Position numbers and translations under genes: made by a program. A stretch of DNA of 64,000 bases from Bacteroidales bacterium (GTDB lineage: Bacteria > Bacteroidota > Bacteroidia > Bacteroidales > JAADJA01). Of this stretch, positions 1 to 64,000 are shown piece by piece; position 1 is the first letter of the stretch, and every line of letters starts with the position of its first letter. The stretch is from assembly GCA_020052415.1 (NCBI GenBank), contig JAGVPB010000066.1, positions 1 to 64,000 on the forward strand, given 5' to 3'. The notes beneath the pieces were generated by a model. The model was not told the origin of the DNA. It saw only the letters and a list, made by a program, of their open reading frames with translations, and did no database searches.

Positions 1-1047
1 AGTAAGGACCTTGGATTTAATAAGGATAACCTTATAATCATGCAGTTGCAGGATAAAGATATCCTGTCCAAAACCAAAGCTTTTAAGGAAGAACTGTTAT
101 TAAACCCGGATATTCTGGTCGTCAGTAATTCAAACGGGGTTCCCGGTTTGATTAACTGGATTCAAACCATGAGGATAGAGCAACCCGGCGGAATGGAAGA
201 ACGTGCTATTCTGCTGGCAAAATCGGATTATGATTTTGCAAGGCTGTTACAACTTGATTTTGCTGAAGGCAGGGATTTTGATAAAAATATGGGAACGGAT
301 GCTTTGGAAGCCGTAATTATAAATCAAACAGCGGCTGAAAATTTCGGCTGGGGAAAGGATGCAATAGGGAAAAAAATACATTATGGATTCGGGCAGGATA
401 AAACCGGGGGCAGGATGCTGAAAGTGATCGGGGTAGTCAAAGACTTTCATTTTAAATCATTGCATAATGCCATCGAACCTATTGTTTTTTTCCCGGAAGA
501 AAGCCAGGGCTACCTGCTCACCTGCAGGATAGTCCCGGGAACATTTGAGCAGACGATTCATTACATCGAACAAAAATGGAAAAGTTTCGGGATTAAACAG
601 CCCTTCAATTACAAATTGATGACTGCTTCAATGGATGACATGTATGAGGCAGAAAATAAAATTGCCATCATCATCCGCATCACAACATTCATTACAATAT
701 TCATTGCATTGCTCGGCTTGCTGGGATTGTCATCCTTTATTGCCGAACAAAAGACCAAAGAAGTCGGTCTCAGAAAGGTGCATGGAGCCACTGTTGCCAA
801 TATATTATTACTGCTTTATAAAGATTTTGCCCGGTTGATCCTCATTGCATTTGTGGTTGCAGCACCTATCGCCTGGTGGCGTCTGAGCATCTGGCTCGAA
901 ACTACCTTTATTTATTTCCGGGAGCCGCAATGGTTTGCATTTGTATTGGCGGGCGCTTTAGCTTTTATCATCGGACTTGGCAGTATCAGTTTTCATATTA
1001 TCAGGGTTGCTTCAAGGAATCCTGTAGAGGCGATAAAGTATGAGTAG
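1..1047 (+). CDS. FtsX/MacB-type ABC transporter permease, C-terminal part (cut by window edge)
   Basis: The reading frame is open from the first base, so this is the 3' half of a longer gene; the first ATG at 40 is internal. The visible 349 residues hold the end of one periplasmic MacB_PCD-like domain and the final FtsX domain, with three or four membrane segments starting near the stretch IAIIIRITTFITIFIALLGL. The motif TKEVGLRKVHGA after the first of these helices and the tail NPVEAIKYE match the three full permeases at 12.6-20.1 kb, which end NPVKAIRYE, NPVDTIKYE and DPVYAIKYE. Members of this family act with a LolD/MacB-like ATPase to drive export or signalling across the envelope. No ATPase is visible beside this copy; it may lie upstream of the window. 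The substrate is unknown. Confidence 0.9.
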   Translation, partial: SKDLGFNKDNLIIMQLQDKDILSKTKAFKEELLLNPDILVVSNSNGVPGLINWIQTMRIEQPGGMEERAILLAKSDYDFARLLQLDFAEGRDFDKNMGTDALEAVIINQTAAENFGWGKDAIGKKIHYGFGQDKTGGRMLKVIGVVKDFHFKSLHNAIEPIVFFPEESQGYLLTCRIVPGTFEQTIHYIEQKWKSFGIKQPFNYKLMTASMDDMYEAENKIAIIIRITTFITIFIALLGLLGLSSFIAEQKTKEVGLRKVHGATVANILLLLYKDFARLILIAFVVAAPIAWWRLSIWLETTFIYFREPQWFAFVLAGALAFIIGLGSISFHIIRVASRNPVEAIKYE

Positions 1048-1164
1048 AGTATTTGACAACCATTTCATTCGAAATTACTCAATATTTCTGTTAAAACATT
1101 ATTTCAGCTTTGACCAATTGACTAACTAACAGTTAGCTCAAAGTTTTTTGTAAATTTTGTGTAC

Positions 1165-1198
1165 ATAACCGACAAATATACGTAAATTTGTCGGTTAT
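1165..1198. promoter_or_regulatory. Perfect 13-bp inverted repeat overlapping a Bacteroidota -7 box
   Basis: The arms ATAACCGACAAAT (1165-1177) and ATTTGTCGGTTAT (1186-1198) are exact reverse complements around an 8-base spacer. The right arm contains most of TAAATTTG (1183-1190), which fits the TAnnTTTG -7 consensus. A TTG at 1157-1159 could be the -33 element, although the 23-nt spacing is slightly long. The ATG of the AAA ATPase is 10 bases downstream of the right arm. A dimeric regulator bound here would block the promoter, so an operator is the simplest reading; a cruciform or transposon end is the alternative. Confidence 0.6.
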
Positions 1199-1208
1199 AA
1201 ACGACATT

Positions 1209-2330
1209 ATGATAACAAGACTTTTATATGAGCTATTAAATAAGAGGCTCTTCACAGGGAAAACTATTTTGTTATTAGGTCCCAGGCAAGCTGGAAAGAC
1301 GACTCTCCTGAAAATGATTCAAAATGCAAATCCCGATAAATCGATTTGGATAAATGCTGACAATCCTGACGACAGAGAAATGTTAAATAGTATTAACTCA
1401 GTAAGGGCACTTGAAATATTTCCGCCAAAATCATTGGTAATAATAGATGAAGCACAGCCCCTTGAAAACTCAGGATTAACATTAAAAATCATTCATGATA
1501 GTTGTCCGGAAATTCAAATTATTGCATCTGGTTCAAGTTCCTTTGAACTCACTGATAAAATCAAAGAATCACTGACCGGGAGAAAATGGTCCTATATTTT
1601 ATATCCTATTTCGTTTGAAGAATTGGCTAATCATTCTGGCAAATTTGAATTGTTACGTTCACTGGAAACGCGTCTTATTTATGGTTCTTATCCTGAAGTG
1701 ATCAACCGGAACGGACAGGAAAAAGAAACACTTTATGAACTGGTTTCTGATTATTTATATAAGGATATTTTTCGCGTCAAAGAAATCAGGAAACCTGATT
1801 TGGTTGAAAAACTTGTAAAAGCACTAGCCTTCCAGGTTGGCAATCAGGTTTCATTTAGCGAACTATCCCAAATGATTCAAGCTGATAAAGAAACCATTGA
1901 AAGGTATATTTATCTGCTGGAGGAAGCCTACATCATCTTTCGGTTATCGTCATTTGCCAGGAATCTCAGAAATGAGCTTAAATTTTCAAAGAAAATTTAT
2001 TTCGTTGATAATGGAATAAGGAATGCAGTAATTAATCAGTTCAATCCGCTTTCCATTCGCAACGATACCGGAGCTTTATGGGAAAACCTGATTATTTCTG
2101 AACGGCGAAAGAAGATTGAATATGAAAAACTCCATAGGAATATTTATTTTTGGCGTACACACAGGCAACAAGAGATTGATTATCTGGAGGAATACGATGG
2201 GAAAATTTATGCCTTTGAGTTCAAATGGCGATCTCCAAAAAGTCTCAAGCCTCCTTCAGCATTTGTTTCTGCTTATCCAGATTCAGAATTTAAAATTATC
2301 AGTAAAGATAACTTTTGGGAATTTATTTAA
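1209..2330 (+). CDS. AAA-family ATP-binding protein (AAA_14 / DUF4143 type)
   Basis: The product has about 373 residues. The N-terminal P-loop reads LLLGPRQAGKTTLL, followed by a Walker B-like LVIIDEAQ and the sensor-like IIASGSSSFEL; this is the usual AAA_14 arrangement. The C-terminal part, with YLLEEAYIIFRL and the late WRTHRQQEIDYL, matches the DUF4143 domain, whose end resembles PD-(D/E)XK nucleases (E...EFKW). Family members are abundant in Bacteroidota and archaea, often in accessory regions; their cellular role is not settled. The frame could open at a TTG at 1188, but that codon lies inside the palindrome and promoter, so ATG 1209 is preferred. The gene stands alone and converges with the oxidoreductase gene downstream. 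Confidence 0.88.
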   Translation: MITRLLYELLNKRLFTGKTILLLGPRQAGKTTLLKMIQNANPDKSIWINADNPDDREMLNSINSVRALEIFPPKSLVIIDEAQPLENSGLTLKIIHDSCPEIQIIASGSSSFELTDKIKESLTGRKWSYILYPISFEELANHSGKFELLRSLETRLIYGSYPEVINRNGQEKETLYELVSDYLYKDIFRVKEIRKPDLVEKLVKALAFQVGNQVSFSELSQMIQADKETIERYIYLLEEAYIIFRLSSFARNLRNELKFSKKIYFVDNGIRNAVINQFNPLSIRNDTGALWENLIISERRKKIEYEKLHRNIYFWRTHRQQEIDYLEEYDGKIYAFEFKWRSPKSLKPPSAFVSAYPDSEFKIISKDNFWEFI

Positions 2331-2357
2331 CTGACTTGCTTCAGTAAGTGAAATAAT

Positions 2358-2379
2358 CCTTGAACCCGAAACCTTGAAC
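2358..2379. repeat. Heptanucleotide repeat, three units (CCTTGAA type)
   Basis: The gap between two convergent genes holds CCTTGAA, CCCGAAA and CCTTGAA in direct succession (2358-2378). It is one of several intergenic sites in this window with a 7-nt period and a site-specific unit. Confidence 0.5.
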
Positions 2380-5300
2380 TATTTAAACGCCTTCTCCGGC
2401 ATCCCGTCGCCTTTCATGGAGAGTCTTTCAAAGTAAACCGGAACCTCTTTTCCAGTAATCTTATCCACAAACATTTTGGCAAGGTATTGTCCCAGCATAT
2501 AACCCTGTCCCCTAAGTCCGATAAATAAGCCCAGCTCAGGATCAATGACCATTCTGGGTTCTACATAATAACCTGCCCAAACCGCCTGGAATCCCACTGA
2601 CGACAATTCCGGGATCCAGTTTACAAATACTTCTGATGCGATCTCGATAAAATCCTTTGAGTTGATCTTCAGGTTTGAACCGGTTTCGGTTGGTTCCACT
2701 GCCGGTGAGGCACACCCGATGATCTGCCCGGTTTCGGCCAGCTGCTGGCCATAAACAGCAGTAAATCCTTTGTATCTTCTTCGGTCAATGATCATGGGCA
2801 ACGGAATTCCGTTGTTCCCTAACATCGGCAACCGGCGCGTGATGAATGCCTGGTGCTTCACAGGATAAATTCCGGTTTCTATATTCAGTTTCCTGGCAAA
2901 TTTATCCCCTTCGGGTCCGAGGGCATTGATGAAGGTTTCCGTTTCGAACTCGATGTATTTCTTTTCATGATCCTGAACCAGGACAAAATATTTCGAACCT
3001 TCCTTCCTCACATCGGTCAATTTACAATCTTCCAGTATCCTCCCGCCTTTTTCAATTCCGATCCTGCGGATCAGGTCAATGACTCTGCCGGGAGTAGCCT
3101 GCCAGCAGTTTTTTGTGATCAAAGCCGCAAGGTAGGTATCGAGGTTTGGATTGATATGAGCCGAAATCTCTTTTCTGAAATCCTTAGGTTGGATCATACG
3201 TGCATCCGACCAGGCCATGGAGGCTTCGAGTGCCTTGTACATCTGTTTATCATGGGCAAAAGTCACGTAGTTGATCGGATGGAAATCAATGTTTTTGATT
3301 TTATGAAGCTCTTTGAATATCTCAAGATTATGAACCGCAATGTCTGATAGCTCAGGAACACTGAAATTAGGACGGCCTCCGGCAATATTCCGCCATGATG
3401 CGCCCCGGCCGTAATTCAGTAGCACCGGCTCTTTCCCGGCTTCGGCAAGATACCGGAACAATGCCGATCCGCCAATCCCGCCTCCAGCTACAAGGGCAGT
3501 TACTTTTTGCCGTACAGGTTTATTTCCGTTCACACTCACAATAATATTTTCATGAACATCTTTAGGATAAAGATCGCCCATGGCTATCTGGTTCGAAAGG
3601 GGTCCGCGTGGTGTAGGTTCCCCAACTATGGAAATGCCGTGTGACCGGATGGTCTGCTTTAAACGTGGGATGCAGCGCTTTCCACGGCAGGCGCCCATTC
3701 CAAGGCGTGTTGTATGCTTGATTTCATCCACCGAAATAAATTTCCGGTCGCCGACAACTTCGAGAATTTCATTCAGTCTTACATCATCACAATGACAGAC
3801 ATAGGTTTCGGATGCTACCTCCCCGGCTTTTTTAAATTCAATGGATTCAGGATAATTTGTCCTGACGATAAATCCCCTTACCGCAACCAGTTTATCACCC
3901 GAAATATGCGTTGCCTGTATCCGCGCTATGTTGGTTTTATTACTTTTCCTCAGGATTTTGGCAATCACGCCTTCTCCAAGAATATTCCCGTTGTTGTCAA
4001 CCAGGTAAACCTCTTCACCTTCCTGAACCTCATATTCTATGGGCATAAAAAGCCAATCCTTTTTCAGATTGTAACCGAAAATAGCGAGTCCGGGGCACTG
4101 ATAAACACAATCCATGCAGCCGACACACTTTTCGAAATCTATTTTCGGGACAGTGCTTGTGGATGTTTTGGTGATGGCTCCATGCGGACAGGCAAATTCA
4201 CAGGGATTACAGGCAAAACCGTACAGGCAGTCGATCTTTACGAATGGCTTTTCGAGCATTCTCTCTTTAGTTGGAACAAAAGGGCTTTCGATAACCCGGG
4301 TCGGATGCTGCTGCGAGTCAATATATTCCTTCGAAACGGCAAGAAATTCTTCATAGCGGTATGGATGATCCATCTCTTCGAGAATTTCGAAAGCGACCTG
4401 CTTTCCTCGAAGCACGGCGCTGGTTCCTTCGCCAATGCGGATGGCATCGCCGGCTCCAAAACATTTTCTGCCAAATATCTCATTCCCTTTGATCAGTAAC
4501 TGGTCATCTGAAACGAGGCCGGTGCAGATGTTGATGGCATCTATTCCGTCAATCACTTTTTCAGTTCCGGGTATTGGCTGGAAGTTTATACATTCGGCTA
4601 CTACAACGCCGGTTATCCCTGTGTGTTCCTCATTTGGAATGGCTTTCAGGAGAATATGAGATAAAATAACTGGAATTCCAAGCCTTCTCACGCGGTTTGC
4701 CTGAACCGGAAATCCACCTTCAAAGGGCTGTGCCTCGATGATGGCTTTTACTTTCGCGCCTGCCTGCATCAGTTGATATGAGGTCAGGTAACCGATGTTT
4801 CCGGCGCCGACGGTCAGCACATTTTTTCCGAGAAGCGTAAACTCGTTGTTCATCATTTTCTGAACCACCGCAGCCGTATAGACTCCGGGCAGGTCGTCGT
4901 TTTCGAATGTCGGCATGAATGGAACCGCTCCTGTTGCAATCACAAGGTATTCGGCATCCACATAATAAATTTCATTGGTACGGATATTTTTCAAAGCAAG
5001 CCTGTTCCCTTCGAGGATATCCCAAACGGTTGAATCGAGGAATATGCCTGTGGGATCATCACCTGCTAATGTTTTGGCGATATCGAAACCCCGCATGCCG
5101 CCGAATTTCTTTTCCTTTTCGAAAAAGAAAAACTGGTGGGTTTGCATGGTGAACTGCCCGCCGATCTTATCGTTGTTGTCAATGACAATGTTGTCAATAT
5201 TATGCTTTTTCAATTCCTCGCGGGTAGCAAGTCCGGCAGGGCCGGCGCCGATGATGGCAACGGTGGTTTTATAAACATTGACGGCTTTTTGCTTATCAAC

Positions 5301-5609
5301 TTTCGTTGGCTCAGGGGTAAATTCCGAGGGTATTTCGCTCACATCTTTTACATCATCTACTTTCGTGATGCATATCCTCTTGACTTCGCCGTTGACGAGC
5401 ATTTCGCAGGCGCCGCACTTGCCGATACCGCATTCAAGGCTTCGGTTACGGTGTTTCAGGCTGTGGCTGTGGACCGGAAAGCCGGACTGATGCAGGGCGG
5501 CGGCGATGGTGAATCCTTTTTCGCCTGTAACAATGTTGCCGTTGAAACGAAAGCTGACTTTCTCTGCTTGCGGTACTACGAGTATAGGGTGTTCTTCAAT
5601 TTTATACAT
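2379..5609 (-). CDS. Fused iron-sulfur flavoprotein dehydrogenase (HcnABC / sarcosine-oxidase-like domains in one chain)
   Basis: The 1076-residue chain joins parts that are usually separate subunits. Residues about 18-90 are a Fer2_4-type [2Fe-2S] domain with Cys60, 65, 68 and 80. From about 115 a pyridine-nucleotide-disulfide oxidoreductase domain has the FAD motif GAGPAGL and a second Rossmann motif VGAGNIGY. Near 465-515 two 4Fe-4S motifs follow; the second is canonical (CVGCMDCVYQCP), the first has five residues between its first two cysteines instead of two. A BFD-like [2Fe-2S] domain (CHCDD...CRGKRC) lies near 604-645, and a DAO-type FAD oxidase domain (GGGIGGS) runs from about 705 to the end. 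Known relatives oxidise glycine, sarcosine, proline derivatives or opines; the substrate here is unknown. The longer frame starts at a TTG; ATG 5609, five codons later, is preferred. Confidence 0.85.
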   Translation of the reverse strand: MYKIEEHPILVVPQAEKVSFRFNGNIVTGEKGFTIAAALHQSGFPVHSHSLKHRNRSLECGIGKCGACEMLVNGEVKRICITKVDDVKDVSEIPSEFTPEPTKVDKQKAVNVYKTTVAIIGAGPAGLATREELKKHNIDNIVIDNNDKIGGQFTMQTHQFFFFEKEKKFGGMRGFDIAKTLAGDDPTGIFLDSTVWDILEGNRLALKNIRTNEIYYVDAEYLVIATGAVPFMPTFENDDLPGVYTAAVVQKMMNNEFTLLGKNVLTVGAGNIGYLTSYQLMQAGAKVKAIIEAQPFEGGFPVQANRVRRLGIPVILSHILLKAIPNEEHTGITGVVVAECINFQPIPGTEKVIDGIDAINICTGLVSDDQLLIKGNEIFGRKCFGAGDAIRIGEGTSAVLRGKQVAFEILEEMDHPYRYEEFLAVSKEYIDSQQHPTRVIESPFVPTKERMLEKPFVKIDCLYGFACNPCEFACPHGAITKTSTSTVPKIDFEKCVGCMDCVYQCPGLAIFGYNLKKDWLFMPIEYEVQEGEEVYLVDNNGNILGEGVIAKILRKSNKTNIARIQATHISGDKLVAVRGFIVRTNYPESIEFKKAGEVASETYVCHCDDVRLNEILEVVGDRKFISVDEIKHTTRLGMGACRGKRCIPRLKQTIRSHGISIVGEPTPRGPLSNQIAMGDLYPKDVHENIIVSVNGNKPVRQKVTALVAGGGIGGSALFRYLAEAGKEPVLLNYGRGASWRNIAGGRPNFSVPELSDIAVHNLEIFKELHKIKNIDFHPINYVTFAHDKQMYKALEASMAWSDARMIQPKDFRKEISAHINPNLDTYLAALITKNCWQATPGRVIDLIRRIGIEKGGRILEDCKLTDVRKEGSKYFVLVQDHEKKYIEFETETFINALGPEGDKFARKLNIETGIYPVKHQAFITRRLPMLGNNGIPLPMIIDRRRYKGFTAVYGQQLAETGQIIGCASPAVEPTETGSNLKINSKDFIEIASEVFVNWIPELSSVGFQAVWAGYYVEPRMVIDPELGLFIGLRGQGYMLGQYLAKMFVDKITGKEVPVYFERLSMKGDGMPEKAFK

Positions 5610-5647
5610 AAAGAATACTTTCAAATCAATGGCGTCAAAAATAGAAA

Positions 5648-5666
5648 TTGTTAAATGAATAACAAG
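5648..5666. repeat. 19-bp direct repeat, left copy (flanks the VapBC-like pair)
   Basis: TTGTTAAATGAATAACAAG recurs exactly at 6671-6689, about 1 kb away on the same strand. Each copy is also a small palindrome (TTGTTA/TAACAA). The two copies bracket the toxin-antitoxin pair. Confidence 0.7.
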
Positions 5667-5671
5667 TATTA

Positions 5672-5699
5672 GTTTCAGGTTTAAAGTTTAAAGTTTCAG
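5672..5699. repeat. Heptanucleotide repeat, four units (GTTTCAG/GTTTAAA)
   Basis: GTTTCAG, GTTTAAA, GTTTAAA and GTTTCAG follow one another with no gap upstream of the oxidoreductase gene. The remaining bases to 5834 form no recognisable gene. Confidence 0.6.
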
Positions 5700-5834
5700 G
5701 CTGGGCATGAGCACGAGAAAAATAGCAGTGAGGCACGAAATAGAAGGCTAAGGCACAAGACTGCAGCACAAATGCATGTACACAAATCTTGCCAGATGGA
5801 GAAAGATTGCAACAGCAGGATGCTCCAGATAGAA

Positions 5835-6212
5835 TTACTTAAGGATTTCTAAATCCCTGATCTTATCAAAATGCTTTATGTTTAAAGTAGCAATTGGAAT
5901 CTTATAAGTTAAAGCGGTTGCACCAATAAAAATATCGGCTAAATCAATCATTTTATTTAATTTCAGTAAATTTGAATGTACTTCAATTGCTGTCTTTGAA
6001 CAGTTTTTGTCAAACGGCAGGACTAATAAATTATCACTCAATTTATTCCAAAAGTCGTAATGGGATTTTCGATTTCCTATTCCAATTTCATAGTAAGTTA
6101 TTGAAGAAATGCATAAATCATTATGAATTCCTGATAATGAAAAGAATGATGTTTTCCTTTTATCTTTTTTTCTGAATAATTCAATTAAGATCGAAGAATC
6201 TAAAAGTATCAT
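5835..6212 (-). CDS. vapC: PIN-domain toxin (VapC-like)
   Basis: The 125-residue protein has PIN-domain hallmarks: an N-terminal hydrophobic strand ending in Asp (MILLDSSILIELF), a conserved Glu after the second strand (TYYEIGIG), and the C-terminal acidic motif LADIFIGATAL. VapC toxins are ribonucleases that cut specific tRNAs or rRNA and are held inactive by their antitoxin. The start ATG overlaps the last four bases of the upstream gene (ATGA), the usual translational coupling of an antitoxin-toxin pair. All expected acidic positions appear present, so it is probably intact. Confidence 0.88.
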   Translation of the reverse strand: MILLDSSILIELFRKKDKRKTSFFSLSGIHNDLCISSITYYEIGIGNRKSHYDFWNKLSDNLLVLPFDKNCSKTAIEVHSNLLKLNKMIDLADIFIGATALTYKIPIATLNIKHFDKIRDLEILK

Positions 6213-6436
6213 GCAATTCTGGAATTATTGATTTGATTTCTAGCATCTTGAAAGTCGTTTAAATCAGTATCAGACCATACCGGAGCATTGAGTATCAACT
6301 CTCTGATTTTTTCTGATGATCTTTTGGTAGATATTTCTGATTGCAACGTATTAGTCAGTCTTTCAAGGTCTTCTTTTGGAAGCTGATGTATTAGTTTCAA
6401 TATCTGTTTATATTCAATGTCAATTCTTAATTCCAT
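6209..6436 (-). CDS. Antitoxin partner of the PIN toxin
   Basis: This 75-residue, mostly helical and charged protein lies directly upstream of the PIN toxin gene and overlaps it by four bases. Its stretch IHQLPKEDLERLTNTLQSEI is typical of the short antitoxins paired with Bacteroidota PIN toxins; the C-terminal part with PVWSDTDLNDFQDARNQI would wrap the toxin. The N-terminus probably binds DNA for autorepression. A TAnnTTTG box (TATCTTTG, complement of 6456-6463) lies 20 bases upstream of the start. The assignment rests mainly on operon position and size. Confidence 0.75.
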   Translation of the reverse strand: MELRIDIEYKQILKLIHQLPKEDLERLTNTLQSEISTKRSSEKIRELILNAPVWSDTDLNDFQDARNQINNSRIA

Positions 6437-6440
6437 CGTA

Positions 6441-6463
6441 TTGTAAGTTTAAGTACAAAGATA
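6441..6463 (-). promoter_or_regulatory. Candidate promoter and operator of the vapBC-like pair
   Basis: On the minus strand TATCTTTG (complement of 6456-6463) fits the Bacteroidota -7 box. Arms TTGTA (6441-6445) and TACAA (6454-6458) form a short inverted repeat between the box and the start codon, a plausible antitoxin operator. No good -33 TTG was seen. Confidence 0.4.
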
Positions 6464-6670
6464 GAACAATATTTTTTGAAAAGGTTTTTTGTTTGGTAGC
6501 TTTTAAAGCCTGGCGTATGGGTAAAAGTGCATTTTCCATTTTCTCCCTGGCCGGACGAAGAGAGATACTCTACTGAAACTCCTTCAAAATTTGAACGCAA
6601 CTCATGACGGAAGTAGGGAGTTTTTATTGCAAGAGCGACGAAGTCAGGAGGCTTTGACAAACAGGGGAAG

Positions 6671-6689
6671 TTGTTAAATGAATAACAAG
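6671..6689. repeat. 19-bp direct repeat, right copy
   Basis: This is identical over 19 bases to 5648-5666. The segment between the copies carries the complete vapBC-like pair and its promoter, as expected for a small inserted or excisable unit, though the repeats could also be independent copies of a dispersed palindrome. Confidence 0.7.
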
Positions 6690-6746
6690 AAAAAGTGACT
6701 AAAATGACTAAAGTGAGGGGCACAGGATTGAGCAGGGTGTGATTTG

Positions 6747-6848
6747 AACCACAGAGGGCACAGAGATTTTACGCAGGGGACATGGAGAAAATGGGAATGG
6801 GTTTTTTATCACATAGAATCATAGAAACATAGGTTGCACATAGGGCAG
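6747..6848. repeat. Degenerate short-period repeat cluster (CACAGAG / CATAGAA words)
   Basis: Words such as CACAGAGGG, CACAGAGAT, CATAGAAT, CATAGAAA and CACATAGGG recur at roughly 9-base spacing in non-coding DNA downstream of the sorting-domain protein gene. Confidence 0.45.
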
Positions 6849-6964
6849 TGAGCGGGGAACGAAATACCTGCCGGCTTTGCTGACGCTAAGTAGGCTTGAA
6901 GTCCTTCGGCCTTCGAGTTATAAAAGGGATGGCAAAAATTAAAGCCAGAGCCAGAAAAATTTCT

Positions 6965-9355
6965 TTATTTCTTAATTAACTTACCACTTGAAAATACTCC
7001 GTTTTCGTTTTGAATATAAAAAAGAAACATTCCTGGACTTAGAGTGCTGATATCAACTTCAACTGATTGGATTAAGTTATTTATTATTACCTTTTTAACA
7101 ATAATCCCCTGAAGATTACAAATAATCATTTCTTTTCGGCTGATGAGCTTATTTGATTCTGAAAAAAGAAACGTCACTTTCTCCTTTGCCGGATTGGGAT
7201 AAATTTGTACTAATTCATTTGATTTATCATTTGTTTTTATTGAGGAAAACAGTTCTTCATTTTCCTCAAAAAGATTTTTCAGATAAGCCACCCTGTCACG
7301 AAGCAACTCAACACTCGACCATGCAGTTCCATCATAATCCCTTGCAAAAACAAAGGCAAAATCCACTGACTGTGTTTCGCCAGCCTCAAAAGTAAAAGGG
7401 CCTGAAATTCCCAGTCCTCTTCTGTCACTTGGGTAGTCTCCATTGGTTATTTCAGTCCAATAATATCCGTTTTGATTATATCCTCCATTAGGAGGTATGC
7501 CGTCAGTACCCCAGTTGCAGGTATCGCTGTCGCCCGGAAACATAAACCTGCATTCAGGACCGACTGCGCCAGATGAGACATGACCCATACCACCATACAT
7601 TAAATGTGATCCATCCTGCCATCTGCTGGTTAGATATTTATAATAATTAGAAGAAAAGCTGGGATCTCCCTGCAATCCACCAGAATTATTGTGAAAAAGG
7701 AAACCAGTCATTCCAAAGCGTTCATTATCTATAATAGTATCGCCAAAGTTTAATCCGTTTATGCTGTAATCACATATTTGTAATCCATTGCCGTCATATT
7801 TCGGATTATCAATTTCATCTGATTCCATGTAAGGCCCTCCCAGAATCGTCACACCTATGGCCGGTGGATGTTCTTCGTACCCCAGTTGCAATTCCCCCGT
7901 CCCGTCAGGGCCGTTTGAAGTTTCATCATCCTCATCACCATTATAGCCATAATAAAAACCATTCTTAACATCACAACCTACAAAATCATCCCATGCATTG
8001 CCTAAATCAATATCTGTCCAAACCCCCAGGTAAGTATCATGATATGTGGTATCTGAGAGGTTGATAATATCATAGTGGACAAAGGTCGTATTCCATAGTA
8101 CAGAATCTTCCGGTTTATCAAAAGCATAAGCCATTCCATGAATTTCTATCCCTAACTTTCTGCCATCCGATTCGGTATGTTCATTTCTCATGTCGTTAAA
8201 AATGAAAAAAAGTGCCTGATCACCTTTAATTCGCGGACAATCGCCTTCTAAGGGTTCATAAATTCCGTTTTGATTTTTATCAAAAAAGGGTGCAAGAATT
8301 GCGCTTTCACCATTTTCCACTTTTCCGTTACCGGGCCAACTGGCAATATCTTGTATAGGCACATAACCTGTTGTCCACCAGTTTGCATTATGATAATTCA
8401 CTTCATCCCTGGTCAATTTCCAAACCCTGAACCATCTTTTATCATAGTCAAGGTCATAAACGTTCGAAACAGGTCCATAAAAATAATCTTCTCCCATTTG
8501 ACGATATCTTTCTGCAGCCAAATGAATGGAATCATTATTATCAAGCCCTCCAATCCAAATTGAATTTGAAAATAGTGCGCTAATCATAGATTCTTTGGGG
8601 ATGTAGTACCTCCCTCCTCTTGGTCCTCCGGGATGATCCCATAAATGATTACCCCAGCAATTAAAAAGTGCATTTGCATTGTTTATATTTAGAGTATCAT
8701 AGTATTTAAGAGTATCAAGGAATACAACAATTGATGCCATATCAAATGTACCATATCCCAGAATTGTATCAATTAACAAGTAATCACCTGTTACAATTTG
8801 TGGAACACTATATAAATAATCATAATCAGTGATTGAAATATTGATTTGAACTACGCTGTCATTAATCTTTGGAAATACCGATCCATAGATCATTAATGTA
8901 TCTCCAGTAGGACTTATGTCATTTTCTATAAGGTTCAAATAATAATCATACCCGGGGAAAACATTATGTATTGTGTCGTTAAGAGCAATCGGTGCATTTA
9001 TGTCCATTCTTATATCGAGATATAAAGAAGCCCAATCGGAAACAGAAGCAGTGTCAGCAACCTCTCTTACTCTATATTGTACAGAGTAGTTATTGTAGAA
9101 AAAGCCGGTAATTGTGTCAATTATTGTATTTGATGTGAAGGATGACTTATCATAGAGACTTGAGATTTCAAATATTTCAATAGGATCACCTTCGGGATCA
9201 TAATCATTTTGAAGAACATTAACTTCGATTATTGTAACTGTATCGGGGAAATGAATTATTACCAAAGTATCATTGATTGAGACAGGTGGTTGATTCTGTG
9301 AAAAGCTGTTTAATGATACGAGAATCGTTGTTATGAATAGTATTAAGTTTTTCAT
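6965..9355 (-). CDS. Secreted protein with T9SS type A sorting domain and cadherin-like repeats
   Basis: The 796-residue protein starts with a signal peptide (MKNLILFITTILVSLNSFSQ). Next come one or two cadherin/Ig-like modules; NVLQNDYDPEGDPIEI is the typical calcium-binding style of such repeats. A long middle region rich in Asp, Asn, Gly and Trp follows, with FFDKNQNGIYEPLEGDCP resembling dockerin- or EF-hand-like calcium loops. The last 80 residues hold the type A sorting signal: IYPNPAKEKVTF, then a beta-rich segment and GMFLFYIQNENG before a basic end. Such signals direct export through the type IX system and anchoring at the cell surface. No catalytic domain was recognised. A canonical promoter lies upstream. 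Confidence 0.85.
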   Translation of the reverse strand: MKNLILFITTILVSLNSFSQNQPPVSINDTLVIIHFPDTVTIIEVNVLQNDYDPEGDPIEIFEISSLYDKSSFTSNTIIDTITGFFYNNYSVQYRVREVADTASVSDWASLYLDIRMDINAPIALNDTIHNVFPGYDYYLNLIENDISPTGDTLMIYGSVFPKINDSVVQINISITDYDYLYSVPQIVTGDYLLIDTILGYGTFDMASIVVFLDTLKYYDTLNINNANALFNCWGNHLWDHPGGPRGGRYYIPKESMISALFSNSIWIGGLDNNDSIHLAAERYRQMGEDYFYGPVSNVYDLDYDKRWFRVWKLTRDEVNYHNANWWTTGYVPIQDIASWPGNGKVENGESAILAPFFDKNQNGIYEPLEGDCPRIKGDQALFFIFNDMRNEHTESDGRKLGIEIHGMAYAFDKPEDSVLWNTTFVHYDIINLSDTTYHDTYLGVWTDIDLGNAWDDFVGCDVKNGFYYGYNGDEDDETSNGPDGTGELQLGYEEHPPAIGVTILGGPYMESDEIDNPKYDGNGLQICDYSINGLNFGDTIIDNERFGMTGFLFHNNSGGLQGDPSFSSNYYKYLTSRWQDGSHLMYGGMGHVSSGAVGPECRFMFPGDSDTCNWGTDGIPPNGGYNQNGYYWTEITNGDYPSDRRGLGISGPFTFEAGETQSVDFAFVFARDYDGTAWSSVELLRDRVAYLKNLFEENEELFSSIKTNDKSNELVQIYPNPAKEKVTFLFSESNKLISRKEMIICNLQGIIVKKVIINNLIQSVEVDISTLSPGMFLFYIQNENGVFSSGKLIKK

Positions 9356-9381
9356 AAAGAATTAATTTTAGATTTATGAAA

Positions 9382-9412
9382 CAAAGATAAGTGATACAAA
9401 AGCCATAAGCAA
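9382..9412 (-). promoter_or_regulatory. Canonical Bacteroidota promoter of the sorting-domain protein gene
   Basis: On the minus strand TTG (complement of 9410-9412), a 20-base spacer and TATCTTTG (complement of 9382-9389) match the TTG-N19-21-TAnnTTTG consensus. The -7 box ends 26 bases before the start codon. Confidence 0.75.
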
Positions 9413-9419
9413 TAAGAAT

Positions 9420-10006
9420 CAGTTAACGGCAGGATGAATTAAGAATACGGTAAAATTCAAATTGTAAATCCCCTCTTGCCTCTGTCTCTGTCTTAGTCGG
9501 ATATTTCCTTGCGGTCTTCAGCCTGTTAAAATGTGAACTTACCTTTATGGTGGGTTCGTAACTTCTGTCACCTTAAAGCCACTGCCTTTTACCTTCAATG
9601 AAATAAGCTAATAAGGTCATCTTCTCCCCGTTTATTCCTGGTTACTAAGGTTGCTTTCAGAAGATAAGGTATTGCATTCTTTGCGTATTCCTTTGCGTAC
9701 TTCGTGTGAAACCTTACCCATCTCCCAAATCCCATCGCCCGGTTCCAAGCCTCCAGCTCCCAACTCCTTGCTCCCCGCTCCACGCTCCAGGCTCTCTGCT
9801 TCTGTTCACATCTGTACGCCCCCTGAACGCCTCCGAACAATGTTAATAAATGTTAAATCCCTCATGTATAATAACCATCTGTTATTCATACTTTTGGCAT
9901 TCGTGGCATAGTATTGGAAAATCTTCGGAATCCCAATGAGCTGCGAAATTTAGAGTTTATGGTTTAGAAAATTTCAATGATTTACTGAGAAAAAAATTAC
10001 CGGATT
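9420..10006. other. Intergenic stretch without genes, with repeat clusters
   Basis: No supported gene was found in this long gap. It contains a degenerate cluster around 9676-9713, in which TTTGCGTA occurs twice, and the heptad cluster at 9751-9804. Short frames that cross it consist of repeat sequence. A possible -7 box (TACTTTTG, 9889-9896) lies about 110 bases before the membrane fusion protein gene, without a clear -33 element. Confidence 0.6.
9751..9804. repeat. Heptanucleotide repeat cluster (CTCCNNG), first of three
   Basis: After a 6-base lead-in (CTCCAG), units CTCCCAA, CTCCTTG, CTCCCCG, CTCCACG and CTCCAGG follow in a strict 7-base period, then decay to CTCTCTG and CTTCTG. The 12-mers GCTCCCAACTCC and CTCCCCGCTCCA recur exactly in the cluster at 11722-11749, and GCTCCACGCTCC recurs as its complement at 11274-11285. 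Confidence 0.75.
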
Positions 10007-11263
10007 ATGGGCATGGATAAAGTAATAGAAAAGAAAAAATGGACTACAAGAAAGTTATTGAATATAGCCGGGATCAGCATCTTCCTGATCTTTATTCTTT
10101 ATCTTCTTTTCTTCAGAGACAAGCGGAGCAAGCTTTATGTGGATAAAACACAGATCACCATAGCTACTGTTTTGGCGGATAAATTCCAGGAATTCATACC
10201 CATAGATGGTGTGGTTCTTCCAAAGAATACAATTTATATTGACGCTGTTCAGGGCGGATTTGTGGAAAAGATTTTCGTGGAAGACGGCGCTCAATTAAAA
10301 AAAGGAGATACCATTCTCAAGCTTTCGAATACAAACATGGAACTGAGCCAGATGGAAACGGAAACCCGTATTTATGAAGCCATCAACAACCTCGAAAATA
10401 CCAAGATCGGACTCGAACAAAATAAATTTATCCGGCAAAGTGAAATTGTCGAACTTCAATATTCCATTGATAAAACCAACCTCGATTTTGAGCGGAAAAA
10501 GCAACTTTTTGCCGAAGGTGTGATCTCGAAAAAGGAATTTGAGGATGCGCAGCGCGAATATGATTTCACAGTAGAGCAAATGAACATTTCGCTCGAACTG
10601 AAAAAACTCGATTCAATTTCAGCGGTAAGCCGCAGCAAAAACATTGATGCGACAATCATCCGGATGCACAACAATCTGGGACTCCTCAAAACAACCATTG
10701 AAAATCTTTACATTAAAGCGCCCATCGAAGGTCAGTTGTCCTCTTTCAGCGCCGAAATCGGCGAAACGAAAGGAGCCGGCGAGCATCTTGGACAAATTGA
10801 CCTGCCGGAAGGATTCAAGTTACAGGCAAACATCGATGAGCGCTATATCTCGAGGGTTTACATCGGGCAGGAAGCGGAGTTTGATTTCGCCGGACAGATG
10901 TACAGTTTAGCCATAAGTAAGATTTATACTGACGTCACGAATGGATCTTTCCAGGTGGATTTATTTTTTGAGCGTGAAGAGCCCGGCCAGATCAAGAGAG
11001 GACAAACACTGCAAATAAGGCTTTCGTTCAGCAGTGCGACGGATGCTATTATTGTAAAGCGGGGTGGATTTTTCCAGGAGACCGGAGGCAACTGGATTTA
11101 CTTTGTGGATCCTTCAGGCGAGTTTGCCACCAAGCGGAAGATAAAGATCGGAAGGCAGAATACGAATTTTTACGAGGTGATGGAAGGCCTGGAACCGGGA
11201 GAGCAGGTGATCATCTCGTCGTATGATTCGTTTGGGGGGAAGGAGAAACTGGTGCTGAAGTAG
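10007..11263 (+). CDS. Membrane fusion (HlyD/MacA-type) periplasmic adaptor
   Basis: The 418-residue protein has one N-terminal membrane anchor (about residues 18-36, rich in I, L and F) and then a periplasmic body. A first lipoyl-like half (VQGGFVEKIFVEDGAQLKKG) is followed by a long helical hairpin (about 110-215, Glu/Lys/Gln-rich), a return lipoyl segment (IKAPIEGQLSS) and a beta-barrel region ending in GEQVIISSYDSFGGKEKL. Such adaptors link an ABC permease-ATPase pair to an outer-membrane channel, as MacA links MacB to TolC. It is the first gene of the export cluster with the ATPase and permeases downstream, but a four-helix-bundle gene sits between it and the ATPase. No outer-membrane channel gene is visible. 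Confidence 0.9.
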   Translation: MGMDKVIEKKKWTTRKLLNIAGISIFLIFILYLLFFRDKRSKLYVDKTQITIATVLADKFQEFIPIDGVVLPKNTIYIDAVQGGFVEKIFVEDGAQLKKGDTILKLSNTNMELSQMETETRIYEAINNLENTKIGLEQNKFIRQSEIVELQYSIDKTNLDFERKKQLFAEGVISKKEFEDAQREYDFTVEQMNISLELKKLDSISAVSRSKNIDATIIRMHNNLGLLKTTIENLYIKAPIEGQLSSFSAEIGETKGAGEHLGQIDLPEGFKLQANIDERYISRVYIGQEAEFDFAGQMYSLAISKIYTDVTNGSFQVDLFFEREEPGQIKRGQTLQIRLSFSSATDAIIVKRGGFFQETGGNWIYFVDPSGEFATKRKIKIGRQNTNFYEVMEGLEPGEQVIISSYDSFGGKEKLVLK

Positions 11264-11305
11264 CAGGGAGCAAGGAGCGTGGAGCTGGGAGCAGGGAGTT
11301 GGGTG
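11264..11305. repeat. Heptanucleotide repeat cluster (CNNGGAG), left flank of the four-helix-bundle gene
   Basis: Six contiguous units begin at the base after the stop codon of the adaptor gene: CAGGGAG, CAAGGAG, CGTGGAG, CTGGGAG, CAGGGAG and TTGGGTG. The unit is the complement of that at 9751-9804 and 11722-11749, so this cluster and the one beyond the next gene are inverted relative to each other. Confidence 0.8.
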
Positions 11306-11356
11306 TGGGATTTGAGCAAGAACATTGGAAAGTAATCATTTTAACACTAAATAATT

Positions 11357-11713
11357 ATGGCACAGTTCCGATTTGAGAATCTTGAAATATGGCAAATGGC
11401 AATTGAGATTGGTGACCGATTATTTGATATTTCAGACAGACACAGAGAGCAAAAAAGATACAGGTTTGCCGAGCAACTGGACGGTGCAGGGTTGAGTATA
11501 TCCAATAATATTTCGGAAGGTTCAGGTTCTACTTCTAACATAGACTTTGCCAGTTTTCTAAATTATACACATCGTTCTATTTATGAATGTGCAAATATTT
11601 TGGTAATCCTTAACAGGAGAAAAATGATAAGTGAAACAGAAAAAGATGAAATATTTAGCAAACTGGAACACCTAAGCAGAAAAGTAACAAAATTCAGGAA
11701 AACACTGATTTGA
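11357..11713 (+). CDS. Four-helix-bundle protein (23S rRNA intervening-sequence / Avd-like family)
   Basis: The 118-residue protein matches the small four-helix-bundle family first named for open frames in 23S rRNA intervening sequences. Visible family features are the N-terminal FRFENLEIWQMAIEI, the central GAGLSISNNISEGSG and the helix FLNYTHRSIYECANIL. Relatives, including Avd of diversity-generating retroelements, form pentameric barrels that bind nucleic acid; most stand-alone members have no known function. The gene is out of place between adaptor and ATPase genes, with a heptad repeat cluster directly downstream and another 52 bases upstream, in opposite orientations. That arrangement suggests it came in as a unit. 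No reverse transcriptase or template repeat is present, so this is not a complete retroelement. Confidence 0.9.
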   Translation: MAQFRFENLEIWQMAIEIGDRLFDISDRHREQKRYRFAEQLDGAGLSISNNISEGSGSTSNIDFASFLNYTHRSIYECANILVILNRRKMISETEKDEIFSKLEHLSRKVTKFRKTLI

Positions 11714-11721
11714 ACACGAAA

Positions 11722-11749
11722 CTCCATGCTCCCAACTCCCCGCTCCATG
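11722..11749. repeat. Heptanucleotide repeat cluster (CTCCNNG), right flank of the four-helix-bundle gene
   Basis: Four contiguous units, CTCCATG, CTCCCAA, CTCCCCG and CTCCATG, begin 9 bases after the stop codon of the four-helix-bundle gene. They share two exact 12-mers with 9751-9804 and are inverted relative to 11264-11305. Confidence 0.8.
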
Positions 11750-11788
11750 CGAATTAAAACAAACATCAAACAATTAAATATTCACATT

Positions 11789-12487
11789 ATGATCCGAACA
11801 GAAAAACTAACAAAAGTCTTCAGGACTGACGAGGTGGAAACTACAGCCCTGAACGAGGTAACCTTCGAAGTAAAACCAGGTGAATTTGTCGCCATCATGG
11901 GACCTTCGGGCTGCGGCAAATCAACCTTGCTTAACATTCTCGGCTTACTGGATAACCCGACAGGAGGAAACTATTTCTTTCTCGAAAATGAGGTATCCGG
12001 TTACACCGAAAAAAACCGGGCAAGATTGCGTAAAGAAAACATCGGCTTTGTGTTCCAGAACTTCAACCTGATTGATGAACTGAACGTATTTGAAAACGTA
12101 GAGCTTCCTTTGATCTATCTCGGCATGAAAACATCCGAAAGGAAAACCAGAGTAGAAGAAGTGCTGGAGTACATGAAGATCAGCCACCGGAAGAAACATT
12201 TTCCGCTTCAGTTATCCGGAGGCCAGCAACAGAGGGTGGCGGTAGCACGTGCGGTGGTTGCAAAACCCAAGCTGATCCTTGCCGATGAACCTACCGGTAA
12301 CCTTGATTCCGCTCATGGTGAAGAGGTGATGAATATGCTCGAGGAACTGAATCAGAATGGAACCACGCTCATCATCGTGACTCATTCCCAGCGCGATGCA
12401 GAATACGCCCAGCGCATCATCCGGCTTTTCGACGGTCAGATCATCAATGAGAACATTAAAGGTAAAGTGAATGCTGTTACGATGTAG
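11789..12487 (+). CDS. ABC transporter ATP-binding protein (LolD/MacB type)
   Basis: The 232-residue ATPase has every motif in order: Walker [10 protein letters not shown] (residues 38-46), Q-loop FVFQNFNL, signature [14 protein letters not shown], Walker [14 protein letters not shown] and H-loop VTHS. It belongs to the group that powers FtsX-fold permeases in mechanotransmission-type transporters. The frame extends upstream to an ATG at 11726, but that extension translates the heptad repeat; ATG 11789 gives the normal family start ([11 protein letters not shown]). It is the only ATPase beside three permeases and probably energises all of them. Confidence 0.95.
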
Positions 12488-12583
12488 CCTGAGAATTTGA
12501 CTTATTCGATTGAGACATTATTAAAAATCTGAAGGCTCGTTTATAAAAATTGTAATTGAAGGCAGGCTTAAACCCGATTCGCC

Positions 12584-14977
12584 ATGTTTGCTAACTACAT
12601 CAAAATTGCCCTGCGGGTGTTGATCCGGCAAAGAACGTATGCGCTGATCAATATTACCGGTCTCACGGTCGGTATTGCTTCCTTTGTGATGATCATGCTG
12701 TATATCCAGTACGAACAGGGATTCGACAAACACATTCCGGATATTGAAAACCTTTACCGCTGTGTTGAGATTCAGCATCCCCAGGGAGTAAGCGATCAGC
12801 ATGTGGCTGTGACAATGGGTCCTTTGGGGAAAGCTCTGGTCAATGATTTTCCTGAGATCACTGACCAGGTCAGGTTGATGAACTGGGGGAGAAATTCTGT
12901 GGTTTTTGAAGGGAAACAATACAACCAGGACGATGTGGTTTTTGCCGATCCTGCTGTTTTCAGGTTGTTCAATGTTAGGTTGCTGATTGGGGATACCTCT
13001 AATGTACTTTCAGAGCCGAAATCTCTTGTTGTTTCGCAAAAAGTTGCTGAAAAAATCTTTGGCTCTGCGGATAATGCTGTGGGTAAAATTGTGCTGTTTA
13101 ACGGCAGAGAGGGATACAAGATCAGCGGAGTAATGGAGAACCTGCCTGTGCAGGCTCACTTCAGGATGGAGTTACTGATTTCATTTGTGACGGCCGAGCA
13201 GCAATATGATTGGCTGAAAGGTTGGGGAAATAATTCTATGGCAACCTATGTGAAGGTAAACCCGGGCGCTGATGTTAAAAACCTGGAAGTAAAGTTCCCT
13301 GAATTCGTCAAAAAACATTCAGATGATGACGATGATTCCTGGGTATGGGAGCTTTATCTCCAGCCGGTGAAGGATATCCATCTCAAATCGGGCCATATTA
13401 AATTCCAGGTTGCAAACGACGACCAGGGCGACATCCGCATGATCTGGGTTTTCTGGGTGATCGGAATCCTGATCATTCTCATTGCTTCTATCAATTTCAT
13501 CAACCTTGCCATAGCCCGGTCGGTGAAACGGGCGAAAGAAGTCGGTATGCGGAAAGTGCTCGGTGCAAACCACTGGAACTTAATGTACCAATTTCTCGGT
13601 GAATCCTTTATCATCACCCTTATTTCCATAATTCTGTCCCTGATCCTGATCGAATTCCTGCTGCCCCCTTACAACCGGATACTGGGTACGGATTTCCGGA
13701 TCGACCTGATTGGCAATCCGATCTTTAATGCAGGTTTGTTTATCATTTTGCTATTTGTAACCTTGCTTTCGGGGAGTTACCCGACCTTCTACCTGAGCCG
13801 GTTCAGACCGATAAGAGTACTTAAAAACTCCACAGATAGAGTTTCGGGGGGTTCGGGATTTCTGAGCAAGGGGTTAGTGACGCTTCAGTTTATCTTTTCG
13901 ATCGGAATGCTTTTCAGTATAGGCGTGGTTTATATGCAATTCCGGTACATCATGAACAAAGATCTGGGACTGAATTATGATCAGGTGATTTCGATCGAGC
14001 TTTACAATCATAATTCCCCACAGGAAGTGCAGCGAATTAAAAATGCTTTGATAGATGACCCGGATGTAATTGAAATTGCACAAGTTTCAGGAGTTAATGG
14101 AGTGAGCGGGTCGCAGGGAACCATTAACGTTGATGATTCGGCGCAGACCAGAATAACCGTGAGGCATGGTTTTGTTGACTACAATTATTTTCCGATGATG
14201 GAAATCCCGGTTGTGATGGGCAGGAATTTTAGCCGGGAATTTTCGACTGATCTGAATGAAGCCATTATCTTGAACCAGGCTGCCATTGACTACCTTGGAT
14301 GGGGTGATCCCCTGAGCAAAAGATTTAAACCTTCAATGGACACCAATTATCGAAGGGTAATAGGAGTGATCAGCGATTATCATTACTATTCCCTGCGTGA
14401 AAAGATCGAACCTGCTGCCTATATCATTTTACCTGAAGATTCAAGAAACCTGGCAGTAAAGATCAGTGACCGGAATATTTCTGAAACCATCAAAGACATT
14501 GAAAATAAGTGGAACGAGATTTTCCCGGGTGTACCTTTTGAATACAATTTTGCCAATGCTTTGATCCAGGAACTTTACAAGGGTGAACGGAACATACTAA
14601 CGCTGTTTTCCTATTTTACGATTCTTTCCATTCTGATTTCATGCCTTGGATTGTACGGACTTACGGCACTCTCCACCGAGCGCCGGACCAAAGAGATTGG
14701 TATCAGGAAAGTCTTCGGGAGCTCTGTCGGTGATATCGTAATAAAGCTTATCAAAGGATACCTGATTCTGGTGTTCATTGCCGGAGTAGTTGCTCTTCCG
14801 GTGAGCTGGTACTTCATCAGCAGCGCCCTCGATAAATTCGCCTACAATATAGCCATTACATGGATTTACTTTGTTGCCCCCGTCCTGATGGTCGGTCTGT
14901 TTGCGGTTTTCACCACAATTTATCATGCCCTGAGAGCAGCAACCATGAACCCCGTAAAGGCAATCCGATATGAATAA
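12584..14977 (+). CDS. FtsX/MacB-type ABC permease (first of three)
   Basis: The 797-residue permease has the duplicated Bacteroidota layout: an N-terminal helix (about residues 20-42), a periplasmic MacB_PCD domain, three helices of the first FtsX domain (from about 285), a second helix plus periplasmic domain, and a final FtsX domain. The family motifs RAKEVGMRKVLGAN and TKEIGIRKVFGSS follow the first helix of each FtsX half, and the chain ends NPVKAIRYE. It starts 96 bases after the ATPase gene and is probably in its operon. Such proteins couple ATP hydrolysis in the cytoplasm to movements in the periplasm rather than forming a classical channel. The cargo is unknown. Confidence 0.93.
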   Translation: MFANYIKIALRVLIRQRTYALINITGLTVGIASFVMIMLYIQYEQGFDKHIPDIENLYRCVEIQHPQGVSDQHVAVTMGPLGKALVNDFPEITDQVRLMNWGRNSVVFEGKQYNQDDVVFADPAVFRLFNVRLLIGDTSNVLSEPKSLVVSQKVAEKIFGSADNAVGKIVLFNGREGYKISGVMENLPVQAHFRMELLISFVTAEQQYDWLKGWGNNSMATYVKVNPGADVKNLEVKFPEFVKKHSDDDDDSWVWELYLQPVKDIHLKSGHIKFQVANDDQGDIRMIWVFWVIGILIILIASINFINLAIARSVKRAKEVGMRKVLGANHWNLMYQFLGESFIITLISIILSLILIEFLLPPYNRILGTDFRIDLIGNPIFNAGLFIILLFVTLLSGSYPTFYLSRFRPIRVLKNSTDRVSGGSGFLSKGLVTLQFIFSIGMLFSIGVVYMQFRYIMNKDLGLNYDQVISIELYNHNSPQEVQRIKNALIDDPDVIEIAQVSGVNGVSGSQGTINVDDSAQTRITVRHGFVDYNYFPMMEIPVVMGRNFSREFSTDLNEAIILNQAAIDYLGWGDPLSKRFKPSMDTNYRRVIGVISDYHYYSLREKIEPAAYIILPEDSRNLAVKISDRNISETIKDIENKWNEIFPGVPFEYNFANALIQELYKGERNILTLFSYFTILSILISCLGLYGLTALSTERRTKEIGIRKVFGSSVGDIVIKLIKGYLILVFIAGVVALPVSWYFISSALDKFAYNIAITWIYFVAPVLMVGLFAVFTTIYHALRAATMNPVKAIRYE

Positions 14978-14993
14978 CTAAATATTTAAAGCT

Positions 14994-15263
14994 ATGAGAG
15001 AAGTTGTAATCTTAATACCCGAAATTGAACCCGAACAAAATGTTGAGATAGAAGTCAGCATCAACGGTAAAAAACGAACCATCCACTATAAAGTTGAATT
15101 GCTAAACTGGGAAAAGCAGCAGGTTCCTCCCAAAGATAAAGTCACCGTTCTCAAGCATTTCATCAGGGAAAAAGAAAGAGACTGGGAACTGGTAGAAATA
15201 GGCGCACCTGATGACGGGAACATCCCGCTGATATTCAGACGAAAAGGTGAGCTCTGGGTCTAA
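14994..15263 (+). CDS. Small protein of unknown function between two permease genes
   Basis: The 89-residue protein is soluble-looking, rich in charged residues, and has no signal peptide or membrane segment. It starts 16 bases after the first permease gene and precedes the second by 80 bases on the same strand, so it probably shares their transcript. The sequence alternates short beta-like runs (REVVILIPEIE, VEIEVSINGKK) with a charged helix (VLKHFIREKERDWELVEI). It matches no family I recognise. A role with the transporter is inferred from position only. Confidence 0.65.
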   Translation: MREVVILIPEIEPEQNVEIEVSINGKKRTIHYKVELLNWEKQQVPPKDKVTVLKHFIREKERDWELVEIGAPDDGNIPLIFRRKGELWV

Positions 15264-15343
15264 ACAAAAATTCTTTGATTTTTAGTGTCTGGTGTTCAAA
15301 TTTAAGCTTTGACTCAATGATTCAGGCCTTTAACATTTAATTT

Positions 15344-17716
15344 ATGATAACCCATTATCTGAAAACAGCGGGCAGAATGCTGGTGAAGTATAAAGTCTAT
15401 TCTGTCATTAACATTTCAGGGCTTTCCATCGGTCTGGCATGTGGAATTCTTATCCTTCTCTTTGTCAGGAATGAGTTGAGTTACGATAGGTTTCACATCA
15501 AACAGAAGAATCTTTACCGTGTGAACCTCATTCACGAGCAAGCAGGACAAATGACTTCCATGGCGGTGACGGTAGCCGCCATCGGGCCTTCGATGATACA
15601 GGATTTCCCGGAAGTAAAGGGCATGACACGAATGTCAAGCGAACAGGACGGATTCTTTACCTGGCAAAACAAGCATTATTTCACATCGCTGATCAGTTAT
15701 GCCGATTCTTCATTTTTCGATCTGTTTTCCTTTAAGCTTATAACCGGAAATCCAAAAACCGTCTTGGCCGAACCCTTTACCGTTGTTTTATCGGAAAAGC
15801 TTGCCAAACAGATATTCGGGGATAAAAATCCGGTTGGTGAATTTATCAGGTTGAACAATAAAGATAACCTGCTGGTGACGGGAGTTGTAGAAAATGCTCC
15901 TCCAAATTCGAGCATTAAATTTAATGCCCTGGTATCATTCAGCTCGCTCTATAAAGATCCAAATGTTTACCTGGATTGGGATGGCGGTTATAGCTATTAT
16001 AATTATATTGAATTATCAGATAATGCAAAGTTATCCGACCTCGAAAAGAGATTCCCAGGCTTTCTCGAAAAAAATATCAATTACAAATACAAAGAGGTTG
16101 GAGTAACGGTTCACATGTTTGTTCAACCCCTGCGCGATCTTCATCTCCGTTCAAACCTCGACTATGACACCGATACCCGCGGCAGCCTGACCATGAATTA
16201 TATTTTCCTGGCAATTGCGTTGTTTATTTTGGCCATTGCCTGTATAAATTTTATGAACCTTGCTACCGCCCGCTCCATGAAACGTGCGAAAGAAGTGGGT
16301 CTCAGGAAAGTGGTAGGAGCCGACAGGAAACAAATCATCCGTCAGTTTTTAGGAGAATCCGTTACCACCAGCTTTATTGCCCTCATCGGAGCGATCATCC
16401 TGATCGAAATATTTCAACCCGAATTCAACCGCCTGGTAAACACCGAGCTTCATTTATTCAGGATGGAAAATGCAGGATTTATTGCCGGAATATTCATCTT
16501 AACTTTTGCGGTTGGCATATTGGCAGGAAGCTATCCTTCATTTTTCATGGCCAGCTACCAGCCCTTTAAGATCATGAAAGGCGATTTTGTTGTCCGCTCC
16601 GGGAAACCCGTATTACGAAACATTCTGGTTGTTTTCCAGTTTTTTATTTCCTCTGCTTTGATCCTTTTTACACTGCTGGTTTTTTTACAGATGAAATACA
16701 TCAACCGGAAAGATTTGGGTTACAACAAGGAAAATGTCATCTATTTGACCTTACATGATTCGCAGGTGAGGGACAAAATCGAAATCCTAAAAACGGAATT
16801 CAAATATATTCCGGATGTTATCAGCGCAGGAGCTTCGACAGGAATGCCGGGCTATGGGCTTACCAGCAATGGTTATTTCCCCGAAGGTTATCAGGAACCT
16901 GTAATGATCCATGCTTTGGATGTGGACTATGATTTCCTTGGAGTGATGAAAATTCCCGTGGTAGCCGGCAGAAGTTTTTCGAAGGAATTTTCGACCGATG
17001 CTAATGCATTTTTAATCAATCAAACATTGGCTAAGAAACTCGGCTGGACTGATCCCGTCGGAAAAAAAATCATGCGTGATGGTAAGCATCCTGTAATCGG
17101 AATGATCAGCGATTTTCATTTCTCGACCCTTCACACTAAAATCGAACCTTTGCTCATTACCATGAAACCCTGGGATGGTTATTATTATCTGGCAATTCGT
17201 GTAGCGCCCGGAAATCTTACGAATACCCTCAATGCCATCGAAAAGAAATGGACAGAGGTTTTACCCGATCAACCTTTTTCCGTTGAATTTTTGGACCGGT
17301 ATGTTGCGAATGCTTATGCTTCCGAAAACAATACCGGAGAAACATTTTTGTACTTTTCATTGCTGGCGATATTTATTGCCTGTATGGGACTTTTTGGCCT
17401 TGCTAATTATTCAGGCGAACAAAAAAGAAAAGAAATCGGAATCCGGAAAGTTTATGGTGCGAGTGACCGGAATATCCTGACTTTGCTCTCGTCCGATTTT
17501 ACCAAATGGGTTATTGTTGCCAATATCCTCGCCTGGCCGCTGGCTTACTGGGCGATGGATAAGTGGCTGCAGCTTTTTGAATACCGCACAGGGATCAGCG
17601 TCTGGATTTTCGTGCTGACCTTTGGCATTACATCGGTAATTTCGGTCATCACTATAATTTACCAGGTTATTCATGCTGCCCATGCCAATCCGGTTGATAC
17701 TATCAAATATGAATAG
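15344..17716 (+). CDS. FtsX/MacB-type ABC permease (second of three)
   Basis: The 790-residue paralogue of the flanking permeases has the same two-half plan: N-terminal helix (about 20-40), periplasmic domain, FtsX helices from about 285, second periplasmic domain and a terminal FtsX domain. Conserved motifs are RAKEVGLRKVVGAD and RKEIGIRKVYGAS, and the tail is NPVDTIKYE. It differs clearly in sequence from the first permease, so the array is an old duplication rather than a recent one. It lies 20 bases before the third permease, which supports one transcript. The lone upstream ATPase is its most likely partner. Confidence 0.93.
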   Translation: MITHYLKTAGRMLVKYKVYSVINISGLSIGLACGILILLFVRNELSYDRFHIKQKNLYRVNLIHEQAGQMTSMAVTVAAIGPSMIQDFPEVKGMTRMSSEQDGFFTWQNKHYFTSLISYADSSFFDLFSFKLITGNPKTVLAEPFTVVLSEKLAKQIFGDKNPVGEFIRLNNKDNLLVTGVVENAPPNSSIKFNALVSFSSLYKDPNVYLDWDGGYSYYNYIELSDNAKLSDLEKRFPGFLEKNINYKYKEVGVTVHMFVQPLRDLHLRSNLDYDTDTRGSLTMNYIFLAIALFILAIACINFMNLATARSMKRAKEVGLRKVVGADRKQIIRQFLGESVTTSFIALIGAIILIEIFQPEFNRLVNTELHLFRMENAGFIAGIFILTFAVGILAGSYPSFFMASYQPFKIMKGDFVVRSGKPVLRNILVVFQFFISSALILFTLLVFLQMKYINRKDLGYNKENVIYLTLHDSQVRDKIEILKTEFKYIPDVISAGASTGMPGYGLTSNGYFPEGYQEPVMIHALDVDYDFLGVMKIPVVAGRSFSKEFSTDANAFLINQTLAKKLGWTDPVGKKIMRDGKHPVIGMISDFHFSTLHTKIEPLLITMKPWDGYYYLAIRVAPGNLTNTLNAIEKKWTEVLPDQPFSVEFLDRYVANAYASENNTGETFLYFSLLAIFIACMGLFGLANYSGEQKRKEIGIRKVYGASDRNILTLLSSDFTKWVIVANILAWPLAYWAMDKWLQLFEYRTGISVWIFVLTFGITSVISVITIIYQVIHAAHANPVDTIKYE

Positions 17717-17736
17717 ACACAGAAAAAACCTTTTCC

Positions 17737-20139
17737 ATGATTAGAAATTATCTGCTTACTGCTTTCCGAAATCTCATCCGCCAAAAGGCTTATACCATTA
17801 TTAATGTTACCGGACTTGCTATCGGTTTTGCAGCATTTATCCTGATCGTGCTTCACGTGATCAATGAATTCAGTTTTGATAAATTCAATAAAAATGCGAA
17901 CGACATTTACCGGGTTTGCATCAACGGAAGAATTTCAGGGGATGTTTTTAATGTGGCTGTTTGTGCACCTCCTACCGGTGATGCCATGGTCCGCGACATG
18001 CCGGAGGTTCTTAAATCCGTGAGAATCCATCGGATGTCGCAGACGGTTTTTTTCTCTTCTGAAAATGAAAAATACTATGAAGACGGGATGATCTTTGCTG
18101 ATTCCACCTTCTTTGAAGTCTTTACTTTTGAAATGATACGGGGAAATCCCGAAACAGCCCTTGATGAGCCGAACAGCCTTGTGATCACTGAAAAAACCTC
18201 AAAAAAGTATTTCGCAGATAATGAACCTTTAGGCAGAACTATGAAGCTAAACGATAAGGATAGTTTCATTATAACAGGCGTAATTAAAGAGGTTCCGGGG
18301 ATTTCGCATTTTACGTTTAACCTGGTTTCATCTTACTCCACTTTTCTTAAAATGAACGGAAGAGAGAGCCAGGGAGACTGGGGCTCATTGAATGTTCACA
18401 CTTATATTTTACTGGCTCCCGGAACCGATCCCAAAAAGGTGGAAGCCAAATTCCCCGAATTCATGAAGAAAAATATGGGTGAGCTGTCGGAAATGGAAAG
18501 CATTAAATTTGAGCCTTACCTGCAGCCATTAACAAGTATTCACCTTCATTCGAACCTGATGGCTGAAATCGGGACAAACAGCGATATCAATTATGTTTAT
18601 GCATTTCTGGCCGTCGCAGCATTTATCATTCTTATTGCATGCATTAATTTTATGAACCTCTCCACGGCACGCTCGATAAAAAGGGCGAAGGAAGTGGGAT
18701 TACGCAAAGTGGTTGGCGCCGACCGCCGGCAACTGATTTTCCAGTTCATTGGAGAATCGCTTATCCTGAGCTTAATCGGATTGATCGTCGGATTTATACT
18801 TGTTGAGATTACTTTGCCATCTTTCAATCAATTACTTGATAAAGATTATAGCCTGAAATTATTCCAGCATGGGTATGAAATTGTATCTCTTATCGGTCTT
18901 TCGATCCTTGTCGGAATTCTTGCCGGAAGCTATCCTGCTTTTTATTTGTCGGCTTTTCAACCTGTAAAGGTATTGAAGGGCACATTGGGAAACAAATCAA
19001 AAAAATCCTCGGTTAGAAACATACTTGTCATCATTCAGTTTTCGATCTCCGTTTTCCTGATTATCTGCACCGGCTTCGTTTACAGCCAGATGACCTTTGT
19101 TCGTCATAAGAAGCTTGGGTTCGATAAAGAACAAATGGTGATCATTCCGCTTCGGGGCGAGCGTATGAAAGACAATGCAGGCAATATCAAAAATGAGTTG
19201 ATGAACCTGTCGTGTGTGGCAAATATATCTTCTTCGCAGTTTATTCCCGGACGGGACATGAACGGAATGGGCTACATTCCGGAAGGTGTGGATGAAAAAA
19301 CGCCCTGGATCATATTTTCAAATGTGGTGGATTATGACTATGTGAAAACGATGGGGATGGAAATCGTTAAGGGAAGGGATTTTTCGAAGGAATTCTCTAC
19401 CGACAGCAATGCCATTATTATTAATGAGACCCTGTTAAAAAAGCTCGGATGGGAAGATCCGATGAATAAGAAAATTACAGGATTTCACTACGACAGTACT
19501 TTCGAATTGCATATCGTTGGTGTAGTAAAAGACTTTCATTTCCGGTCTTTACACGATGCCATCGAACCCTGCCTGATGTACATCGGACCAGGAAACGACA
19601 ACTATTTGAATGTCAGGCTGCATCCCGGTAATATCACGGAAAGCATTAATGCCATTCAGAAGAAATGGGAAGAAACTGAAAGCTCTTTTCCATTTGATTA
19701 TTTTTTGCTGGATAAAGACCTCGACAACCTTTACCGCGCTGAATCGAGGATAGGCGAAATATTTTTAGCTTTCACTTTCATTGCAATTTTCATTGCCTGC
19801 CTTGGATTGTTCGGGCTGGCTTCGTACAATGCCGAACAACGAACCAGAGAGATCGGGATCAGGAAAGCGCTCGGTTCCTCAGTAGAACAAATTGTGCTCA
19901 TGATGTCGAAAGAATTTATATTTTGGATCATTCTTGCCAATATTATTGCCTGGCCACTAGCGTATTATTTCATTGATCGCTGGCTTGGAAATTTCGCTTA
20001 CAGCATCCAGATCCCGGATAAATGGTATATCTTTTTCATAGCAGGCTTTGCTACTCTCTTTATTGCACTACTTACAGTTCTTTATCAGGCCATAAAAGCC
20101 GCGATGACCGATCCTGTTTATGCGATTAAATATGAATAA
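17737..20139 (+). CDS. FtsX/MacB-type ABC permease (third of three)
   Basis: This 800-residue permease is the last gene of the export cluster. Its layout matches the two upstream copies; motifs RAKEVGLRKVVGAD and TREIGIRKALGSS follow the first helix of the two FtsX halves, and the tail is DPVYAIKYE. The closest relative in the window appears to be the second permease, with which it shares RAKEVGLRKVVGAD exactly. A palindromic repeat element begins 7 bases after its stop codon and may mark the transcript end. Confidence 0.93.
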   Translation: MIRNYLLTAFRNLIRQKAYTIINVTGLAIGFAAFILIVLHVINEFSFDKFNKNANDIYRVCINGRISGDVFNVAVCAPPTGDAMVRDMPEVLKSVRIHRMSQTVFFSSENEKYYEDGMIFADSTFFEVFTFEMIRGNPETALDEPNSLVITEKTSKKYFADNEPLGRTMKLNDKDSFIITGVIKEVPGISHFTFNLVSSYSTFLKMNGRESQGDWGSLNVHTYILLAPGTDPKKVEAKFPEFMKKNMGELSEMESIKFEPYLQPLTSIHLHSNLMAEIGTNSDINYVYAFLAVAAFIILIACINFMNLSTARSIKRAKEVGLRKVVGADRRQLIFQFIGESLILSLIGLIVGFILVEITLPSFNQLLDKDYSLKLFQHGYEIVSLIGLSILVGILAGSYPAFYLSAFQPVKVLKGTLGNKSKKSSVRNILVIIQFSISVFLIICTGFVYSQMTFVRHKKLGFDKEQMVIIPLRGERMKDNAGNIKNELMNLSCVANISSSQFIPGRDMNGMGYIPEGVDEKTPWIIFSNVVDYDYVKTMGMEIVKGRDFSKEFSTDSNAIIINETLLKKLGWEDPMNKKITGFHYDSTFELHIVGVVKDFHFRSLHDAIEPCLMYIGPGNDNYLNVRLHPGNITESINAIQKKWEETESSFPFDYFLLDKDLDNLYRAESRIGEIFLAFTFIAIFIACLGLFGLASYNAEQRTREIGIRKALGSSVEQIVLMMSKEFIFWIILANIIAWPLAYYFIDRWLGNFAYSIQIPDKWYIFFIAGFATLFIALLTVLYQAIKAAMTDPVYAIKYE

Positions 20140-20146
20140 AGACTGG

Positions 20147-20283
20147 TTCAACGTCATTGCGAGGAAATTAGGATGGCAGCAGCAAAGGCTGACGAAGCAA
20201 TCTTATATTATGTTAGAAAAAACTATAGATTGCTTCACTCTTACGCACATTGCTTTCGCTCAAAGTTCGCAATGACGGTTGAA
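20147..20283. repeat. Palindromic dispersed repeat element (MITE/REP-like)
   Basis: The ends are near-perfect inverted repeats: TTCAACGTCATTGCGA (20147-20162) against the complement of 20267-20283, which has one extra C. An inner pair GAAGCAATCT (20194-20203) and AGATTGCTTC (20227-20236) is exact. The whole 137-bp element can fold into one long hairpin. I recognise the words CGTCATTGCGA and GAAGCAATCT as a common intergenic repeat of Bacteroidota and some other phyla. It carries no gene. Confidence 0.8.
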
Positions 20284-20325
20284 GTAATTGGATTAATTTA
20301 TTAACATTTATAAAAAATAACCATT

Positions 20326-20820
20326 ATGAAAACTATCGTAATTATACCAGTATTGTTTTTACTGATCCCTTTCCTGACTTCTGCACAGGACCAAGAGAAA
20401 GAAGAAATCACCCAAATGCTCGACACATGGCACAAAGCGGCTGCCAATGCCGACCAGCAAGCTTATTTTGATGTCATTGCCGATGACGGAATTTACATCG
20501 GAACCGATGCCAGCGAAATCTGGACAAAACAGGAATTTTTTGTGTGGTCGAAACAGTATTTCGATAAAGGCAAAGCCTGGAGTTTTACTGCCATTAAAAG
20601 GAACATTTATCTTTCTGAAGACCGTTCAATCGCATGGTTCGACGAACTCCTCCAGTTTACCGGCGGTGTATTTCGTGGTTCAGGGGTTCTTTGCGAAAAG
20701 GATGGACAATGGAAACTGAAGCATTATGTTCTTTCGCTGCCTGTTCCGAATGAGAAATTTAAAGGGGTGATGGAGGTGATGAATGCACAGGAGGGTGTTA
20801 AAATTGACAAAGAAGAATAA
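20326..20820 (+). CDS. Exported NTF2-like (SnoaL/DUF4440-type) protein
   Basis: The 164-residue protein has a signal peptide (MKTIVIIPVLFLLIPFLTSAQ) and an NTF2-like domain. Its start, EEITQMLDTWHKAAANADQQAYFDVI, is the usual first helix of DUF4440 proteins; DGIYIGTDASEIWTKQEF, SIAWFDELLQF and GSGVLCEKDGQWKLKHY are the typical later strands. Members are periplasmic or cytoplasmic small-ligand-binding or ketosteroid-isomerase-like folds, mostly of unknown role. It follows the palindromic repeat element after the permease array. A truncated second copy of its 3' end lies 500 bases downstream. Confidence 0.88.
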   Translation: MKTIVIIPVLFLLIPFLTSAQDQEKEEITQMLDTWHKAAANADQQAYFDVIADDGIYIGTDASEIWTKQEFFVWSKQYFDKGKAWSFTAIKRNIYLSEDRSIAWFDELLQFTGGVFRGSGVLCEKDGQWKLKHYVLSLPVPNEKFKGVMEVMNAQEGVKIDKEE

Positions 20821-20839
20821 AATTAATTAATTGAATACC

Positions 20840-20995
20840 TAGACTAAAAATGTCAGATTTTTTTATATCAAGTTCCTGGTGCTGGAATGGGTCAACCTTT
20901 AAAAGCTCAAATTTATGGTTTACTATTTATTGCTGCTTCGTGGAAAGGGATTTGATAAATTTTATAACTTTTCTGGATACCAATAATTTATACAT
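20840..20995 (-). pseudogene. Broken RelE/ParE-family toxin
   Basis: Three bases after the antitoxin stop, an ATG at 20995 opens MYKLLVSRKVIKFIKSLSTKQ, a normal RelE-type N-terminus, but a stop follows within 23 codons. Further on, in another frame, LKVDPFQHQELDIKKSDIF reads like the RelE middle part (the NPFPHQGLDIKKL-type segment). Sequence between the two parts is missing or frameshifted, and the C-terminal catalytic part is absent. The toxin is therefore dead. Confidence 0.7.
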
Positions 20996-20998
20996 CGT

Positions 20999-21214
20999 TT
21001 ATAAATTCTCTTTGATATTATCCCAATCTTCAAAGTCAGAGAAATCACCTTTATCGGCTTTTCTCTTTAACCGGTACACTTCTTTACTTTCATTAAGTGT
21101 TAGCTCATCTATATCCTCATCCAGGACCAAAAAGCTTTCTTTAGGCAGAATTTTTAAAAAATTTTTAAACTCATTATAAAATTTATCATCCACTTCAATA
21201 GAAAGTGTTTTCAT
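20999..21214 (-). CDS. Antitoxin-like small protein, orphaned by toxin decay
   Basis: The 71-residue acidic protein starts MKTLSIEVDDKFYNEFKNFL, a ribbon-helix-helix-like beginning, and ends in an acidic helix (FSDFEDWDNIKENL) of the kind that blocks RelE toxins. It is placed just upstream of a broken RelE-type gene. Its own frame is intact. Upstream are a -7 box and an inverted repeat suited to autorepression. Confidence 0.72.
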   Translation of the reverse strand: MKTLSIEVDDKFYNEFKNFLKILPKESFLVLDEDIDELTLNESKEVYRLKRKADKGDFSDFEDWDNIKENL

Positions 21215-21250
21215 AGTTGTATCAACTTTAATGATAACTATGCAAAGTTA
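21213..21250 (-). promoter_or_regulatory. Candidate operator and -7 box of the orphan antitoxin
   Basis: ATAGTTGTATCA (21213-21224) and TGATAACTAT (21232-21241) form a near-perfect inverted repeat next to the start codon. TAACTTTG on the minus strand (complement of 21243-21250) fits the TAnnTTTG box. No -33 TTG was seen. Confidence 0.45.
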
Positions 21251-21303
21251 AAAAAAGATAGCAGAATAAATTGGTTTTCTGAACTAAAAATCCTGGATAT
21301 TTG

Positions 21304-21326
21304 CTTTCGGATTGCAAATCCGAAAG
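21304..21326. repeat. 10-bp perfect hairpin at a truncation junction
   Basis: CTTTCGGATT (21304-21313) and AATCCGAAAG (21317-21326) pair perfectly around a 3-base loop. The right arm ends one base before homology to the NTF2-like gene begins, so the hairpin sits at the breakpoint of the duplicated gene. Confidence 0.7.
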
Positions 21327-21327
21327 A

Positions 21328-21450
21328 GCGAAGGGATGACCAATGGAAATTAAAACACTATGTACCATCTCTGTTAATGCTAATGAAAAGTTTAAAAGGG
21401 TGATGGACGTGATTGCTAAAGACGCGGTTAAGATAGATAAAGAAGAATGA
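21328..21450 (+). pseudogene. 3' remnant of a second NTF2-like gene
   Basis: Translated with one frameshift, this stretch gives DDQWKLKHYV and then NEKFKRVMDVIAKDAVKIDKEE before TGA. The intact gene at 20326-20820 ends DGQWKLKHYV...NEKFKGVMEVMNAQEGVKIDKEE. Only about the last 40 codons survive. The antitoxin and broken toxin lie between the two copies. Confidence 0.85.
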
Positions 21451-21738
21451 AAACTGGATTATAATGGAAAACTTGTTTAGTTAGAATTCCTGCATTTTTC
21501 ATTAAATTACAGACAACTTCTTTAAAAAATAATTTCAGCTTAATTTTGTACAATATTTTGCAAAATTCAGCTTGAATTTGCAAAATAAAATATAAAATCT
21601 GGCCTGTTTGTAACATAAACCACTGCCGGGCGTCATATCATCATCACAAAAAACTAACCGGAATTTTTAAAGACATACCGGTTTGCTCAAATAATAAAAC
21701 ACAGATAGTAAAGTTTATATCACAATAAATTCTCCGCT
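21451..21738. other. Non-coding gap
   Basis: This is AT-rich sequence with two loosely repeated segments around TTCAGCTT (near 21535 and 21567). No gene, terminator or RNA was recognised. Confidence 0.5.
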
Positions 21739-22047
21739 ATGAAAATAGACATGAACCCCAACGAAATGGTTATAAAAGCCGGCGAAAGTAACCACGTTTC
21801 CAACGGCAGCACCATCAAAGGAAAGCTTATCCTTACGAATCAGAGAATATATTTCAAACCGGAAACCAACGGGCAGCCTCATTCCGATGTTGAGATCTGG
21901 CCGGATGAGATCAAGGATGTAATGTTTTACAATAACCGCCTTCTATTCTCGAACGGATTGAACATCGTTACAAAAAACGGAACCGAAAATAAATTCCTAG
22001 TCAAAAACAGATCCGACTGGAGCGAACTGATCGTAAGGATGTGCTGA
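21739..22047 (+). CDS. GRAM/PH-like domain protein
   Basis: The 102-residue protein resembles bacterial GRAM-domain proteins. GESNHVSNGSTIKGKLILTNQRIYFKP is the typical opening, in which an unphosphorylated membrane- or lipid-associated module converts to strands; IWPDEIKDVMFYNNRLLFSNGLNIVTKNG is the matching second half, and W at SDWSEL is the usual helix residue. It has no signal peptide or membrane helix. Such domains bind membranes or proteins, but bacterial functions are mostly unknown. It converges on the histidine kinase gene with an 18-base gap. Confidence 0.72.
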   Translation: MKIDMNPNEMVIKAGESNHVSNGSTIKGKLILTNQRIYFKPETNGQPHSDVEIWPDEIKDVMFYNNRLLFSNGLNIVTKNGTENKFLVKNRSDWSELIVRMC

Positions 22048-22065
22048 CATACTTTTTGTCAAAGA

Positions 22066-23283
22066 TTAAATAGCCTTAAACTGCACAATAAAGGTGGTTC
22101 CCTGTCCCGGCCTGCTTTTGCAAAACAACTCACCATGCATTGCCTCCACATACTTTTTTACAATTGAAAGTCCGGTTTTGTCCGACTGACGGTGATGGGC
22201 CTGTGGTTTATCAAATAAAGTTTGCAGCGCTTCATCGCTGATGCCGGGGCCTTCATCGCTTATTTCAACCCTGGCCATTGAATCAGACTTGAAAAGGTCA
22301 ATCGTGATTTTTTTATTGGCGGGTGAAAACCTGATCGCATTTGAAAGAAGATTATCGAATACCAGGTAAATAAAATTTTGGTCAGCCTCGATATATAAAT
22401 CCTCAAGCTTCAACTCAAGCTCAAGTTTTTTAAGAGAAAGGGTATATTTAAAACTTGTTTCAATTTGTCTTAAAAGATTTGCCAGATTTAGCTTTTGGAT
22501 CGCAAGTTTGTTTCTTTGAAGTTCGATGTTGTCAATATCAAGGGTTTGGTTGATAAGGCTGTTCATTCTGCGAAGACTGCTTTTGATCAGGTTGATATAT
22601 TCATTTTGATTTTCATTCAGATTTTCCACATTCTGGTCCATTAAATCCATTACACACAAGCTGCTTGTCAGGGGATTTCGAAGTCCGTGTGAAACCACGC
22701 TGATCAGTTGGTTTTTCTCTTCATTGAGTTTTAATAAGAGTTGGTTGGCTTTTTCGAGTTCATTTTTCTGGTTAATGATATTTCTTGTTTGTTCTTCGAT
22801 TTCGCTCTTTTGTTTTTGAATATTCAGGTAGCTTTTAGCCAGCTTGCCTTCTAATTCATTCATTTCACGGATACGCCTGATCACCTTTCGCAGAACACCT
22901 TTTACAACCTCTCCCTTATCGGCCATTATTTTATAAAAATCATACTGTCCTAGTTTAAAAAGAATTGAAGGTTCTTCAGCAGTTACTGATGCCGATCGCA
23001 TTTCTTTGTCGAACAACGCAAATTCTCCAAAAACCTGCCCTGCATTTAACCGTGATAAAATATAATTACCATCATGCACCCTCACCGATCCTTCCGAAAT
23101 AATGAACATAGCATCGCCTTCTTCTCCTTTTTTAAAAATGGTTTGGTTTTGTTTAAACCGAACTTCCTTCAGTACAGTCGCAATTTCCACAAGGACACTG
23201 TCAGCTGTTTCCGAAAAGATTTCTACTTTCCTGAGGATATTTATCCGGTTTGAAATTAATAAGTTATCTGTTTTTGAATCCAT
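22066..23283 (-). CDS. Soluble histidine kinase with N-terminal cyclic-nucleotide-binding domain
   Basis: Residues about 15-135 of 405 form a cNMP-binding domain (FKKGEEGDAMFIISEGSVRVH, then GQVFGEFALFDKEMRSASV, the phosphate-binding cassette). A coiled coil of about 60 residues follows (QKSEIEEQTRNIINQKNELEKAN). The kinase core has an H-box with SHGLRNPL, an N-box DNLLSNAIRFSP, a G1 box ISDEGPGISDEA and a G2-like KTGLSIVKKYVEAMHG. No membrane segment is present, so it should sense a cytoplasmic nucleotide. No response regulator lies nearby. The Arg in the phosphate cassette (MRSAS) is retained, consistent with nucleotide binding. Confidence 0.9.
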   Translation of the reverse strand: MDSKTDNLLISNRINILRKVEIFSETADSVLVEIATVLKEVRFKQNQTIFKKGEEGDAMFIISEGSVRVHDGNYILSRLNAGQVFGEFALFDKEMRSASVTAEEPSILFKLGQYDFYKIMADKGEVVKGVLRKVIRRIREMNELEGKLAKSYLNIQKQKSEIEEQTRNIINQKNELEKANQLLLKLNEEKNQLISVVSHGLRNPLTSSLCVMDLMDQNVENLNENQNEYINLIKSSLRRMNSLINQTLDIDNIELQRNKLAIQKLNLANLLRQIETSFKYTLSLKKLELELKLEDLYIEADQNFIYLVFDNLLSNAIRFSPANKKITIDLFKSDSMARVEISDEGPGISDEALQTLFDKPQAHHRQSDKTGLSIVKKYVEAMHGELFCKSRPGQGTTFIVQFKAI

Positions 23284-23381
23284 GACCAGGCTTGATTGAT
23301 TAGCCGGATTTTACATTATTTGACGACACAAATGTAATTTCATTACACGAAATAAAAAAAGCCCTGATTACAAAATGACAT

Positions 23382-23408
23382 AAAAAAAGGAGGCGTCATC
23401 GGCCTCCC
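23382..23408 (-). terminator. Rho-independent terminator after the 90-residue protein gene
   Basis: On the minus strand GGAGGC (complement of 23402-23407) and GCCTCC (complement of 23389-23394) form a GC-rich stem with a 7-base loop, followed by seven T (complement of 23382-23388). It lies 25 bases after the stop codon of the gene at 23433. Confidence 0.85.
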
Positions 23409-23432
23409 CTTTATTTTAGTTCACAAGCTGCA

Positions 23433-23705
23433 TCAATTTTCAGAAATACTTAAAATTGATTTTTCCAGGTTATCAATAACCTTTTTTGTTACCAGCTTAG
23501 GTTGCTTGGCTTTTGCATTTTTCAGAATGTCGAGTGATTTAATACCATATTCAAATAATCCTTTAGGGTTATGATCATGCTCATAACTGCCCAAACACCA
23601 CTCAAGTTTAGAAAGGATATCTTTGTATTCTTCTTTGTTTAGCTTCTGTAATGCTATTAAAGCATCCTGGCAACTCTTTTTCAAATTTTCATGTACCTGA
23701 ATCAT
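23433..23705 (-). CDS. Small helical protein of unknown function
   Basis: The 90-residue protein is predicted mostly helical (NLKKSCQDALIALQKLNKEEYKDILSKLEWCLGSYEHD) and has no signal peptide, membrane segment or motif that I recognise. It has its own strong terminator. A TAATTTTG box on the minus strand (complement of 23763-23770) about 58 bases upstream could be its -7 element. These signals make it a likely real gene. Function unknown. Confidence 0.65.
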   Translation of the reverse strand: MIQVHENLKKSCQDALIALQKLNKEEYKDILSKLEWCLGSYEHDHNPKGLFEYGIKSLDILKNAKAKQPKLVTKKVIDNLEKSILSISEN

Positions 23706-23873
23706 AATTCATGTTTTAAATTAACACCTTCAAACAGCATAACACTGTCAATTATCAATTTGCAAAATTAATTCTTAAAGATTCAGAGAAAGTTAAATAA
23801 TTGTTAACAAAGCTTAAATCTTTCGCTTTGAATAAAATACTTGTGTTTAAATTAATTTCTATTGTATCATTTT

Positions 23874-23881
23874 TAACTTTG
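23874..23881 (+). promoter_or_regulatory. Candidate -7 box of purL
   Basis: TAACTTTG fits TAnnTTTG, 45 bases before the purL ATG. No TTG occurs at the expected -33 distance, so the match is partial. Confidence 0.45.
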
Positions 23882-23926
23882 CAGCTCAACAGTTTTTATG
23901 TCTGAAATTTTTAATTACCGATCCTG

Positions 23927-26900
23927 ATGGTACTTTTTTTTGAAGGAACAGAAAATAAAATTTATGCAGTAGGTATTACCCGACAGGTGGGTCAAACAGA
24001 TATTGATAAATTGAGTTGGTTATTCGGAAATGCCCGAAACATTGATAAACCAGCCGAGAAAGGTATTTTTATCGGACCCCGAAAGGAAATGATAACGCCC
24101 TGGAGCACGAATGCCGTCGAAATCTGCCAGAATATGGGAATTGCAGGTATTGAAAGAATTGAAGAGTTTCTTGAATCCGGCACATTACATCCGCAATACG
24201 ACCGTATGCTGCAAGCGATTTATGAAGCTCCCGATCAGTCGGTTTTTACCATTGAAAAAAAGCCTGAGCCGATTCAATACATTTATGATATTAATTCCTT
24301 CAATGACAAAGAGGGTCTTGCTTTGAACAGTGACGAAATCGGATATCTTGAAGCATTGAGCAAACGTCTTGGCAGGATGTTAACAGATAGCGAGGTCTTT
24401 GGATTTTCGCAGGTGAATTCCGAACACTGCCGGCATAAAATTTTCAATGGTACTTTTATTATTGACAGCAAAGAAATGCCGGAAACTCTTTTTGGTTTAA
24501 TTAAAAAAACCTCAAAAGTCAATCCCAACCGGATTGTTTCAGCCTATAAGGATAATGTGGCTTTTGTAAATGGACCAATGGTCGAGCAATTTGCTCCTTT
24601 AACACAGGATAAAGCGGATTTTTTCAGTATCTCCGATATAGACACCGTAATTTCTCTGAAGGCAGAAACCCATAATTTTCCAACAACGGTTGAACCTTTC
24701 AATGGCGCTGCCACTGGTACCGGCGGTGAAATCCGCGACCGCATGGCCGGCGGAAAAGGAAGCATCCCATTAGCCGGAACAGCAGTTTATATGACTTCCT
24801 ATTCCCGGTCGGAACCCGGAAGAGCATGGGAAATGCATACAACACCCAGAAAATGGCTGTATCAAACACCCGAAGAAATTCTCATCAAGGCTTCCAATGG
24901 TGCAAGCGACTTTGGCAATAAATTCGGCCAGCCCCTGATCTGCGGCAGCGTTCTTACATTCGAACTTTTTACAGCACAAAAAAAGTTTGGCTATGATAAA
25001 GTCATCATGCTTGCCGGAGGAATAGGGTTCGGGAAAAAACATAACAGCCACAAAGATAAGCCAGGCGACGGCGACAAGATCATCATAATGGGTGGCGACA
25101 ATTACAGGATCGGAATGGGTGGCGGAGCTGTTTCATCGGTTGCCACCGGTGAATACGAAAATTCCATTGAACTGAATGCTGTTCAGCGTTCGAACCCTGA
25201 AATGCAGAAAAGGGTTTATAATGCTATTCGTGCCATGACCGAGATGGATCAGAACCCGGTAATTTCTATCCATGATCACGGAGCCGGAGGTCACCTGAAT
25301 TCGTTATCTGAACTGGTAGAAGAAACCGGCGGGGAAATTGACATCTCAAAACTGCCAATTGGGGACCCAACGCTCTCTTCAAAAGAGATCATTGGGAATG
25401 AATCGCAGGAGCGTATGGGTTTGCTTCTAAAGGAAAAAGATGTTGACCTGATGAGGCGGGTAGCCGAGAGAGAGCGGTCACCGTTTTATGTTGTCGGTGA
25501 AACCACGGGTGATAACAGATTTACTTTTTCCGATCATCAGCTTCAAACAAAACCCATTGACCTTGACCTGGGAGATCTGTTTGGAAATCCTCCTAAAACA
25601 ATCCTTGAAGATAGTTCGCTACAGGAGAAATTCGATAATCTGAATTATGATCCTGGTAAAATTTATGAATACCTGGAAGCCTTGCTTCAGATGGAGGCGG
25701 TTGCCTGCAAGGACTGGCTCACCAATAAAGTTGACCGTTCGGTAACCGGCAAAGTGGCATTTCAGCAAACCTGCGGGCCGGTTCAGCTACCATTGAACAA
25801 TCTCGGCGTCGCTGCTCTCGATTATCAGGGCATAAAAGGAATTGCAACTTCCATCGGTCATGCTCCTGTTGCAGGACTGATTGATCCTGAGGCCGGATCC
25901 ATTCTTTCAATTGCTGAAGCGTTAACCAACATTGTTTGGGCTCCCGTTCAGGATGGATTGAAAGGAATTTCATTAAGCGCCAACTGGATGTGGCCGGCAC
26001 GAAATCCGGGAGAAAATGCAAGATTGTATAAGGCTGTGAAGGCTGTCAGCGATTTCGCGATTGCTCTTGGGATCAATATTCCGACGGGAAAGGACAGCCT
26101 TTCGATGACTCAAAAGTACAGGGACGAGGTTGTGTTTTCACCGGGAACTGTTATAATTTCTGCAGCAGGCGAGGTGACAGATATAAGGAAAATTGTAAGT
26201 CCGGCTTTAAAAAATGAAACAAACACCATCCTGATCTACATAGATTTTTCGGGTGATGGTTTGTGTCCTGGCGGAAGCAGTTTATCACAACTGACAGGAA
26301 AACCCGGCGAAAAAGCCCCAATGGTTAGGGATATTGCCAAATTTATTAAAGCCTTTAATGCCGTTCAGGAACTGGTTACCGGCGATAAAATTCTTGCCGG
26401 CCACGATATATCGGCAGGAGGTATAATCACCACTTTGCTTGAAATGACTTTTCCCTGTAACGAATCAGGGCTCAATCTTGACCTTTCTGCTATTCCGGAA
26501 GAAGACATTATTAAATTGCTTTTCAGTGAAAATCCCGGTGTAATCATTCAGGTCAGGGAAAAGGATCATGTAAATAATTTTTTAAAAAATGCCGGAATTG
26601 AATTTTATCTGATCGGAAAACCTTCACCCATGCGGGAGATCACCCTTTATCACAAAGGCGGCAATTATTTGTTTGATATTGAAAAGCTGCGTGACTTCTG
26701 GTTTAAGACGTCCTATCTTCTCGACAGGAAACAATGCGGTCCCGAGTTGGCAAAGCAGAGATTTGAAAATTTTAAGAAGCATGAGCTGAAATTCAGATTT
26801 CGCGATGGATTTACAGGAAAGGCCGGTCAGTTTGGGATTGACCTGAAAAGAAGAAAATCTTCCGGGATAAATGCGGCAATTATTCGTGAAAAAGGTGTGA

Positions 26901-27628
26901 ATGGTGATCGTGAAATGGCTTATTCGCTTTATCTGGCTGGGTTTGATGTTAAAGATGTTCACATGACTGATCTCGTGAGTGGAAGGGAGACACTTGAGGA
27001 TATTAACGTGATCGTTTTTGTCGGAGGATTCTCAAATTCGGATGTACTCGGATCAGCAAAAGGTTGGGCCGGAGCATTTATTTTCAATGAAAAAGCAAAA
27101 GCTTCACTGGACAGGTTTTATTCCAGAAATGATACTTTAAGCCTTGGTATTTGTAATGGTTGCCAACTGATGATTGAGCTGGGACTTGTGAATCCCGGGC
27201 ATGAAGTAAAGCCCAAAATGCTTCATAATGCTTCCCATAAATTTGAATCGGCATTTCTGAATATCGAAATAAAGGAAAATCATTCAGTGATGTTGAAATC
27301 TATGGCCGGTTCAAGACTTGGAATTTGGGTGGCTCATGGTGAAGGAAGGTTTGATTTACCATACGGGGAATCCAGGTACCACATTCCGGTCAAATTCAGT
27401 TATGAGGAATACCCTGGTAATCCAAACGGATCAAAGTACAATGCTGCCGGGCTCTGCTCAGAAGACGGCCGTCATCTTGTGATGATGCCTCACCTCGAAA
27501 GGTCAGTATTTCCATGGCAATGGGCGTATTATCCCGAAAGCAGGAAATCCGATGAAATATCACCCTGGGTGGAAGCCTTTGTGAATGCAAGGATTTGGAT
27601 AGGCAGTAATATAAATCAAACAAAATAA
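23927..27628 (+). CDS. purL: Phosphoribosylformylglycinamidine synthase (long PurL)
   Basis: The 1233-residue protein is the single-chain form that converts FGAR, glutamine and ATP to FGAM in purine synthesis. It has the N-terminal PurS-like region, the FGAM synthase core with NSEHCRHKIFNG and the ATP/metal motif LKAETHNFPTTVEPFNGAATG, and a C-terminal class I glutaminase. The glutaminase Cys lies in LGICNGCQLM near residue 1076, and MMPHLERSVFPWQ carries the His and Glu of the triad. Length and order match Bacteroidota PurL. Start ATG 23927 gives the usual MVLFFEG opening. It appears to be a single-gene unit; the next gene has its own promoter-like sequence. Confidence 0.97.
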   Translation: MVLFFEGTENKIYAVGITRQVGQTDIDKLSWLFGNARNIDKPAEKGIFIGPRKEMITPWSTNAVEICQNMGIAGIERIEEFLESGTLHPQYDRMLQAIYEAPDQSVFTIEKKPEPIQYIYDINSFNDKEGLALNSDEIGYLEALSKRLGRMLTDSEVFGFSQVNSEHCRHKIFNGTFIIDSKEMPETLFGLIKKTSKVNPNRIVSAYKDNVAFVNGPMVEQFAPLTQDKADFFSISDIDTVISLKAETHNFPTTVEPFNGAATGTGGEIRDRMAGGKGSIPLAGTAVYMTSYSRSEPGRAWEMHTTPRKWLYQTPEEILIKASNGASDFGNKFGQPLICGSVLTFELFTAQKKFGYDKVIMLAGGIGFGKKHNSHKDKPGDGDKIIIMGGDNYRIGMGGGAVSSVATGEYENSIELNAVQRSNPEMQKRVYNAIRAMTEMDQNPVISIHDHGAGGHLNSLSELVEETGGEIDISKLPIGDPTLSSKEIIGNESQERMGLLLKEKDVDLMRRVAERERSPFYVVGETTGDNRFTFSDHQLQTKPIDLDLGDLFGNPPKTILEDSSLQEKFDNLNYDPGKIYEYLEALLQMEAVACKDWLTNKVDRSVTGKVAFQQTCGPVQLPLNNLGVAALDYQGIKGIATSIGHAPVAGLIDPEAGSILSIAEALTNIVWAPVQDGLKGISLSANWMWPARNPGENARLYKAVKAVSDFAIALGINIPTGKDSLSMTQKYRDEVVFSPGTVIISAAGEVTDIRKIVSPALKNETNTILIYIDFSGDGLCPGGSSLSQLTGKPGEKAPMVRDIAKFIKAFNAVQELVTGDKILAGHDISAGGIITTLLEMTFPCNESGLNLDLSAIPEEDIIKLLFSENPGVIIQVREKDHVNNFLKNAGIEFYLIGKPSPMREITLYHKGGNYLFDIEKLRDFWFKTSYLLDRKQCGPELAKQRFENFKKHELKFRFRDGFTGKAGQFGIDLKRRKSSGINAAIIREKGVNGDREMAYSLYLAGFDVKDVHMTDLVSGRETLEDINVIVFVGGFSNSDVLGSAKGWAGAFIFNEKAKASLDRFYSRNDTLSLGICNGCQLMIELGLVNPGHEVKPKMLHNASHKFESAFLNIEIKENHSVMLKSMAGSRLGIWVAHGEGRFDLPYGESRYHIPVKFSYEEYPGNPNGSKYNAAGLCSEDGRHLVMMPHLERSVFPWQWAYYPESRKSDEISPWVEAFVNARIWIGSNINQTK

Positions 27629-27633
27629 TATTA

Positions 27634-27650
27634 AAAGTTGTTTAACTTTG
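27634..27650 (+). promoter_or_regulatory. Overlapping operator and -7 box of the DUF433/DUF5615 pair
   Basis: AAAGTT (27634-27639) and AACTTT (27644-27649) form a perfect inverted repeat with spacer GTTT, and TAACTTTG (27643-27650) fits the TAnnTTTG box. The ATG at 27655 is so close that transcription would start at or next to it, giving a leaderless mRNA. No -33 TTG is evident. Confidence 0.5.
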
Positions 27651-27654
27651 CATA

Positions 27655-27897
27655 ATGGTTAAATGGAAAGATCATATTGTTTCGGATACAAATATTTTAC
27701 TTGGAAAACCAACGATAAAAGGAACGAGAATTACCGTTGATCACATAACAACCCTTCTGGCACAGGGTTGGAATGAAAAGCAAATCCTTGATAATTATCC
27801 CAGATTAACGAAGAAAGACATTCAGGCAATATTTTCATTTATGAACAATTGCCCTCATGATGGCCTCTTCTATGAACTACCTAAAGAATCCGCTTGA
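27655..27897 (+). CDS. DUF433 antitoxin
   Basis: The 80-residue protein has the DUF433 signature: LGKPTIKGTRITVDHITTLLAQGWNEKQILDNYP, then a helix (LTKKDIQAIFSFM). DUF433 proteins hold a helix-turn-helix-like fold and are the antitoxin partners of DUF5615 PIN-like toxins. Its stop codon TGA shares its last base with the toxin's ATG. Position, family and the palindrome upstream support an autoregulated pair. Confidence 0.88.
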   Translation: MVKWKDHIVSDTNILLGKPTIKGTRITVDHITTLLAQGWNEKQILDNYPRLTKKDIQAIFSFMNNCPHDGLFYELPKESA

Positions 27898-28253
27898 TGA
27901 AATTGCTTACGAATGAGAATTTCCCCTTAACAAGCGTCACTTATCTCAGAAATAATGGATACGATGTAATACATGTCGGATCTGATTTTGGAGGTATTTC
28001 TGATATTTCTTTTCTGGAGATTGAGATTTTGCAAAAAAGAACCATCATCACTTTTGACAAAGATTATGGTGAGCTTATTTTTAAACACGGATTAAAACCC
28101 CCTGAAGGAATAATATTCCTTAGAATTATTGATTTTGACCCTGAATATCCAGGTAAATTGGTTCATAGATTACTTTCAACGCCGAAATTACATTTCTCAA
28201 AAAAGCTTACAGTTGTTGATAAGAATTCTATCAGACAAAGAATTTATGAATAA
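27897..28253 (+). CDS. DUF5615 PIN-like toxin
   Basis: The 118-residue protein matches the DUF5615 PIN-like family. Its opening KLLTNENFPLTSVTYLRNNGYDV and the strand TIITFDKDYGELIF with paired Asp residues are the usual conserved parts. These proteins are proposed ribonuclease toxins of a mini type II system. The frame could also start at TTG 27894; ATG 27897 is normal and overlaps the antitoxin stop. Its 3' end overlaps the start of the dehydrogenase gene by 8 bases, an unusual coupling of a toxin to a metabolic gene. Confidence 0.86.
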   Translation: MKLLTNENFPLTSVTYLRNNGYDVIHVGSDFGGISDISFLEIEILQKRTIITFDKDYGELIFKHGLKPPEGIIFLRIIDFDPEYPGKLVHRLLSTPKLHFSKKLTVVDKNSIRQRIYE

Positions 28254-29004
28254 AATAGCTTTAATCACGGGAGCGACAAGTGGAATAGGAAAAGCCTGCG
28301 CTTTTAAGTTCGCTCAAAATGGATATGATCTGATCATTACGGGACGCAGAAAAGAAAGGCTTTTATCCATAAAAAAAGAAATAGAATTAGGATACACTTC
28401 AAACGTTCTACCACTTAATTTTGATGTTCAGGATAAGGAACAAATACAACAGACCATTGATTCGCTTGATGCCGGTTGGAAAAAAATTGACGTTTTAATC
28501 AACAATGCCGGTCTGGCTCTTGACCTAAAGCCTATAAATGAAGGCAATTTTACTGACTGGGATATCATGATAGACACGAATATTAAAGGTGTGCTATATA
28601 TGAGCAACATTGTTTCAAAGCTTATGATCGAAAGGGAGAGCGGACACATCATAAATATTGGTTCAATTGCCGGGAAGGAAGTCTATCCGAATGGCAACGT
28701 ATATTGCGTTACCAAGCATGCCATTGACGGCCTCACCAAAGCCATGCGAATTGACCTTATGAAACACAAAATTAAAGTTACCCAGATTGCCCCTGGAGCA
28801 GTCGGGACTGAATTTTCCGAAGTCCGCTTTAAGGGTGATCAAGAAAAAGCACAAAAAGTCTATGATGGCTATAAGCCCCTCAGCGGTGAGGATGTTGCTG
28901 ATGTAGTTTATTATGCGACCACTCTGCCACCTCATGTAAATATTAACGATTTGTTGATCATGCCTATGGCGCAGGCAAATGCCACGATATTTGACAGAAA
29001 ATAA
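28246..29004 (+). CDS. Short-chain dehydrogenase/reductase (YdfG-like)
   Basis: The 252-residue NAD(P)-dependent SDR has the cofactor motif TGATSGIGKA near the N-terminus, the NNAG motif (LINNAGLAL), the catalytic Ser in NIGSIAGKE and the YCVTKHA active-site Tyr-Lys pair. GRRKERL after the second strand suggests NADP preference. It resembles YdfG-type 3-hydroxy-acid/serine dehydrogenases. A longer frame opens upstream inside the toxin gene, but ATG 28246 gives the standard SDR start. It overlaps the toxin's stop, so translation may be coupled. Confidence 0.92.
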   Translation: MNKIALITGATSGIGKACAFKFAQNGYDLIITGRRKERLLSIKKEIELGYTSNVLPLNFDVQDKEQIQQTIDSLDAGWKKIDVLINNAGLALDLKPINEGNFTDWDIMIDTNIKGVLYMSNIVSKLMIERESGHIINIGSIAGKEVYPNGNVYCVTKHAIDGLTKAMRIDLMKHKIKVTQIAPGAVGTEFSEVRFKGDQEKAQKVYDGYKPLSGEDVADVVYYATTLPPHVNINDLLIMPMAQANATIFDRK

Positions 29005-29109
29005 CATCAGGAGAAATTCTTAATGTCAGGGAGTTTCACGGGATATGAAGCATATAAAACCTCAATTAAATTATTATTAATTTTGCTCTAAAATTTAAGG
29101 TTTGGCTGG

Positions 29110-29295
29110 ATGAAAGGGAAAGACCTTCTTAAACATCTCAGGCGAATGGATGTTACCTTAAGAGCGAAGGATCGTCCCATTCACCGTAGTGTAATCCCTC
29201 AACAAGTCATATCGAAGGCTCCAGGTCATATCGAAATATCAAACAAACTGGTTAACAAAATCTGTAAATCGCTTTCAATTAAAGAAATAGGATAA
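29110..29295 (+). CDS. HicA-like small protein, possibly degenerate
   Basis: The 61-residue protein opens MKGKDLLKHLRRMDV and closes GHIEISNKLVNKICKSLSI, both of which resemble HicA mRNA-interferase toxins (KGKDLLKLLRK... and HGEIPKGTLRKILKDLGI types). The middle, where HicA carries the GSHH motif with the catalytic His, is different here (AKDRPIHRSVIPQ). No HicB antitoxin gene is adjacent. It may be a decayed toxin or an unrelated short protein; a -7-like TAATTTTG lies at 29078-29085. Confidence 0.45.
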   Translation: MKGKDLLKHLRRMDVTLRAKDRPIHRSVIPQQVISKAPGHIEISNKLVNKICKSLSIKEIG

Positions 29296-29328
29296 ACTCG
29301 ACTTTTTTACTTTTATTAAAAAGGTATT

Positions 29329-31101
29329 ATGGAAATTTTACGAATATTCGATCTTTTACCTTATTATAAAAATAAATTCAAGCCAAAAGACGATGCCCTG
29401 GCTGGCAAAGAGGACGGAAGGTGGATAAAGTACAGCATTGATCAGTACATTGAGACGGCAAATAGCATTAGTTATGCATTTCTGAAACTGGGTGTTAAAA
29501 AAGGTGATAAAATTGCAACCATCACTTTGAACCGCCCTGAGTGGAATTTCCTGGATATGGGCATCCTTCAGACCGGAGCCATTCATGTACCCATCTATCC
29601 TACCATCAGCGAATCGGATTATAAATATATACTGAAACACGCTGAAGTAAAATTTGTATTTATTTCCGGCAAGGAACTCCTTGGGAAAATCAAACATATT
29701 TTACCCGAAATCCCGTCACTCGAAGGAGTTTATACTTTCAAACATATAGATGAAGTTAAACATCTCGATGAACTGACAGAGCTTGGCCGTTCCAACCCGC
29801 AGCCTGAATTACTTAAAAAAATAAGCAGTGAGATTCAACCTGACGATCCTGCAACATTGATCTATACTTCAGGAACCACCGGCAATCCGAAAGGAGTTTT
29901 GCTTTCACATAACAATATCATCAGCAACCTGAAAGCTTTATATCATATTTTCCCGGTGGACGAAACCAGCCGCTGCATTAGCTACCTGCCTGTCAGCCAT
30001 GTATATGAACGCACAAATATTTACATCTATCATTACCTCGGCGTTTCCATTTACTATGCTGAAAACATGGGAACCATCGCTGATAACCTTAAGGAAATTC
30101 AGCCTCACATCTTAACCACTGTTCCCCGTCTTCTGGAAAAAGTTTACGATAAGATCATATCCAAAGGCAAGAAACTAAACCTCGTTAAAAAATCTATTTT
30201 TTTCTGGGCAGTAAACCTTGGGCTTCATTACGACTTGCAAGGGAAAAACTGGTTTTATAAACAGCAGCTTGCGCTTGCCAACAAGCTTATTTTCAGCAAA
30301 TGGAGAGAGGGACTTGGAGGTAACATGAGGGTTATTGTTTCGGGAGGAGCTGCACTACAACCCAGACTGGCAAGAATTTTTTCGGCAGCAGGCATTGAAA
30401 TCCTGGAAGGATATGGCCTTACCGAAACATCGCCTGTTATTGCTGTGAATACCCTTGAACAGGGTGGCCGCAAATTCGGAACCGTCGGCAAACCCATCAA
30501 AGGAGTTCAGGTTAAAATTGCCGGCGATGAAGAAATCCTTTGCAAGGGCCCAAATGTGATGACCGGTTATTATAAAGATCCCGAAATGACAAAGTCGGTC
30601 ATTGACCCTGAAGGCTGGTTCCATACCGGCGATCTCGGCAGGATCGAACCGGAAGGACACCTGAAAATTACCGGTCGAAAGAAAGCCCTGTTCAAAACCG
30701 CAATGGGAAAATACATCAGCCCGGAGCACATCGAAAATCTCCTTGTCGAATCACCCTTTATTGATGCTGCACTAATTGTGGGTGAGAACCAAAAATTTGC
30801 TGCAGCTCTCATAGCTCCCGATTTCAGCCACCTAAGGTCATTTTGCTCGGATAAAAATATTGAATATTCCACCGACGCTAATATGATCAGTCACCCTGAA
30901 GTGAAGAAGCGGTTTCAGAAAGAAGTCCATGAATTCAACAAAAAGCTTGGCAGCTATGAACAGATCAGAAAGTATGAGCTGATGGATTCGGAATGGACAA
31001 TTCAGTCAGGCGAACTTACTGCAAACCTGAAACTGCGACGCAATTTCATCTGCAAAAAATATAAACACCCGATAGATCAATTATTTGATATTAAAGAGTA
31101 A
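29329..31101 (+). CDS. Long-chain acyl-CoA synthetase (AMP-forming), copy 1
   Basis: The 590-residue ANL-family enzyme activates fatty acids with ATP and CoA. It has the P-loop-like IYTSGTTGNPKG near residue 183, the adenine motif EGYGLTETSPV, the hinge region with GWFHTGDLGRIEPEGHLKITGRKK and the late catalytic Lys segment. It belongs to the FAA1/FadD15-like group common in Bacteroidota. No signal peptide is present; such enzymes sit at the cytoplasmic membrane face. A paralogue follows 74 bases downstream on the same strand; the two probably share a transcript and differ in chain preference. Confidence 0.94.
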   Translation: MEILRIFDLLPYYKNKFKPKDDALAGKEDGRWIKYSIDQYIETANSISYAFLKLGVKKGDKIATITLNRPEWNFLDMGILQTGAIHVPIYPTISESDYKYILKHAEVKFVFISGKELLGKIKHILPEIPSLEGVYTFKHIDEVKHLDELTELGRSNPQPELLKKISSEIQPDDPATLIYTSGTTGNPKGVLLSHNNIISNLKALYHIFPVDETSRCISYLPVSHVYERTNIYIYHYLGVSIYYAENMGTIADNLKEIQPHILTTVPRLLEKVYDKIISKGKKLNLVKKSIFFWAVNLGLHYDLQGKNWFYKQQLALANKLIFSKWREGLGGNMRVIVSGGAALQPRLARIFSAAGIEILEGYGLTETSPVIAVNTLEQGGRKFGTVGKPIKGVQVKIAGDEEILCKGPNVMTGYYKDPEMTKSVIDPEGWFHTGDLGRIEPEGHLKITGRKKALFKTAMGKYISPEHIENLLVESPFIDAALIVGENQKFAAALIAPDFSHLRSFCSDKNIEYSTDANMISHPEVKKRFQKEVHEFNKKLGSYEQIRKYELMDSEWTIQSGELTANLKLRRNFICKKYKHPIDQLFDIKE

Positions 31102-31175
31102 TGCGGTTTTTCTTCTGTCTGTGAACTCATAATGTCAGTGGAAAATCAGTTTTAAAATCATTTAACTTAATATTT

Positions 31176-32960
31176 ATGGCCAGAATAACCAGACTTTTCG
31201 ACCTGTTGTACAATTATCAGGAAAAGCATTCCGATATGCAAATTGCCCTTGCCGGTAAAGTAAATGGAGTATGGAAAACCTATTCTGCAGAGAAATATAT
31301 TGATATTGTCAACACCTTAAGCCATGGATTGCTTGCTATGGGAATTAAAAAGGGGGATAATATCGCCTCCATTATCAACAACTGTCCGGAGTGGAATTTC
31401 TTCGATATGGCCATTATGCAGATCGGCGCTGTACAGGTTCCCATTTATCAGACCATCAGCGAATCCAATTACGAATATATTTTCAAAGAAGCTGAGGTAA
31501 AATTTATCATCGTTTCAAACCAGGATATCTATAACCGGATTAAAAATATACTGCCCGGAATTTCAACTTTAATTAAAGTTTATTCTATCGAAAAAACTAA
31601 CGGATTAAATCATTGGTCTGAAATTCTGGAGTTGGGCAAACAAAGTGGCAACATTAACCTTGATGAGATCAAAACAGAGATTGCAGCCGGCGATTTGGCG
31701 ACTATTATTTATACTTCGGGAACCACCGGAAATCCAAAAGGGGTCATGCTTTCGCACGGGAATATTTTGTCCAACCTTGAATCGGTTGTCGAGGTTCTAA
31801 GTAAAAATCCATTTAAAGTAACAAAAGCCATCAGCTTTTTACCGTTGTGTCATGTTTATGAACGGATATTGAATTACATGTATCAGTTTACCGGGATTTC
31901 GATATATTATATTGATAATATTGAAAAATTAGGTGAAACGATGAAAGAAGTCCATCCCGAAATGTTTGGGGCTGTTCCGCGGGTGATAGAAAAAACATAC
32001 GACAAGATTGTTAACAAGGGCAGAAGTCTTACGGGGATTAAAAAGCAATTATTCTTCTGGGCGCTGAACCTGGCACACGAATTTGAATTTGAAGGGAAAA
32101 GCTGGTTTTACAGGCAGCAGATAAATATTGCCGACAGGCTCATTTTCAGCAAATGGAGGGAGGCTTTTGGCGGCAAGCTGGATACGATAGTTTCGGGAGG
32201 AGCCACGTTAAATCCACGGTTAGCACGAACTTTCAGGGCTGCAAAAATTAAAATACAGGAAGGCTATGGGCTCACGGAAACTTCACCGGTGATTGCAGTA
32301 AGCAGGTTTGAACCGGGAGGCGTTAAATTCGGGACGGTTGGGCCGGTTTTTAAGAACGTTGAATTGAAATTTGCCCCTGATGGTGAAATCCTTGTCAAAG
32401 GGCCATGCCTCATGAAAGGGTATTTTAAAAACGAAGAATATACCAGAGAAGTGATGGATGAGGAGGGCTGGTTTCATACCGGCGATGTGGGTGAATTGGT
32501 GGATGGGGTTTACCTGAAGATCACCGACCGGAAGAAGGAAATATTTAAAACATCGGGCGGAAAATACATTGCTCCCCAGGTGGTTGAAAATAAATTCAAG
32601 GAATCTCCTTTCATCGAAAATATTATTGTGATCGGGGAAAACAAAAATTACACAACAGCCCTGATAGTTCCCGGCTTCGAGCATATCGAATCGTGGTGCG
32701 GAGTTAAAAATCATCCCTATACTACTCCTGAAATTGCTATCCATGATGAACGGATCATAAAACGGATCCAAAAGGAAGTGGATTTGACCAACAGCTGGCT
32801 GGATAAAATCGAGCAGGTAAAAAAATTCAGGTTGTTAGCTGTAAACTGGAGTGTTGAAAACGGGGAGTTATCACCAACTTTAAAACCCCGCAGGAAGATC
32901 ATCCTTGAAAAGAATAAGGATATTATTGAAGGAATGTATGAAGATATTGCTTTAATGTAA
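31176..32960 (+). CDS. Long-chain acyl-CoA synthetase (AMP-forming), copy 2
   Basis: The 594-residue tandem paralogue of the preceding gene keeps every ANL motif: IYTSGTTGNPKGVMLSHGNI, EGYGLTETSPVIAVS, GWFHTGDVGELVDGVYLKI and DRKKEIFKTSGGKYIAPQ. Similarity to copy 1 runs end to end but with many changes, so the duplication is old. Its last 9 bases overlap the 3' end of the convergent holA gene. Confidence 0.94.
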   Translation: MARITRLFDLLYNYQEKHSDMQIALAGKVNGVWKTYSAEKYIDIVNTLSHGLLAMGIKKGDNIASIINNCPEWNFFDMAIMQIGAVQVPIYQTISESNYEYIFKEAEVKFIIVSNQDIYNRIKNILPGISTLIKVYSIEKTNGLNHWSEILELGKQSGNINLDEIKTEIAAGDLATIIYTSGTTGNPKGVMLSHGNILSNLESVVEVLSKNPFKVTKAISFLPLCHVYERILNYMYQFTGISIYYIDNIEKLGETMKEVHPEMFGAVPRVIEKTYDKIVNKGRSLTGIKKQLFFWALNLAHEFEFEGKSWFYRQQINIADRLIFSKWREAFGGKLDTIVSGGATLNPRLARTFRAAKIKIQEGYGLTETSPVIAVSRFEPGGVKFGTVGPVFKNVELKFAPDGEILVKGPCLMKGYFKNEEYTREVMDEEGWFHTGDVGELVDGVYLKITDRKKEIFKTSGGKYIAPQVVENKFKESPFIENIIVIGENKNYTTALIVPGFEHIESWCGVKNHPYTTPEIAIHDERIIKRIQKEVDLTNSWLDKIEQVKKFRLLAVNWSVENGELSPTLKPRRKIILEKNKDIIEGMYEDIALM

Positions 32961-33950
32961 TATCTTAAACAGCATCTCCCTCAGCAATTCCCCGTCATCT
33001 GTCGAAATGTTGTTTACACCTTTTGCTTTCAGGTCGTATTCCCGCAATAGAGAAATTATCAGGATTAATTTTTTAGGATTATAATTTCTGGCAGCAATTT
33101 CATAATCTTTTACAAAATTCGGGTTAACCGAAAGAGCTGATGCCACATTGTTCCTCGACTTATCAGTTAACTGGTGGTAAATCATAATTTTAGTAAAGTA
33201 ACTAAACAGCATGATGACCGTTTTAACCAACGGATTTTCTTTTGGATTAGCTGCAAAATAGGTTGCAATCCTGTTGGCTTTTAAGATGTTTCTTGTGCCA
33301 AGGGCATTCTGCAGTTCAAAAATATTAAAATCCTTGCTGATACCGATGTTTTGTTCTACCAGCGTTTCATTGATCTCTGCTTTTTCAGGAATATTAAGAA
33401 TAAGCTTTGATATTTCATTGACGATTTTGCTCAGGTCGGTTCCCAGGAATTCGGTAAGCATAGCTGTCGCTTTTGGACTGATGCGAAAGCCCTTTTGCTT
33501 TACATAGTCATTGATCCATGCCGGAACCTGGTTTTCATAAAACTTTTTCGATTCAAACAGCACCCCGTTTTTTGCAAGCTGTTTTGAAAATGTTGTACGG
33601 CCATCAACTTTTTTGTATTTGTAGTTGATCACCAGTAATGTCGAATCCAGTGGCTTTTCAACATAAGGCAGCATTGTTTCTATTTTATCTACATACTGGG
33701 CTTCTTTAACAATGACCACCTGGTGGCTCGACATCATGGGATATCGTTTTGCCGCGCTGATTATTGCCGGCACATTGGTATCGCGTCCGTAAATGACAGA
33801 TTGGTTGAACTCCTTTTCTGATTCGCTCAGCACATTCTTTTCGATGTAATCCGAAATTTCATCAATGTAATAAGGTTCTTCACCTGCAAGAAAGTAAACG
33901 GGGTGATAGATTTTTTTCTTAAGATTGCCGATGATCTGGTCGAAAGTCAT
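32952..33950 (-). CDS. holA: DNA polymerase III subunit delta
   Basis: The 332-residue protein matches HolA, the clamp-loader subunit that opens the beta sliding clamp. It opens MTFDQIIGNLKKKIYHPVYFLAGEEPYYIDEI, the usual delta start with its AAA-like but Walker-less first domain, and has the central stretch AWINDYVKQKGFRISPKA and the late LSKIVNEISKLIL collar-associated helix. Length agrees with the family. It is convergent with the acyl-CoA synthetase gene and is followed upstream by a 9-nt repeat region. Confidence 0.9.
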   Translation of the reverse strand: MTFDQIIGNLKKKIYHPVYFLAGEEPYYIDEISDYIEKNVLSESEKEFNQSVIYGRDTNVPAIISAAKRYPMMSSHQVVIVKEAQYVDKIETMLPYVEKPLDSTLLVINYKYKKVDGRTTFSKQLAKNGVLFESKKFYENQVPAWINDYVKQKGFRISPKATAMLTEFLGTDLSKIVNEISKLILNIPEKAEINETLVEQNIGISKDFNIFELQNALGTRNILKANRIATYFAANPKENPLVKTVIMLFSYFTKIMIYHQLTDKSRNNVASALSVNPNFVKDYEIAARNYNPKKLILIISLLREYDLKAKGVNNISTDDGELLREMLFKILH

Positions 33951-33956
33951 GAAATG

Positions 33957-33983
33957 GGTTAATTAGGTTAATTGGATTAATTC
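33957..33983. repeat. 9-nt repeat cluster, left arm (GGTTAATTN)
   Basis: GGTTAATTA, GGTTAATTG and GATTAATTC follow one another just upstream of the holA start. The same unit, complemented, occurs five times at 34063-34107. Confidence 0.7.
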
Positions 33984-34062
33984 AGTAACTGGGTTAAATT
34001 TGTTCATTATGTTTTTTCCATTTTAAAATATCTTCCTATCCATAAAAGAGACTTAATCTATC

Positions 34063-34107
34063 AAATTAACCTAATTAACTTAATCCACCTAATTAACCAA
34101 ATCAACT
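34063..34107. repeat. 9-nt repeat cluster, right arm (NAATTAACC)
   Basis: AAATTAACC, TAATTAACT, TAATCCACC, TAATTAACC and AAATCAACT run without gap just past the stop of the AMP nucleosidase gene. The cluster is inverted relative to 33957-33983, so the two can pair into a long stem around about 80 bases. Confidence 0.7.
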
Positions 34108-34111
34108 TTCT

Positions 34112-34882
34112 TCAAAATCTCAAATGCTTCACTGTTTGTCCGTCATTGATCAATTGCTTCAGTGAATCTATTCCGATCAGGAGATGCTCCTGGGTAAATT
34201 TTGCAGAGACCCTTTTATCAGAGCTTTCTGTTTTGATACCCGAAGAGATCATGGGCTGATCAGAAACCAAAAGCAGAGCTCCTGTTGGTATCTCATTGGC
34301 AAAACCCACAATGAACAATGTAGCCGTTTCAAGATCAATAGCCATGCTCCTTGTTTTCCGAAGGTATCTTTTGAATTGCTTATCATGCTCCCAAACTCTC
34401 CTGTTGGTAGTGTAAACCGTACCGGTCCAATAATCCCTGCCATGTTCGCGTATGGTAGTCGAAATGGCTTTTTGCATGCTGAATGCGGGAAGTGCCGGTA
34501 CTTCCGGCGGGAAATAATCATTCGAGGTTCCTTCACCTCTTATGGCAGCTATCGGAAGGATAAGGTCACCAAGCTCATTCTTCTTTTTCAAACCTCCGCA
34601 TTTTCCCAGAAACAGGCAGGCTTTGGGTTCGATGGCGCTCAGTAAATCCATGACCGTTGCGGCATTGGCGCTACCCATATTAAAATTGATGATTGTGATC
34701 TGATCTGCACTGGCGCTGGGCATTGGCCTGTCCTTACCCCTGATCGGAACATTATGCCATTGGGCAAAAAGCTCAAGGTAACTCTGGAAATTCGTCAGTA
34801 AAATATACTTCCCGAATTCTTCAACACTTGTTCCGGTGTAACGGGGCAGCCAGTTCTGAACAATTTCTTCCTTGGTTTTCAT
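34112..34882 (-). CDS. amn: AMP nucleosidase
   Basis: The 256-residue protein belongs to the nucleoside phosphorylase-like superfamily and matches the short AMP nucleosidase of Bacteroidota, which splits AMP to adenine and ribose 5-phosphate. Visible landmarks are ITIINFNMGSANAATVMDLL, LFLGKCGGLKKKNELGDLILP, the effector-side GEGTSNDYFPPEVPA and the catalytic region MAIDLETATLFIVGF with its conserved Glu. The frame begins at TTG 34885, but ATG 34882 directly follows and is chosen. It regulates adenylate levels and feeds purine salvage. Confidence 0.9.
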   Translation of the reverse strand: MKTKEEIVQNWLPRYTGTSVEEFGKYILLTNFQSYLELFAQWHNVPIRGKDRPMPSASADQITIINFNMGSANAATVMDLLSAIEPKACLFLGKCGGLKKKNELGDLILPIAAIRGEGTSNDYFPPEVPALPAFSMQKAISTTIREHGRDYWTGTVYTTNRRVWEHDKQFKRYLRKTRSMAIDLETATLFIVGFANEIPTGALLLVSDQPMISSGIKTESSDKRVSAKFTQEHLLIGIDSLKQLINDGQTVKHLRF

Positions 34883-35011
34883 CAAGTATTAATTTTCGTC
34901 AAAAATAATGTTTTGACCCAAGAGGAAAAAATGTTATATTCGCATTTTAAATATGGTTAAATCGGTTAATTGCTAAATTGCTGGTAGTTATTAAACTAAA
35001 TACATAGAGAA

Positions 35012-35662
35012 ATGAAAAAGTTTGCAATTGTTCTTTCCGGTTGTGGCGTTTTCGACGGAGCAGAAATCCACGAAGCCACGTTAACAATGCTTGCAATTAT
35101 GAAACAGGGAGCCACCTACGAAGTTTTTGCCCCTGATATCGAACAGCATCATGTGATCAATCACATTTCAGGAGAGGTGATGAAGGAAAAGCGGAATGTG
35201 TTGATTGAATCGGCAAGAATAGCCCGTGGCAACATCAGAGATTTGAAGGAATATGATCCGAACAATTTTGACGCATTGATCCTGCCCGGCGGTTTTGGCG
35301 CTGCCAAGAACCTGAGCGATTTTGCTTTTAAAGGTGAAAACTGCAGTATTGATCCTGACGTAGAAAAGGCTATACTTAAAACGGCCGGCAGAAATAAACC
35401 AGTTGGAGCTTTATGCATTTCGCCGGTCATTCTGGCTAAAATTTTTGGGGATGTTGAGCTCACTATAGGTCAGGACAAATCAACGGTTGAAGCCATTGAA
35501 AAGATGGGGGCAACTCATATTACTACAAATCATGGCGAAGTGATCATTGATGAAAAGAACAATTTGTTTACGACACCCTGCTATATGCTCGATGCAAATA
35601 TTGTCCAAATAGCCGAAGGGGCGGAGAATATAGTGAGGGCGATGATGGGAAGGATGCGATAA
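35012..35662 (+). CDS. elbB: ElbB-type DJ-1/PfpI family protein (glyoxalase-like)
   Basis: The 216-residue protein starts KKFAIVLSGCGVFDGAEIHEA, the diagnostic ElbB opening, and has the DJ-1 nucleophile elbow PVGALCISPVILAKI with its Cys, plus ALILPGGFGAAKNL. ElbB in E. coli is linked to early isoprenoid synthesis and has weak glyoxalase activity; the real substrate is unsettled. The start is preceded by GAGAAATG spacing weak for a ribosome site. It converges with the large sorting-domain gene. Confidence 0.93.
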   Translation: MKKFAIVLSGCGVFDGAEIHEATLTMLAIMKQGATYEVFAPDIEQHHVINHISGEVMKEKRNVLIESARIARGNIRDLKEYDPNNFDALILPGGFGAAKNLSDFAFKGENCSIDPDVEKAILKTAGRNKPVGALCISPVILAKIFGDVELTIGQDKSTVEAIEKMGATHITTNHGEVIIDEKNNLFTTPCYMLDANIVQIAEGAENIVRAMMGRMR

Positions 35663-35671
35663 ATTTTCTCC

Positions 35672-35713
35672 AATAGGAATTACCCTGTTATCTTTATCCG
35701 CTATATTCCTATT
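35672..35713. other. Stem-loop between convergent genes, with an I-SceI-like loop
   Basis: AATAGGAAT (35672-35680) and ATTCCTATT (35705-35713) are perfect 9-bp arms around a 24-base loop. No T-run follows, so a terminator role is uncertain. The junction and loop contain ATTACCCTGTTATCTTTA (35679-35696), 16 of 18 bases identical to the I-SceI site, probably by chance. Confidence 0.4.
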
Positions 35714-38700
35714 CGATTACTATTTTGCGAGTTATTATTGAACTTCCAATTTCTATTTTTAAAAGATAGACACCTGCTTTATAATTGGTGACGTCAAATT
35801 GAAAATCTTTGTCAAATACCACCTCATTCATTAATAACTGTCCATAGAGATCATAAAAAGACACTGCCTTAATGATCTGCGGGCAGGATATTTCTAAATT
35901 GTCTTTGGTAGGGACAGGGCTTACCCGTACGTTATCATCAGGATAATAGTTAGAGGAAGTGAAAATGAAGCCAATGGTATCTGATGGTTCGGACTCGCCT
36001 TCATCATAAACAGCAGTAACATAAAAAAAATTAAAATTATAAGGATTTATATTGAGTTCATAAGTAGTTTCCTCAGTGAATCCATCCAGTGAAAAATTAA
36101 CAATATCAGTTGAATGATAAACATTATATCCCAACAAGCTTTTAGATTCTTTCTTGTTTAAAACTCCTACGATTTCGGAAGAATTAAAATTATCAAAAGG
36201 GAGGTCAATTATAGAAACAGGTTCATTTGGTTTCGTCATTTTTGTAAGATTTGATTGTTCGGGTAAACCTACATAACCGGCGATATTCCAGTTATAATCC
36301 AGGCCATAGGTGGCCGACATCGACTCCCATGCGCCTCCAAGAGAGATCATATCGCCTTTACCCTGTACTGCTGGACCATCATCACAACCGGCAGGATACG
36401 TTCCGGCGCTATGAGTTACGCTGTAACCAAACCATAAATCAGTTGAATTATTGATTATCAAGGGAATCTGTAAATCTACTTCGTTCCATTGATCAACCAT
36501 GATGTTTGTAACATCATGTTGATACACCAAATTTGTTCCCGGCTCTCCCTGCCAAATTTTAATTACAAACAGTGCATCAGGGTCACCATTTGGCCAAAAC
36601 GAAATTTTACTTAATATGAATCCATTATACTGAGAGAGGTCAGAAGTTGTCCAGTGCGAAGCACAACTGAAAGTTCCGCCAGAGGTTAGTCCAATGCCAT
36701 CTCCTGTGTTCGAACCGGAATCCCATTCTATCCATTCACCACAGATAAAAGGAGGTTCCCAAAACAGCCATATTTGTTCAACACTATAATAATAAAATCC
36801 AAGATTCTCTGGAGGAGCCAGGTAGGTCAAGATTAATGAATCACAGCATGTTAATTCAGATTCACCTTCAGGACAAACACTTGAAACACAAAACTGGTAT
36901 GTCCCGGGCCAGGTTATGAATTGGCAATTCAATCCTGTTGTATATCCCATCAACATTCCATTTTTATAAAGATTATAACCCTGCGCATCACCACTAACCG
37001 GCGGTTCCCAGGTAATTTGAATCTGATTTTGATTGATAACAACCGCAACAACATTTTGCGGAGGATAACAAGGCTCCGGTCCCACAACCCATACAATGTT
37101 CGAAGGTATTGACTCTCCTTCATCGTAAAGGGCAGTTACGAAGTATTCATAGCTTCCGGGACTGATGTTTTCATCCGTATATTCGGTTTCAGTAACAAAA
37201 CTGATGATCCCGCCATTCCGATAAACATTGTAGCCCAGCAAATTTTTTTCATCTTTAAAAATGGAATTTATCTTGCCGGCTGCATTTGTTTTACCCGGTT
37301 CAATCCATGTAAGTATTACATCATTATTTACCACTATAGCTTCCAGGTTCTGAGGCGGACTGAGATAAATGGAAATCAGTTGAAAGTCTTGAGTAGTTAC
37401 CTGATAAGAATATATTGCAACCGGTTCGGTTTGAATATAGAAACCCGCTTTATTGCATTGGGCATTATAATTCCCTGACGGGATGTTGGAAATGAAATAA
37501 AATCCATCCACGTTACTTGTAGCTGAAAATCCGGTTCCGTCAAGTGAAACTGTAGCTCCGGAAAGAGGCAATCCGTTCGCAAATTCAGTCACGTAACCTG
37601 AAAGGCTTCCTACAAAAGCAGTGGCTGTGAAATCCGGCTTGGGAACTTTTAAATGAATGATATTGTTTGGCATGTATGGATCAATGTCCCCAATCACCGC
37701 CAATCCAGGCTCATAATCCTCCTGAAAAACCAGGTGAATGTGGCCATCAGTGGTTGGTGAGCACGACGGGTAAACACACTCGCTGAAAATGTACATTAAA
37801 TCGTAATTCAAATCAATAAAATCGCACCAGTTCAGCCCGCCATTATAAGATGCCCTTCCCCATAAATGCCTATAGTCCTGAGATTGGTTATTATATGTCT
37901 CTGTAATGGATGAATAAATTAAATACATGTTGTTGTCCTCATCAATAACCAACTGAGGCATTGATGAAGCGCCGACATTATATATACCCGGTTCGCCCAG
38001 GATATTAATGGTTCCGTTACCATTTATATCCTGCATCCATCCTATAAGGTTATAGTTCTCTATTAGTTCAGAACCCGGATCACCATAAGGACTCAGCGCA
38101 TTAATGTGATTTGAAAAAGGAACCCGGTCTTCATTCCAGTAAACAATTCCATCTACCAGGGGAAACCAGTACTGTGAATTTCCGTCGCAGTAAGCTTTCG
38201 AAATGCCGAATACGACATGTACTTTCCCCGTAACGTCGAATGCAAGGGCATGAGATCCGTCGGCACAATAAAAAGTATCCGTCACATAAGGCGACTCGGG
38301 ATCCCATAGAGGATAAGGATGATTCCAGATAGTGGTCTTATTCCAGGTCGTACCGCCATCAGATGATTTCAGAAGGGACATTTCCGACCAGTCATCACCA
38401 ATGAGGATTGCAACGTTGTTATCCTCCGCTATCATGTCATAAGTATCGCCACTGAATCCTTGGTACACTGATGAATCAATACCTGGCAGGATAACATTTT
38501 GAATTTCCCATGATGTTCCTCCGTTAGAAGATCGTGAATATAAAAGTGCACCATTTTGTCCTTGGAATGTAATTCCACCATAATTAACGGGTTTAGTCAA
38601 GGAAATTACATGAATTATTTCATGATTCACTCCCGCTGTTGCACACCTTGGCCATTGGAGTTCAGCCAGCGGCTCAGGACTATGCAAAATTCCTGAAACC

Positions 38701-39212
38701 CAGGCACCACTTCCTTTGGTAGCTCTTTTATAAACAGCCAGACCCTGTAGTGTGGTGGTGGAATAAAAGGAAACGCTCACTTCACCATTGACTCCCCACG
38801 GGCAATATGAAGGCCATCCTGCCTTGATGGATTCAATTCTTTCTAAAGGCGGAGGTCCCCATTCCACACCGTTAAAAAAATTGTAGCCTGTTCCGCGATC
38901 AGCAAATGCCGCGTAATTCATGCCAAAAGTAAATGTCGCACCAATCTTGCCGTCGTCATATAGGTAAATCCGGTTCTGGCAGCTTGAATAGGTTTGTAAA
39001 TCGTAAACGGTTTCACCGATCATTTCAGATATAGGATCTTTGGTTCCGTTTTTTCTGAATTGTTCCGGTTCATTTTTTGTTGAAGGGTTGGTGTACTGTT
39101 TTTCTACTTTAACAGCCTTGTCCCTCATGTTTTTGGGAGAGTGAATTCTGGTCTGCGGATACCCTGTCATGACAAGGATGAATCCTAAATGAAGCAAAAA
39201 AAGTCTTTTCAT
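35709..39212 (-). CDS. Giant secreted protein with sialidase-like repeats, FnIII-like modules and T9SS type A sorting domain
   Basis: The 1167-residue protein starts with a signal peptide (MKRLFLLHLGFILVMTGYPQ). About 40-520 is rich in Asp-box-like turns (YSRSSNGGTSWEIQN, LKSSDGGTTWNKTTIW), typical of BNR/sialidase-like beta-propellers. A carboxypeptidase-regulatory-like module follows (LSGYVTEFANGLPLSGATVSL), then several FnIII-like repeats each containing LLGYNVYRN/YNVYHS and TALYDEGES. The end carries a type A sorting signal (SPVPTKDNLEIS...GVYLLKIEIG). It is probably a surface protein that binds or processes glycans; no catalytic residue set was identified. It is divergent from the GH38 gene, with about 190 bases between the starts. 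Confidence 0.87.
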   Translation of the reverse strand: MKRLFLLHLGFILVMTGYPQTRIHSPKNMRDKAVKVEKQYTNPSTKNEPEQFRKNGTKDPISEMIGETVYDLQTYSSCQNRIYLYDDGKIGATFTFGMNYAAFADRGTGYNFFNGVEWGPPPLERIESIKAGWPSYCPWGVNGEVSVSFYSTTTLQGLAVYKRATKGSGAWVSGILHSPEPLAELQWPRCATAGVNHEIIHVISLTKPVNYGGITFQGQNGALLYSRSSNGGTSWEIQNVILPGIDSSVYQGFSGDTYDMIAEDNNVAILIGDDWSEMSLLKSSDGGTTWNKTTIWNHPYPLWDPESPYVTDTFYCADGSHALAFDVTGKVHVVFGISKAYCDGNSQYWFPLVDGIVYWNEDRVPFSNHINALSPYGDPGSELIENYNLIGWMQDINGNGTINILGEPGIYNVGASSMPQLVIDEDNNMYLIYSSITETYNNQSQDYRHLWGRASYNGGLNWCDFIDLNYDLMYIFSECVYPSCSPTTDGHIHLVFQEDYEPGLAVIGDIDPYMPNNIIHLKVPKPDFTATAFVGSLSGYVTEFANGLPLSGATVSLDGTGFSATSNVDGFYFISNIPSGNYNAQCNKAGFYIQTEPVAIYSYQVTTQDFQLISIYLSPPQNLEAIVVNNDVILTWIEPGKTNAAGKINSIFKDEKNLLGYNVYRNGGIISFVTETEYTDENISPGSYEYFVTALYDEGESIPSNIVWVVGPEPCYPPQNVVAVVINQNQIQITWEPPVSGDAQGYNLYKNGMLMGYTTGLNCQFITWPGTYQFCVSSVCPEGESELTCCDSLILTYLAPPENLGFYYYSVEQIWLFWEPPFICGEWIEWDSGSNTGDGIGLTSGGTFSCASHWTTSDLSQYNGFILSKISFWPNGDPDALFVIKIWQGEPGTNLVYQHDVTNIMVDQWNEVDLQIPLIINNSTDLWFGYSVTHSAGTYPAGCDDGPAVQGKGDMISLGGAWESMSATYGLDYNWNIAGYVGLPEQSNLTKMTKPNEPVSIIDLPFDNFNSSEIVGVLNKKESKSLLGYNVYHSTDIVNFSLDGFTEETTYELNINPYNFNFFYVTAVYDEGESEPSDTIGFIFTSSNYYPDDNVRVSPVPTKDNLEISCPQIIKAVSFYDLYGQLLMNEVVFDKDFQFDVTNYKAGVYLLKIEIGSSIITRKIVIE

Positions 39213-39398
39213 AATTAAAATTTCAGGTAAAAAAATAGTTGCATAAAGTTACAACAATTCCAAGAATGTCAGGAAAAATTCACTTAACGGTTATCTTTAA
39301 TCAGTTATCGGTAATTTCCCTATTTTCACAACGGAATCAGAAGAGCTCCGAAATTCGGTTCCTTTTGAGTGTACCCTGATTTCATTAAACTTTTGAAA

Positions 39399-42300
39399 AT
39401 GAAAAAGCTTGCAGTTTTTTGGATTTGTTTTGGTTTCCTATGGGGTAGCACCCTCTCACAGATAAAAAATTCTCAGTCTTCCAACTACCTCCAGGGCTTT
39501 CAAAAGCGCACCGAGGGCAACACCATTATCTATAATTCACCGCAGCCCGACGTGGAAAACGCCTTGCTGGGCAGAGCCAGAACCGAATTCATGACGATTT
39601 CCTGGCAAACCCAGCCGCTGCCGGAAGAGTTTTCAGAAGAATTCATCTCCTTCATCTGGATTTTCGGCTTCGATGTCAATGTCGAAAGTCATCCGTGGGA
39701 TTTACTTGTGAACGGCAAAAAATACCTGACTTTTTACAATCCGAAAAATAACGATGAGCGAAGCTGGACGGTGAACGGCATTGAAGGCTCTCAAATTCAA
39801 TTCAGACGAACCATGATTGATCGTCACGGTGATGCTTTCGGATATGCGACATGCAGGCTGCTATATTCGGCGGTTAAAGAGCTGAAGGGAAAACCGCTTA
39901 CGCTAACGGTTCTCGGAGAAGATGCCGGGAGCAATGTGTGGTATATGACTTTCATGAGTGAAATTAAGGAAAGGTTCGAAATAACACAGGAACAGGTAGT
40001 CCGGAAAGACAAGGGTAATCTTTTCCAAGAGGCGAAACTCGAAGCGGTTTTTCTTGGCGAAAATACTTCGGGACATATTTCAGTTGCCCATACCGCTGAT
40101 CAGAATTTTGAATTAGTTACCGGATTTAACTCCGTGAAAATAAAAATGCCGGTCGTGACAGAACCGGTTGAATACAACGCAGTCATTGCGGTCAATGACA
40201 AAATCCTTGAACGGAAGTTTACTGTGAAGCCGGTTAAAGATTGGACAATCTACTTTGTACAACACACCCACACCGACATCGGTTACACCCGCCCCCAAAC
40301 CGAAATCCTGCCTGAACATCTCCGGTTCATTGATTATGCGCTTGACTATTGCGACCTGACGGATACGTTTCCCGATGATGCAAAATTTCGGTGGACATGC
40401 GAAGCTGCCTGGGCTGTGAAGGAATATTTAAATTCCCGGCCTGCATCTCAGGTCGAAAGGCTCAAAAAGAGAGTGTCGGAAGGTAGGATTGAGGTTACAG
40501 GCATGTATTTCAATATGTCGGAGATCATTGACGAAACCACGCTTGCGGCTCTCACTCAAACCCTCGGCGTTTTTAATGAAAACGGTATCGTAGTTAAAAC
40601 AGCTATGCAGGACGACGTGAACGGAATCGGCTGGTGCATGGCCGATTATTTTCCGGCTGCAGGTCTGAAATACCTGATCATGGGCGAACACGGACACAGG
40701 GCCAGAATCCCTTTTGACAAACCGACCGTATTCTGGTGGGAATCACCTTCCGGCAGCCGTATGCTTGCTTTCAGGGGTGAGCATTACATGTTCGGGAATT
40801 CACTCGGCGTTCACACCGGCAATATTGAGACTTTCGGCAGCAACCTGATGAAATACCTGTCATCGCTCGAAATTAAAGGATATCCGTTCAGGGAGATCGG
40901 GTTGCAGTATTCGGGTTATGTCACGGATAATTCCCCGCCTGCACTTTCAGCCTGCGAGTTGGTAAAATTATGGAATGAGCAATATGCAACCCCAAAATTG
41001 AGGATTGCAACAGCGGGTGAGTTCATGAAGTTTGTAGAAGATAACCATGGGAATGAAATTCCTGTTTACAGAAAAGCATGGCCCGACTGGTGGACCGATG
41101 GTGCCGGATCGGCAGCAAGGGAAACAGCGGCTGTTAGACAATCGCAAAATGACATGATTGCAAACGAGGGGTTGTTTGCTTTGGCTACACTGTCGGGTGA
41201 GAAAATGAATCCTGTTACCCGTGAAAAACTAAAGGAGGCGCAGGAAGCGATTGCTTTTTACGATGAACATACCTACGGAGCAGCAGAAAGCATTTACGAT
41301 CCCTGGAATGAAAATTCCATGGTGCAATGGGGTGAAAAGGGTTCGTATGCCTGGGAGGCAGTGAAGAAAACAAGGATGCTCCGCGAAAAAGGGATGGGAA
41401 TGATCCAGGATCATTTACCACGATCGGAATACCCGACAATAACGGTTTTCAATACCCTGAACTGGCCTCGCTCCGGACTCATTACCGTTTACATTGATCA
41501 TGAAATGCTCAGCGGCAGCAGGAATTTTCAAATCACTGACGAAACGGACAATCCAGCAAAAGCCCAGCAGGTAGGCAGCCGGGAAGATGGCACTTACTGG
41601 GGAATATGGGTCGAAAATGTGCCCGCAGCCGGATTTAAAACCTATCGTATTGTTGAAAGTACAGAAAGCCGGACTTTGCCACAGAATATAGATTTCAAAG
41701 GAATTTTTGAAAACGATTTTTATAAGATCGCCATTAACCCTGAAAAGGGAACAGTACAAAGCCTGTTTGATAAAAGCCTGAACATGGAACTTGTTGATGA
41801 GAGATGTCCCTGGCAACTGGCTGAATTTATTTATGAGCAGCTTGACAACCGGACGCAACTGGAGAGATTCACTAATTCAAGGATGGACACTGTCTTTAAT
41901 AAACTTGCCGGTTCACGAAGTATAATGAAGAATATAAGAATAGAGAAAGGTGTGGATGGACCCGTTTGGAAAAGTCTCTTTATTCACGGCGAATTGCCCG
42001 AATGTGTTGATGAACGGGGAATAGTATGCGAAATAAGATTGTTCAAAAAACAAAAGCGGATAGAATTCTGCTATGATATTTTTAAACTTCCTGTCACTTC
42101 TGCCGAGGCTGTCTATGTTGCTTTCCCTTTTTCACTTCCCGAAGCTCACCTTCTTTTTGAAGCTCAGGGAGGGATTGTGGTTCCCGGTAAAGATCAGCTT
42201 GAAGGTACATCCTCCGACTGGAATACAATCCAGAGCTTTGCCGCAGCCAGGAATAAAAACATGCAGATCGTTTTTTGTTCCGACGAAATGCCGCTGGTTC

Positions 42301-42812
42301 AGTTCGGCGACATTAACACCGGTAAATTCGATTATATCTCCGATCCCAAACATCCGTGGATATTTTCATGGCCGTTCAACAATTTCTGGACGACCAATTT
42401 CAGAGCATCCCAGGAAGGCGAGCACAAATGGACGTATGCCATCACTTCCTCTACAGATACTACCAATTCTTATGCAACCCGCTTCGGGTGGAATTCGCGG
42501 ATTCCTATGCTGACAAGAGTTCAGCCACCCGGTAAAACAGATGTGCCGATGGAGCCGGTTTCTTTTCTGAACCTGGATTATCCCGGGTTGTTGCTGGTAA
42601 ACTTAAAAACTGCCAATGATGGCGATGGAATCATCCTGCATCTTCGGGAGGTGAATGGAAAGACAACTTCAATCCCGGTTAAAGGAATTATTAACAAAGT
42701 TCAAATTAAAGAAATTAAGGAAGTAAATGTCCTTGAAAATGACATGAATCCTGTCGTGGAGAAAATTGTTCTGGAACCTTTTGAAGTGAAGTTTATTAAA
42801 ATCGGATTTTAG
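39399..42812 (+). CDS. Exported glycoside hydrolase family 38 alpha-mannosidase-like enzyme
   Basis: The 1137-residue protein begins with a signal peptide (MKKLAVFWICFGFLWGSTLSQ); the frame also opens at GTG 39369, but ATG 39399 places the signal peptide correctly. A non-catalytic N-terminal region of about 270 residues is followed by the GH38 barrel: VQHTHTDIGYTRPQTEI supplies the zinc-binding HxD-type motif, and MQDDVNGIGWCMADYF the nucleophile Asp region. The helical middle domain and the large C-terminal beta-sandwich (from about 700) follow. GH38 enzymes remove alpha-mannose residues with retention. No sorting signal is present, so it is probably periplasmic. The divergent neighbour is also exported. 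Confidence 0.88.
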   Translation: MKKLAVFWICFGFLWGSTLSQIKNSQSSNYLQGFQKRTEGNTIIYNSPQPDVENALLGRARTEFMTISWQTQPLPEEFSEEFISFIWIFGFDVNVESHPWDLLVNGKKYLTFYNPKNNDERSWTVNGIEGSQIQFRRTMIDRHGDAFGYATCRLLYSAVKELKGKPLTLTVLGEDAGSNVWYMTFMSEIKERFEITQEQVVRKDKGNLFQEAKLEAVFLGENTSGHISVAHTADQNFELVTGFNSVKIKMPVVTEPVEYNAVIAVNDKILERKFTVKPVKDWTIYFVQHTHTDIGYTRPQTEILPEHLRFIDYALDYCDLTDTFPDDAKFRWTCEAAWAVKEYLNSRPASQVERLKKRVSEGRIEVTGMYFNMSEIIDETTLAALTQTLGVFNENGIVVKTAMQDDVNGIGWCMADYFPAAGLKYLIMGEHGHRARIPFDKPTVFWWESPSGSRMLAFRGEHYMFGNSLGVHTGNIETFGSNLMKYLSSLEIKGYPFREIGLQYSGYVTDNSPPALSACELVKLWNEQYATPKLRIATAGEFMKFVEDNHGNEIPVYRKAWPDWWTDGAGSAARETAAVRQSQNDMIANEGLFALATLSGEKMNPVTREKLKEAQEAIAFYDEHTYGAAESIYDPWNENSMVQWGEKGSYAWEAVKKTRMLREKGMGMIQDHLPRSEYPTITVFNTLNWPRSGLITVYIDHEMLSGSRNFQITDETDNPAKAQQVGSREDGTYWGIWVENVPAAGFKTYRIVESTESRTLPQNIDFKGIFENDFYKIAINPEKGTVQSLFDKSLNMELVDERCPWQLAEFIYEQLDNRTQLERFTNSRMDTVFNKLAGSRSIMKNIRIEKGVDGPVWKSLFIHGELPECVDERGIVCEIRLFKKQKRIEFCYDIFKLPVTSAEAVYVAFPFSLPEAHLLFEAQGGIVVPGKDQLEGTSSDWNTIQSFAAARNKNMQIVFCSDEMPLVQFGDINTGKFDYISDPKHPWIFSWPFNNFWTTNFRASQEGEHKWTYAITSSTDTTNSYATRFGWNSRIPMLTRVQPPGKTDVPMEPVSFLNLDYPGLLLVNLKTANDGDGIILHLREVNGKTTSIPVKGIINKVQIKEIKEVNVLENDMNPVVEKIVLEPFEVKFIKIGF

Positions 42813-42894
42813 TAACATTCTTGTAGCATAGATTTTTGCTGCCTCCGAAAAATGACTATTGGATTACTACGTAAATTTCCGTTTCCGAAAATTA

Positions 42895-43066
42895 AATAAT
42901 AAGGTTATGTGGATTTATTTATTGGTTAGTACTAAGGTTAAATGCTCAGGGAAATAAGGTTTTTCAATTGAAGGATAATTTATCCTTTACGCACTTAACT
43001 GAACCTTATTTTTAAACCAAAAACCTTAGTACCAAATTGACTCAAAATGAATCTGACCTTATTATT
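42895..43066. repeat. Nested palindromic intergenic element (four concentric inverted repeats)
   Basis: Four pairs of perfect arms lie inside one another: AATAATAAGGT (42895-42905) with 43056-43066, GTACTAAGGTT (42929-42939) with 43022-43032, AAATAAGGTT (42952-42961) with 43002-43011, and AAGGATA (42971-42977) with 42981-42987. The rest of this 389-base gap between convergent genes holds no gene. The element could be a structured RNA, a two-way terminator or a MITE. Confidence 0.7.
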
Positions 43067-43201
43067 ATTTATCCGATGACGATAATGCTATGTTTATAGC
43101 TGGCGCAATGCTGGAAAAATAATTAATCTATCTGGTTTTGCAGAAGATGGTTCAGGAGCCATTTGATCTGAGGATTACTTAATTCATATTTTAAGATATC
43201 C

Positions 43202-43636
43202 TCAGAATCCTATTCTTTTTCGTGCCATCTCCACAGCTTCAATATGGTCAAACGCCAATTGGGGAATTTTATCGAGCGGAAACCAGCTGGCATCGGCAGC
43301 ATCATCGCCGTGGTACAGCTTCGAATTTAGCATATCCGTTATTCCGGTAAAAGTCACCGATACCGTCCTTCCCCTCGGATCCCTGCCGATGGTGCTGAAA
43401 ACATAAAGCTGTTCCAGTTTAACATCTTTCAGTCCGGTTTCTTCCTCCAGCTCGCGTACAACTGCTTCTTCCACTGTTTCCTCCATGTCCACAAAACCAC
43501 CGGGTAAAGCCCACATTCCCTCGAAGGGGTAGAACTTGCGCCGGATCAGCAACACCTCATTGTTTCCTTCATTTTTCCGGAAAACAACGGCGTCAACGGT
43601 TAAAGCAAGACGAGGGTAGTCATAAGTAAATGGCAT
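43202..43636 (-). CDS. Nudix hydrolase
   Basis: The 144-residue protein carries a complete Nudix box (GGFVDMEETVEEAVVRELEE and ETG), the metal-binding motif for cleaving a nucleoside diphosphate linked to another group. N-terminal LTVDAVVFRK and LLIRRKFYPFEGMWALPGG resemble the ADP-ribose/NADH pyrophosphatase branch. No helix-turn-helix follows, so it is not an NrtR regulator. It lies 58 bases ahead of the convergent-side metG gene in the same direction, and may be co-transcribed from the metG side. Confidence 0.9.
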   Translation of the reverse strand: MPFTYDYPRLALTVDAVVFRKNEGNNEVLLIRRKFYPFEGMWALPGGFVDMEETVEEAVVRELEEETGLKDVKLEQLYVFSTIGRDPRGRTVSVTFTGITDMLNSKLYHGDDAADASWFPLDKIPQLAFDHIEAVEMARKRIGF

Positions 43637-43693
43637 AGGGATTTATGATGTATGATATTAGATTTTTGATTTATTTAATCATAGTTATCTCCG

Positions 43694-45751
43694 CTATTTT
43701 ATTTCGCTCCCATTATGAAAATTCTCCGAAGGAATGATCAGGCAAAGCTCGCCGTTGGCATTCTCAGCAGATAAGATCATCCCTTTTGATTCTGTTCCCC
43801 GTATGCTCCTCGGTGCCAGGTTTACGATCATGCAAACCTTTTTCCCGACCAGATCCTCCGGCTTGTATTTACCGGCGATGCCTGAAATCACTATCCTTTG
43901 GTCAAAGCCTGTATCAATTTTCAGTTTCAGCAGCTTGTCGGTTTTCGGAACCCTTTCAGCTTCGAGAACCGTAGCCACCCTAAGGTCGAGCTTCGAGAAA
44001 TCGTCGTAGATCACATTTTCTTTTGCAGGTTTCACTTGGATATTTGTTAGAAGATTGTTCTTTTTTGTTTCCAGTAATTTCTGAACCTGGGTTTCGACTT
44101 TGTCGTCCTCTATTTTTTCGAATAGGAGTTCAGGTTTATTCAGTTGCTGCCCGTCTTTCAGAAGCCCTGCGCTTCCGCCGTCTTTCCATTTAAAGCCTGA
44201 AATATTCAGCAATGTTGAAAGCTTTGCAGAGGTAAATGGAAGAAAGGGTTCGCCTAAAACAGCAAGATTAGCACAGATTTGGAGCGAAATATTCAATACC
44301 GTCCTCACCCTGGCTTCATCCGTTTTGAAAACCTTCCACGGTTCCGAATCGGTAAGGTATTTATTTCCGAGCCGGGCAAGGTTCATTAGTTCGTTCAGCG
44401 CTTCCCTGAACCGGAAATTCCCGAGACTCACGCCGATTTTCATTGGGTATTCTTTTATTTCAGCAAGAACCGACTTGTCGTAGTCATTCAAATCCTCAAC
44501 TGCAGGCACCTTGCCGTCGAAATACTTATGCGTCAGAACCAGCGTCCGGTTCACAAGATTGCCGAAAATGGCAAGCAGCTCGCTGTTGTTCCTGCTCTGG
44601 AAATCTTTCCAGGTAAAATCATTGTCCTTGGTCTCAGGTCCGTTGGCGCACAATACATACCTCAGCACATCCTGCTTTCCCGGGAAATCTTCAAGATATT
44701 CGTGCAACCACACCGCCCAGTTCCGCGACGTGGAAATTTTGTCGCTTTCGAGGTTCATGAATTCAAAGGCAGGGACGTTGTCGGGAAGAATGTATGAGCC
44801 TTCATGTTTCAGCATAGCCGGGAAGATGATGCAGTGGAAAACGATGTTGTCCTTCCCGATAAAATGGATCAGCCGGGTTTCTTCATCTTTCCAGTAAAGC
44901 TTCCAGTCCTTCCCTGCTTTTTTGGCCCATTCGCGGGTTGCCGAAATATACCCGATCGGTGCATCGAACCACACATAGAGCACCTTATCCTGTGCTTTGG
45001 GCAGCGGTACTTTTACACCCCAATCCAGGTCGCGTGTGACGGCGCGCGGTTGTAATCCCTGGTCTATCCACGATTTGCATTGTCCGTAAACGTTTGGTTT
45101 CCAGTCGTCCTTATGTCCTTTAATGATCCATTCTCTTAGCCAGGGTTCATATTTATCAAGCGGTAAATACCAGTGCTTTGTCTCTTTCTTTATGGGTATG
45201 TTTCCGCTCAGAACGCTCACCGGGTTGATCAGGTCATCAGGGCTGAGCGAGGTGCCACAATTCTCGCATTGATCGCCGTAAGCCTTGTCGAAATGGCAAT
45301 GCGGACAGGTGCCGGTAATGTAACGATCAGCAAGGAAGTGGTTTGTGGCTTCATCATAGTATTGAAGCGAAGTCTTCTCAATAAATTCTCCCTTTTCATA
45401 AAGCGTTTTGAAAAAGTCAGAAGCAGTTTCGTGATGAATTTTATTCGAAGTCCTGGAATATATATCGAAAGAAATACCGAATTTTTCGAAGGACTCTTTG
45501 ATCATCTTGTGATATTTGTCAACGATCTGTTGCGGTGAAACGCCCTGCTGTCTTGCTTTGATGGTGATCGGAACGCCATGTTCATCCGAGCCGCCGATAA
45601 AAACCACATCCTCTCCTTTCGATCTCAGATATCTCACAAAAATATCCGCCGGGACATAAACTCCGGCCAGATGCCCGATGTGCAGCGGACCATTGGCATA
45701 CGGAAGCGCCGAGGTAATCGTATATCGTTTGAACTTCTTTTTGTCAGCCAT
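43694..45751 (-). CDS. metG: Methionyl-tRNA synthetase
   Basis: The 685-residue protein is a full MetG. The HIGH-type motif PLHIGHLAG starts near residue 22, the zinc-knuckle cysteines follow in [19 protein letters not shown], and KISTS (around residue 340) replaces the usual KMSKS, a variant common in this phylum. The anticodon-binding helices come next, and the last 110 residues form an EMAP-II/Trbp111-like tRNA-binding domain ([19 protein letters not shown]). A -7-like TATCTTTG (complement of 45777-45784) lies 26 bases upstream. It charges tRNA-Met in translation. Confidence 0.96.
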
Positions 45752-45802
45752 GATTGATTAAAACCTTTAATGGCAGCAAAGATAAGCATAATTGGGGTTT
45801 GC

Positions 45803-45838
45803 CGCAGATTGCGCAAATTAACACAGATATTTAGATTG
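45803..45838. repeat. 9-nt repeat cluster (CGCAGATTG type)
   Basis: CGCAGATTG, CGCAAATTA, ACACAGATA and TTTAGATTG run consecutively between divergent metG and the LD-carboxypeptidase gene. Confidence 0.5.
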
Positions 45839-45937
45839 ACATAGCCGTCAATGTGCAAATTTTGAAAATGAATATTCATGCATTCGCGGAATTTTAAAAC
45901 TTTCCGATCTTTGTGCTTCTTTATATGAATGTAAAAT

Positions 45938-46828
45938 ATGATCGAACCGGAATTTTTAAAAAGAGGTGACAAAATTGCAATCGTTGCTCCTGCAGGGAAA
46001 ATTGTCCGGAAAAAAGTTGAAACTGCGGTTGAAATTTTACAGGGTTGGGGCTTGCAGGTAGTTTTGGGTTCGAACCTTTTCAACAACCATTTTCAGTATT
46101 CTGCTACCGATTCCGAACGGCTTGACGATATTCAGAATACTCTTGACGATCCAGGCATTAAAGCCATCCTTTTTGCCCGCGGCGGTTATGGGGTAACTCG
46201 TATTCTCGACCGGATCGATTTTTCGGGATTCCGAAAGAATCCCAAATGGTTAATCGGTTTCAGCGATATCACTATTTTTCATTCGCACCTTCATGCTAAC
46301 TTTAAGATAGAAAGCATTCACGGTACAATGTCCGCAGGATTGACTGATCCTGCTTCGGCTGAATCACTCAGGAAGGCCTTGTTTGGCGGGAGGCTCAGCT
46401 ATGAGGTTGAATCAAATCCAATAAACCGGAGAGGGAGCGCCAAAGGAAACCTTACCGGAGGAAACCTGGCAATTTTATGCAGCCTGATCGGAACGGTATC
46501 GGATATGAATACAAAAGGAAAAATCCTGTTTATTGAAGATACGGGTGAATACCTTTACCGTCTCGACCGGATGATGTGGCAGATGAAGCGATCCGGCAAA
46601 CTAAGCCATATCGCGGGCTTGATCGTTGGCGGAATGACGGAGATGAAAGATAACGAAATCCCTTTCGGAAAAACTGCGTATGAAATTGTGGCTGAAGCCG
46701 TAAACGAATACGATTATCCCGTTTGTTTCGGATTCCCCGCAGGGCACCAGGAGGATAACAGGGCACTGGTGATGGGAAGAAAGACAGAAATTGTGGTGGA
46801 TGAAAATGTTATTCTGGCACAGAAATGA
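45938..46828 (+). CDS. LD-carboxypeptidase (peptidase family S66)
   Basis: The 296-residue enzyme trims the terminal D-Ala from tetrapeptide stems during peptidoglycan recycling. The triad is visible: the Ser in LIGFSDITIFHSHL, the Glu in LFIEDTGEYLYRLDRMMWQM and the His in FGFPAGHQEDNRALV. The N-terminal LKRGDKIAIVAPAG is the usual LdcA opening. No signal peptide is present, as expected of the cytoplasmic enzyme. Length matches the family. The yraN gene follows after a repeat-filled gap. Confidence 0.93.
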   Translation: MIEPEFLKRGDKIAIVAPAGKIVRKKVETAVEILQGWGLQVVLGSNLFNNHFQYSATDSERLDDIQNTLDDPGIKAILFARGGYGVTRILDRIDFSGFRKNPKWLIGFSDITIFHSHLHANFKIESIHGTMSAGLTDPASAESLRKALFGGRLSYEVESNPINRRGSAKGNLTGGNLAILCSLIGTVSDMNTKGKILFIEDTGEYLYRLDRMMWQMKRSGKLSHIAGLIVGGMTEMKDNEIPFGKTAYEIVAEAVNEYDYPVCFGFPAGHQEDNRALVMGRKTEIVVDENVILAQK

Positions 46829-46845
46829 AGGGTATAAAGGTATAA

Positions 46846-46867
46846 GGGAAATAAAGGGGAAATAAAG
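46846..46867. repeat. 11-nt tandem repeat, two exact units
   Basis: GGGAAATAAAG occurs twice in immediate succession, 17 bases past the LD-carboxypeptidase stop. Confidence 0.6.
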
Positions 46868-46911
46868 AGAAATGCATAAAAATAAGTTGATATTTTTACC
46901 TGGTATAAAAA

Positions 46912-46974
46912 AACTCAGAACCCGGAACTCAGAACTCAGAACTGACTTCGAACATCGAACATCGAACTTCAAAC
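46912..46974. repeat. Heptanucleotide repeat cluster, nine units
   Basis: AACTCAG, AACCCGG, AACTCAG, AACTCAG, AACTGAC, TTCGAAC, ATCGAAC, ATCGAAC and TTCAAAC follow in strict 7-base register, ending 8 bases before the yraN start. Translated, this is the spurious upstream extension of yraN. Confidence 0.8.
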
Positions 46975-46982
46975 TAACACCT

Positions 46983-47351
46983 ATGTCTTCACATAATGAA
47001 CTTGGCAAAAAAGGAGAAGAAACAGCCGCCGATTTTCTGGCAGGCGAGGGCTACAAAATCCTCGAACGCAACTGGCGCTTTGGTAAAGATGAAATTGACA
47101 TTATCGCCGAGAAAGGAAATTTTATCGTAATTGTGGAAGTAAAAACCCGCAGTACCGCTTATTTTGGTGAACCGGAAGAAGCCGTTGACAAGCAAAAAAG
47201 GCGCTTCCTCATACGCGCCGCCGATAAATATGTAAACCAGAAGGCGATTGACCTTGAAGTCCGGTTTGATATTGTGTCCATCATTTTCGAACAGGGAAAA
47301 CAATCAATACGACATATCGAGGATGCCTTTTATCCGACGCTTCAGGACTGA
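46983..47351 (+). CDS. yraN: YraN/UPF0102 family endonuclease-like protein
   Basis: The 122-residue protein has the UPF0102 signature: NELGKKGEETAADFLAGEGY, then LERNWRFGKDEIDIIAEKGNFIVIVEVKTRS, the PD-(D/E)XK catalytic strand with Asp, Glu and Lys, and VDKQKRRFLIRAADKYV. The family is a predicted nuclease linked to DNA processing; the exact role is unknown. The frame extends upstream to ATG 46872 through the heptad repeat, and ATG 46983 is the real family start. It overlaps the convergent stress protein gene by 10 bases. Confidence 0.9.
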   Translation: MSSHNELGKKGEETAADFLAGEGYKILERNWRFGKDEIDIIAEKGNFIVIVEVKTRSTAYFGEPEEAVDKQKRRFLIRAADKYVNQKAIDLEVRFDIVSIIFEQGKQSIRHIEDAFYPTLQD

Positions 47352-48460
47352 AAAATCAGCAGCGGTATATTGGTCTGGTAAAGCATCCTTTTTGCAATAT
47401 CGGGGTTGAACAGCCTTTCGATAATACCTTTTTTATGAGTGGTCAGCGCGATCATATCAATATCCTTCTGATCAATATAATCCTCAAGCCCTTCAACGAT
47501 ATCGTCATGCTGTATCAGGTCGCAGATAAGGTTGTACTCGTTGTATTCGGTTTGAATATGATGACTGAGTTCATCCATTTTCACCTTATCAAAAGTATTT
47601 GACTTTACCGTTGCAATATGAACGCAATAAATACGGATATCGAATGGCCGCATCAGGGTCATCAAAGTTCGGAGGGCTTTAAAGTCGGCTTCATCAAAAT
47701 CGGTGGCGTACAATACCTTACTGATATACCGCATTCCAAGATAAACGGATTTTTGAGGAATCACAAGAACAGGAATGCTGGCTTTTTTAATAACCTTCCT
47801 TGTTACGCTTCCCGGGAAATTATATGCCCCTTCTCCCCTGCCTCTTATACCCATGACAATAACAGCCGGTTTATAGGATTCACAGAGTTCGAGAATGACA
47901 TCTTCGGGTGTCCCTTTGCCGAGGGTATATGTGACCTTTGGCTTTGGCCTGTCCTGCCGTTGTTCTTTTTCTTTCATTTTTGACACCAGGTGCTTCATCT
48001 TTGCCTCAGCTTCCTTCTCAATATTGCCTACCACTTCATCAATATGAAAATAATAGCTGCCGTCATCCATATTGGCATCGGTGGTTATGATGGGATTAAA
48101 GTAAGAATAAACCAGCATGATCTCAGCCTTAAGCCTTGAAGCCAGCCCCAGCGCATAATCGCAGGCATTGATGGAATGGTCGGTAAAATCAACAGGAACA
48201 AGAATTCTTCTGATTCTTTTCAGTCGGTCAACTGTTGTTTGCTTGGCTTCACCGTATTCTTCCTTGATCCTGTCAATGATTTTAACTGCAGCTTCCGCAT
48301 CTTTTTCGTTGATCCTGATTTTTACACCGGAAGATACATGAGGCTGTACAAGATTTATATTCGACAGGAAACATTCTATGCCTTCCGCCTCAAGCCGCCC
48401 CTTGAGCAATTGCGCCCGCGAGTAAGGATAAGAAGCTATGGTTATAACTTTATCTTCCAT
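47342..48460 (-). CDS. Universal stress protein with two Usp domains and N-terminal DUF2007 domain
   Basis: Residues 1-70 of 372 are DUF2007-like (VITIASYPYSRAQLLKGRLEAEGIECFLS...). Two Usp domains follow: the first starts RRILVPVDFTDHSINACDYALGLAS and ends with the ATP-binding loop GIRGRGEGAYNFPGSVTRKVI; the second, from KVLYATDFDEADFKAL, is more diverged and lacks a clear G-loop. Usp proteins bind ATP and aid survival under stress. The DUF2007 fusion is seen in other Bacteroidota. It is monocistronic. Confidence 0.9.
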   Translation of the reverse strand: MEDKVITIASYPYSRAQLLKGRLEAEGIECFLSNINLVQPHVSSGVKIRINEKDAEAAVKIIDRIKEEYGEAKQTTVDRLKRIRRILVPVDFTDHSINACDYALGLASRLKAEIMLVYSYFNPIITTDANMDDGSYYFHIDEVVGNIEKEAEAKMKHLVSKMKEKEQRQDRPKPKVTYTLGKGTPEDVILELCESYKPAVIVMGIRGRGEGAYNFPGSVTRKVIKKASIPVLVIPQKSVYLGMRYISKVLYATDFDEADFKALRTLMTLMRPFDIRIYCVHIATVKSNTFDKVKMDELSHHIQTEYNEYNLICDLIQHDDIVEGLEDYIDQKDIDMIALTTHKKGIIERLFNPDIAKRMLYQTNIPLLIFQS

Positions 48461-48594
48461 GACTATATGTTTTTAAAAACAACCATAAAAATACTAAAAT
48501 ATCTGATGAATGTCAATATGATATTAAACGTTTTGACTTATGGCTTTATTAAGTTATTCTGCTTTGATTTAAAAAAGGTTCAGCAGGATCATCT

Positions 48595-49047
48595 TCATTT
48601 TAAATTAAGATAGTCAGGAATTTCGGGCAGAAAAACGTATGATTGACGGAGATAATCTATTACACAGCTATAATGGTTTAACCCATTGGTAAGAACCATG
48701 TATTTAACCTGCAAGGCCATATTGTACCTGACAAGCTGGTCGAAAACTTCATTGCTTATTTTAACATCCGTCGCCTTGCATTCAACGATCAGTACCGGCT
48801 TTCCCCGGTTATCGTAAACCACGATATCGGTTCTCTTTTTCAGTTTGAAAAGCTTCAACCCGGCCTCAACAGAAATCAATGATTGCGGGTATTTTTTTTC
48901 AGTGATCAGATATCTTAAAACATTTTGTCTTACCCATTCCTCAGGTGTAAGGGCTACAAACTTTTTACGAAAATCGTCGAAGATTTGAGTCTTTGAATCA
49001 ACTTCTCTGATCCTGAAAGAATATTCGGGCAGATTTAATTTTATCAT
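48595..49047 (-). CDS. Stand-alone HsdR N-terminal-like nuclease domain protein
   Basis: The 150-residue protein matches HSDR_N_2, the N-terminal nuclease domain of type I restriction subunits. Its fold motif is visible: KKRTDIVVYDNRGKPVLIVECKATDVKI, with Asp, Glu and Lys of a PD-(D/E)XK centre, and the upstream TPEEWVRQNVLRYLI. No motor or methylase gene is adjacent, so this is the single-domain form widespread in Bacteroidota, function unknown. ATG 49047 is chosen over the longer frame from 49074 because MIKLNLPEYSFRIRE is the usual start. Confidence 0.82.
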   Translation of the reverse strand: MIKLNLPEYSFRIREVDSKTQIFDDFRKKFVALTPEEWVRQNVLRYLITEKKYPQSLISVEAGLKLFKLKKRTDIVVYDNRGKPVLIVECKATDVKISNEVFDQLVRYNMALQVKYMVLTNGLNHYSCVIDYLRQSYVFLPEIPDYLNLK

Positions 49048-49129
49048 ACAGATGTATTGCCAAGCTGCTTTCAAAAATAGAGAATAAGAATCGTTTCCAA
49101 TACTTTAAGTGTGAATTTTTCATTATTAT

Positions 49130-49159
49130 TTGCTTATCATAAAAAAAATTCTACCTTTG
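49130..49159 (+). promoter_or_regulatory. Canonical promoter of the DUF177-rpmF-plsX-fabH operon
   Basis: TTG (49130-49132), a 19-base spacer and TACCTTTG (49152-49159) match the Bacteroidota consensus. The promoter lies inside the longest possible upstream frame, so the first gene must start downstream of it. Confidence 0.78.
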
Positions 49160-49185
49160 CACGCCAATTTTCAAAGCAACGTAAA

Positions 49186-49704
49186 GTGGACCATTTGAAA
49201 GATTTTAAGATCAAATTCAGAGGGTTGAGTGTTGGGGTTCATCATTACAACTGGGAAATAGACAAAAAGTTCTTTGATGCATTTGAAAATGCTGAACTGA
49301 ATGACGCCAGCTTAACCACTGAGCTTGAACTCGAGAAGCAGGAACGGATGATGATCCTCAATTTTGCTATCGGGGGGGAAGTGACGGTACCCTGCGACAG
49401 ATGTCTGGAAGACCTCATTTTTCCTGTTGAAATAAAAGAGGCTTACTACATCAAATTCGGAACGGAAAGACTTGAGGAATCGGAAGATGTTCTTGTAATT
49501 CCCGAATCGGAGCATCAGATTGATGTCAGTATATTGATCAATGAATATATTACGCTATCGCTTCCATTGAGAAGAGTGCACGAACCCGATGAGAACGGGA
49601 AAAATGGTTGCAATGAGGAATTACTGAAAAAGCTTGAAGAGCTGTCAGGCAAAAAAGGAACAGATCCCCGGTGGGAACAATTGAAAAATATTAAACTCGA
49701 TTAA
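49186..49704 (+). CDS. DUF177 (YceD) family protein
   Basis: The roughly 173-residue protein matches DUF177, with VTVPCDRCLEDLIFPVEI carrying its CxxC motif and the late GCNEELLKKLEEL. DUF177 proteins are nearly always encoded just before rpmF and affect 23S rRNA or ribosome assembly. The longest frame starts at GTG 49111, but a strong promoter at 49130-49159 lies inside that extension. GTG 49186 (VDHLKDFKIKFRG, the family start) or TTG 49195 is therefore real; there is no suitable ATG. Confidence 0.86.
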   Translation: MDHLKDFKIKFRGLSVGVHHYNWEIDKKFFDAFENAELNDASLTTELELEKQERMMILNFAIGGEVTVPCDRCLEDLIFPVEIKEAYYIKFGTERLEESEDVLVIPESEHQIDVSILINEYITLSLPLRRVHEPDENGKNGCNEELLKKLEELSGKKGTDPRWEQLKNIKLD

Positions 49705-49725
49705 AAATTTTTAAAACATACTAAA

Positions 49726-49917
49726 ATGCCACATCCTAAACGAAGACATTCTACAACAAGAAGGGATAAACGGAGAACTCATTATAAAGCAGAAGCCCCT
49801 ACACTGGCAACATGTAAAACAACCGGTGAAGTTCACCAATACCACAGGGGTTATTTTGTTGACGGAGACCTTTATTATAAAGGGAAGCTCGTTTATTCCA
49901 AAGCGGAAACAAAGTAA
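49726..49917 (+). CDS. rpmF: 50S ribosomal protein L32
   Basis: The 63-residue basic protein starts MPHPKRRHSTTRRDKRR, the usual L32 opening, and ends with the shortened C-terminus (ATCKTTGEVHQYHRGYF) of a Cys-poor form with only one Cys, so it probably does not bind zinc. It lies 21 bases after DUF177 and 39 bases before plsX in the conserved order. Confidence 0.95.
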   Translation: MPHPKRRHSTTRRDKRRTHYKAEAPTLATCKTTGEVHQYHRGYFVDGDLYYKGKLVYSKAETK

Positions 49918-49956
49918 GATACTCAACTGAATTATCGGATAAAATAAATTCTGCCA

Positions 49957-50913
49957 ATGAAGATTGGATTGGACGTAATGGGTGGTGATTTTGCACCCGA
50001 TGTTACCATCGAAGGGGCAATAATGGCCCTGGAAAAAATTCCTGCGTCTGACATTATTGTTTTATTTGGACCTGAGGATCTTATTTCTCAAAAATTAGCC
50101 GAAAAGAATGGTGTTGCTTCAAAATTTATTATCGTACATTCTCCGGAAATAATCGGCATGGGCGACAAACCCATTAAAGCCTATACCCAAAAGCCCGAAT
50201 CAAGTATTTCAAAGGGTTTAAAATATCTTAAACACCACGATATTGACTCGTTTGCAAGCGCCGGTAATTCAGGAGCGACAATGGTAGGCGCCATGTACAG
50301 TGTAAGTAACATCCATGGGGTCATCAGGCCCTGTACGCTTACTCTTGTACCCAAAGAAACCGGCGGAATGAATGTGATGCTCGATATCGGTACAAATCCG
50401 GATGTTAAACCGGATGTACTTTACCAGTTTGCCATTTTAGGCTCAATTTATTCGAAATATATATTAGGCATCAACGATCCTAAGGTCGGGTTAATGAATG
50501 TTGGAGAAGAAGAGGAGAAAGGAAATCTCACCTGTCAGGCGGCCTATCCGCTGATGAAAGATTCAAAGGATTTTAATTTTTACGGGAATATCGAAGGCCG
50601 CGACCTTTTCAAGAATAAAGCGGATGTGATTGTTTGCGATGGTTTTACAGGTAATGTTTTGCTGAAAGCCATGGAAGCCGTTTACCGGATGATGATGAAG
50701 CGCAGACTGGTAGATGATTTCTTCGAAAAGTTCAATTATGAAATTTATGGCGGTAGCCCTATACTCGGCGTTAATGCTCCGGTAATTATCGGACATGGAA
50801 TTTCGAGCAGCAAAGCCATTTTGAACATGATACTCCTCTCAAAAGAGATCCATGATGCGGGTCTTACCAAAAAGATCAAAAGAGCCATGACCAACTATAT
50901 GGAAAGCAAATAA
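49957..50913 (+). CDS. plsX: Phosphate acyltransferase PlsX
   Basis: The 318-residue enzyme makes acyl-phosphate from acyl-ACP, the first step of phospholipid synthesis in most bacteria. The opening MKIGLDVMGGDFAPDVTIEGA, the central ASAGNSGATMVGAMYSV and the late CDGFTGNVLLKAMEA are family signatures. It lies between rpmF and fabH in the usual order. A peripheral membrane protein without signal or membrane helices. Confidence 0.95.
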   Translation: MKIGLDVMGGDFAPDVTIEGAIMALEKIPASDIIVLFGPEDLISQKLAEKNGVASKFIIVHSPEIIGMGDKPIKAYTQKPESSISKGLKYLKHHDIDSFASAGNSGATMVGAMYSVSNIHGVIRPCTLTLVPKETGGMNVMLDIGTNPDVKPDVLYQFAILGSIYSKYILGINDPKVGLMNVGEEEEKGNLTCQAAYPLMKDSKDFNFYGNIEGRDLFKNKADVIVCDGFTGNVLLKAMEAVYRMMMKRRLVDDFFEKFNYEIYGGSPILGVNAPVIIGHGISSSKAILNMILLSKEIHDAGLTKKIKRAMTNYMESK

Positions 50914-50954
50914 ACGCTACTTTTGAACCCTCGTAATTAATTCATATCCGTTAA

Positions 50955-51980
50955 ATGACAAAGATTAGAGCTGCTGTAACCGGTGTTTATGCTTATGCTC
51001 CAGAAACTATTCTTACCAACCGACAACTCGAATCCATGGTGGATACCAGTGATGAATGGATCACTTCGCGTACCGGGATTAAAGAACGAAGAATTCTTTC
51101 AGGAGACGGGTTAGGAACTTCGGATATGGCCGTTGAAGCAGTAATTGGGCTTCTTAAAAAAACAGGAACCTCTCCCGACGATATAGAACTTGTAATTTGT
51201 GCTACTGTTACTCCCGACATGCAGTTCCCGGCGACAGCCAATATAATCTGCGATAAGGCAGGAATTAAAAAAGCCTTTAGTTTTGATCTGAACGCCGCCT
51301 GTTCAGGATTTATTTATGCAATCATTACAGCTTCCAAATTCATTGAATCCGGCGGATATAAAAAAGTCCTGGTTGTGGGCGCTGATAAAATGTCGAGCAT
51401 CGTTGATTATACTGACCGGCAAACTTGTATAATTTTTGGTGATGCAGCCGGAGCAATATTAATGGAGCCTGCACAAAACGGTTATGGTATCATTGATTCT
51501 ATATTAAAAACCGATGGATCGGGGAGAGTTCATCTTCATCAGAAAGCCGGCGGTTCAATTAAACCGGCTTCGCACCAAACAGTTGATGCTAAAGAACATT
51601 TTATTTACCAGGAAGGGCAGGCTGTATTTAAATTTGCAGTAATCGGCATGGCTGATGTATCGGCCGAGATCATGGAACGAAATAACCTTAAAGCTGAAGA
51701 CGTCGCATGGCTGGTTCCGCACCAGGCCAATCTCAGGATCATAGATGCTACTGCACGACGAATGGGACTGGATGCCTGCAAGGTGATGGTTAATATTCAG
51801 CGGTACGGAAATACAACCAACGGCACGATCCCGATGTGCCTTTACGAATGGGAAAACAAGCTTAAACCCGGGGATAACATCATTCTTTCAGCTTTTGGCG
51901 GCGGTTTTACCTGGGGCGCTATTTACCTGAAATGGGCGTACAACGGAGAGGGGAAAGTAAAAATATCAAACTGCAAATGA
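50955..51980 (+). CDS. fabH: 3-oxoacyl-ACP synthase III (FabH)
   Basis: The 341-residue enzyme starts fatty acid synthesis by condensing acetyl-CoA with malonyl-ACP. Its triad is complete: Cys in FDLNAACSGFIYA, His in WLVPHQANLRII and Asn in YGNTTNGTIPMCL. WITSRTGIKERRI near the N-terminus is the usual dimer/CoA-site motif. It ends the DUF177-rpmF-plsX-fabH operon; its 3' end converges with the dihydrouridine synthase gene. Confidence 0.95.
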   Translation: MTKIRAAVTGVYAYAPETILTNRQLESMVDTSDEWITSRTGIKERRILSGDGLGTSDMAVEAVIGLLKKTGTSPDDIELVICATVTPDMQFPATANIICDKAGIKKAFSFDLNAACSGFIYAIITASKFIESGGYKKVLVVGADKMSSIVDYTDRQTCIIFGDAAGAILMEPAQNGYGIIDSILKTDGSGRVHLHQKAGGSIKPASHQTVDAKEHFIYQEGQAVFKFAVIGMADVSAEIMERNNLKAEDVAWLVPHQANLRIIDATARRMGLDACKVMVNIQRYGNTTNGTIPMCLYEWENKLKPGDNIILSAFGGGFTWGAIYLKWAYNGEGKVKISNCK

Positions 51981-52029
51981 CAAAGTAAAAAGTATCTGAC
52001 CCTTCCTTTTGCCATTAAACTTTCAGTTT

Positions 52030-53019
52030 TTAACGTTTCACTTCATTCAGGATATTCCGGACTTCTTCTGTTGCATGCGTTTCCATTAGCCTCGCTCTTA
52101 ACGGATGGGCTCCCGGAAATCCGTTGGTATAGATTTTAAAGAATCGTTTTAATGTGGCAAAATTTTTACCTGTTCCCCATGTTCTGGTAAAAAGTTCAGT
52201 ATGTTTCCAAAGGAGTTCGAGTTTTTCTTGAGGAGTTTTTTCATCTGAATTTCGATTGAAAAACCAGGGATTATGAAATATTCCCCGCCCTATCATTATT
52301 CCGTCAACATCATATTCTTTTGCTTTTGAATAGCCGTCTTCCCTGGAAAAAACATCACCATTACCGTGGATAAGTGTTTCAGGATTTAATTTATCACGCA
52401 GGGCTACTGCTTTCTTTACCTCATTCCAATCGGCCAAACCCTCAGATTGCTGTTTTTGTGTTCTGCCATGAACGGTGATCAGTGCAGGATGACATTCAAG
52501 CAATTGTGCGATCCATTCTTCGGTGATCACTTTATTAAGGCCAATTCTCGTTTTAATGCTCACCGGTAAATTAGATCCTTCTTTAGTTGCCAGAACAATC
52601 TCCTTTGCAAGCGCCGGCTGTGCAATAAGAGCAGAGCATCCTCCCTGCTTCACAATTTTCTTTACCGGACAGCCCATGTTAATGTCAATACCGTCGAATT
52701 GGCTTTCTTCACAAATCAATTTTGCGGCCTGATAAAACTTTTCAGGGTGGGTTCCCCATATCTGGGCAACAATTTTTACATTTTTTCCGGTAAGCAATTT
52801 TCGTTCGGTATCATTGATCTGTAAGCGATGTCGCACCTTTGGCCCTCCGATCTCATGACAAAGACCATCCGTTGAAATAAATTCACTGAACAGCACATGC
52901 AGATATCCCGGATCAGAAATGCTCAAAACGATTTCCCTGAAGACGGTATCGGTAACATCTTCCATAGGGGCAAGCGTAAATACAGGCCGAGCAAGTTCTT
53001 TCCAGAAATTACGAATCAT
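52030..53019 (-). CDS. tRNA-dihydrouridine synthase
   Basis: The 329-residue flavoenzyme reduces uridine to dihydrouridine in tRNA D-loops. It has LAPMEDVTDTVFR at the start, the FMN-site DGIDINMGCPVKKIVKQGG with its catalytic Cys, the VSIKTRIGLN strand and the phosphate-binding HGNGDVFS and IMIGRGIFHNPW. TVHGRTQKQ is the substrate-binding loop. It is closer to the DusB/DusC-like branch of Bacteroidota; the target position cannot be told from sequence alone. Confidence 0.92.
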   Translation of the reverse strand: MIRNFWKELARPVFTLAPMEDVTDTVFREIVLSISDPGYLHVLFSEFISTDGLCHEIGGPKVRHRLQINDTERKLLTGKNVKIVAQIWGTHPEKFYQAAKLICEESQFDGIDINMGCPVKKIVKQGGCSALIAQPALAKEIVLATKEGSNLPVSIKTRIGLNKVITEEWIAQLLECHPALITVHGRTQKQQSEGLADWNEVKKAVALRDKLNPETLIHGNGDVFSREDGYSKAKEYDVDGIMIGRGIFHNPWFFNRNSDEKTPQEKLELLWKHTELFTRTWGTGKNFATLKRFFKIYTNGFPGAHPLRARLMETHATEEVRNILNEVKR

Positions 53020-53093
53020 GCGGCAAAATTAACCTTTCCGGAAATAGAAAAGATATTACAACAAGAGGATCAGATTAAATCAAGGCTATCAAA

Positions 53094-54125
53094 CTAAAAT
53101 AGCGGGTGGAAATATTGCATGGTATAAAACGACAGTGCAGCAACAAGAGCTGCAGCAGGGATAGTTAATACCCATGCAAGAACGATATTAAAAGCGATTT
53201 TCCATTTAATTCCAGAAATATTTGTAACAGAGCCCACACCGATGATAGAACCCGAAATTGTATGAGTGGTCGAAATAGGAATGCCTAAGTGAGTCGCCAA
53301 AAAGATGGTTAGCGCTCCGCCTGTTTCGGCACAGAATCCGTGAACCGGTTTAAGTTTCGTCAGTTTCATTCCCATGGTTTTCACTATTCTCCAACCTCCA
53401 AAGGCAGTACCGACAGCCATAGCAAGGTGACATGACAGGATAATCCATAATGTATTCCAATGGTAAATGGAAAGTTGAACATCCGGCTGGAAAATACCGG
53501 CAGCCAGCAATAGGGCTACAATCACTCCCATCGTTTTTTGTGCATCATTTCCTCCGTGTCCGAGTGAATATAATGCCGCAGAAACAAACTGTCCTTTTCT
53601 GAAAACATTATCAACCTTTTTTGGTGACCATCTGGAAAAAATCCAATATACAATTACCATAAATATAAAACCAAGGGCAACACCGATCAGCGGGGCAATG
53701 GGAATAAATGTTGCTGTTTCAACAAGTTTATGCCAGTTAATCACGTCCATACCCTCATAGGCAATACCAGCACCTACAAGTCCACCGATAAGGGCGTGCG
53801 AAGAACTTGTCGGGAGGCCAAGCCACCAGGTAATGATATCCCAGATAATTGCGCCAAGCAATGCAGCCAATACTACATAAACAAATGCAGGATCAACCGA
53901 ATCAATTTTTACAATTTTCGCTATTGTATTGGCAACCTTTGGCGCAAATACAAACATAGCAATAAAATTGAAAAAGGCAGCCCATAAAACTGCAAACTTC
54001 GGTGAAAGTACTTTCGTTGAAACTATCGTTGCAATAGAGTTTGCTGCATCATGAAATCCATTTACCACATCAAACAAGAGCGCCAGGATGACTGTGATTA
54101 TAACAATGGTCATTATACCATCCAT
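53094..54125 (-). CDS. Low-affinity inorganic phosphate transporter (PiT family)
   Basis: The 343-residue membrane protein has about ten hydrophobic segments and two PiT signatures: NGFHDAANSIATIVSTKVLSP near the start and SLGHGGNDAQKTMGVIVALLL in the middle, plus TSSSHALIGGL and STTHTISGSIIGVG. It imports phosphate with a cation. The DUF47 gene lies 31 bases upstream, the usual pairing in which the PhoU-like protein modulates PiT. Confidence 0.94.
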   Translation of the reverse strand: MDGIMTIVIITVILALLFDVVNGFHDAANSIATIVSTKVLSPKFAVLWAAFFNFIAMFVFAPKVANTIAKIVKIDSVDPAFVYVVLAALLGAIIWDIITWWLGLPTSSSHALIGGLVGAGIAYEGMDVINWHKLVETATFIPIAPLIGVALGFIFMVIVYWIFSRWSPKKVDNVFRKGQFVSAALYSLGHGGNDAQKTMGVIVALLLAAGIFQPDVQLSIYHWNTLWIILSCHLAMAVGTAFGGWRIVKTMGMKLTKLKPVHGFCAETGGALTIFLATHLGIPISTTHTISGSIIGVGSVTNISGIKWKIAFNIVLAWVLTIPAAALVAALSFYTMQYFHPLF

Positions 54126-54156
54126 GAAATAAAATTTATAGGTAAATTATCGGGTT

Positions 54157-54780
54157 TTATGAATTATCAATCATTATACTTTCAATGATATTGGCTACTT
54201 TTTCCATACGGTCAACCGCTTTTTCGAGCCTTGCGTAAATCTCTTTCCATTTGATCAGAAGCATGATATCCTCCTGATGATAAAGGCTGGCAATGGCATT
54301 GCGCAGAATTTCATCCGACTGGTATTCCAGTTCATGAACCTTAACACAATTCTGACGCATTTCCGGGTGTTTCTTTATTCTACGGAGGCCTTTTACTGCG
54401 GCTTCTATTTCTAATGCGCACGACATAATGATCTGAGCAAATTCAATGGTTTCGTGCCTGATATCATTGATCTCATAATGGGTCAGCCTGAAGGTTGCAG
54501 CATTGATGTCATCAGAAAAGTTATCCAACCCTTTTAAAAGCTGGAAAATGTCGTCCCGGTCGAATGGAGTAATAAAAGTCCGGTGAAGCAAATCAATGCT
54601 TGTACGTGTAATTCTTTCGCCTTCACGCTCAAGCTTTTTAATTTCGAGCGATGATTCGATGATGTTTTTGTTTCCTTCGACCATCTTCAGGAATATCTTA
54701 CTGACCTGAACATTCAGCGTAGTAAGTTTTTCGAAATAGTCGTAAAAAGCGACTTCTTTTGGAAGGATTCCCCTAAACAT
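54157..54780 (-). CDS. DUF47 (PhoU-like) regulator of phosphate transport
   Basis: The 207-residue all-helical protein matches DUF47/PhoU_div: RGILPKEVAFYDYFEKLTTLN at the start and IKKHPEMRQNCVKVHELEYQSDEILRNA in the middle, with the ExxxD metal-cluster-like acidic motif. Such proteins sit beside PiT and are thought to adjust phosphate uptake. It starts the DUF47-PiT operon. A possible -7 box (TAATTTTG, complement of 54821-54828) and an inverted repeat GTGTAAG/CTTACAC (54782-54788, 54814-54820) lie in front. Confidence 0.92.
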   Translation of the reverse strand: MFRGILPKEVAFYDYFEKLTTLNVQVSKIFLKMVEGNKNIIESSLEIKKLEREGERITRTSIDLLHRTFITPFDRDDIFQLLKGLDNFSDDINAATFRLTHYEINDIRHETIEFAQIIMSCALEIEAAVKGLRRIKKHPEMRQNCVKVHELEYQSDEILRNAIASLYHQEDIMLLIKWKEIYARLEKAVDRMEKVANIIESIMIDNS

Positions 54781-54955
54781 AGTGTAAGTTTTTCTTAATT
54801 AATTGTTAATTTTCTTACACCAAAATTATTCATTTAAATTACAAAAAGTGCTGTGCTTTGTAATATTAATATAAAATTAACATTGGAACCGGTTAGGCAC
54901 TGATTGAATTTTGGTTCTGATAAAAAAACTTAATTAAAATGTAAAGCTCAAACTG

Positions 54956-56278
54956 TCAATTTGGGTCAATATGAACATCGTTAACTTCTGTCTGCGGTTC
55001 ACCTTTATGAGGTGCATGAGGATGCCAGCCAACGATACCAAGCATTACAAAAAATCCAAAAACATAAGCCAAAGCCACATGCCATCCTCTCTTCAGATAG
55101 CTGAAAGTATTTTTTGCTTCGGGATACATATTGGACAGTGCAACTCCGGCAGATGAGCCAAACCATATCATTGAACCGCCAAAACCCACTGAATAGGCAA
55201 GCATTCCCCAGTCATAACCACCCTGGTCGAGGCAAAGTTTAGTAAGCGGGATGTTATCAAACACAGCCGATACAAATCCCAAAATAAAAGCCGACTGCCA
55301 GGAAGCGGGCGGTAATTCTTCGACAGGCATCAGGGATGCACTGGTGACGAGAGACATCAGGAAAACCGTGCCTTTCCATGAATTTTTCATTTCATGCCAG
55401 GGAGTCTTTCGGAACAATGTTCCAAATAGGATTGCGATCCAAACACCGGCTGCCGGAAAATCGAGAAGATAGTTAGTAGAAATTGCACCGACTAAAATGA
55501 GACCGACTATAAATAGCTTTCCTTTGTCAACAGTAACCTTTTTAACCGGATCTTTTAAAATCCTTTGGAACCTGTCCTGTTGCATCGAACCGAATATGCC
55601 AAATATGATGAATGCTCCAATGGATGCGATAAAAGCAGGGAAAACCCATACCGGATTCACTCCATCTATCCACATAAGTGTAGTTGTCGTATCTCCCACG
55701 ACACTTCCGGCTCCACCGGCATTGCTGGCCGCGACGATAGCCGCCAAAAAACCGAGATGCACCTTTCCTTTGTAAACCACCATGGCAATGGTTCCCCCAA
55801 TCATGGCAGCAGCTATATTATCGAGGAAGGACGAAAGCACCATAATAAGGAAAAGCAAAACCAGCCCGCCCTTCCAGTCATCCGGCAGGAATTTGGGAAG
55901 CAGATCGGGCAATTGGGATTCTTCAAAATGCTTCGCCAGAATTGCAAAGCCAAACAACAACCCCAACAGGTTCAGTAAAATCCTCCATTCACCTTCTTCG
56001 TGTTCGCCACCGAAAAAGTGCTCCGCAGTATTAAATGCAGGATCAAATATCAGTTTAAAAGCCATGATCACAACCAGACCCGTTAGAGCTACATACATAG
56101 TCTGTTTGTGAAAAAGCGCTACACACAAAAGAGTCAGCCCAAATAATATGAACTCAATTCTGATGGGTCCAATCGAAGGAATTGATGACGAACCAGCGGC
56201 ATGAAGGAGTGCCGGAAATAATATTAATGACAATATTAGCAGAATGGGTTTTATACCTTGATATTTATTTATTTTCAT
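54956..56278 (-). CDS. nhaD: NhaD-type sodium:proton antiporter
   Basis: The 440-residue membrane protein has about twelve hydrophobic segments and NhaD/ion-transporter (ArsB/NhaD superfamily) motifs: LLNLLGLLFGFAILAKHFEESQLP, MIGGTIAMVVYKGKVHLGFLAA and DNIPLTKLCLDQGGYDWGMLAYSVGFGGSMI. A signal-peptide-like first helix precedes. It exchanges sodium for protons across the cytoplasmic membrane. A -7-like TATTTTTG (complement of 56335-56342) lies upstream. A YfcC-type carrier gene follows upstream on the same strand. Confidence 0.9.
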   Translation of the reverse strand: MKINKYQGIKPILLILSLILFPALLHAAGSSSIPSIGPIRIEFILFGLTLLCVALFHKQTMYVALTGLVVIMAFKLIFDPAFNTAEHFFGGEHEEGEWRILLNLLGLLFGFAILAKHFEESQLPDLLPKFLPDDWKGGLVLLFLIMVLSSFLDNIAAAMIGGTIAMVVYKGKVHLGFLAAIVAASNAGGAGSVVGDTTTTLMWIDGVNPVWVFPAFIASIGAFIIFGIFGSMQQDRFQRILKDPVKKVTVDKGKLFIVGLILVGAISTNYLLDFPAAGVWIAILFGTLFRKTPWHEMKNSWKGTVFLMSLVTSASLMPVEELPPASWQSAFILGFVSAVFDNIPLTKLCLDQGGYDWGMLAYSVGFGGSMIWFGSSAGVALSNMYPEAKNTFSYLKRGWHVALAYVFGFFVMLGIVGWHPHAPHKGEPQTEVNDVHIDPN

Positions 56279-56411
56279 CGTAAGCTAATTTTCAAAATTG
56301 ATTGACTTTCTTTAAGTGAACTTTTATAAACAGGCAAAAATAGAAGGAAAGATTATCCACACATGGTTTGTAAGAAAATATTTTTGATTTGTCTCGATTC
56401 TGGGGATTAAA

Positions 56412-58007
56412 TCAAAACCCATTCAATTTCATAGTAACAGTAGGTATCAGAAGCAGCCAGCCTATGATTGCGAGAACCATAAGAAAGAAGAAAATGAATT
56501 TGAACCATTTCGCAAACGGAACCCGTGCTATTCCGAGCACACCGATCAATACGCCTGAAGTGGGTGCGATCATTTCGGTAAATCCCGTTCCAAACTGAAA
56601 AGCGGTAATCATAGCCTGACGCGAAAGTCCGATGATGTCGGAAAAATCGGTCATAATGGGAATTGTTAAGGCCGCTTTTGCAGAACCGGATGTAATGATC
56701 AGGTTCAATGCTGATACAAAAACATACATCACGGAAACGGCTGAAAACTTTCCTGTATTTTCCAATCCTGCAGAAAGCGAATTCAAGATAGTGTCAATGA
56801 TCTGACCATTATTCAGTATCGCAATAATACCTCCGGCAAAACCGACTACCAGGGATGCAGAAACAATATCCTTTACTCCACTGATAAAGGATTTTGTCAG
56901 GGTTGATGTAGAGTAACCCAACGCAAATCCGGTTGCAATACCCAAAGCAAGAAACAACGCAGCGATTTCTTCCAGATACCAGTCAAATCCAAGCACTCCG
57001 ACAATCAAAAAAAGAATGGTAAAGCCAAGGAGGTTTATAATGAAAAAGTGCACCGATTTACGCAGGGTAATATAGCTTGTAATAAGATACAGTCCGGTAA
57101 GTACAGGCAATACCGGCCATGTTACGGTTGACAGGCCAAGCTTCATGGGATTGGTTGGAAATACGAATGAATAAATAATTAGAACGACAAAGATCAAACC
57201 GGCCACGATCCATGCCGAAAGCGGTGTATAATATTGTATGGCTTCGATATCCCCAGTCTGGTTCAATCGCCAGTATTCGTCTTCACGGTACATAATTGAT
57301 TTTTGGGGATTCTTTTTTATACGGGCTGCATACCAAAGGATAAAAACAATGCTGATTGTGGTAATAATGAACCAGCATACTGTTCTGTATTCAATTCCTG
57401 AAAACAATGGCACACTCGCGAGTCCCTGTGCAATACCTATGGTAAACGGATTTAATATGGCTCCCGCAAAACCGACATGAGCAGCGAAATAACATAAACA
57501 CACTCCCACCAGAGAATCATAACCCATCTTAATGGCGAGAGGAACAAAGATGGCGATAAAGGCGAGAGTTTCCTCGCTCATCCCGAACACCGCTCCAAAT
57601 ATACTGAAGATGATCATCACAAGCACCATAATAATATTGTTCACTCCCAGCCAGCCGATCATCCTGAACTTTTCGAACTTTTTGGTTGACATCAGAAACG
57701 CGATCATACCGATATCAATGGCTTTGCTTTCGTTCATGATCCAGAAAGCGCCGCCGATAATCAGGATAAAGACCACGATATGCGACATATTATTAAACCC
57801 CTCATAAAAAGCAGAAAAAATCTGCCATGTCTGAGGCTGGCTTTCGGCGGGTTTGTATGAACCGCTTACGATCACGCTACGCTCGACTCCATTTACGGTA
57901 ACTGTTTGCCGGTCGTAGCGCCCGCCGGGAATGATCCAGGTAAGAATGGCGGAAATAATGATAATGGAAAATACAAGGACGTAGGTATGCGGTAATTTCT
58001 TAAACAT
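56412..58007 (-). CDS. YfcC/DcuC-superfamily carrier
   Basis: The 531-residue membrane protein has about twelve hydrophobic segments. PHTYVLVFSIIIISAILTWIIPGG is the usual YfcC start, and MSEETLAFIAIFVPLAIKMGYDS and GFAGAILNPFTIGIAQGLA are family landmarks. Members carry C4-dicarboxylates, basic amino acids or short-chain acids; the cargo here is unknown. It lies 46 bases after the metallophosphoesterase gene on the same strand. Confidence 0.87.
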   Translation of the reverse strand: MFKKLPHTYVLVFSIIIISAILTWIIPGGRYDRQTVTVNGVERSVIVSGSYKPAESQPQTWQIFSAFYEGFNNMSHIVVFILIIGGAFWIMNESKAIDIGMIAFLMSTKKFEKFRMIGWLGVNNIIMVLVMIIFSIFGAVFGMSEETLAFIAIFVPLAIKMGYDSLVGVCLCYFAAHVGFAGAILNPFTIGIAQGLASVPLFSGIEYRTVCWFIITTISIVFILWYAARIKKNPQKSIMYREDEYWRLNQTGDIEAIQYYTPLSAWIVAGLIFVVLIIYSFVFPTNPMKLGLSTVTWPVLPVLTGLYLITSYITLRKSVHFFIINLLGFTILFLIVGVLGFDWYLEEIAALFLALGIATGFALGYSTSTLTKSFISGVKDIVSASLVVGFAGGIIAILNNGQIIDTILNSLSAGLENTGKFSAVSVMYVFVSALNLIITSGSAKAALTIPIMTDFSDIIGLSRQAMITAFQFGTGFTEMIAPTSGVLIGVLGIARVPFAKWFKFIFFFLMVLAIIGWLLLIPTVTMKLNGF

Positions 58008-58053
58008 ATATGAAACTTTTTAGGAGTCCAAATGTAAAGAAAAACCTGAATTC

Positions 58054-59208
58054 CTACCTGGTGAAATGAAGATTTATGAGAACAATTTCCGGCCTGTTCC
58101 CTATCCTTACCGGAGGCCCCCAACCGCCATAACCTGAAGAAACATAAACATGGGTATTGCCTCTCTTTTTGTAACCCCAGCTAACCTCATAAATGGCTTT
58201 TGTCAGGTAATTCAGCGGCCATAGTTGTCCGTGATGCGTATGGCCTGAAAGGGTCAGGTCAATTCCTAATTCTTCCTTTTTATCCAGCTCAAAAGGCTGA
58301 TGATCCAACAGGATCAGGGGAAAACTTTTATCGGTGCCGCTCATGATTTCTTCCATGGATTTTCTGGGTTTGCCCATAAATCTTGGCCTGTCGCGGTCCT
58401 CTCTGCCGATCAGGTAAAAACTTTCACTGATCCGTATAGATGAATCCCGGATCATCTTTATGCCATGATCTGTAAGATACCGACATGCCGGTTCAGCTCC
58501 GCCGATATACTCGTGGTTACCTGTAATGGCATAAATTCCCAGAGGAGCCGACAATTTTTTCAGCGAGTCTCCGAGATTGTTCCGGATTACAGGTGCAAGG
58601 TCTTCGTCAACCACATCACCACCCAAAAGGATAAGGTCAGCATTCAGTTGGTTGATGCGGTTCACAAATCCGTTTGCCCGCCGGGGTCCGATCACGGTTC
58701 CCAGGTGAATATCGGAAGCAAAGGCAATCTTGAGATCTTTATAATCACCAGCCTTTTTATCAATGGTCAGATCAAGTTCTTTAATCCGGGGGATCAGAGA
58801 ATTGACAAATCCTGCGATAATTAAAACAAAGACAATTCCGCAAACCGACCAAAAGGCCGCTTGCCTGAACTGTAATGTCCGTGTCATTTCAGGAAGAAAA
58901 TGAAATGGCAGATTCACAAGCCGGATGAGATCAATGGTAAGAGAAATCAGAAAAAAATAGAAAAATGCAGCAAGCCAAAATGAACCGATCCATGTAAAGA
59001 TATCGGAAACCGGCGATAACCATACTCTCTCAAGAAAACGGGCCAGCGGATAGGAAGCTGCCAAAAAAATGAAGATCCCCCTGAACCACAGCCGGGCTGC
59101 AGTACCCTGCGGGAATGCCAGGATCCCCTTGCTGTAGATGTAAAGGTTCAGCAGTGTAAATATCGCAATTACGATAGAGAAAAAGATAATAAACTGAATG
59201 TTTCGCAT
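58054..59208 (-). CDS. Membrane metallophosphoesterase (YkuE-like)
   Basis: The 384-residue protein has four N-terminal membrane segments (about residues 5-150), then a calcineurin-like phosphoesterase domain with all metal motifs: ASDIHLG, GGDVVDE, TGNHEYIGG and the paired HTHHGQLWP. The domain faces either side of the membrane and resembles YkuE-type enzymes. Substrate unknown; relatives act on UDP-sugars or phosphodiesters. It probably shares a transcript with the YfcC carrier. Confidence 0.9.
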   Translation of the reverse strand: MRNIQFIIFFSIVIAIFTLLNLYIYSKGILAFPQGTAARLWFRGIFIFLAASYPLARFLERVWLSPVSDIFTWIGSFWLAAFFYFFLISLTIDLIRLVNLPFHFLPEMTRTLQFRQAAFWSVCGIVFVLIIAGFVNSLIPRIKELDLTIDKKAGDYKDLKIAFASDIHLGTVIGPRRANGFVNRINQLNADLILLGGDVVDEDLAPVIRNNLGDSLKKLSAPLGIYAITGNHEYIGGAEPACRYLTDHGIKMIRDSSIRISESFYLIGREDRDRPRFMGKPRKSMEEIMSGTDKSFPLILLDHQPFELDKKEELGIDLTLSGHTHHGQLWPLNYLTKAIYEVSWGYKKRGNTHVYVSSGYGGWGPPVRIGNRPEIVLINLHFTR

Positions 59209-59250
59209 ATCAAAGCCTGGTCAGGAATTCACCAGGCAGTATTAGATTTT

Positions 59251-61884
59251 TTATTGTAATTTTTTTAATAGCAGTGAATTAAATAACAGCTTGAACGTTC
59301 CCTGCGTTGAAGCTCTGAACTGAGGACTGAATGACATCAGTACAAGCTGTCCCCTTCCCTTTTTTAACCAGATCATGGCTGATTTGTTCGCAAGGGTTTC
59401 CTCCTTTTCAATATATCCGCTTATCAGTAAGTCTTTTTCAGGGAAATGCGCAATCACCCTGCGGTCCATGTCGAAGACAGGCACTGAAGTAGTAAAAACC
59501 GGGCTCCCCTGGAAAAGAATTCCGGCTTCTTCCGGCATTCCCCAGGTAAGCGGATTGTCCCCCGCCAGCTCCACTTTAACCAGGGATCCGGGACAATACA
59601 ATCCCTGCTTTGTGAGCTCATCGGCAACATTCCTGAAGGGAAGCCTGAACTCCTCCTTCACTTCATCGCTGTTACCGACTTTTATTTGAAGTACATTGTC
59701 AAATATAGGAACCGATTCACCCCAGGAAATGATTATCCCACCGTTGTCCAGAAAATTCATAAGGTTATCCATTCCCTTAATCCCCAAACCTTTGGTATAT
59801 TCAGGAGGATAATTACTGAGATAGAAGTTTTCACCCCGCTTGAATTTCCCATCCTTAATTATATCCGCGCCTTCGCTGGGAAACACTACCATATCGAATT
59901 TGTCTTTCAGGTTTGCTTTTTCAAAATCCTGGGGTCTCAACACCGAATAAGGAATTCCATAGTCATCAAACAGAAATCTTGTCCATCCGGCATCCAAATC
60001 CTGAAACCACGATTCAACCAGGGCAATCCGGGGCATCTTAATTTCTTCCAGATCTGTAGCAAGGTTTTGTTTCAATGGAACAGGCGATATATTCAGCTGA
60101 TTAAAAAGCGAATCTTTGTACGAATTGGTTGCTATAATAAAACTGCCGGCCGGAAAAAGTTCATTTTCAAAAGTTACATCCCGAATTAACCGTTTAACTT
60201 GCATCCCCAGCGACATAGCAACAAAAGCCGCTTTATAGCTCTCATTATTCCGGGAAGTGAAAAGAAAAATAGTTTGGTTCGCTTCAAATTCGGATTTTAA
60301 TTGATAATCACTTTCGATCGGATTTAATGAATTTTCAAGCTCCTTCGATCGGACAGAAATCTCAAAAGATTTTACACCCCTATGCAGGGGTAACGACCAG
60401 CTTGTATTGCCATATGGCTTTATGGCTTCTCCACCCGGAGTATAGTGCCTTAACGGATATTCCTGTGGTTCGAAAATCTCTTTAATCAGCGGACGGAAAG
60501 GCTGCGCAAGGGGAACGACAATATCGCCTTTGTGGTAATTCACATTTTCAAGTACCAATTCATTTTTCAATTCAAAAACGCTGATGCCATGTTCCCGCAG
60601 CAAGTTGACAGTGCCGGCAAGTTCGCTCTGGTCGCTTTGATTCAGCGGCATAATGAAATAAAACGGAGCTTCTGATTTTCCTTTATTAACCTCACTACGG
60701 CATAAATCATTTCTGAATTTCAGAATTTCCTCCCGATGAGATGATGCGGTTTTCAACATTGACAAGGTGGATGAAATCTCATACTTTACGATGTCCTCAA
60801 GCCCCCACCAACCTCCTTCCCAGGGCAACGGCATATTAACGCTTTTTTTATGTTCGGATAAACCTTTGCCCACAACCGACATTTCATTCGGCTCAATAAA
60901 AACTGGCGTTGCTGTCTGTGCATTGGCAGCTTCTGTTAACATGCCGATGACATTTGTCCAAACACATGTTCCGGTTGAACCCGGCCAAAAATCATCGAAT
61001 ACATAACGCTGTGCAATACCGGCTAAGCTGTCACTGGTCATGTCCTTGATCATATTGGTGCCGAAAATACCGATCCAGTTCCATAAACTTGCATCCACAT
61101 TTTCAGCAATCGGATCATGGGATGGCGGCACAACATACCTGACGCCGGATGATCCCATCTGATGCTTTTGAACCGCAACCTGTGGAAACCAATCTTTATT
61201 GTAAATAGCGGCAATGGCGCGAGTATCCGTTTGGCTCAAGGTTACAAAATCCCGGTTATTATCGTGACCGATATACTTATGATAAACTCCCGGCATATCG
61301 CTGCCTTCGTACTTCGTGCCTTTATATTTGTAATAATTTTCCACGATCATATCCATTCCATCAGGGTTATGACAGGGAACCATCATGTAAACTACATTTT
61401 CGAGCCAGTTAAGTTTGTTTTCATCTGTAGTTACAGCCAGGTCATAAGCAATAAGCGGAGCAGACTGCGAAGGACCGACTTCTCTCGAATGCATGGAAAG
61501 AGCAGCCATAACAAAAACTCTACCCTTGCCGAATAATTCAGTTCTTTGGTCATCCGGAATTTCAGGATCAAGAGCAAGCCTTTTGTTTAGACTTTTTAAT
61601 TCATCAAGACTGGCAATATTTTCAGGCGATGAAATGAAACAGATATACATCGGTTTATCAAAAGGCGACTTCCCGATTTCAATCATTTTTACCCTTTCTG
61701 ATTTTACATCAAGGGTGTCCAGGTATTCAATCAGTTTCTCATAATTGATAAGTTCGCGGTTGGTTCCGGGCTTAAATCCAAAGAATTCTTCCGGGGATAG
61801 TACTTTTTCCTGCGCCTTAAGAACCATAAGGCTTACGGCATAAATCAAACCCGCTATTAAAATGGATTTTATCAGTGCTGACAT
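59251..61884 (-). CDS. Exported M14 family zinc carboxypeptidase
   Basis: The 877-residue protein has a signal peptide (MSALIKSILIAGLIYAVSLM). The M14 domain (about residues 45-380) shows the zinc motif HSRE in AALSMHSREVGPSQ, the NPDG motif in VPCHNPDGMDMIV and the later third ligand region QKHQMGSSGVRYVVPPSHDP. A large C-terminal region with a class I glutaminase-like fold (IISWGESVPIFDN) follows. Relatives trim peptides in the periplasm. It lies 12 bases from the C69 dipeptidase gene, with which it forms an operon. Confidence 0.88.
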   Translation of the reverse strand: MSALIKSILIAGLIYAVSLMVLKAQEKVLSPEEFFGFKPGTNRELINYEKLIEYLDTLDVKSERVKMIEIGKSPFDKPMYICFISSPENIASLDELKSLNKRLALDPEIPDDQRTELFGKGRVFVMAALSMHSREVGPSQSAPLIAYDLAVTTDENKLNWLENVVYMMVPCHNPDGMDMIVENYYKYKGTKYEGSDMPGVYHKYIGHDNNRDFVTLSQTDTRAIAAIYNKDWFPQVAVQKHQMGSSGVRYVVPPSHDPIAENVDASLWNWIGIFGTNMIKDMTSDSLAGIAQRYVFDDFWPGSTGTCVWTNVIGMLTEAANAQTATPVFIEPNEMSVVGKGLSEHKKSVNMPLPWEGGWWGLEDIVKYEISSTLSMLKTASSHREEILKFRNDLCRSEVNKGKSEAPFYFIMPLNQSDQSELAGTVNLLREHGISVFELKNELVLENVNYHKGDIVVPLAQPFRPLIKEIFEPQEYPLRHYTPGGEAIKPYGNTSWSLPLHRGVKSFEISVRSKELENSLNPIESDYQLKSEFEANQTIFLFTSRNNESYKAAFVAMSLGMQVKRLIRDVTFENELFPAGSFIIATNSYKDSLFNQLNISPVPLKQNLATDLEEIKMPRIALVESWFQDLDAGWTRFLFDDYGIPYSVLRPQDFEKANLKDKFDMVVFPSEGADIIKDGKFKRGENFYLSNYPPEYTKGLGIKGMDNLMNFLDNGGIIISWGESVPIFDNVLQIKVGNSDEVKEEFRLPFRNVADELTKQGLYCPGSLVKVELAGDNPLTWGMPEEAGILFQGSPVFTTSVPVFDMDRRVIAHFPEKDLLISGYIEKEETLANKSAMIWLKKGRGQLVLMSFSPQFRASTQGTFKLLFNSLLLKKLQ

Positions 61885-61896
61885 ATTTGTAATAAA

Positions 61897-63534
61897 TTAA
61901 AATTTCTCATCATATTTTGTCCAGAGGAAGTCTCCTAATTCCCAGGCTTTTTTGAGGACTTTTTCCCCCCATTCATTGGTATAACCGGTCAGGTAATTAA
62001 TTGTTTTATCCCGATTTTCAGGGTCATATAAGCCAAGCGCTTTTTGGTCAACCAGCTTTTGATTAAGTAAGAGTTCCTTTTGCCAGGGAATCCATACTGC
62101 ATCAACATCCTTGCGCATGTCGCCCCAGCGCTGGGCTGTAAGTGTTCCAAGCCGGTTAAAAACCCACCAGGCAGAGGTTGAGGAAAATCCGGTTTTCCGC
62201 CCATCAACTTTGTAGCTTGCCGGCAGATCAGTTACCGAACAATATACCGGTACATAAATTGAAGTCGCAACATTATCCATAGCGATCCACGCGACGCCCC
62301 CGATTTCATCCGGCAACCAGCTTCTGCACTGAAGAATGGTGGCATACATGGTGTACCAGCGGGCAATTGTCCTTTCACCGAGAAATTGAATGTCGCCGGT
62401 CTTTTTATTCACATCATACCAGCCTCCCTGCACATTTTGTATTTCAAGCTGATCATAAGGCAAAAAGGGATTTGCCATGGGAGAAACTACTGTTTTTCCT
62501 TCTTTATTTTTTGTTGTGATCAGCCGGGTCATATCATAAGGCGTTCCTTCATAATAATCTTTGAAAACCGAAACCAGCTTTTCAAGAGTAACCAAAGAAT
62601 CAGGTTTGACCGAAAAAGGATAGTTTTCTGAATTGGGATCAAGCTTTAGCGAAGGCACCAACAAGTCGAAAACCCGCCATTCTCTTCTTCTCGAAGCAAC
62701 AGATTCGCGGCTTTCGGGAGCATAAGCATAACAAAACCGGAATTTTTCTTTTGCCGGATTCCACCAGCCGCTATCCTTTGCAACCTGGAAAACATTGGCT
62801 GATGCTATAAAATAATCTTTATTCTTCAGGTCAATCTCTTTAATGGTGCTGGCATTGGCATTCACACCAACATGGTCATCAGGTACCCGCTGGGCAGCCC
62901 AGACAGATCCTTTCAGTCCTTTTCCGGGTCCAACTATCTCAAAATGCCAGACTTCATTTTTATCAGCAATGGTAAGGCATTCCCCGGCGTCTATCCAGCC
63001 ATATTGCAGGGTTAATTCACCCGCCAGTTTTATTGCTTCCCTTGCTGAAGTACATCTTTCCGCCATTAACTGACAAAGACGCTGACAATCAATAAGTCCG
63101 TTATCCGATTGAAGGGCCTCTCTCCCGCCAAATGTAGATTCACCGATGGCCAGTTGCTTTTCGTTCATACAGGGATAAGCTGAATTGATAAAAGCATAAG
63201 TGTGCTCTACCTGAGGAATTTCACCAATGGGAATATTGGAATATGACGGCATGGCAGTGGTGTCGCAGGCAACCCGTTTATACATCGTTGTCTTTGCTCC
63301 GGGCTGGTGGTCTGAGGCTGGTTCGATCGAGATATTTGACCTTGTCCGGTGGCTGTCATCAGTATGGGATGTAAAAACCGAGCCATCAATACTTGCTGAT
63401 TTTCCTACAGTTATTGAAGTGCAGCCATCCGGGACCGAACCGACCCAATCCGTTTTGTCAACCTGGGCAAATCCTCCCCAAACAAAAGCAATATTCCAAA
63501 TAATTAAACAAGTTATTATTCTCATGTTAATCAT
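61897..63534 (-). CDS. Exported C69 (U34) family dipeptidase
   Basis: The 545-residue protein has a signal peptide (MRIITCLIIWNIAFVWGGFAQ, from residue 4; ATG 63534 or 63525 may be the start). Then comes DGCTSITVGKSASIDGSVF, whose Cys is the family's nucleophile, and later AGECLTIADKNEVWHFEIVG and HVGVNANASTIKEIDL. C69 enzymes are N-terminal-nucleophile dipeptidases. It is followed in the same direction by the M14 peptidase gene, so the pair would break peptides down stepwise in the periplasm. Confidence 0.9.
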   Translation of the reverse strand: MINMRIITCLIIWNIAFVWGGFAQVDKTDWVGSVPDGCTSITVGKSASIDGSVFTSHTDDSHRTRSNISIEPASDHQPGAKTTMYKRVACDTTAMPSYSNIPIGEIPQVEHTYAFINSAYPCMNEKQLAIGESTFGGREALQSDNGLIDCQRLCQLMAERCTSAREAIKLAGELTLQYGWIDAGECLTIADKNEVWHFEIVGPGKGLKGSVWAAQRVPDDHVGVNANASTIKEIDLKNKDYFIASANVFQVAKDSGWWNPAKEKFRFCYAYAPESRESVASRRREWRVFDLLVPSLKLDPNSENYPFSVKPDSLVTLEKLVSVFKDYYEGTPYDMTRLITTKNKEGKTVVSPMANPFLPYDQLEIQNVQGGWYDVNKKTGDIQFLGERTIARWYTMYATILQCRSWLPDEIGGVAWIAMDNVATSIYVPVYCSVTDLPASYKVDGRKTGFSSTSAWWVFNRLGTLTAQRWGDMRKDVDAVWIPWQKELLLNQKLVDQKALGLYDPENRDKTINYLTGYTNEWGEKVLKKAWELGDFLWTKYDEKF

Positions 63535-63557
63535 ATTTTTATTTTAGCGAAACTCCA

Positions 63558-63589
63558 AACAATTTAACAATAAAACAATTTAACAATTT
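63558..63589. repeat. 8-nt repeat cluster (AACAATTT)
   Basis: AACAATTT, AACAATAA, AACAATTT and AACAATTT follow one another between the GNAT and C69 genes and run one or two bases into the GNAT stop codon. Confidence 0.6.
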
Positions 63590-64000
63590 ATTTCACCCAC
63601 TCATACATCCTGTAATGATCACCATCCATCCCGATCCTTGAGTAAACTTCCATTGCGTTTATATTTGTTCGAACAACATAAAGCCGCAATCCCATGTATT
63701 TGTCAGAAGCCAGTACTTCAGATTTAATATGACGATACATTGCCTTAAATATTCCTTTATTTCTGAAGCCGGCTTCGACAAACAAGGATTGGATCCACAA
63801 AAAAGTTCCGTCACGCCAATCGCTCCATTCAGGGGTCAGCATCATTGAAGCAACAACTTTGCCGTCAGATTCAGCAACTATGTAAAATCCCTTTCCCGGA
63901 TCAGCAAATACAGCTGAAACTCCTTTAAACAATATTCCGGCATCGAGGCTGAGGGCTTCAGTCTCCGACGCCATTATTTGCTGAAATTCAGCGATCCGGT
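63588..64000 (-). CDS. GNAT N-acetyltransferase, N-terminus cut by window edge
   Basis: The frame is open to the right edge: before ATG 63974 it reads RIAEFQQI, the typical GNAT pre-motif helix, so that ATG is internal and the true start lies outside. The visible 137 residues hold the acetyl-CoA site SLFVEAGFRNKGIFKAMYRHI (R-x-x-G-x/A type), the strand VASMMLTPEWSDW and the late RLYVVRTNINAMEVYSRIGM. Substrate unknown. Confidence 0.87.
   Translation of the reverse strand, partial: RIAEFQQIMASETEALSLDAGILFKGVSAVFADPGKGFYIVAESDGKVVASMMLTPEWSDWRDGTFLWIQSLFVEAGFRNKGIFKAMYRHIKSEVLASDKYMGLRLYVVRTNINAMEVYSRIGMDGDHYRMYEWVK

Follow-up and report, generated by a model that had tools for sequence, protein, structure and literature searches.

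Heptamer repeats beside an S23 gene have been described in the 23S rRNA intervening sequence (IVS) of Coxiella. As set out in the available part of PMC4990558, this IVS carries GACAGAT heptamers before the S23 open reading frame (ORF), has terminal inverted repeats and is cleaved by RNase III; the same text gives the function of S23 proteins as not known and describes the Xanthomonas S23 protein as a homopentamer. In many bacteria long repeats most often have a 7-base unit (Mrazek 2007, cited in PMC4679880 and PMC4692102), and the two citing papers, in their accessible sections, ascribe this surplus of heptamers among long repeats to polymerase slippage. According to similarly partial texts, GGGAATC repeats of Xanthomonas form 70 inverted pairs in one genome and 75 in another (PMC4692102), TAACTGA repeats stand as 7-base arrays between the genes of Beggiatoaceae, Cyanobacteria and five Bacteroidetes (PMC4679880), and degenerate heptads in P6b of the Nostoc tRNA-Leu (UAA) intron base-pair into a hairpin (PMC3488679). 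Among the open-access papers searched, with the subscription literature mostly outside the search, only the Coxiella paper, in its available part, links S23 to heptad repeats. The terms "s23" and "four helix" do not occur in the accessible text of either PMC4692102 or PMC4679880, and the S23 gene xcc0516 is not named in the text of Rehm 2015.

An S23 gene with heptad arms between fusion protein and ATPase genes

The window, which is the whole stretch of DNA analysed here, comprises 64 kb of contig G000:C19 from a 4.67-Mb draft genome (G000, 97% complete). The original prediction held that a four-helix-bundle gene separates a membrane fusion protein gene from an ABC ATPase gene, and domain searches returned PF13437, PF05635 and PF00005 in that order (Table 1). 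The ATPase gene was read from the ATG at 11789; as listed, its ORF opens at 11726, within the right arm. As predicted, the left cluster of heptads abuts the fusion protein gene, whose stop codon ends at 11263, and opens at the next base. Its units read CAGGGAG, CAAGGAG, CGTGGAG, CTGGGAG, CAGGGAG and TTGGGTG, so five of the six proposed CNNGGAG heptads fit and the sixth is degenerate. The right arm reads CTCCATG, CTCCCAA, CTCCCCG and CTCCATG; all four proposed units contain CTCC, and three have the full CTCCNNG.

Table 1. Features of the S23 locus, with positions in the 64-kb window.
Feature	Position	Strand	Basis
HlyD-like membrane fusion protein gene, upstream neighbour	10007..11263	+	ORF; PF13437
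Left G-rich heptad arm, upstream of S23: five CNNGGAG units and one degenerate unit	11264..11305	+	
S23 (four-helix-bundle) gene, 118 aa	11357..11713	+	PF05635, TIGR02436, AF2 model, fold matches
Right C-rich heptad arm, downstream of S23: four CTCCNNN units, complementary to left arm	11722..11749	+	
ABC ATPase gene, downstream neighbour	11789..12487	+	PF00005, from residue 2 of the 11789 reading
Third array, solo, same motif: CTCC x5 on + strand, no S23 gene	9757..9788	-	

The cassette measures 486 bp from arm to arm. Its arms are inverted as had been claimed, with GGAG on the left and CTCC on the right, and pair with an energy of -55.6 kcal/mol, compared with a mean of -30.5 kcal/mol (SD 3.9, lowest -44.4) for 500 single-base shuffles of the right arm. 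They also pair with each other when the whole cassette is folded. Period-7 arrays of GGAG/CTCC with at least three units numbered three in the window and one in total across 100 first-order Markov versions of it. The solo array lies between divergent genes, ahead of the fusion protein gene, and is one of many genome-wide. PADLOC gave no match.

The S23 protein matches PF05635 over its full length with 84.5 bits (curated cut-off 33.8) and TIGR02436 with 76.6 bits (cut-off 24), and AlphaFold2 confidently predicts a four-helix bundle (mean pLDDT 97). The solved folds closest to this model are 2gsc (Z 18.7) and 2rld (Z 17.4), followed by Avd in the DGR complex 8ub7 (Z 15.2) and Avd alone in 4dwl (Z 14.9; rmsd 1.7 over 105 residues); the best match outside S23 and Avd has a Z of 11.4. 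The suggested relation to Avd is supported by the predicted fold. Avd appeared among the fold matches only and was absent among the PDB sequence-profile matches of the S23 protein. Orthologue pairs of S23 show purifying selection, with a median dN/dS of 0.08 in the 60 pairs with usable dS among 101 pairs at 70-96% identity; for the window gene dS was saturated.

Inverted heptad arms around S23 genes

The genome contains 16 PF05635 matches, of which 12 are above the cut-off. CTCCNNG as the repeat around all family members was rejected: the GGAGCNN pattern is widespread (92 overlapping hits across the genome), yet GGAG/CTCC arrays of at least three units lie within about 700 bp of the window S23 match only, the next nearest being at about 790 bp (L025). 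Most other S23 genes of this genome are flanked by inverted arrays of a different motif, which by eye read TTAGTAT, GTTCAAA/GTTTAAG, GTTTGAA, GGTTACT, GGGAATA and TTAGATT. One gene has hexamer arms (GGCAGT), GGCTTTT stands beside a truncated S23 gene, and around L008, L030 and L031 no arrays were seen by eye. The original observation is confirmed as real, with an underlying rule that is wider than CTCCNNG: inverted heptads show strong enrichment in the flanks of other family members, and most of these genes have a motif of their own. At L025 (G000:C56:21858-22103), matched inverted heptads and an S23 gene stand directly before a gene that reads like SufC, another core operon interrupted as in the window.

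Flank pairing was scored by Smith-Waterman alignment between the upstream flank and the reverse-complemented downstream flank, using mispaired flanks as baseline. Fragments, duplicates and short flanks were dropped, which kept 79 of 83 distinct genes or fragments in the genus set and 197 of about 226 in the pooled set. Among the 197 distinct S23 genes, 112 pair better than 95% of mispaired flanks (p <= 0.05; 10 expected), and 69 beat all 60 mispaired partners. The individual sets, which overlap and are not independent, gave own against mispaired scores of 18.8 and 11.1 for the genus (79 S23 genes or fragments), 16.9 and 10.7 for a phylum sample (30 loci, taken as top matches), 20.0 and 12.8 for named GTDB loci (n = 78; direct-repeat control 12.1), and 18.6 and 12.5 for family f86 (29 loci). 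Loci above the 99% mispaired level numbered 35/79, 6/30, 13/78 and 5/29, respectively. The named loci derive from the best 80 of at least 558 relatives of one S23 protein and include Pedobacter, Sphingobacterium, Chryseobacterium, Algoriphagus, Hymenobacter and others. As a control, 39 other genes of the window scored 11.5, with none above the 99% level of 19. At the 78 named loci, 91% of the upstream flanks and 81% of the downstream ones had their best lag at 7, and mean periodicity over lags 5-12 peaked at 7 in the genus, phylum, named and f86 sets. By eye, arms with a unit length near 8, 10 or 11 were present at L085, L111 and L107, and pairing arms were absent from L008, L030 and the L031 group. 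The inverted-heptad layout around S23 genes is general, though not universal. The arms are gene-specific, the left matching the right, with the G-rich side upstream: among periodic arms, GC skew was positive in 74 of the 90 upstream and negative in 70 of the 80 downstream ones.

Orthologous sites were defined as those sharing both neighbour gene families. Within site groups of 35, 15 and 11 loci, own arms matched better than crossed arms (0 of 5000 permutations each), as they did in a group of 8 (32 of 5000), kinship being ignored in these permutations. In seven small groups of 3-6 loci, one of them the L031 group, the excess of own over crossed arms was not significant, and four of these were reversed. 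S23 recurs at the same gaps across many Bacteroidota genera (L135, L150, L168 and others; the L087, L172 group), and these recurrent sites, of 35 and 15 loci, lie in operons that read as fatty-acid oxidation.

Motif and protein were compared for the 93 of 197 genes with a periodic arm. For pairs of loci that have no neighbour family in common, similarity of motif correlated with S23 identity (Spearman 0.324; 0 of 500 permutations), rising from 0.023 at 20-30% identity to 0.123 above 60% (44 pairs). AG phase was found in 57 of 77 periodic arms of the L140-like subfamily and 20 of 50 elsewhere. The link between protein and repeat is strong as a correlation, and its mechanism is inferred; shared descent of gene and arms, rather than recognition, may also account for it. 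A longer S23 subfamily (L031, L126, L127, L129 and L130; 155-166 aa) is conserved upstream of one gene family, which we take to be DUF1015-like. This group lacks pairing arms, its member L129 having an upstream array only, and the subfamily looks domesticated.

A plasmid search with a second S23 protein gave 24 records, and 16 loci were read: 14 from cyanobacteria (Nostoc, Calothrix, Anabaena, Geminocystis, Pseudanabaena and others), together with Azospirillum and Riemerella, the latter itself a member of the Bacteroidota. The window S23 protein gave no match in plasmids, and a Bacteroidota S23 protein none in phages. At the 16 loci own pairing was 21.6 against 11.6 for mispaired flanks, with 7 above the 99% level of 25, and the lag-7 periodicity peak was 20.6. 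Arms of Nostoc C052 read GGGAACA/TGTTCCC, and no clear pairing (10-12) was found in Calothrix 7716, Aulosira, Nostoc HK-01 and T. variabilis. On an N. edaphicum plasmid (L335) the genes for the beta and alpha subunits of ribonucleotide reductase enclose an S23 gene on the other strand; its upstream arm holds about seven units of GGGAGTR and its downstream arm five of TCCCTAC. In Pseudanabaena (L333), long AAAGCTA/AAAGCCA arrays flank S23 apparently as direct repeats, an exception to the inversion. In three cyanobacterial plasmids (L333, L337, L340) S23 lies within CRISPR operons, at positions between cas6 and cas4 or between cas10 and a Cmr3-family gene.

Occupied and empty sites, and arrays without a gene

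The fusion protein was matched in 80 of 80 genomes, its own included, most of the matches being distant; 30 of its loci were examined and the gap was displayed for 25. The fusion protein-ATPase site is present in 14 congeners (own included), within which the neighbouring protein is 75-81% identical. S23 with GGAG-type arms occupies the site in G000, G008 and G010. The S23-like ORF of G005 is decayed and lacks heptads, as read from the sequence, and G003 has a hairpin of GGAGC and GCTCC units with no S23 gene. The search for empty sites in orthologous operons that had been proposed was successful: the nine other congeners have no PF05635 match at the site, and two of them carry AGAT-type heptads instead. 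In other families the gaps seen were mostly short, and at L063 an inverted array of another heptad stands with no gene. Insertion of S23 into a pre-existing array is disfavoured, because the gene and the GGAG array are both missing at several sites, in several congeners as well as in other families.

G003 is the sister of G000 in the fusion-protein tree (support 0.85), in which node supports within the genus range from 0.37 to 1.0. With branching partly uncertain, its arms are best read as the result of gene loss, since S23 is also present in G008 and G010 and decayed in G005. The arms can outlast the S23 gene. Among the 197 genes the top pair without a shared neighbour family has 82% protein identity; within this set neither near-identical S23 copies at two sites nor a recent copy was seen, which gives no direct sign of movement. 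Where the nearest S23 relative is at least 70% identical, it has a neighbour gene family in common in 86 of 96 cases, so that much of the spread of S23 has been vertical. The reading as an inserted cassette with repeat ends agrees with the empty sites in relatives and with the inverted heptads enriched around other family members; taken as a whole, the interpretation offered by the original prediction is partly supported.

Arrays also occur without an S23 gene. In 464 kb of this genome, 28 intergenic and one coding lag-7 arrays were found, against one, seven and nine intergenic arrays at lags 6, 8 and 9; these arrays share their tandem 7-base units in intergenic DNA with short tandemly repeated heptanucleotides. 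Many solo arrays are single-armed by eye. At L012, L017, L022 and L028 several heptad families stand side by side in intergenic mosaics, the one at L017 being a tandemly repeated composite. Six S23-free genomes had no lag-7 arrays in 315,516 bases and seven S23-rich genomes had 14 in 400,000 bases (five of the seven with any), in a small sample confounded with GC and taxonomy. A survey of 198 Bacteroidota genomes, 157 of which have S23, looked for TTAGNNN or GGTTNNN patterns of four units; these cover two motif families, coding and intergenic DNA were pooled, and reversed controls were not blank. Arrays were present in 6/41 genomes with no S23 copy, 6/28 with one, 9/29 with 2-3, 26/46 with 4-6, 21/29 with 7-10 and 21/25 with at least 11. 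The reversed TTAG control was found in 6/41 S23-free and 15/25 of the S23-richest (at least 11 copies) genomes by hand count; it therefore behaves as another heptad rather than as a blank, and was taken as another heptad family. The link persisted within families (0 of 20000 permutations; 167 genomes, 18 families), with f97 reversed. Heptad arrays elsewhere in the genome track S23 copy number.

Explanations and known systems

The cassette is probably a compact genetic element, made of one S23 gene and matched inverted arms of about 7-base units, which sits in gaps of protein-coding operons. Placement directly behind a stop codon would be tolerated there because reading frames stay unbroken. 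The Avd-like bundle may recognise its own heptad in nucleic acid and could promote the copying, spread or upkeep of arrays, perhaps through a hairpin formed by the transcript or by single-stranded DNA; on this view solo arrays would be its footprints, or derivatives that lack the gene. Both movement of the element and binding of heptads by S23 are presumed in this account, and a two-armed element offers no simple account of the solo arrays that appear single-armed by eye.

A wider proposal, which we put forward tentatively and hold to be possible without favouring it, is that S23 proteins are trans-acting factors that create, spread or maintain bacterial heptads, each with its cognate heptad and propagating itself, with gene-less arrays as products. 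If true, one cause would underlie the excess of 7-base repeats, covering cyanobacterial heptads, the Xanthomonas GGGAATC pairs, the tRNA-Leu intron hairpin and the rRNA IVS. S23 is widespread in the phylum and has no recorded function according to the available part of PMC4990558, and the heptad excess has been put down to slippage in those of PMC4679880 and PMC4692102; with gene-specific pairing of S23 and heptad across the phylum, both S23 function and the heptad excess become testable. Each S23 gene supplies its own predicted binding site, and rRNA intervening sequences become tied to a far larger set of elements in protein operons.

Alternatively, the cassette might act as an IVS at the RNA level, its arms pairing in mRNA, RNase III cutting the stem and the S23 segment being removed as in 23S rRNA, with spread by rare recombination and the protein secondary. 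The arms do pair in RNA (mean -48.1 kcal/mol for own against -36.0 for mispaired flanks at 197 loci), those of the window strongly and within the whole-cassette fold, and the available part of PMC4990558 reports RNase III cleavage for Coxiella. Sense pairing is slightly stronger (119/197, p 0.001), yet mismatches within paired arms comprise 162 G.U and 154 A.C; selection on the RNA strand through wobble pairs was rejected on this ground, and without a wobble bias nothing indicates that pairing is maintained on the sense strand of the RNA. With wobble unfavoured there, the concerted change of the arms may stem from copying between arms at the DNA level together with RNA selection. S23 is moreover conserved (dN/dS 0.08), whereas the Coxiella ORF is decaying according to the same partial source, and we regard an RNA-level IVS as unlikely.

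Somewhat less likely still is a regulatory module in which S23 binds arrays in transcripts or DNA and controls its own operon as well as genes with solo arrays, the repeats spreading by slippage or recombination. By eye, the heptads of solo arrays resemble those of S23 arms in the genus, the motif correlates with the S23 protein, and S23 genes are placed co-directionally in operons (150 of 185 with both neighbours; 12 of the 197 could not be judged). Against this, the intergenic mosaics of heptad families resemble accumulated insertions more than operator sites, and S23 is missing from the same operon in 9 of the 14 congeners with the site.

Mobilisation in trans by an encoded enzyme, such as a reverse transcriptase or a transposase of the Y1/REP type that S23 helps or merely accompanies, would draw on the abundance of Y1 in the phylum (145/198 genomes; 7 matches in this genome) and on the likeness of the predicted S23 fold to Avd, a reverse transcriptase partner. 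No RVT_1 (PF00078) match was found, however, in the draft G000 with its 16 S23 matches, and 38 of 68 genomes with at least four S23 copies and arrays have no reverse transcriptase match. Arrays are likewise present in 7 of 12 genomes with at least four S23 copies and no Y1. In a joint logistic model the likelihood-ratio chi2 was 30.4 for S23, 0.9 for Y1 transposase and 1.0 for reverse transcriptase, and neither enzyme was retained as a driver of the arrays; this explanation is quite improbable. That heptads arise by polymerase slippage in intergenic DNA where S23 merely happens to lie would suit the general abundance of heptamers (Mrazek 2007) but is hardly credible in view of the matched inverted arms, their polarity, the motif-protein correlation and the within-family link to copy number.

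We return to the compact element with its heptad arms, for which the S23-bearing 23S rRNA IVS is read as the nearest known element and the present one as its intergenic relative. As far as the available part of PMC4990558 goes, the Coxiella IVS resembles it in having one S23 ORF, complementary inverted ends that can fold into a stem, tandem heptamers directly ahead of the ORF and a similar size (428 nt, against 486 bp for the window cassette). The window element differs in lying between protein genes, outside 23S rRNA, in that heptads make up both arms with a gene-specific motif, and in that its S23 is conserved in orthologues whereas that of the Coxiella IVS is decaying. Seven 23S rRNA motifs, searched as exact matches, occurred in none of the S23 loci collected. 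The inverted repeats at both cassette ends, and presence or absence at the same site among relatives, are features of transposons and MITEs.

Avd of DGRs shares the predicted four-helix-bundle fold of S23 (4dwl); unlike a DGR, the S23 element has inverted heptad arms and lies in a genome without a reverse transcriptase match. The REPIN/Y1 (RAYT) system consists of short inverted repeats in many intergenic copies; the S23 element differs in having no Y1 gene, and Y1 number is no predictor of arrays beside S23. The accessible text on P6b (PMC3488679) places its hairpin within the tRNA-Leu intron with no S23 gene named, and it would match an arms-only form. The TAACTGA repeats, as far as PMC4679880 is available, are unlike S23 arms in being direct in all but one set. 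The heptanucleotide repeats of Nostoc and Xanthomonas, as described in the part of PMC4692102 at hand, are like S23 arms in being 7-base, intergenic and G-rich, and the S23 loci on cyanobacterial plasmids carry arms of this very type.
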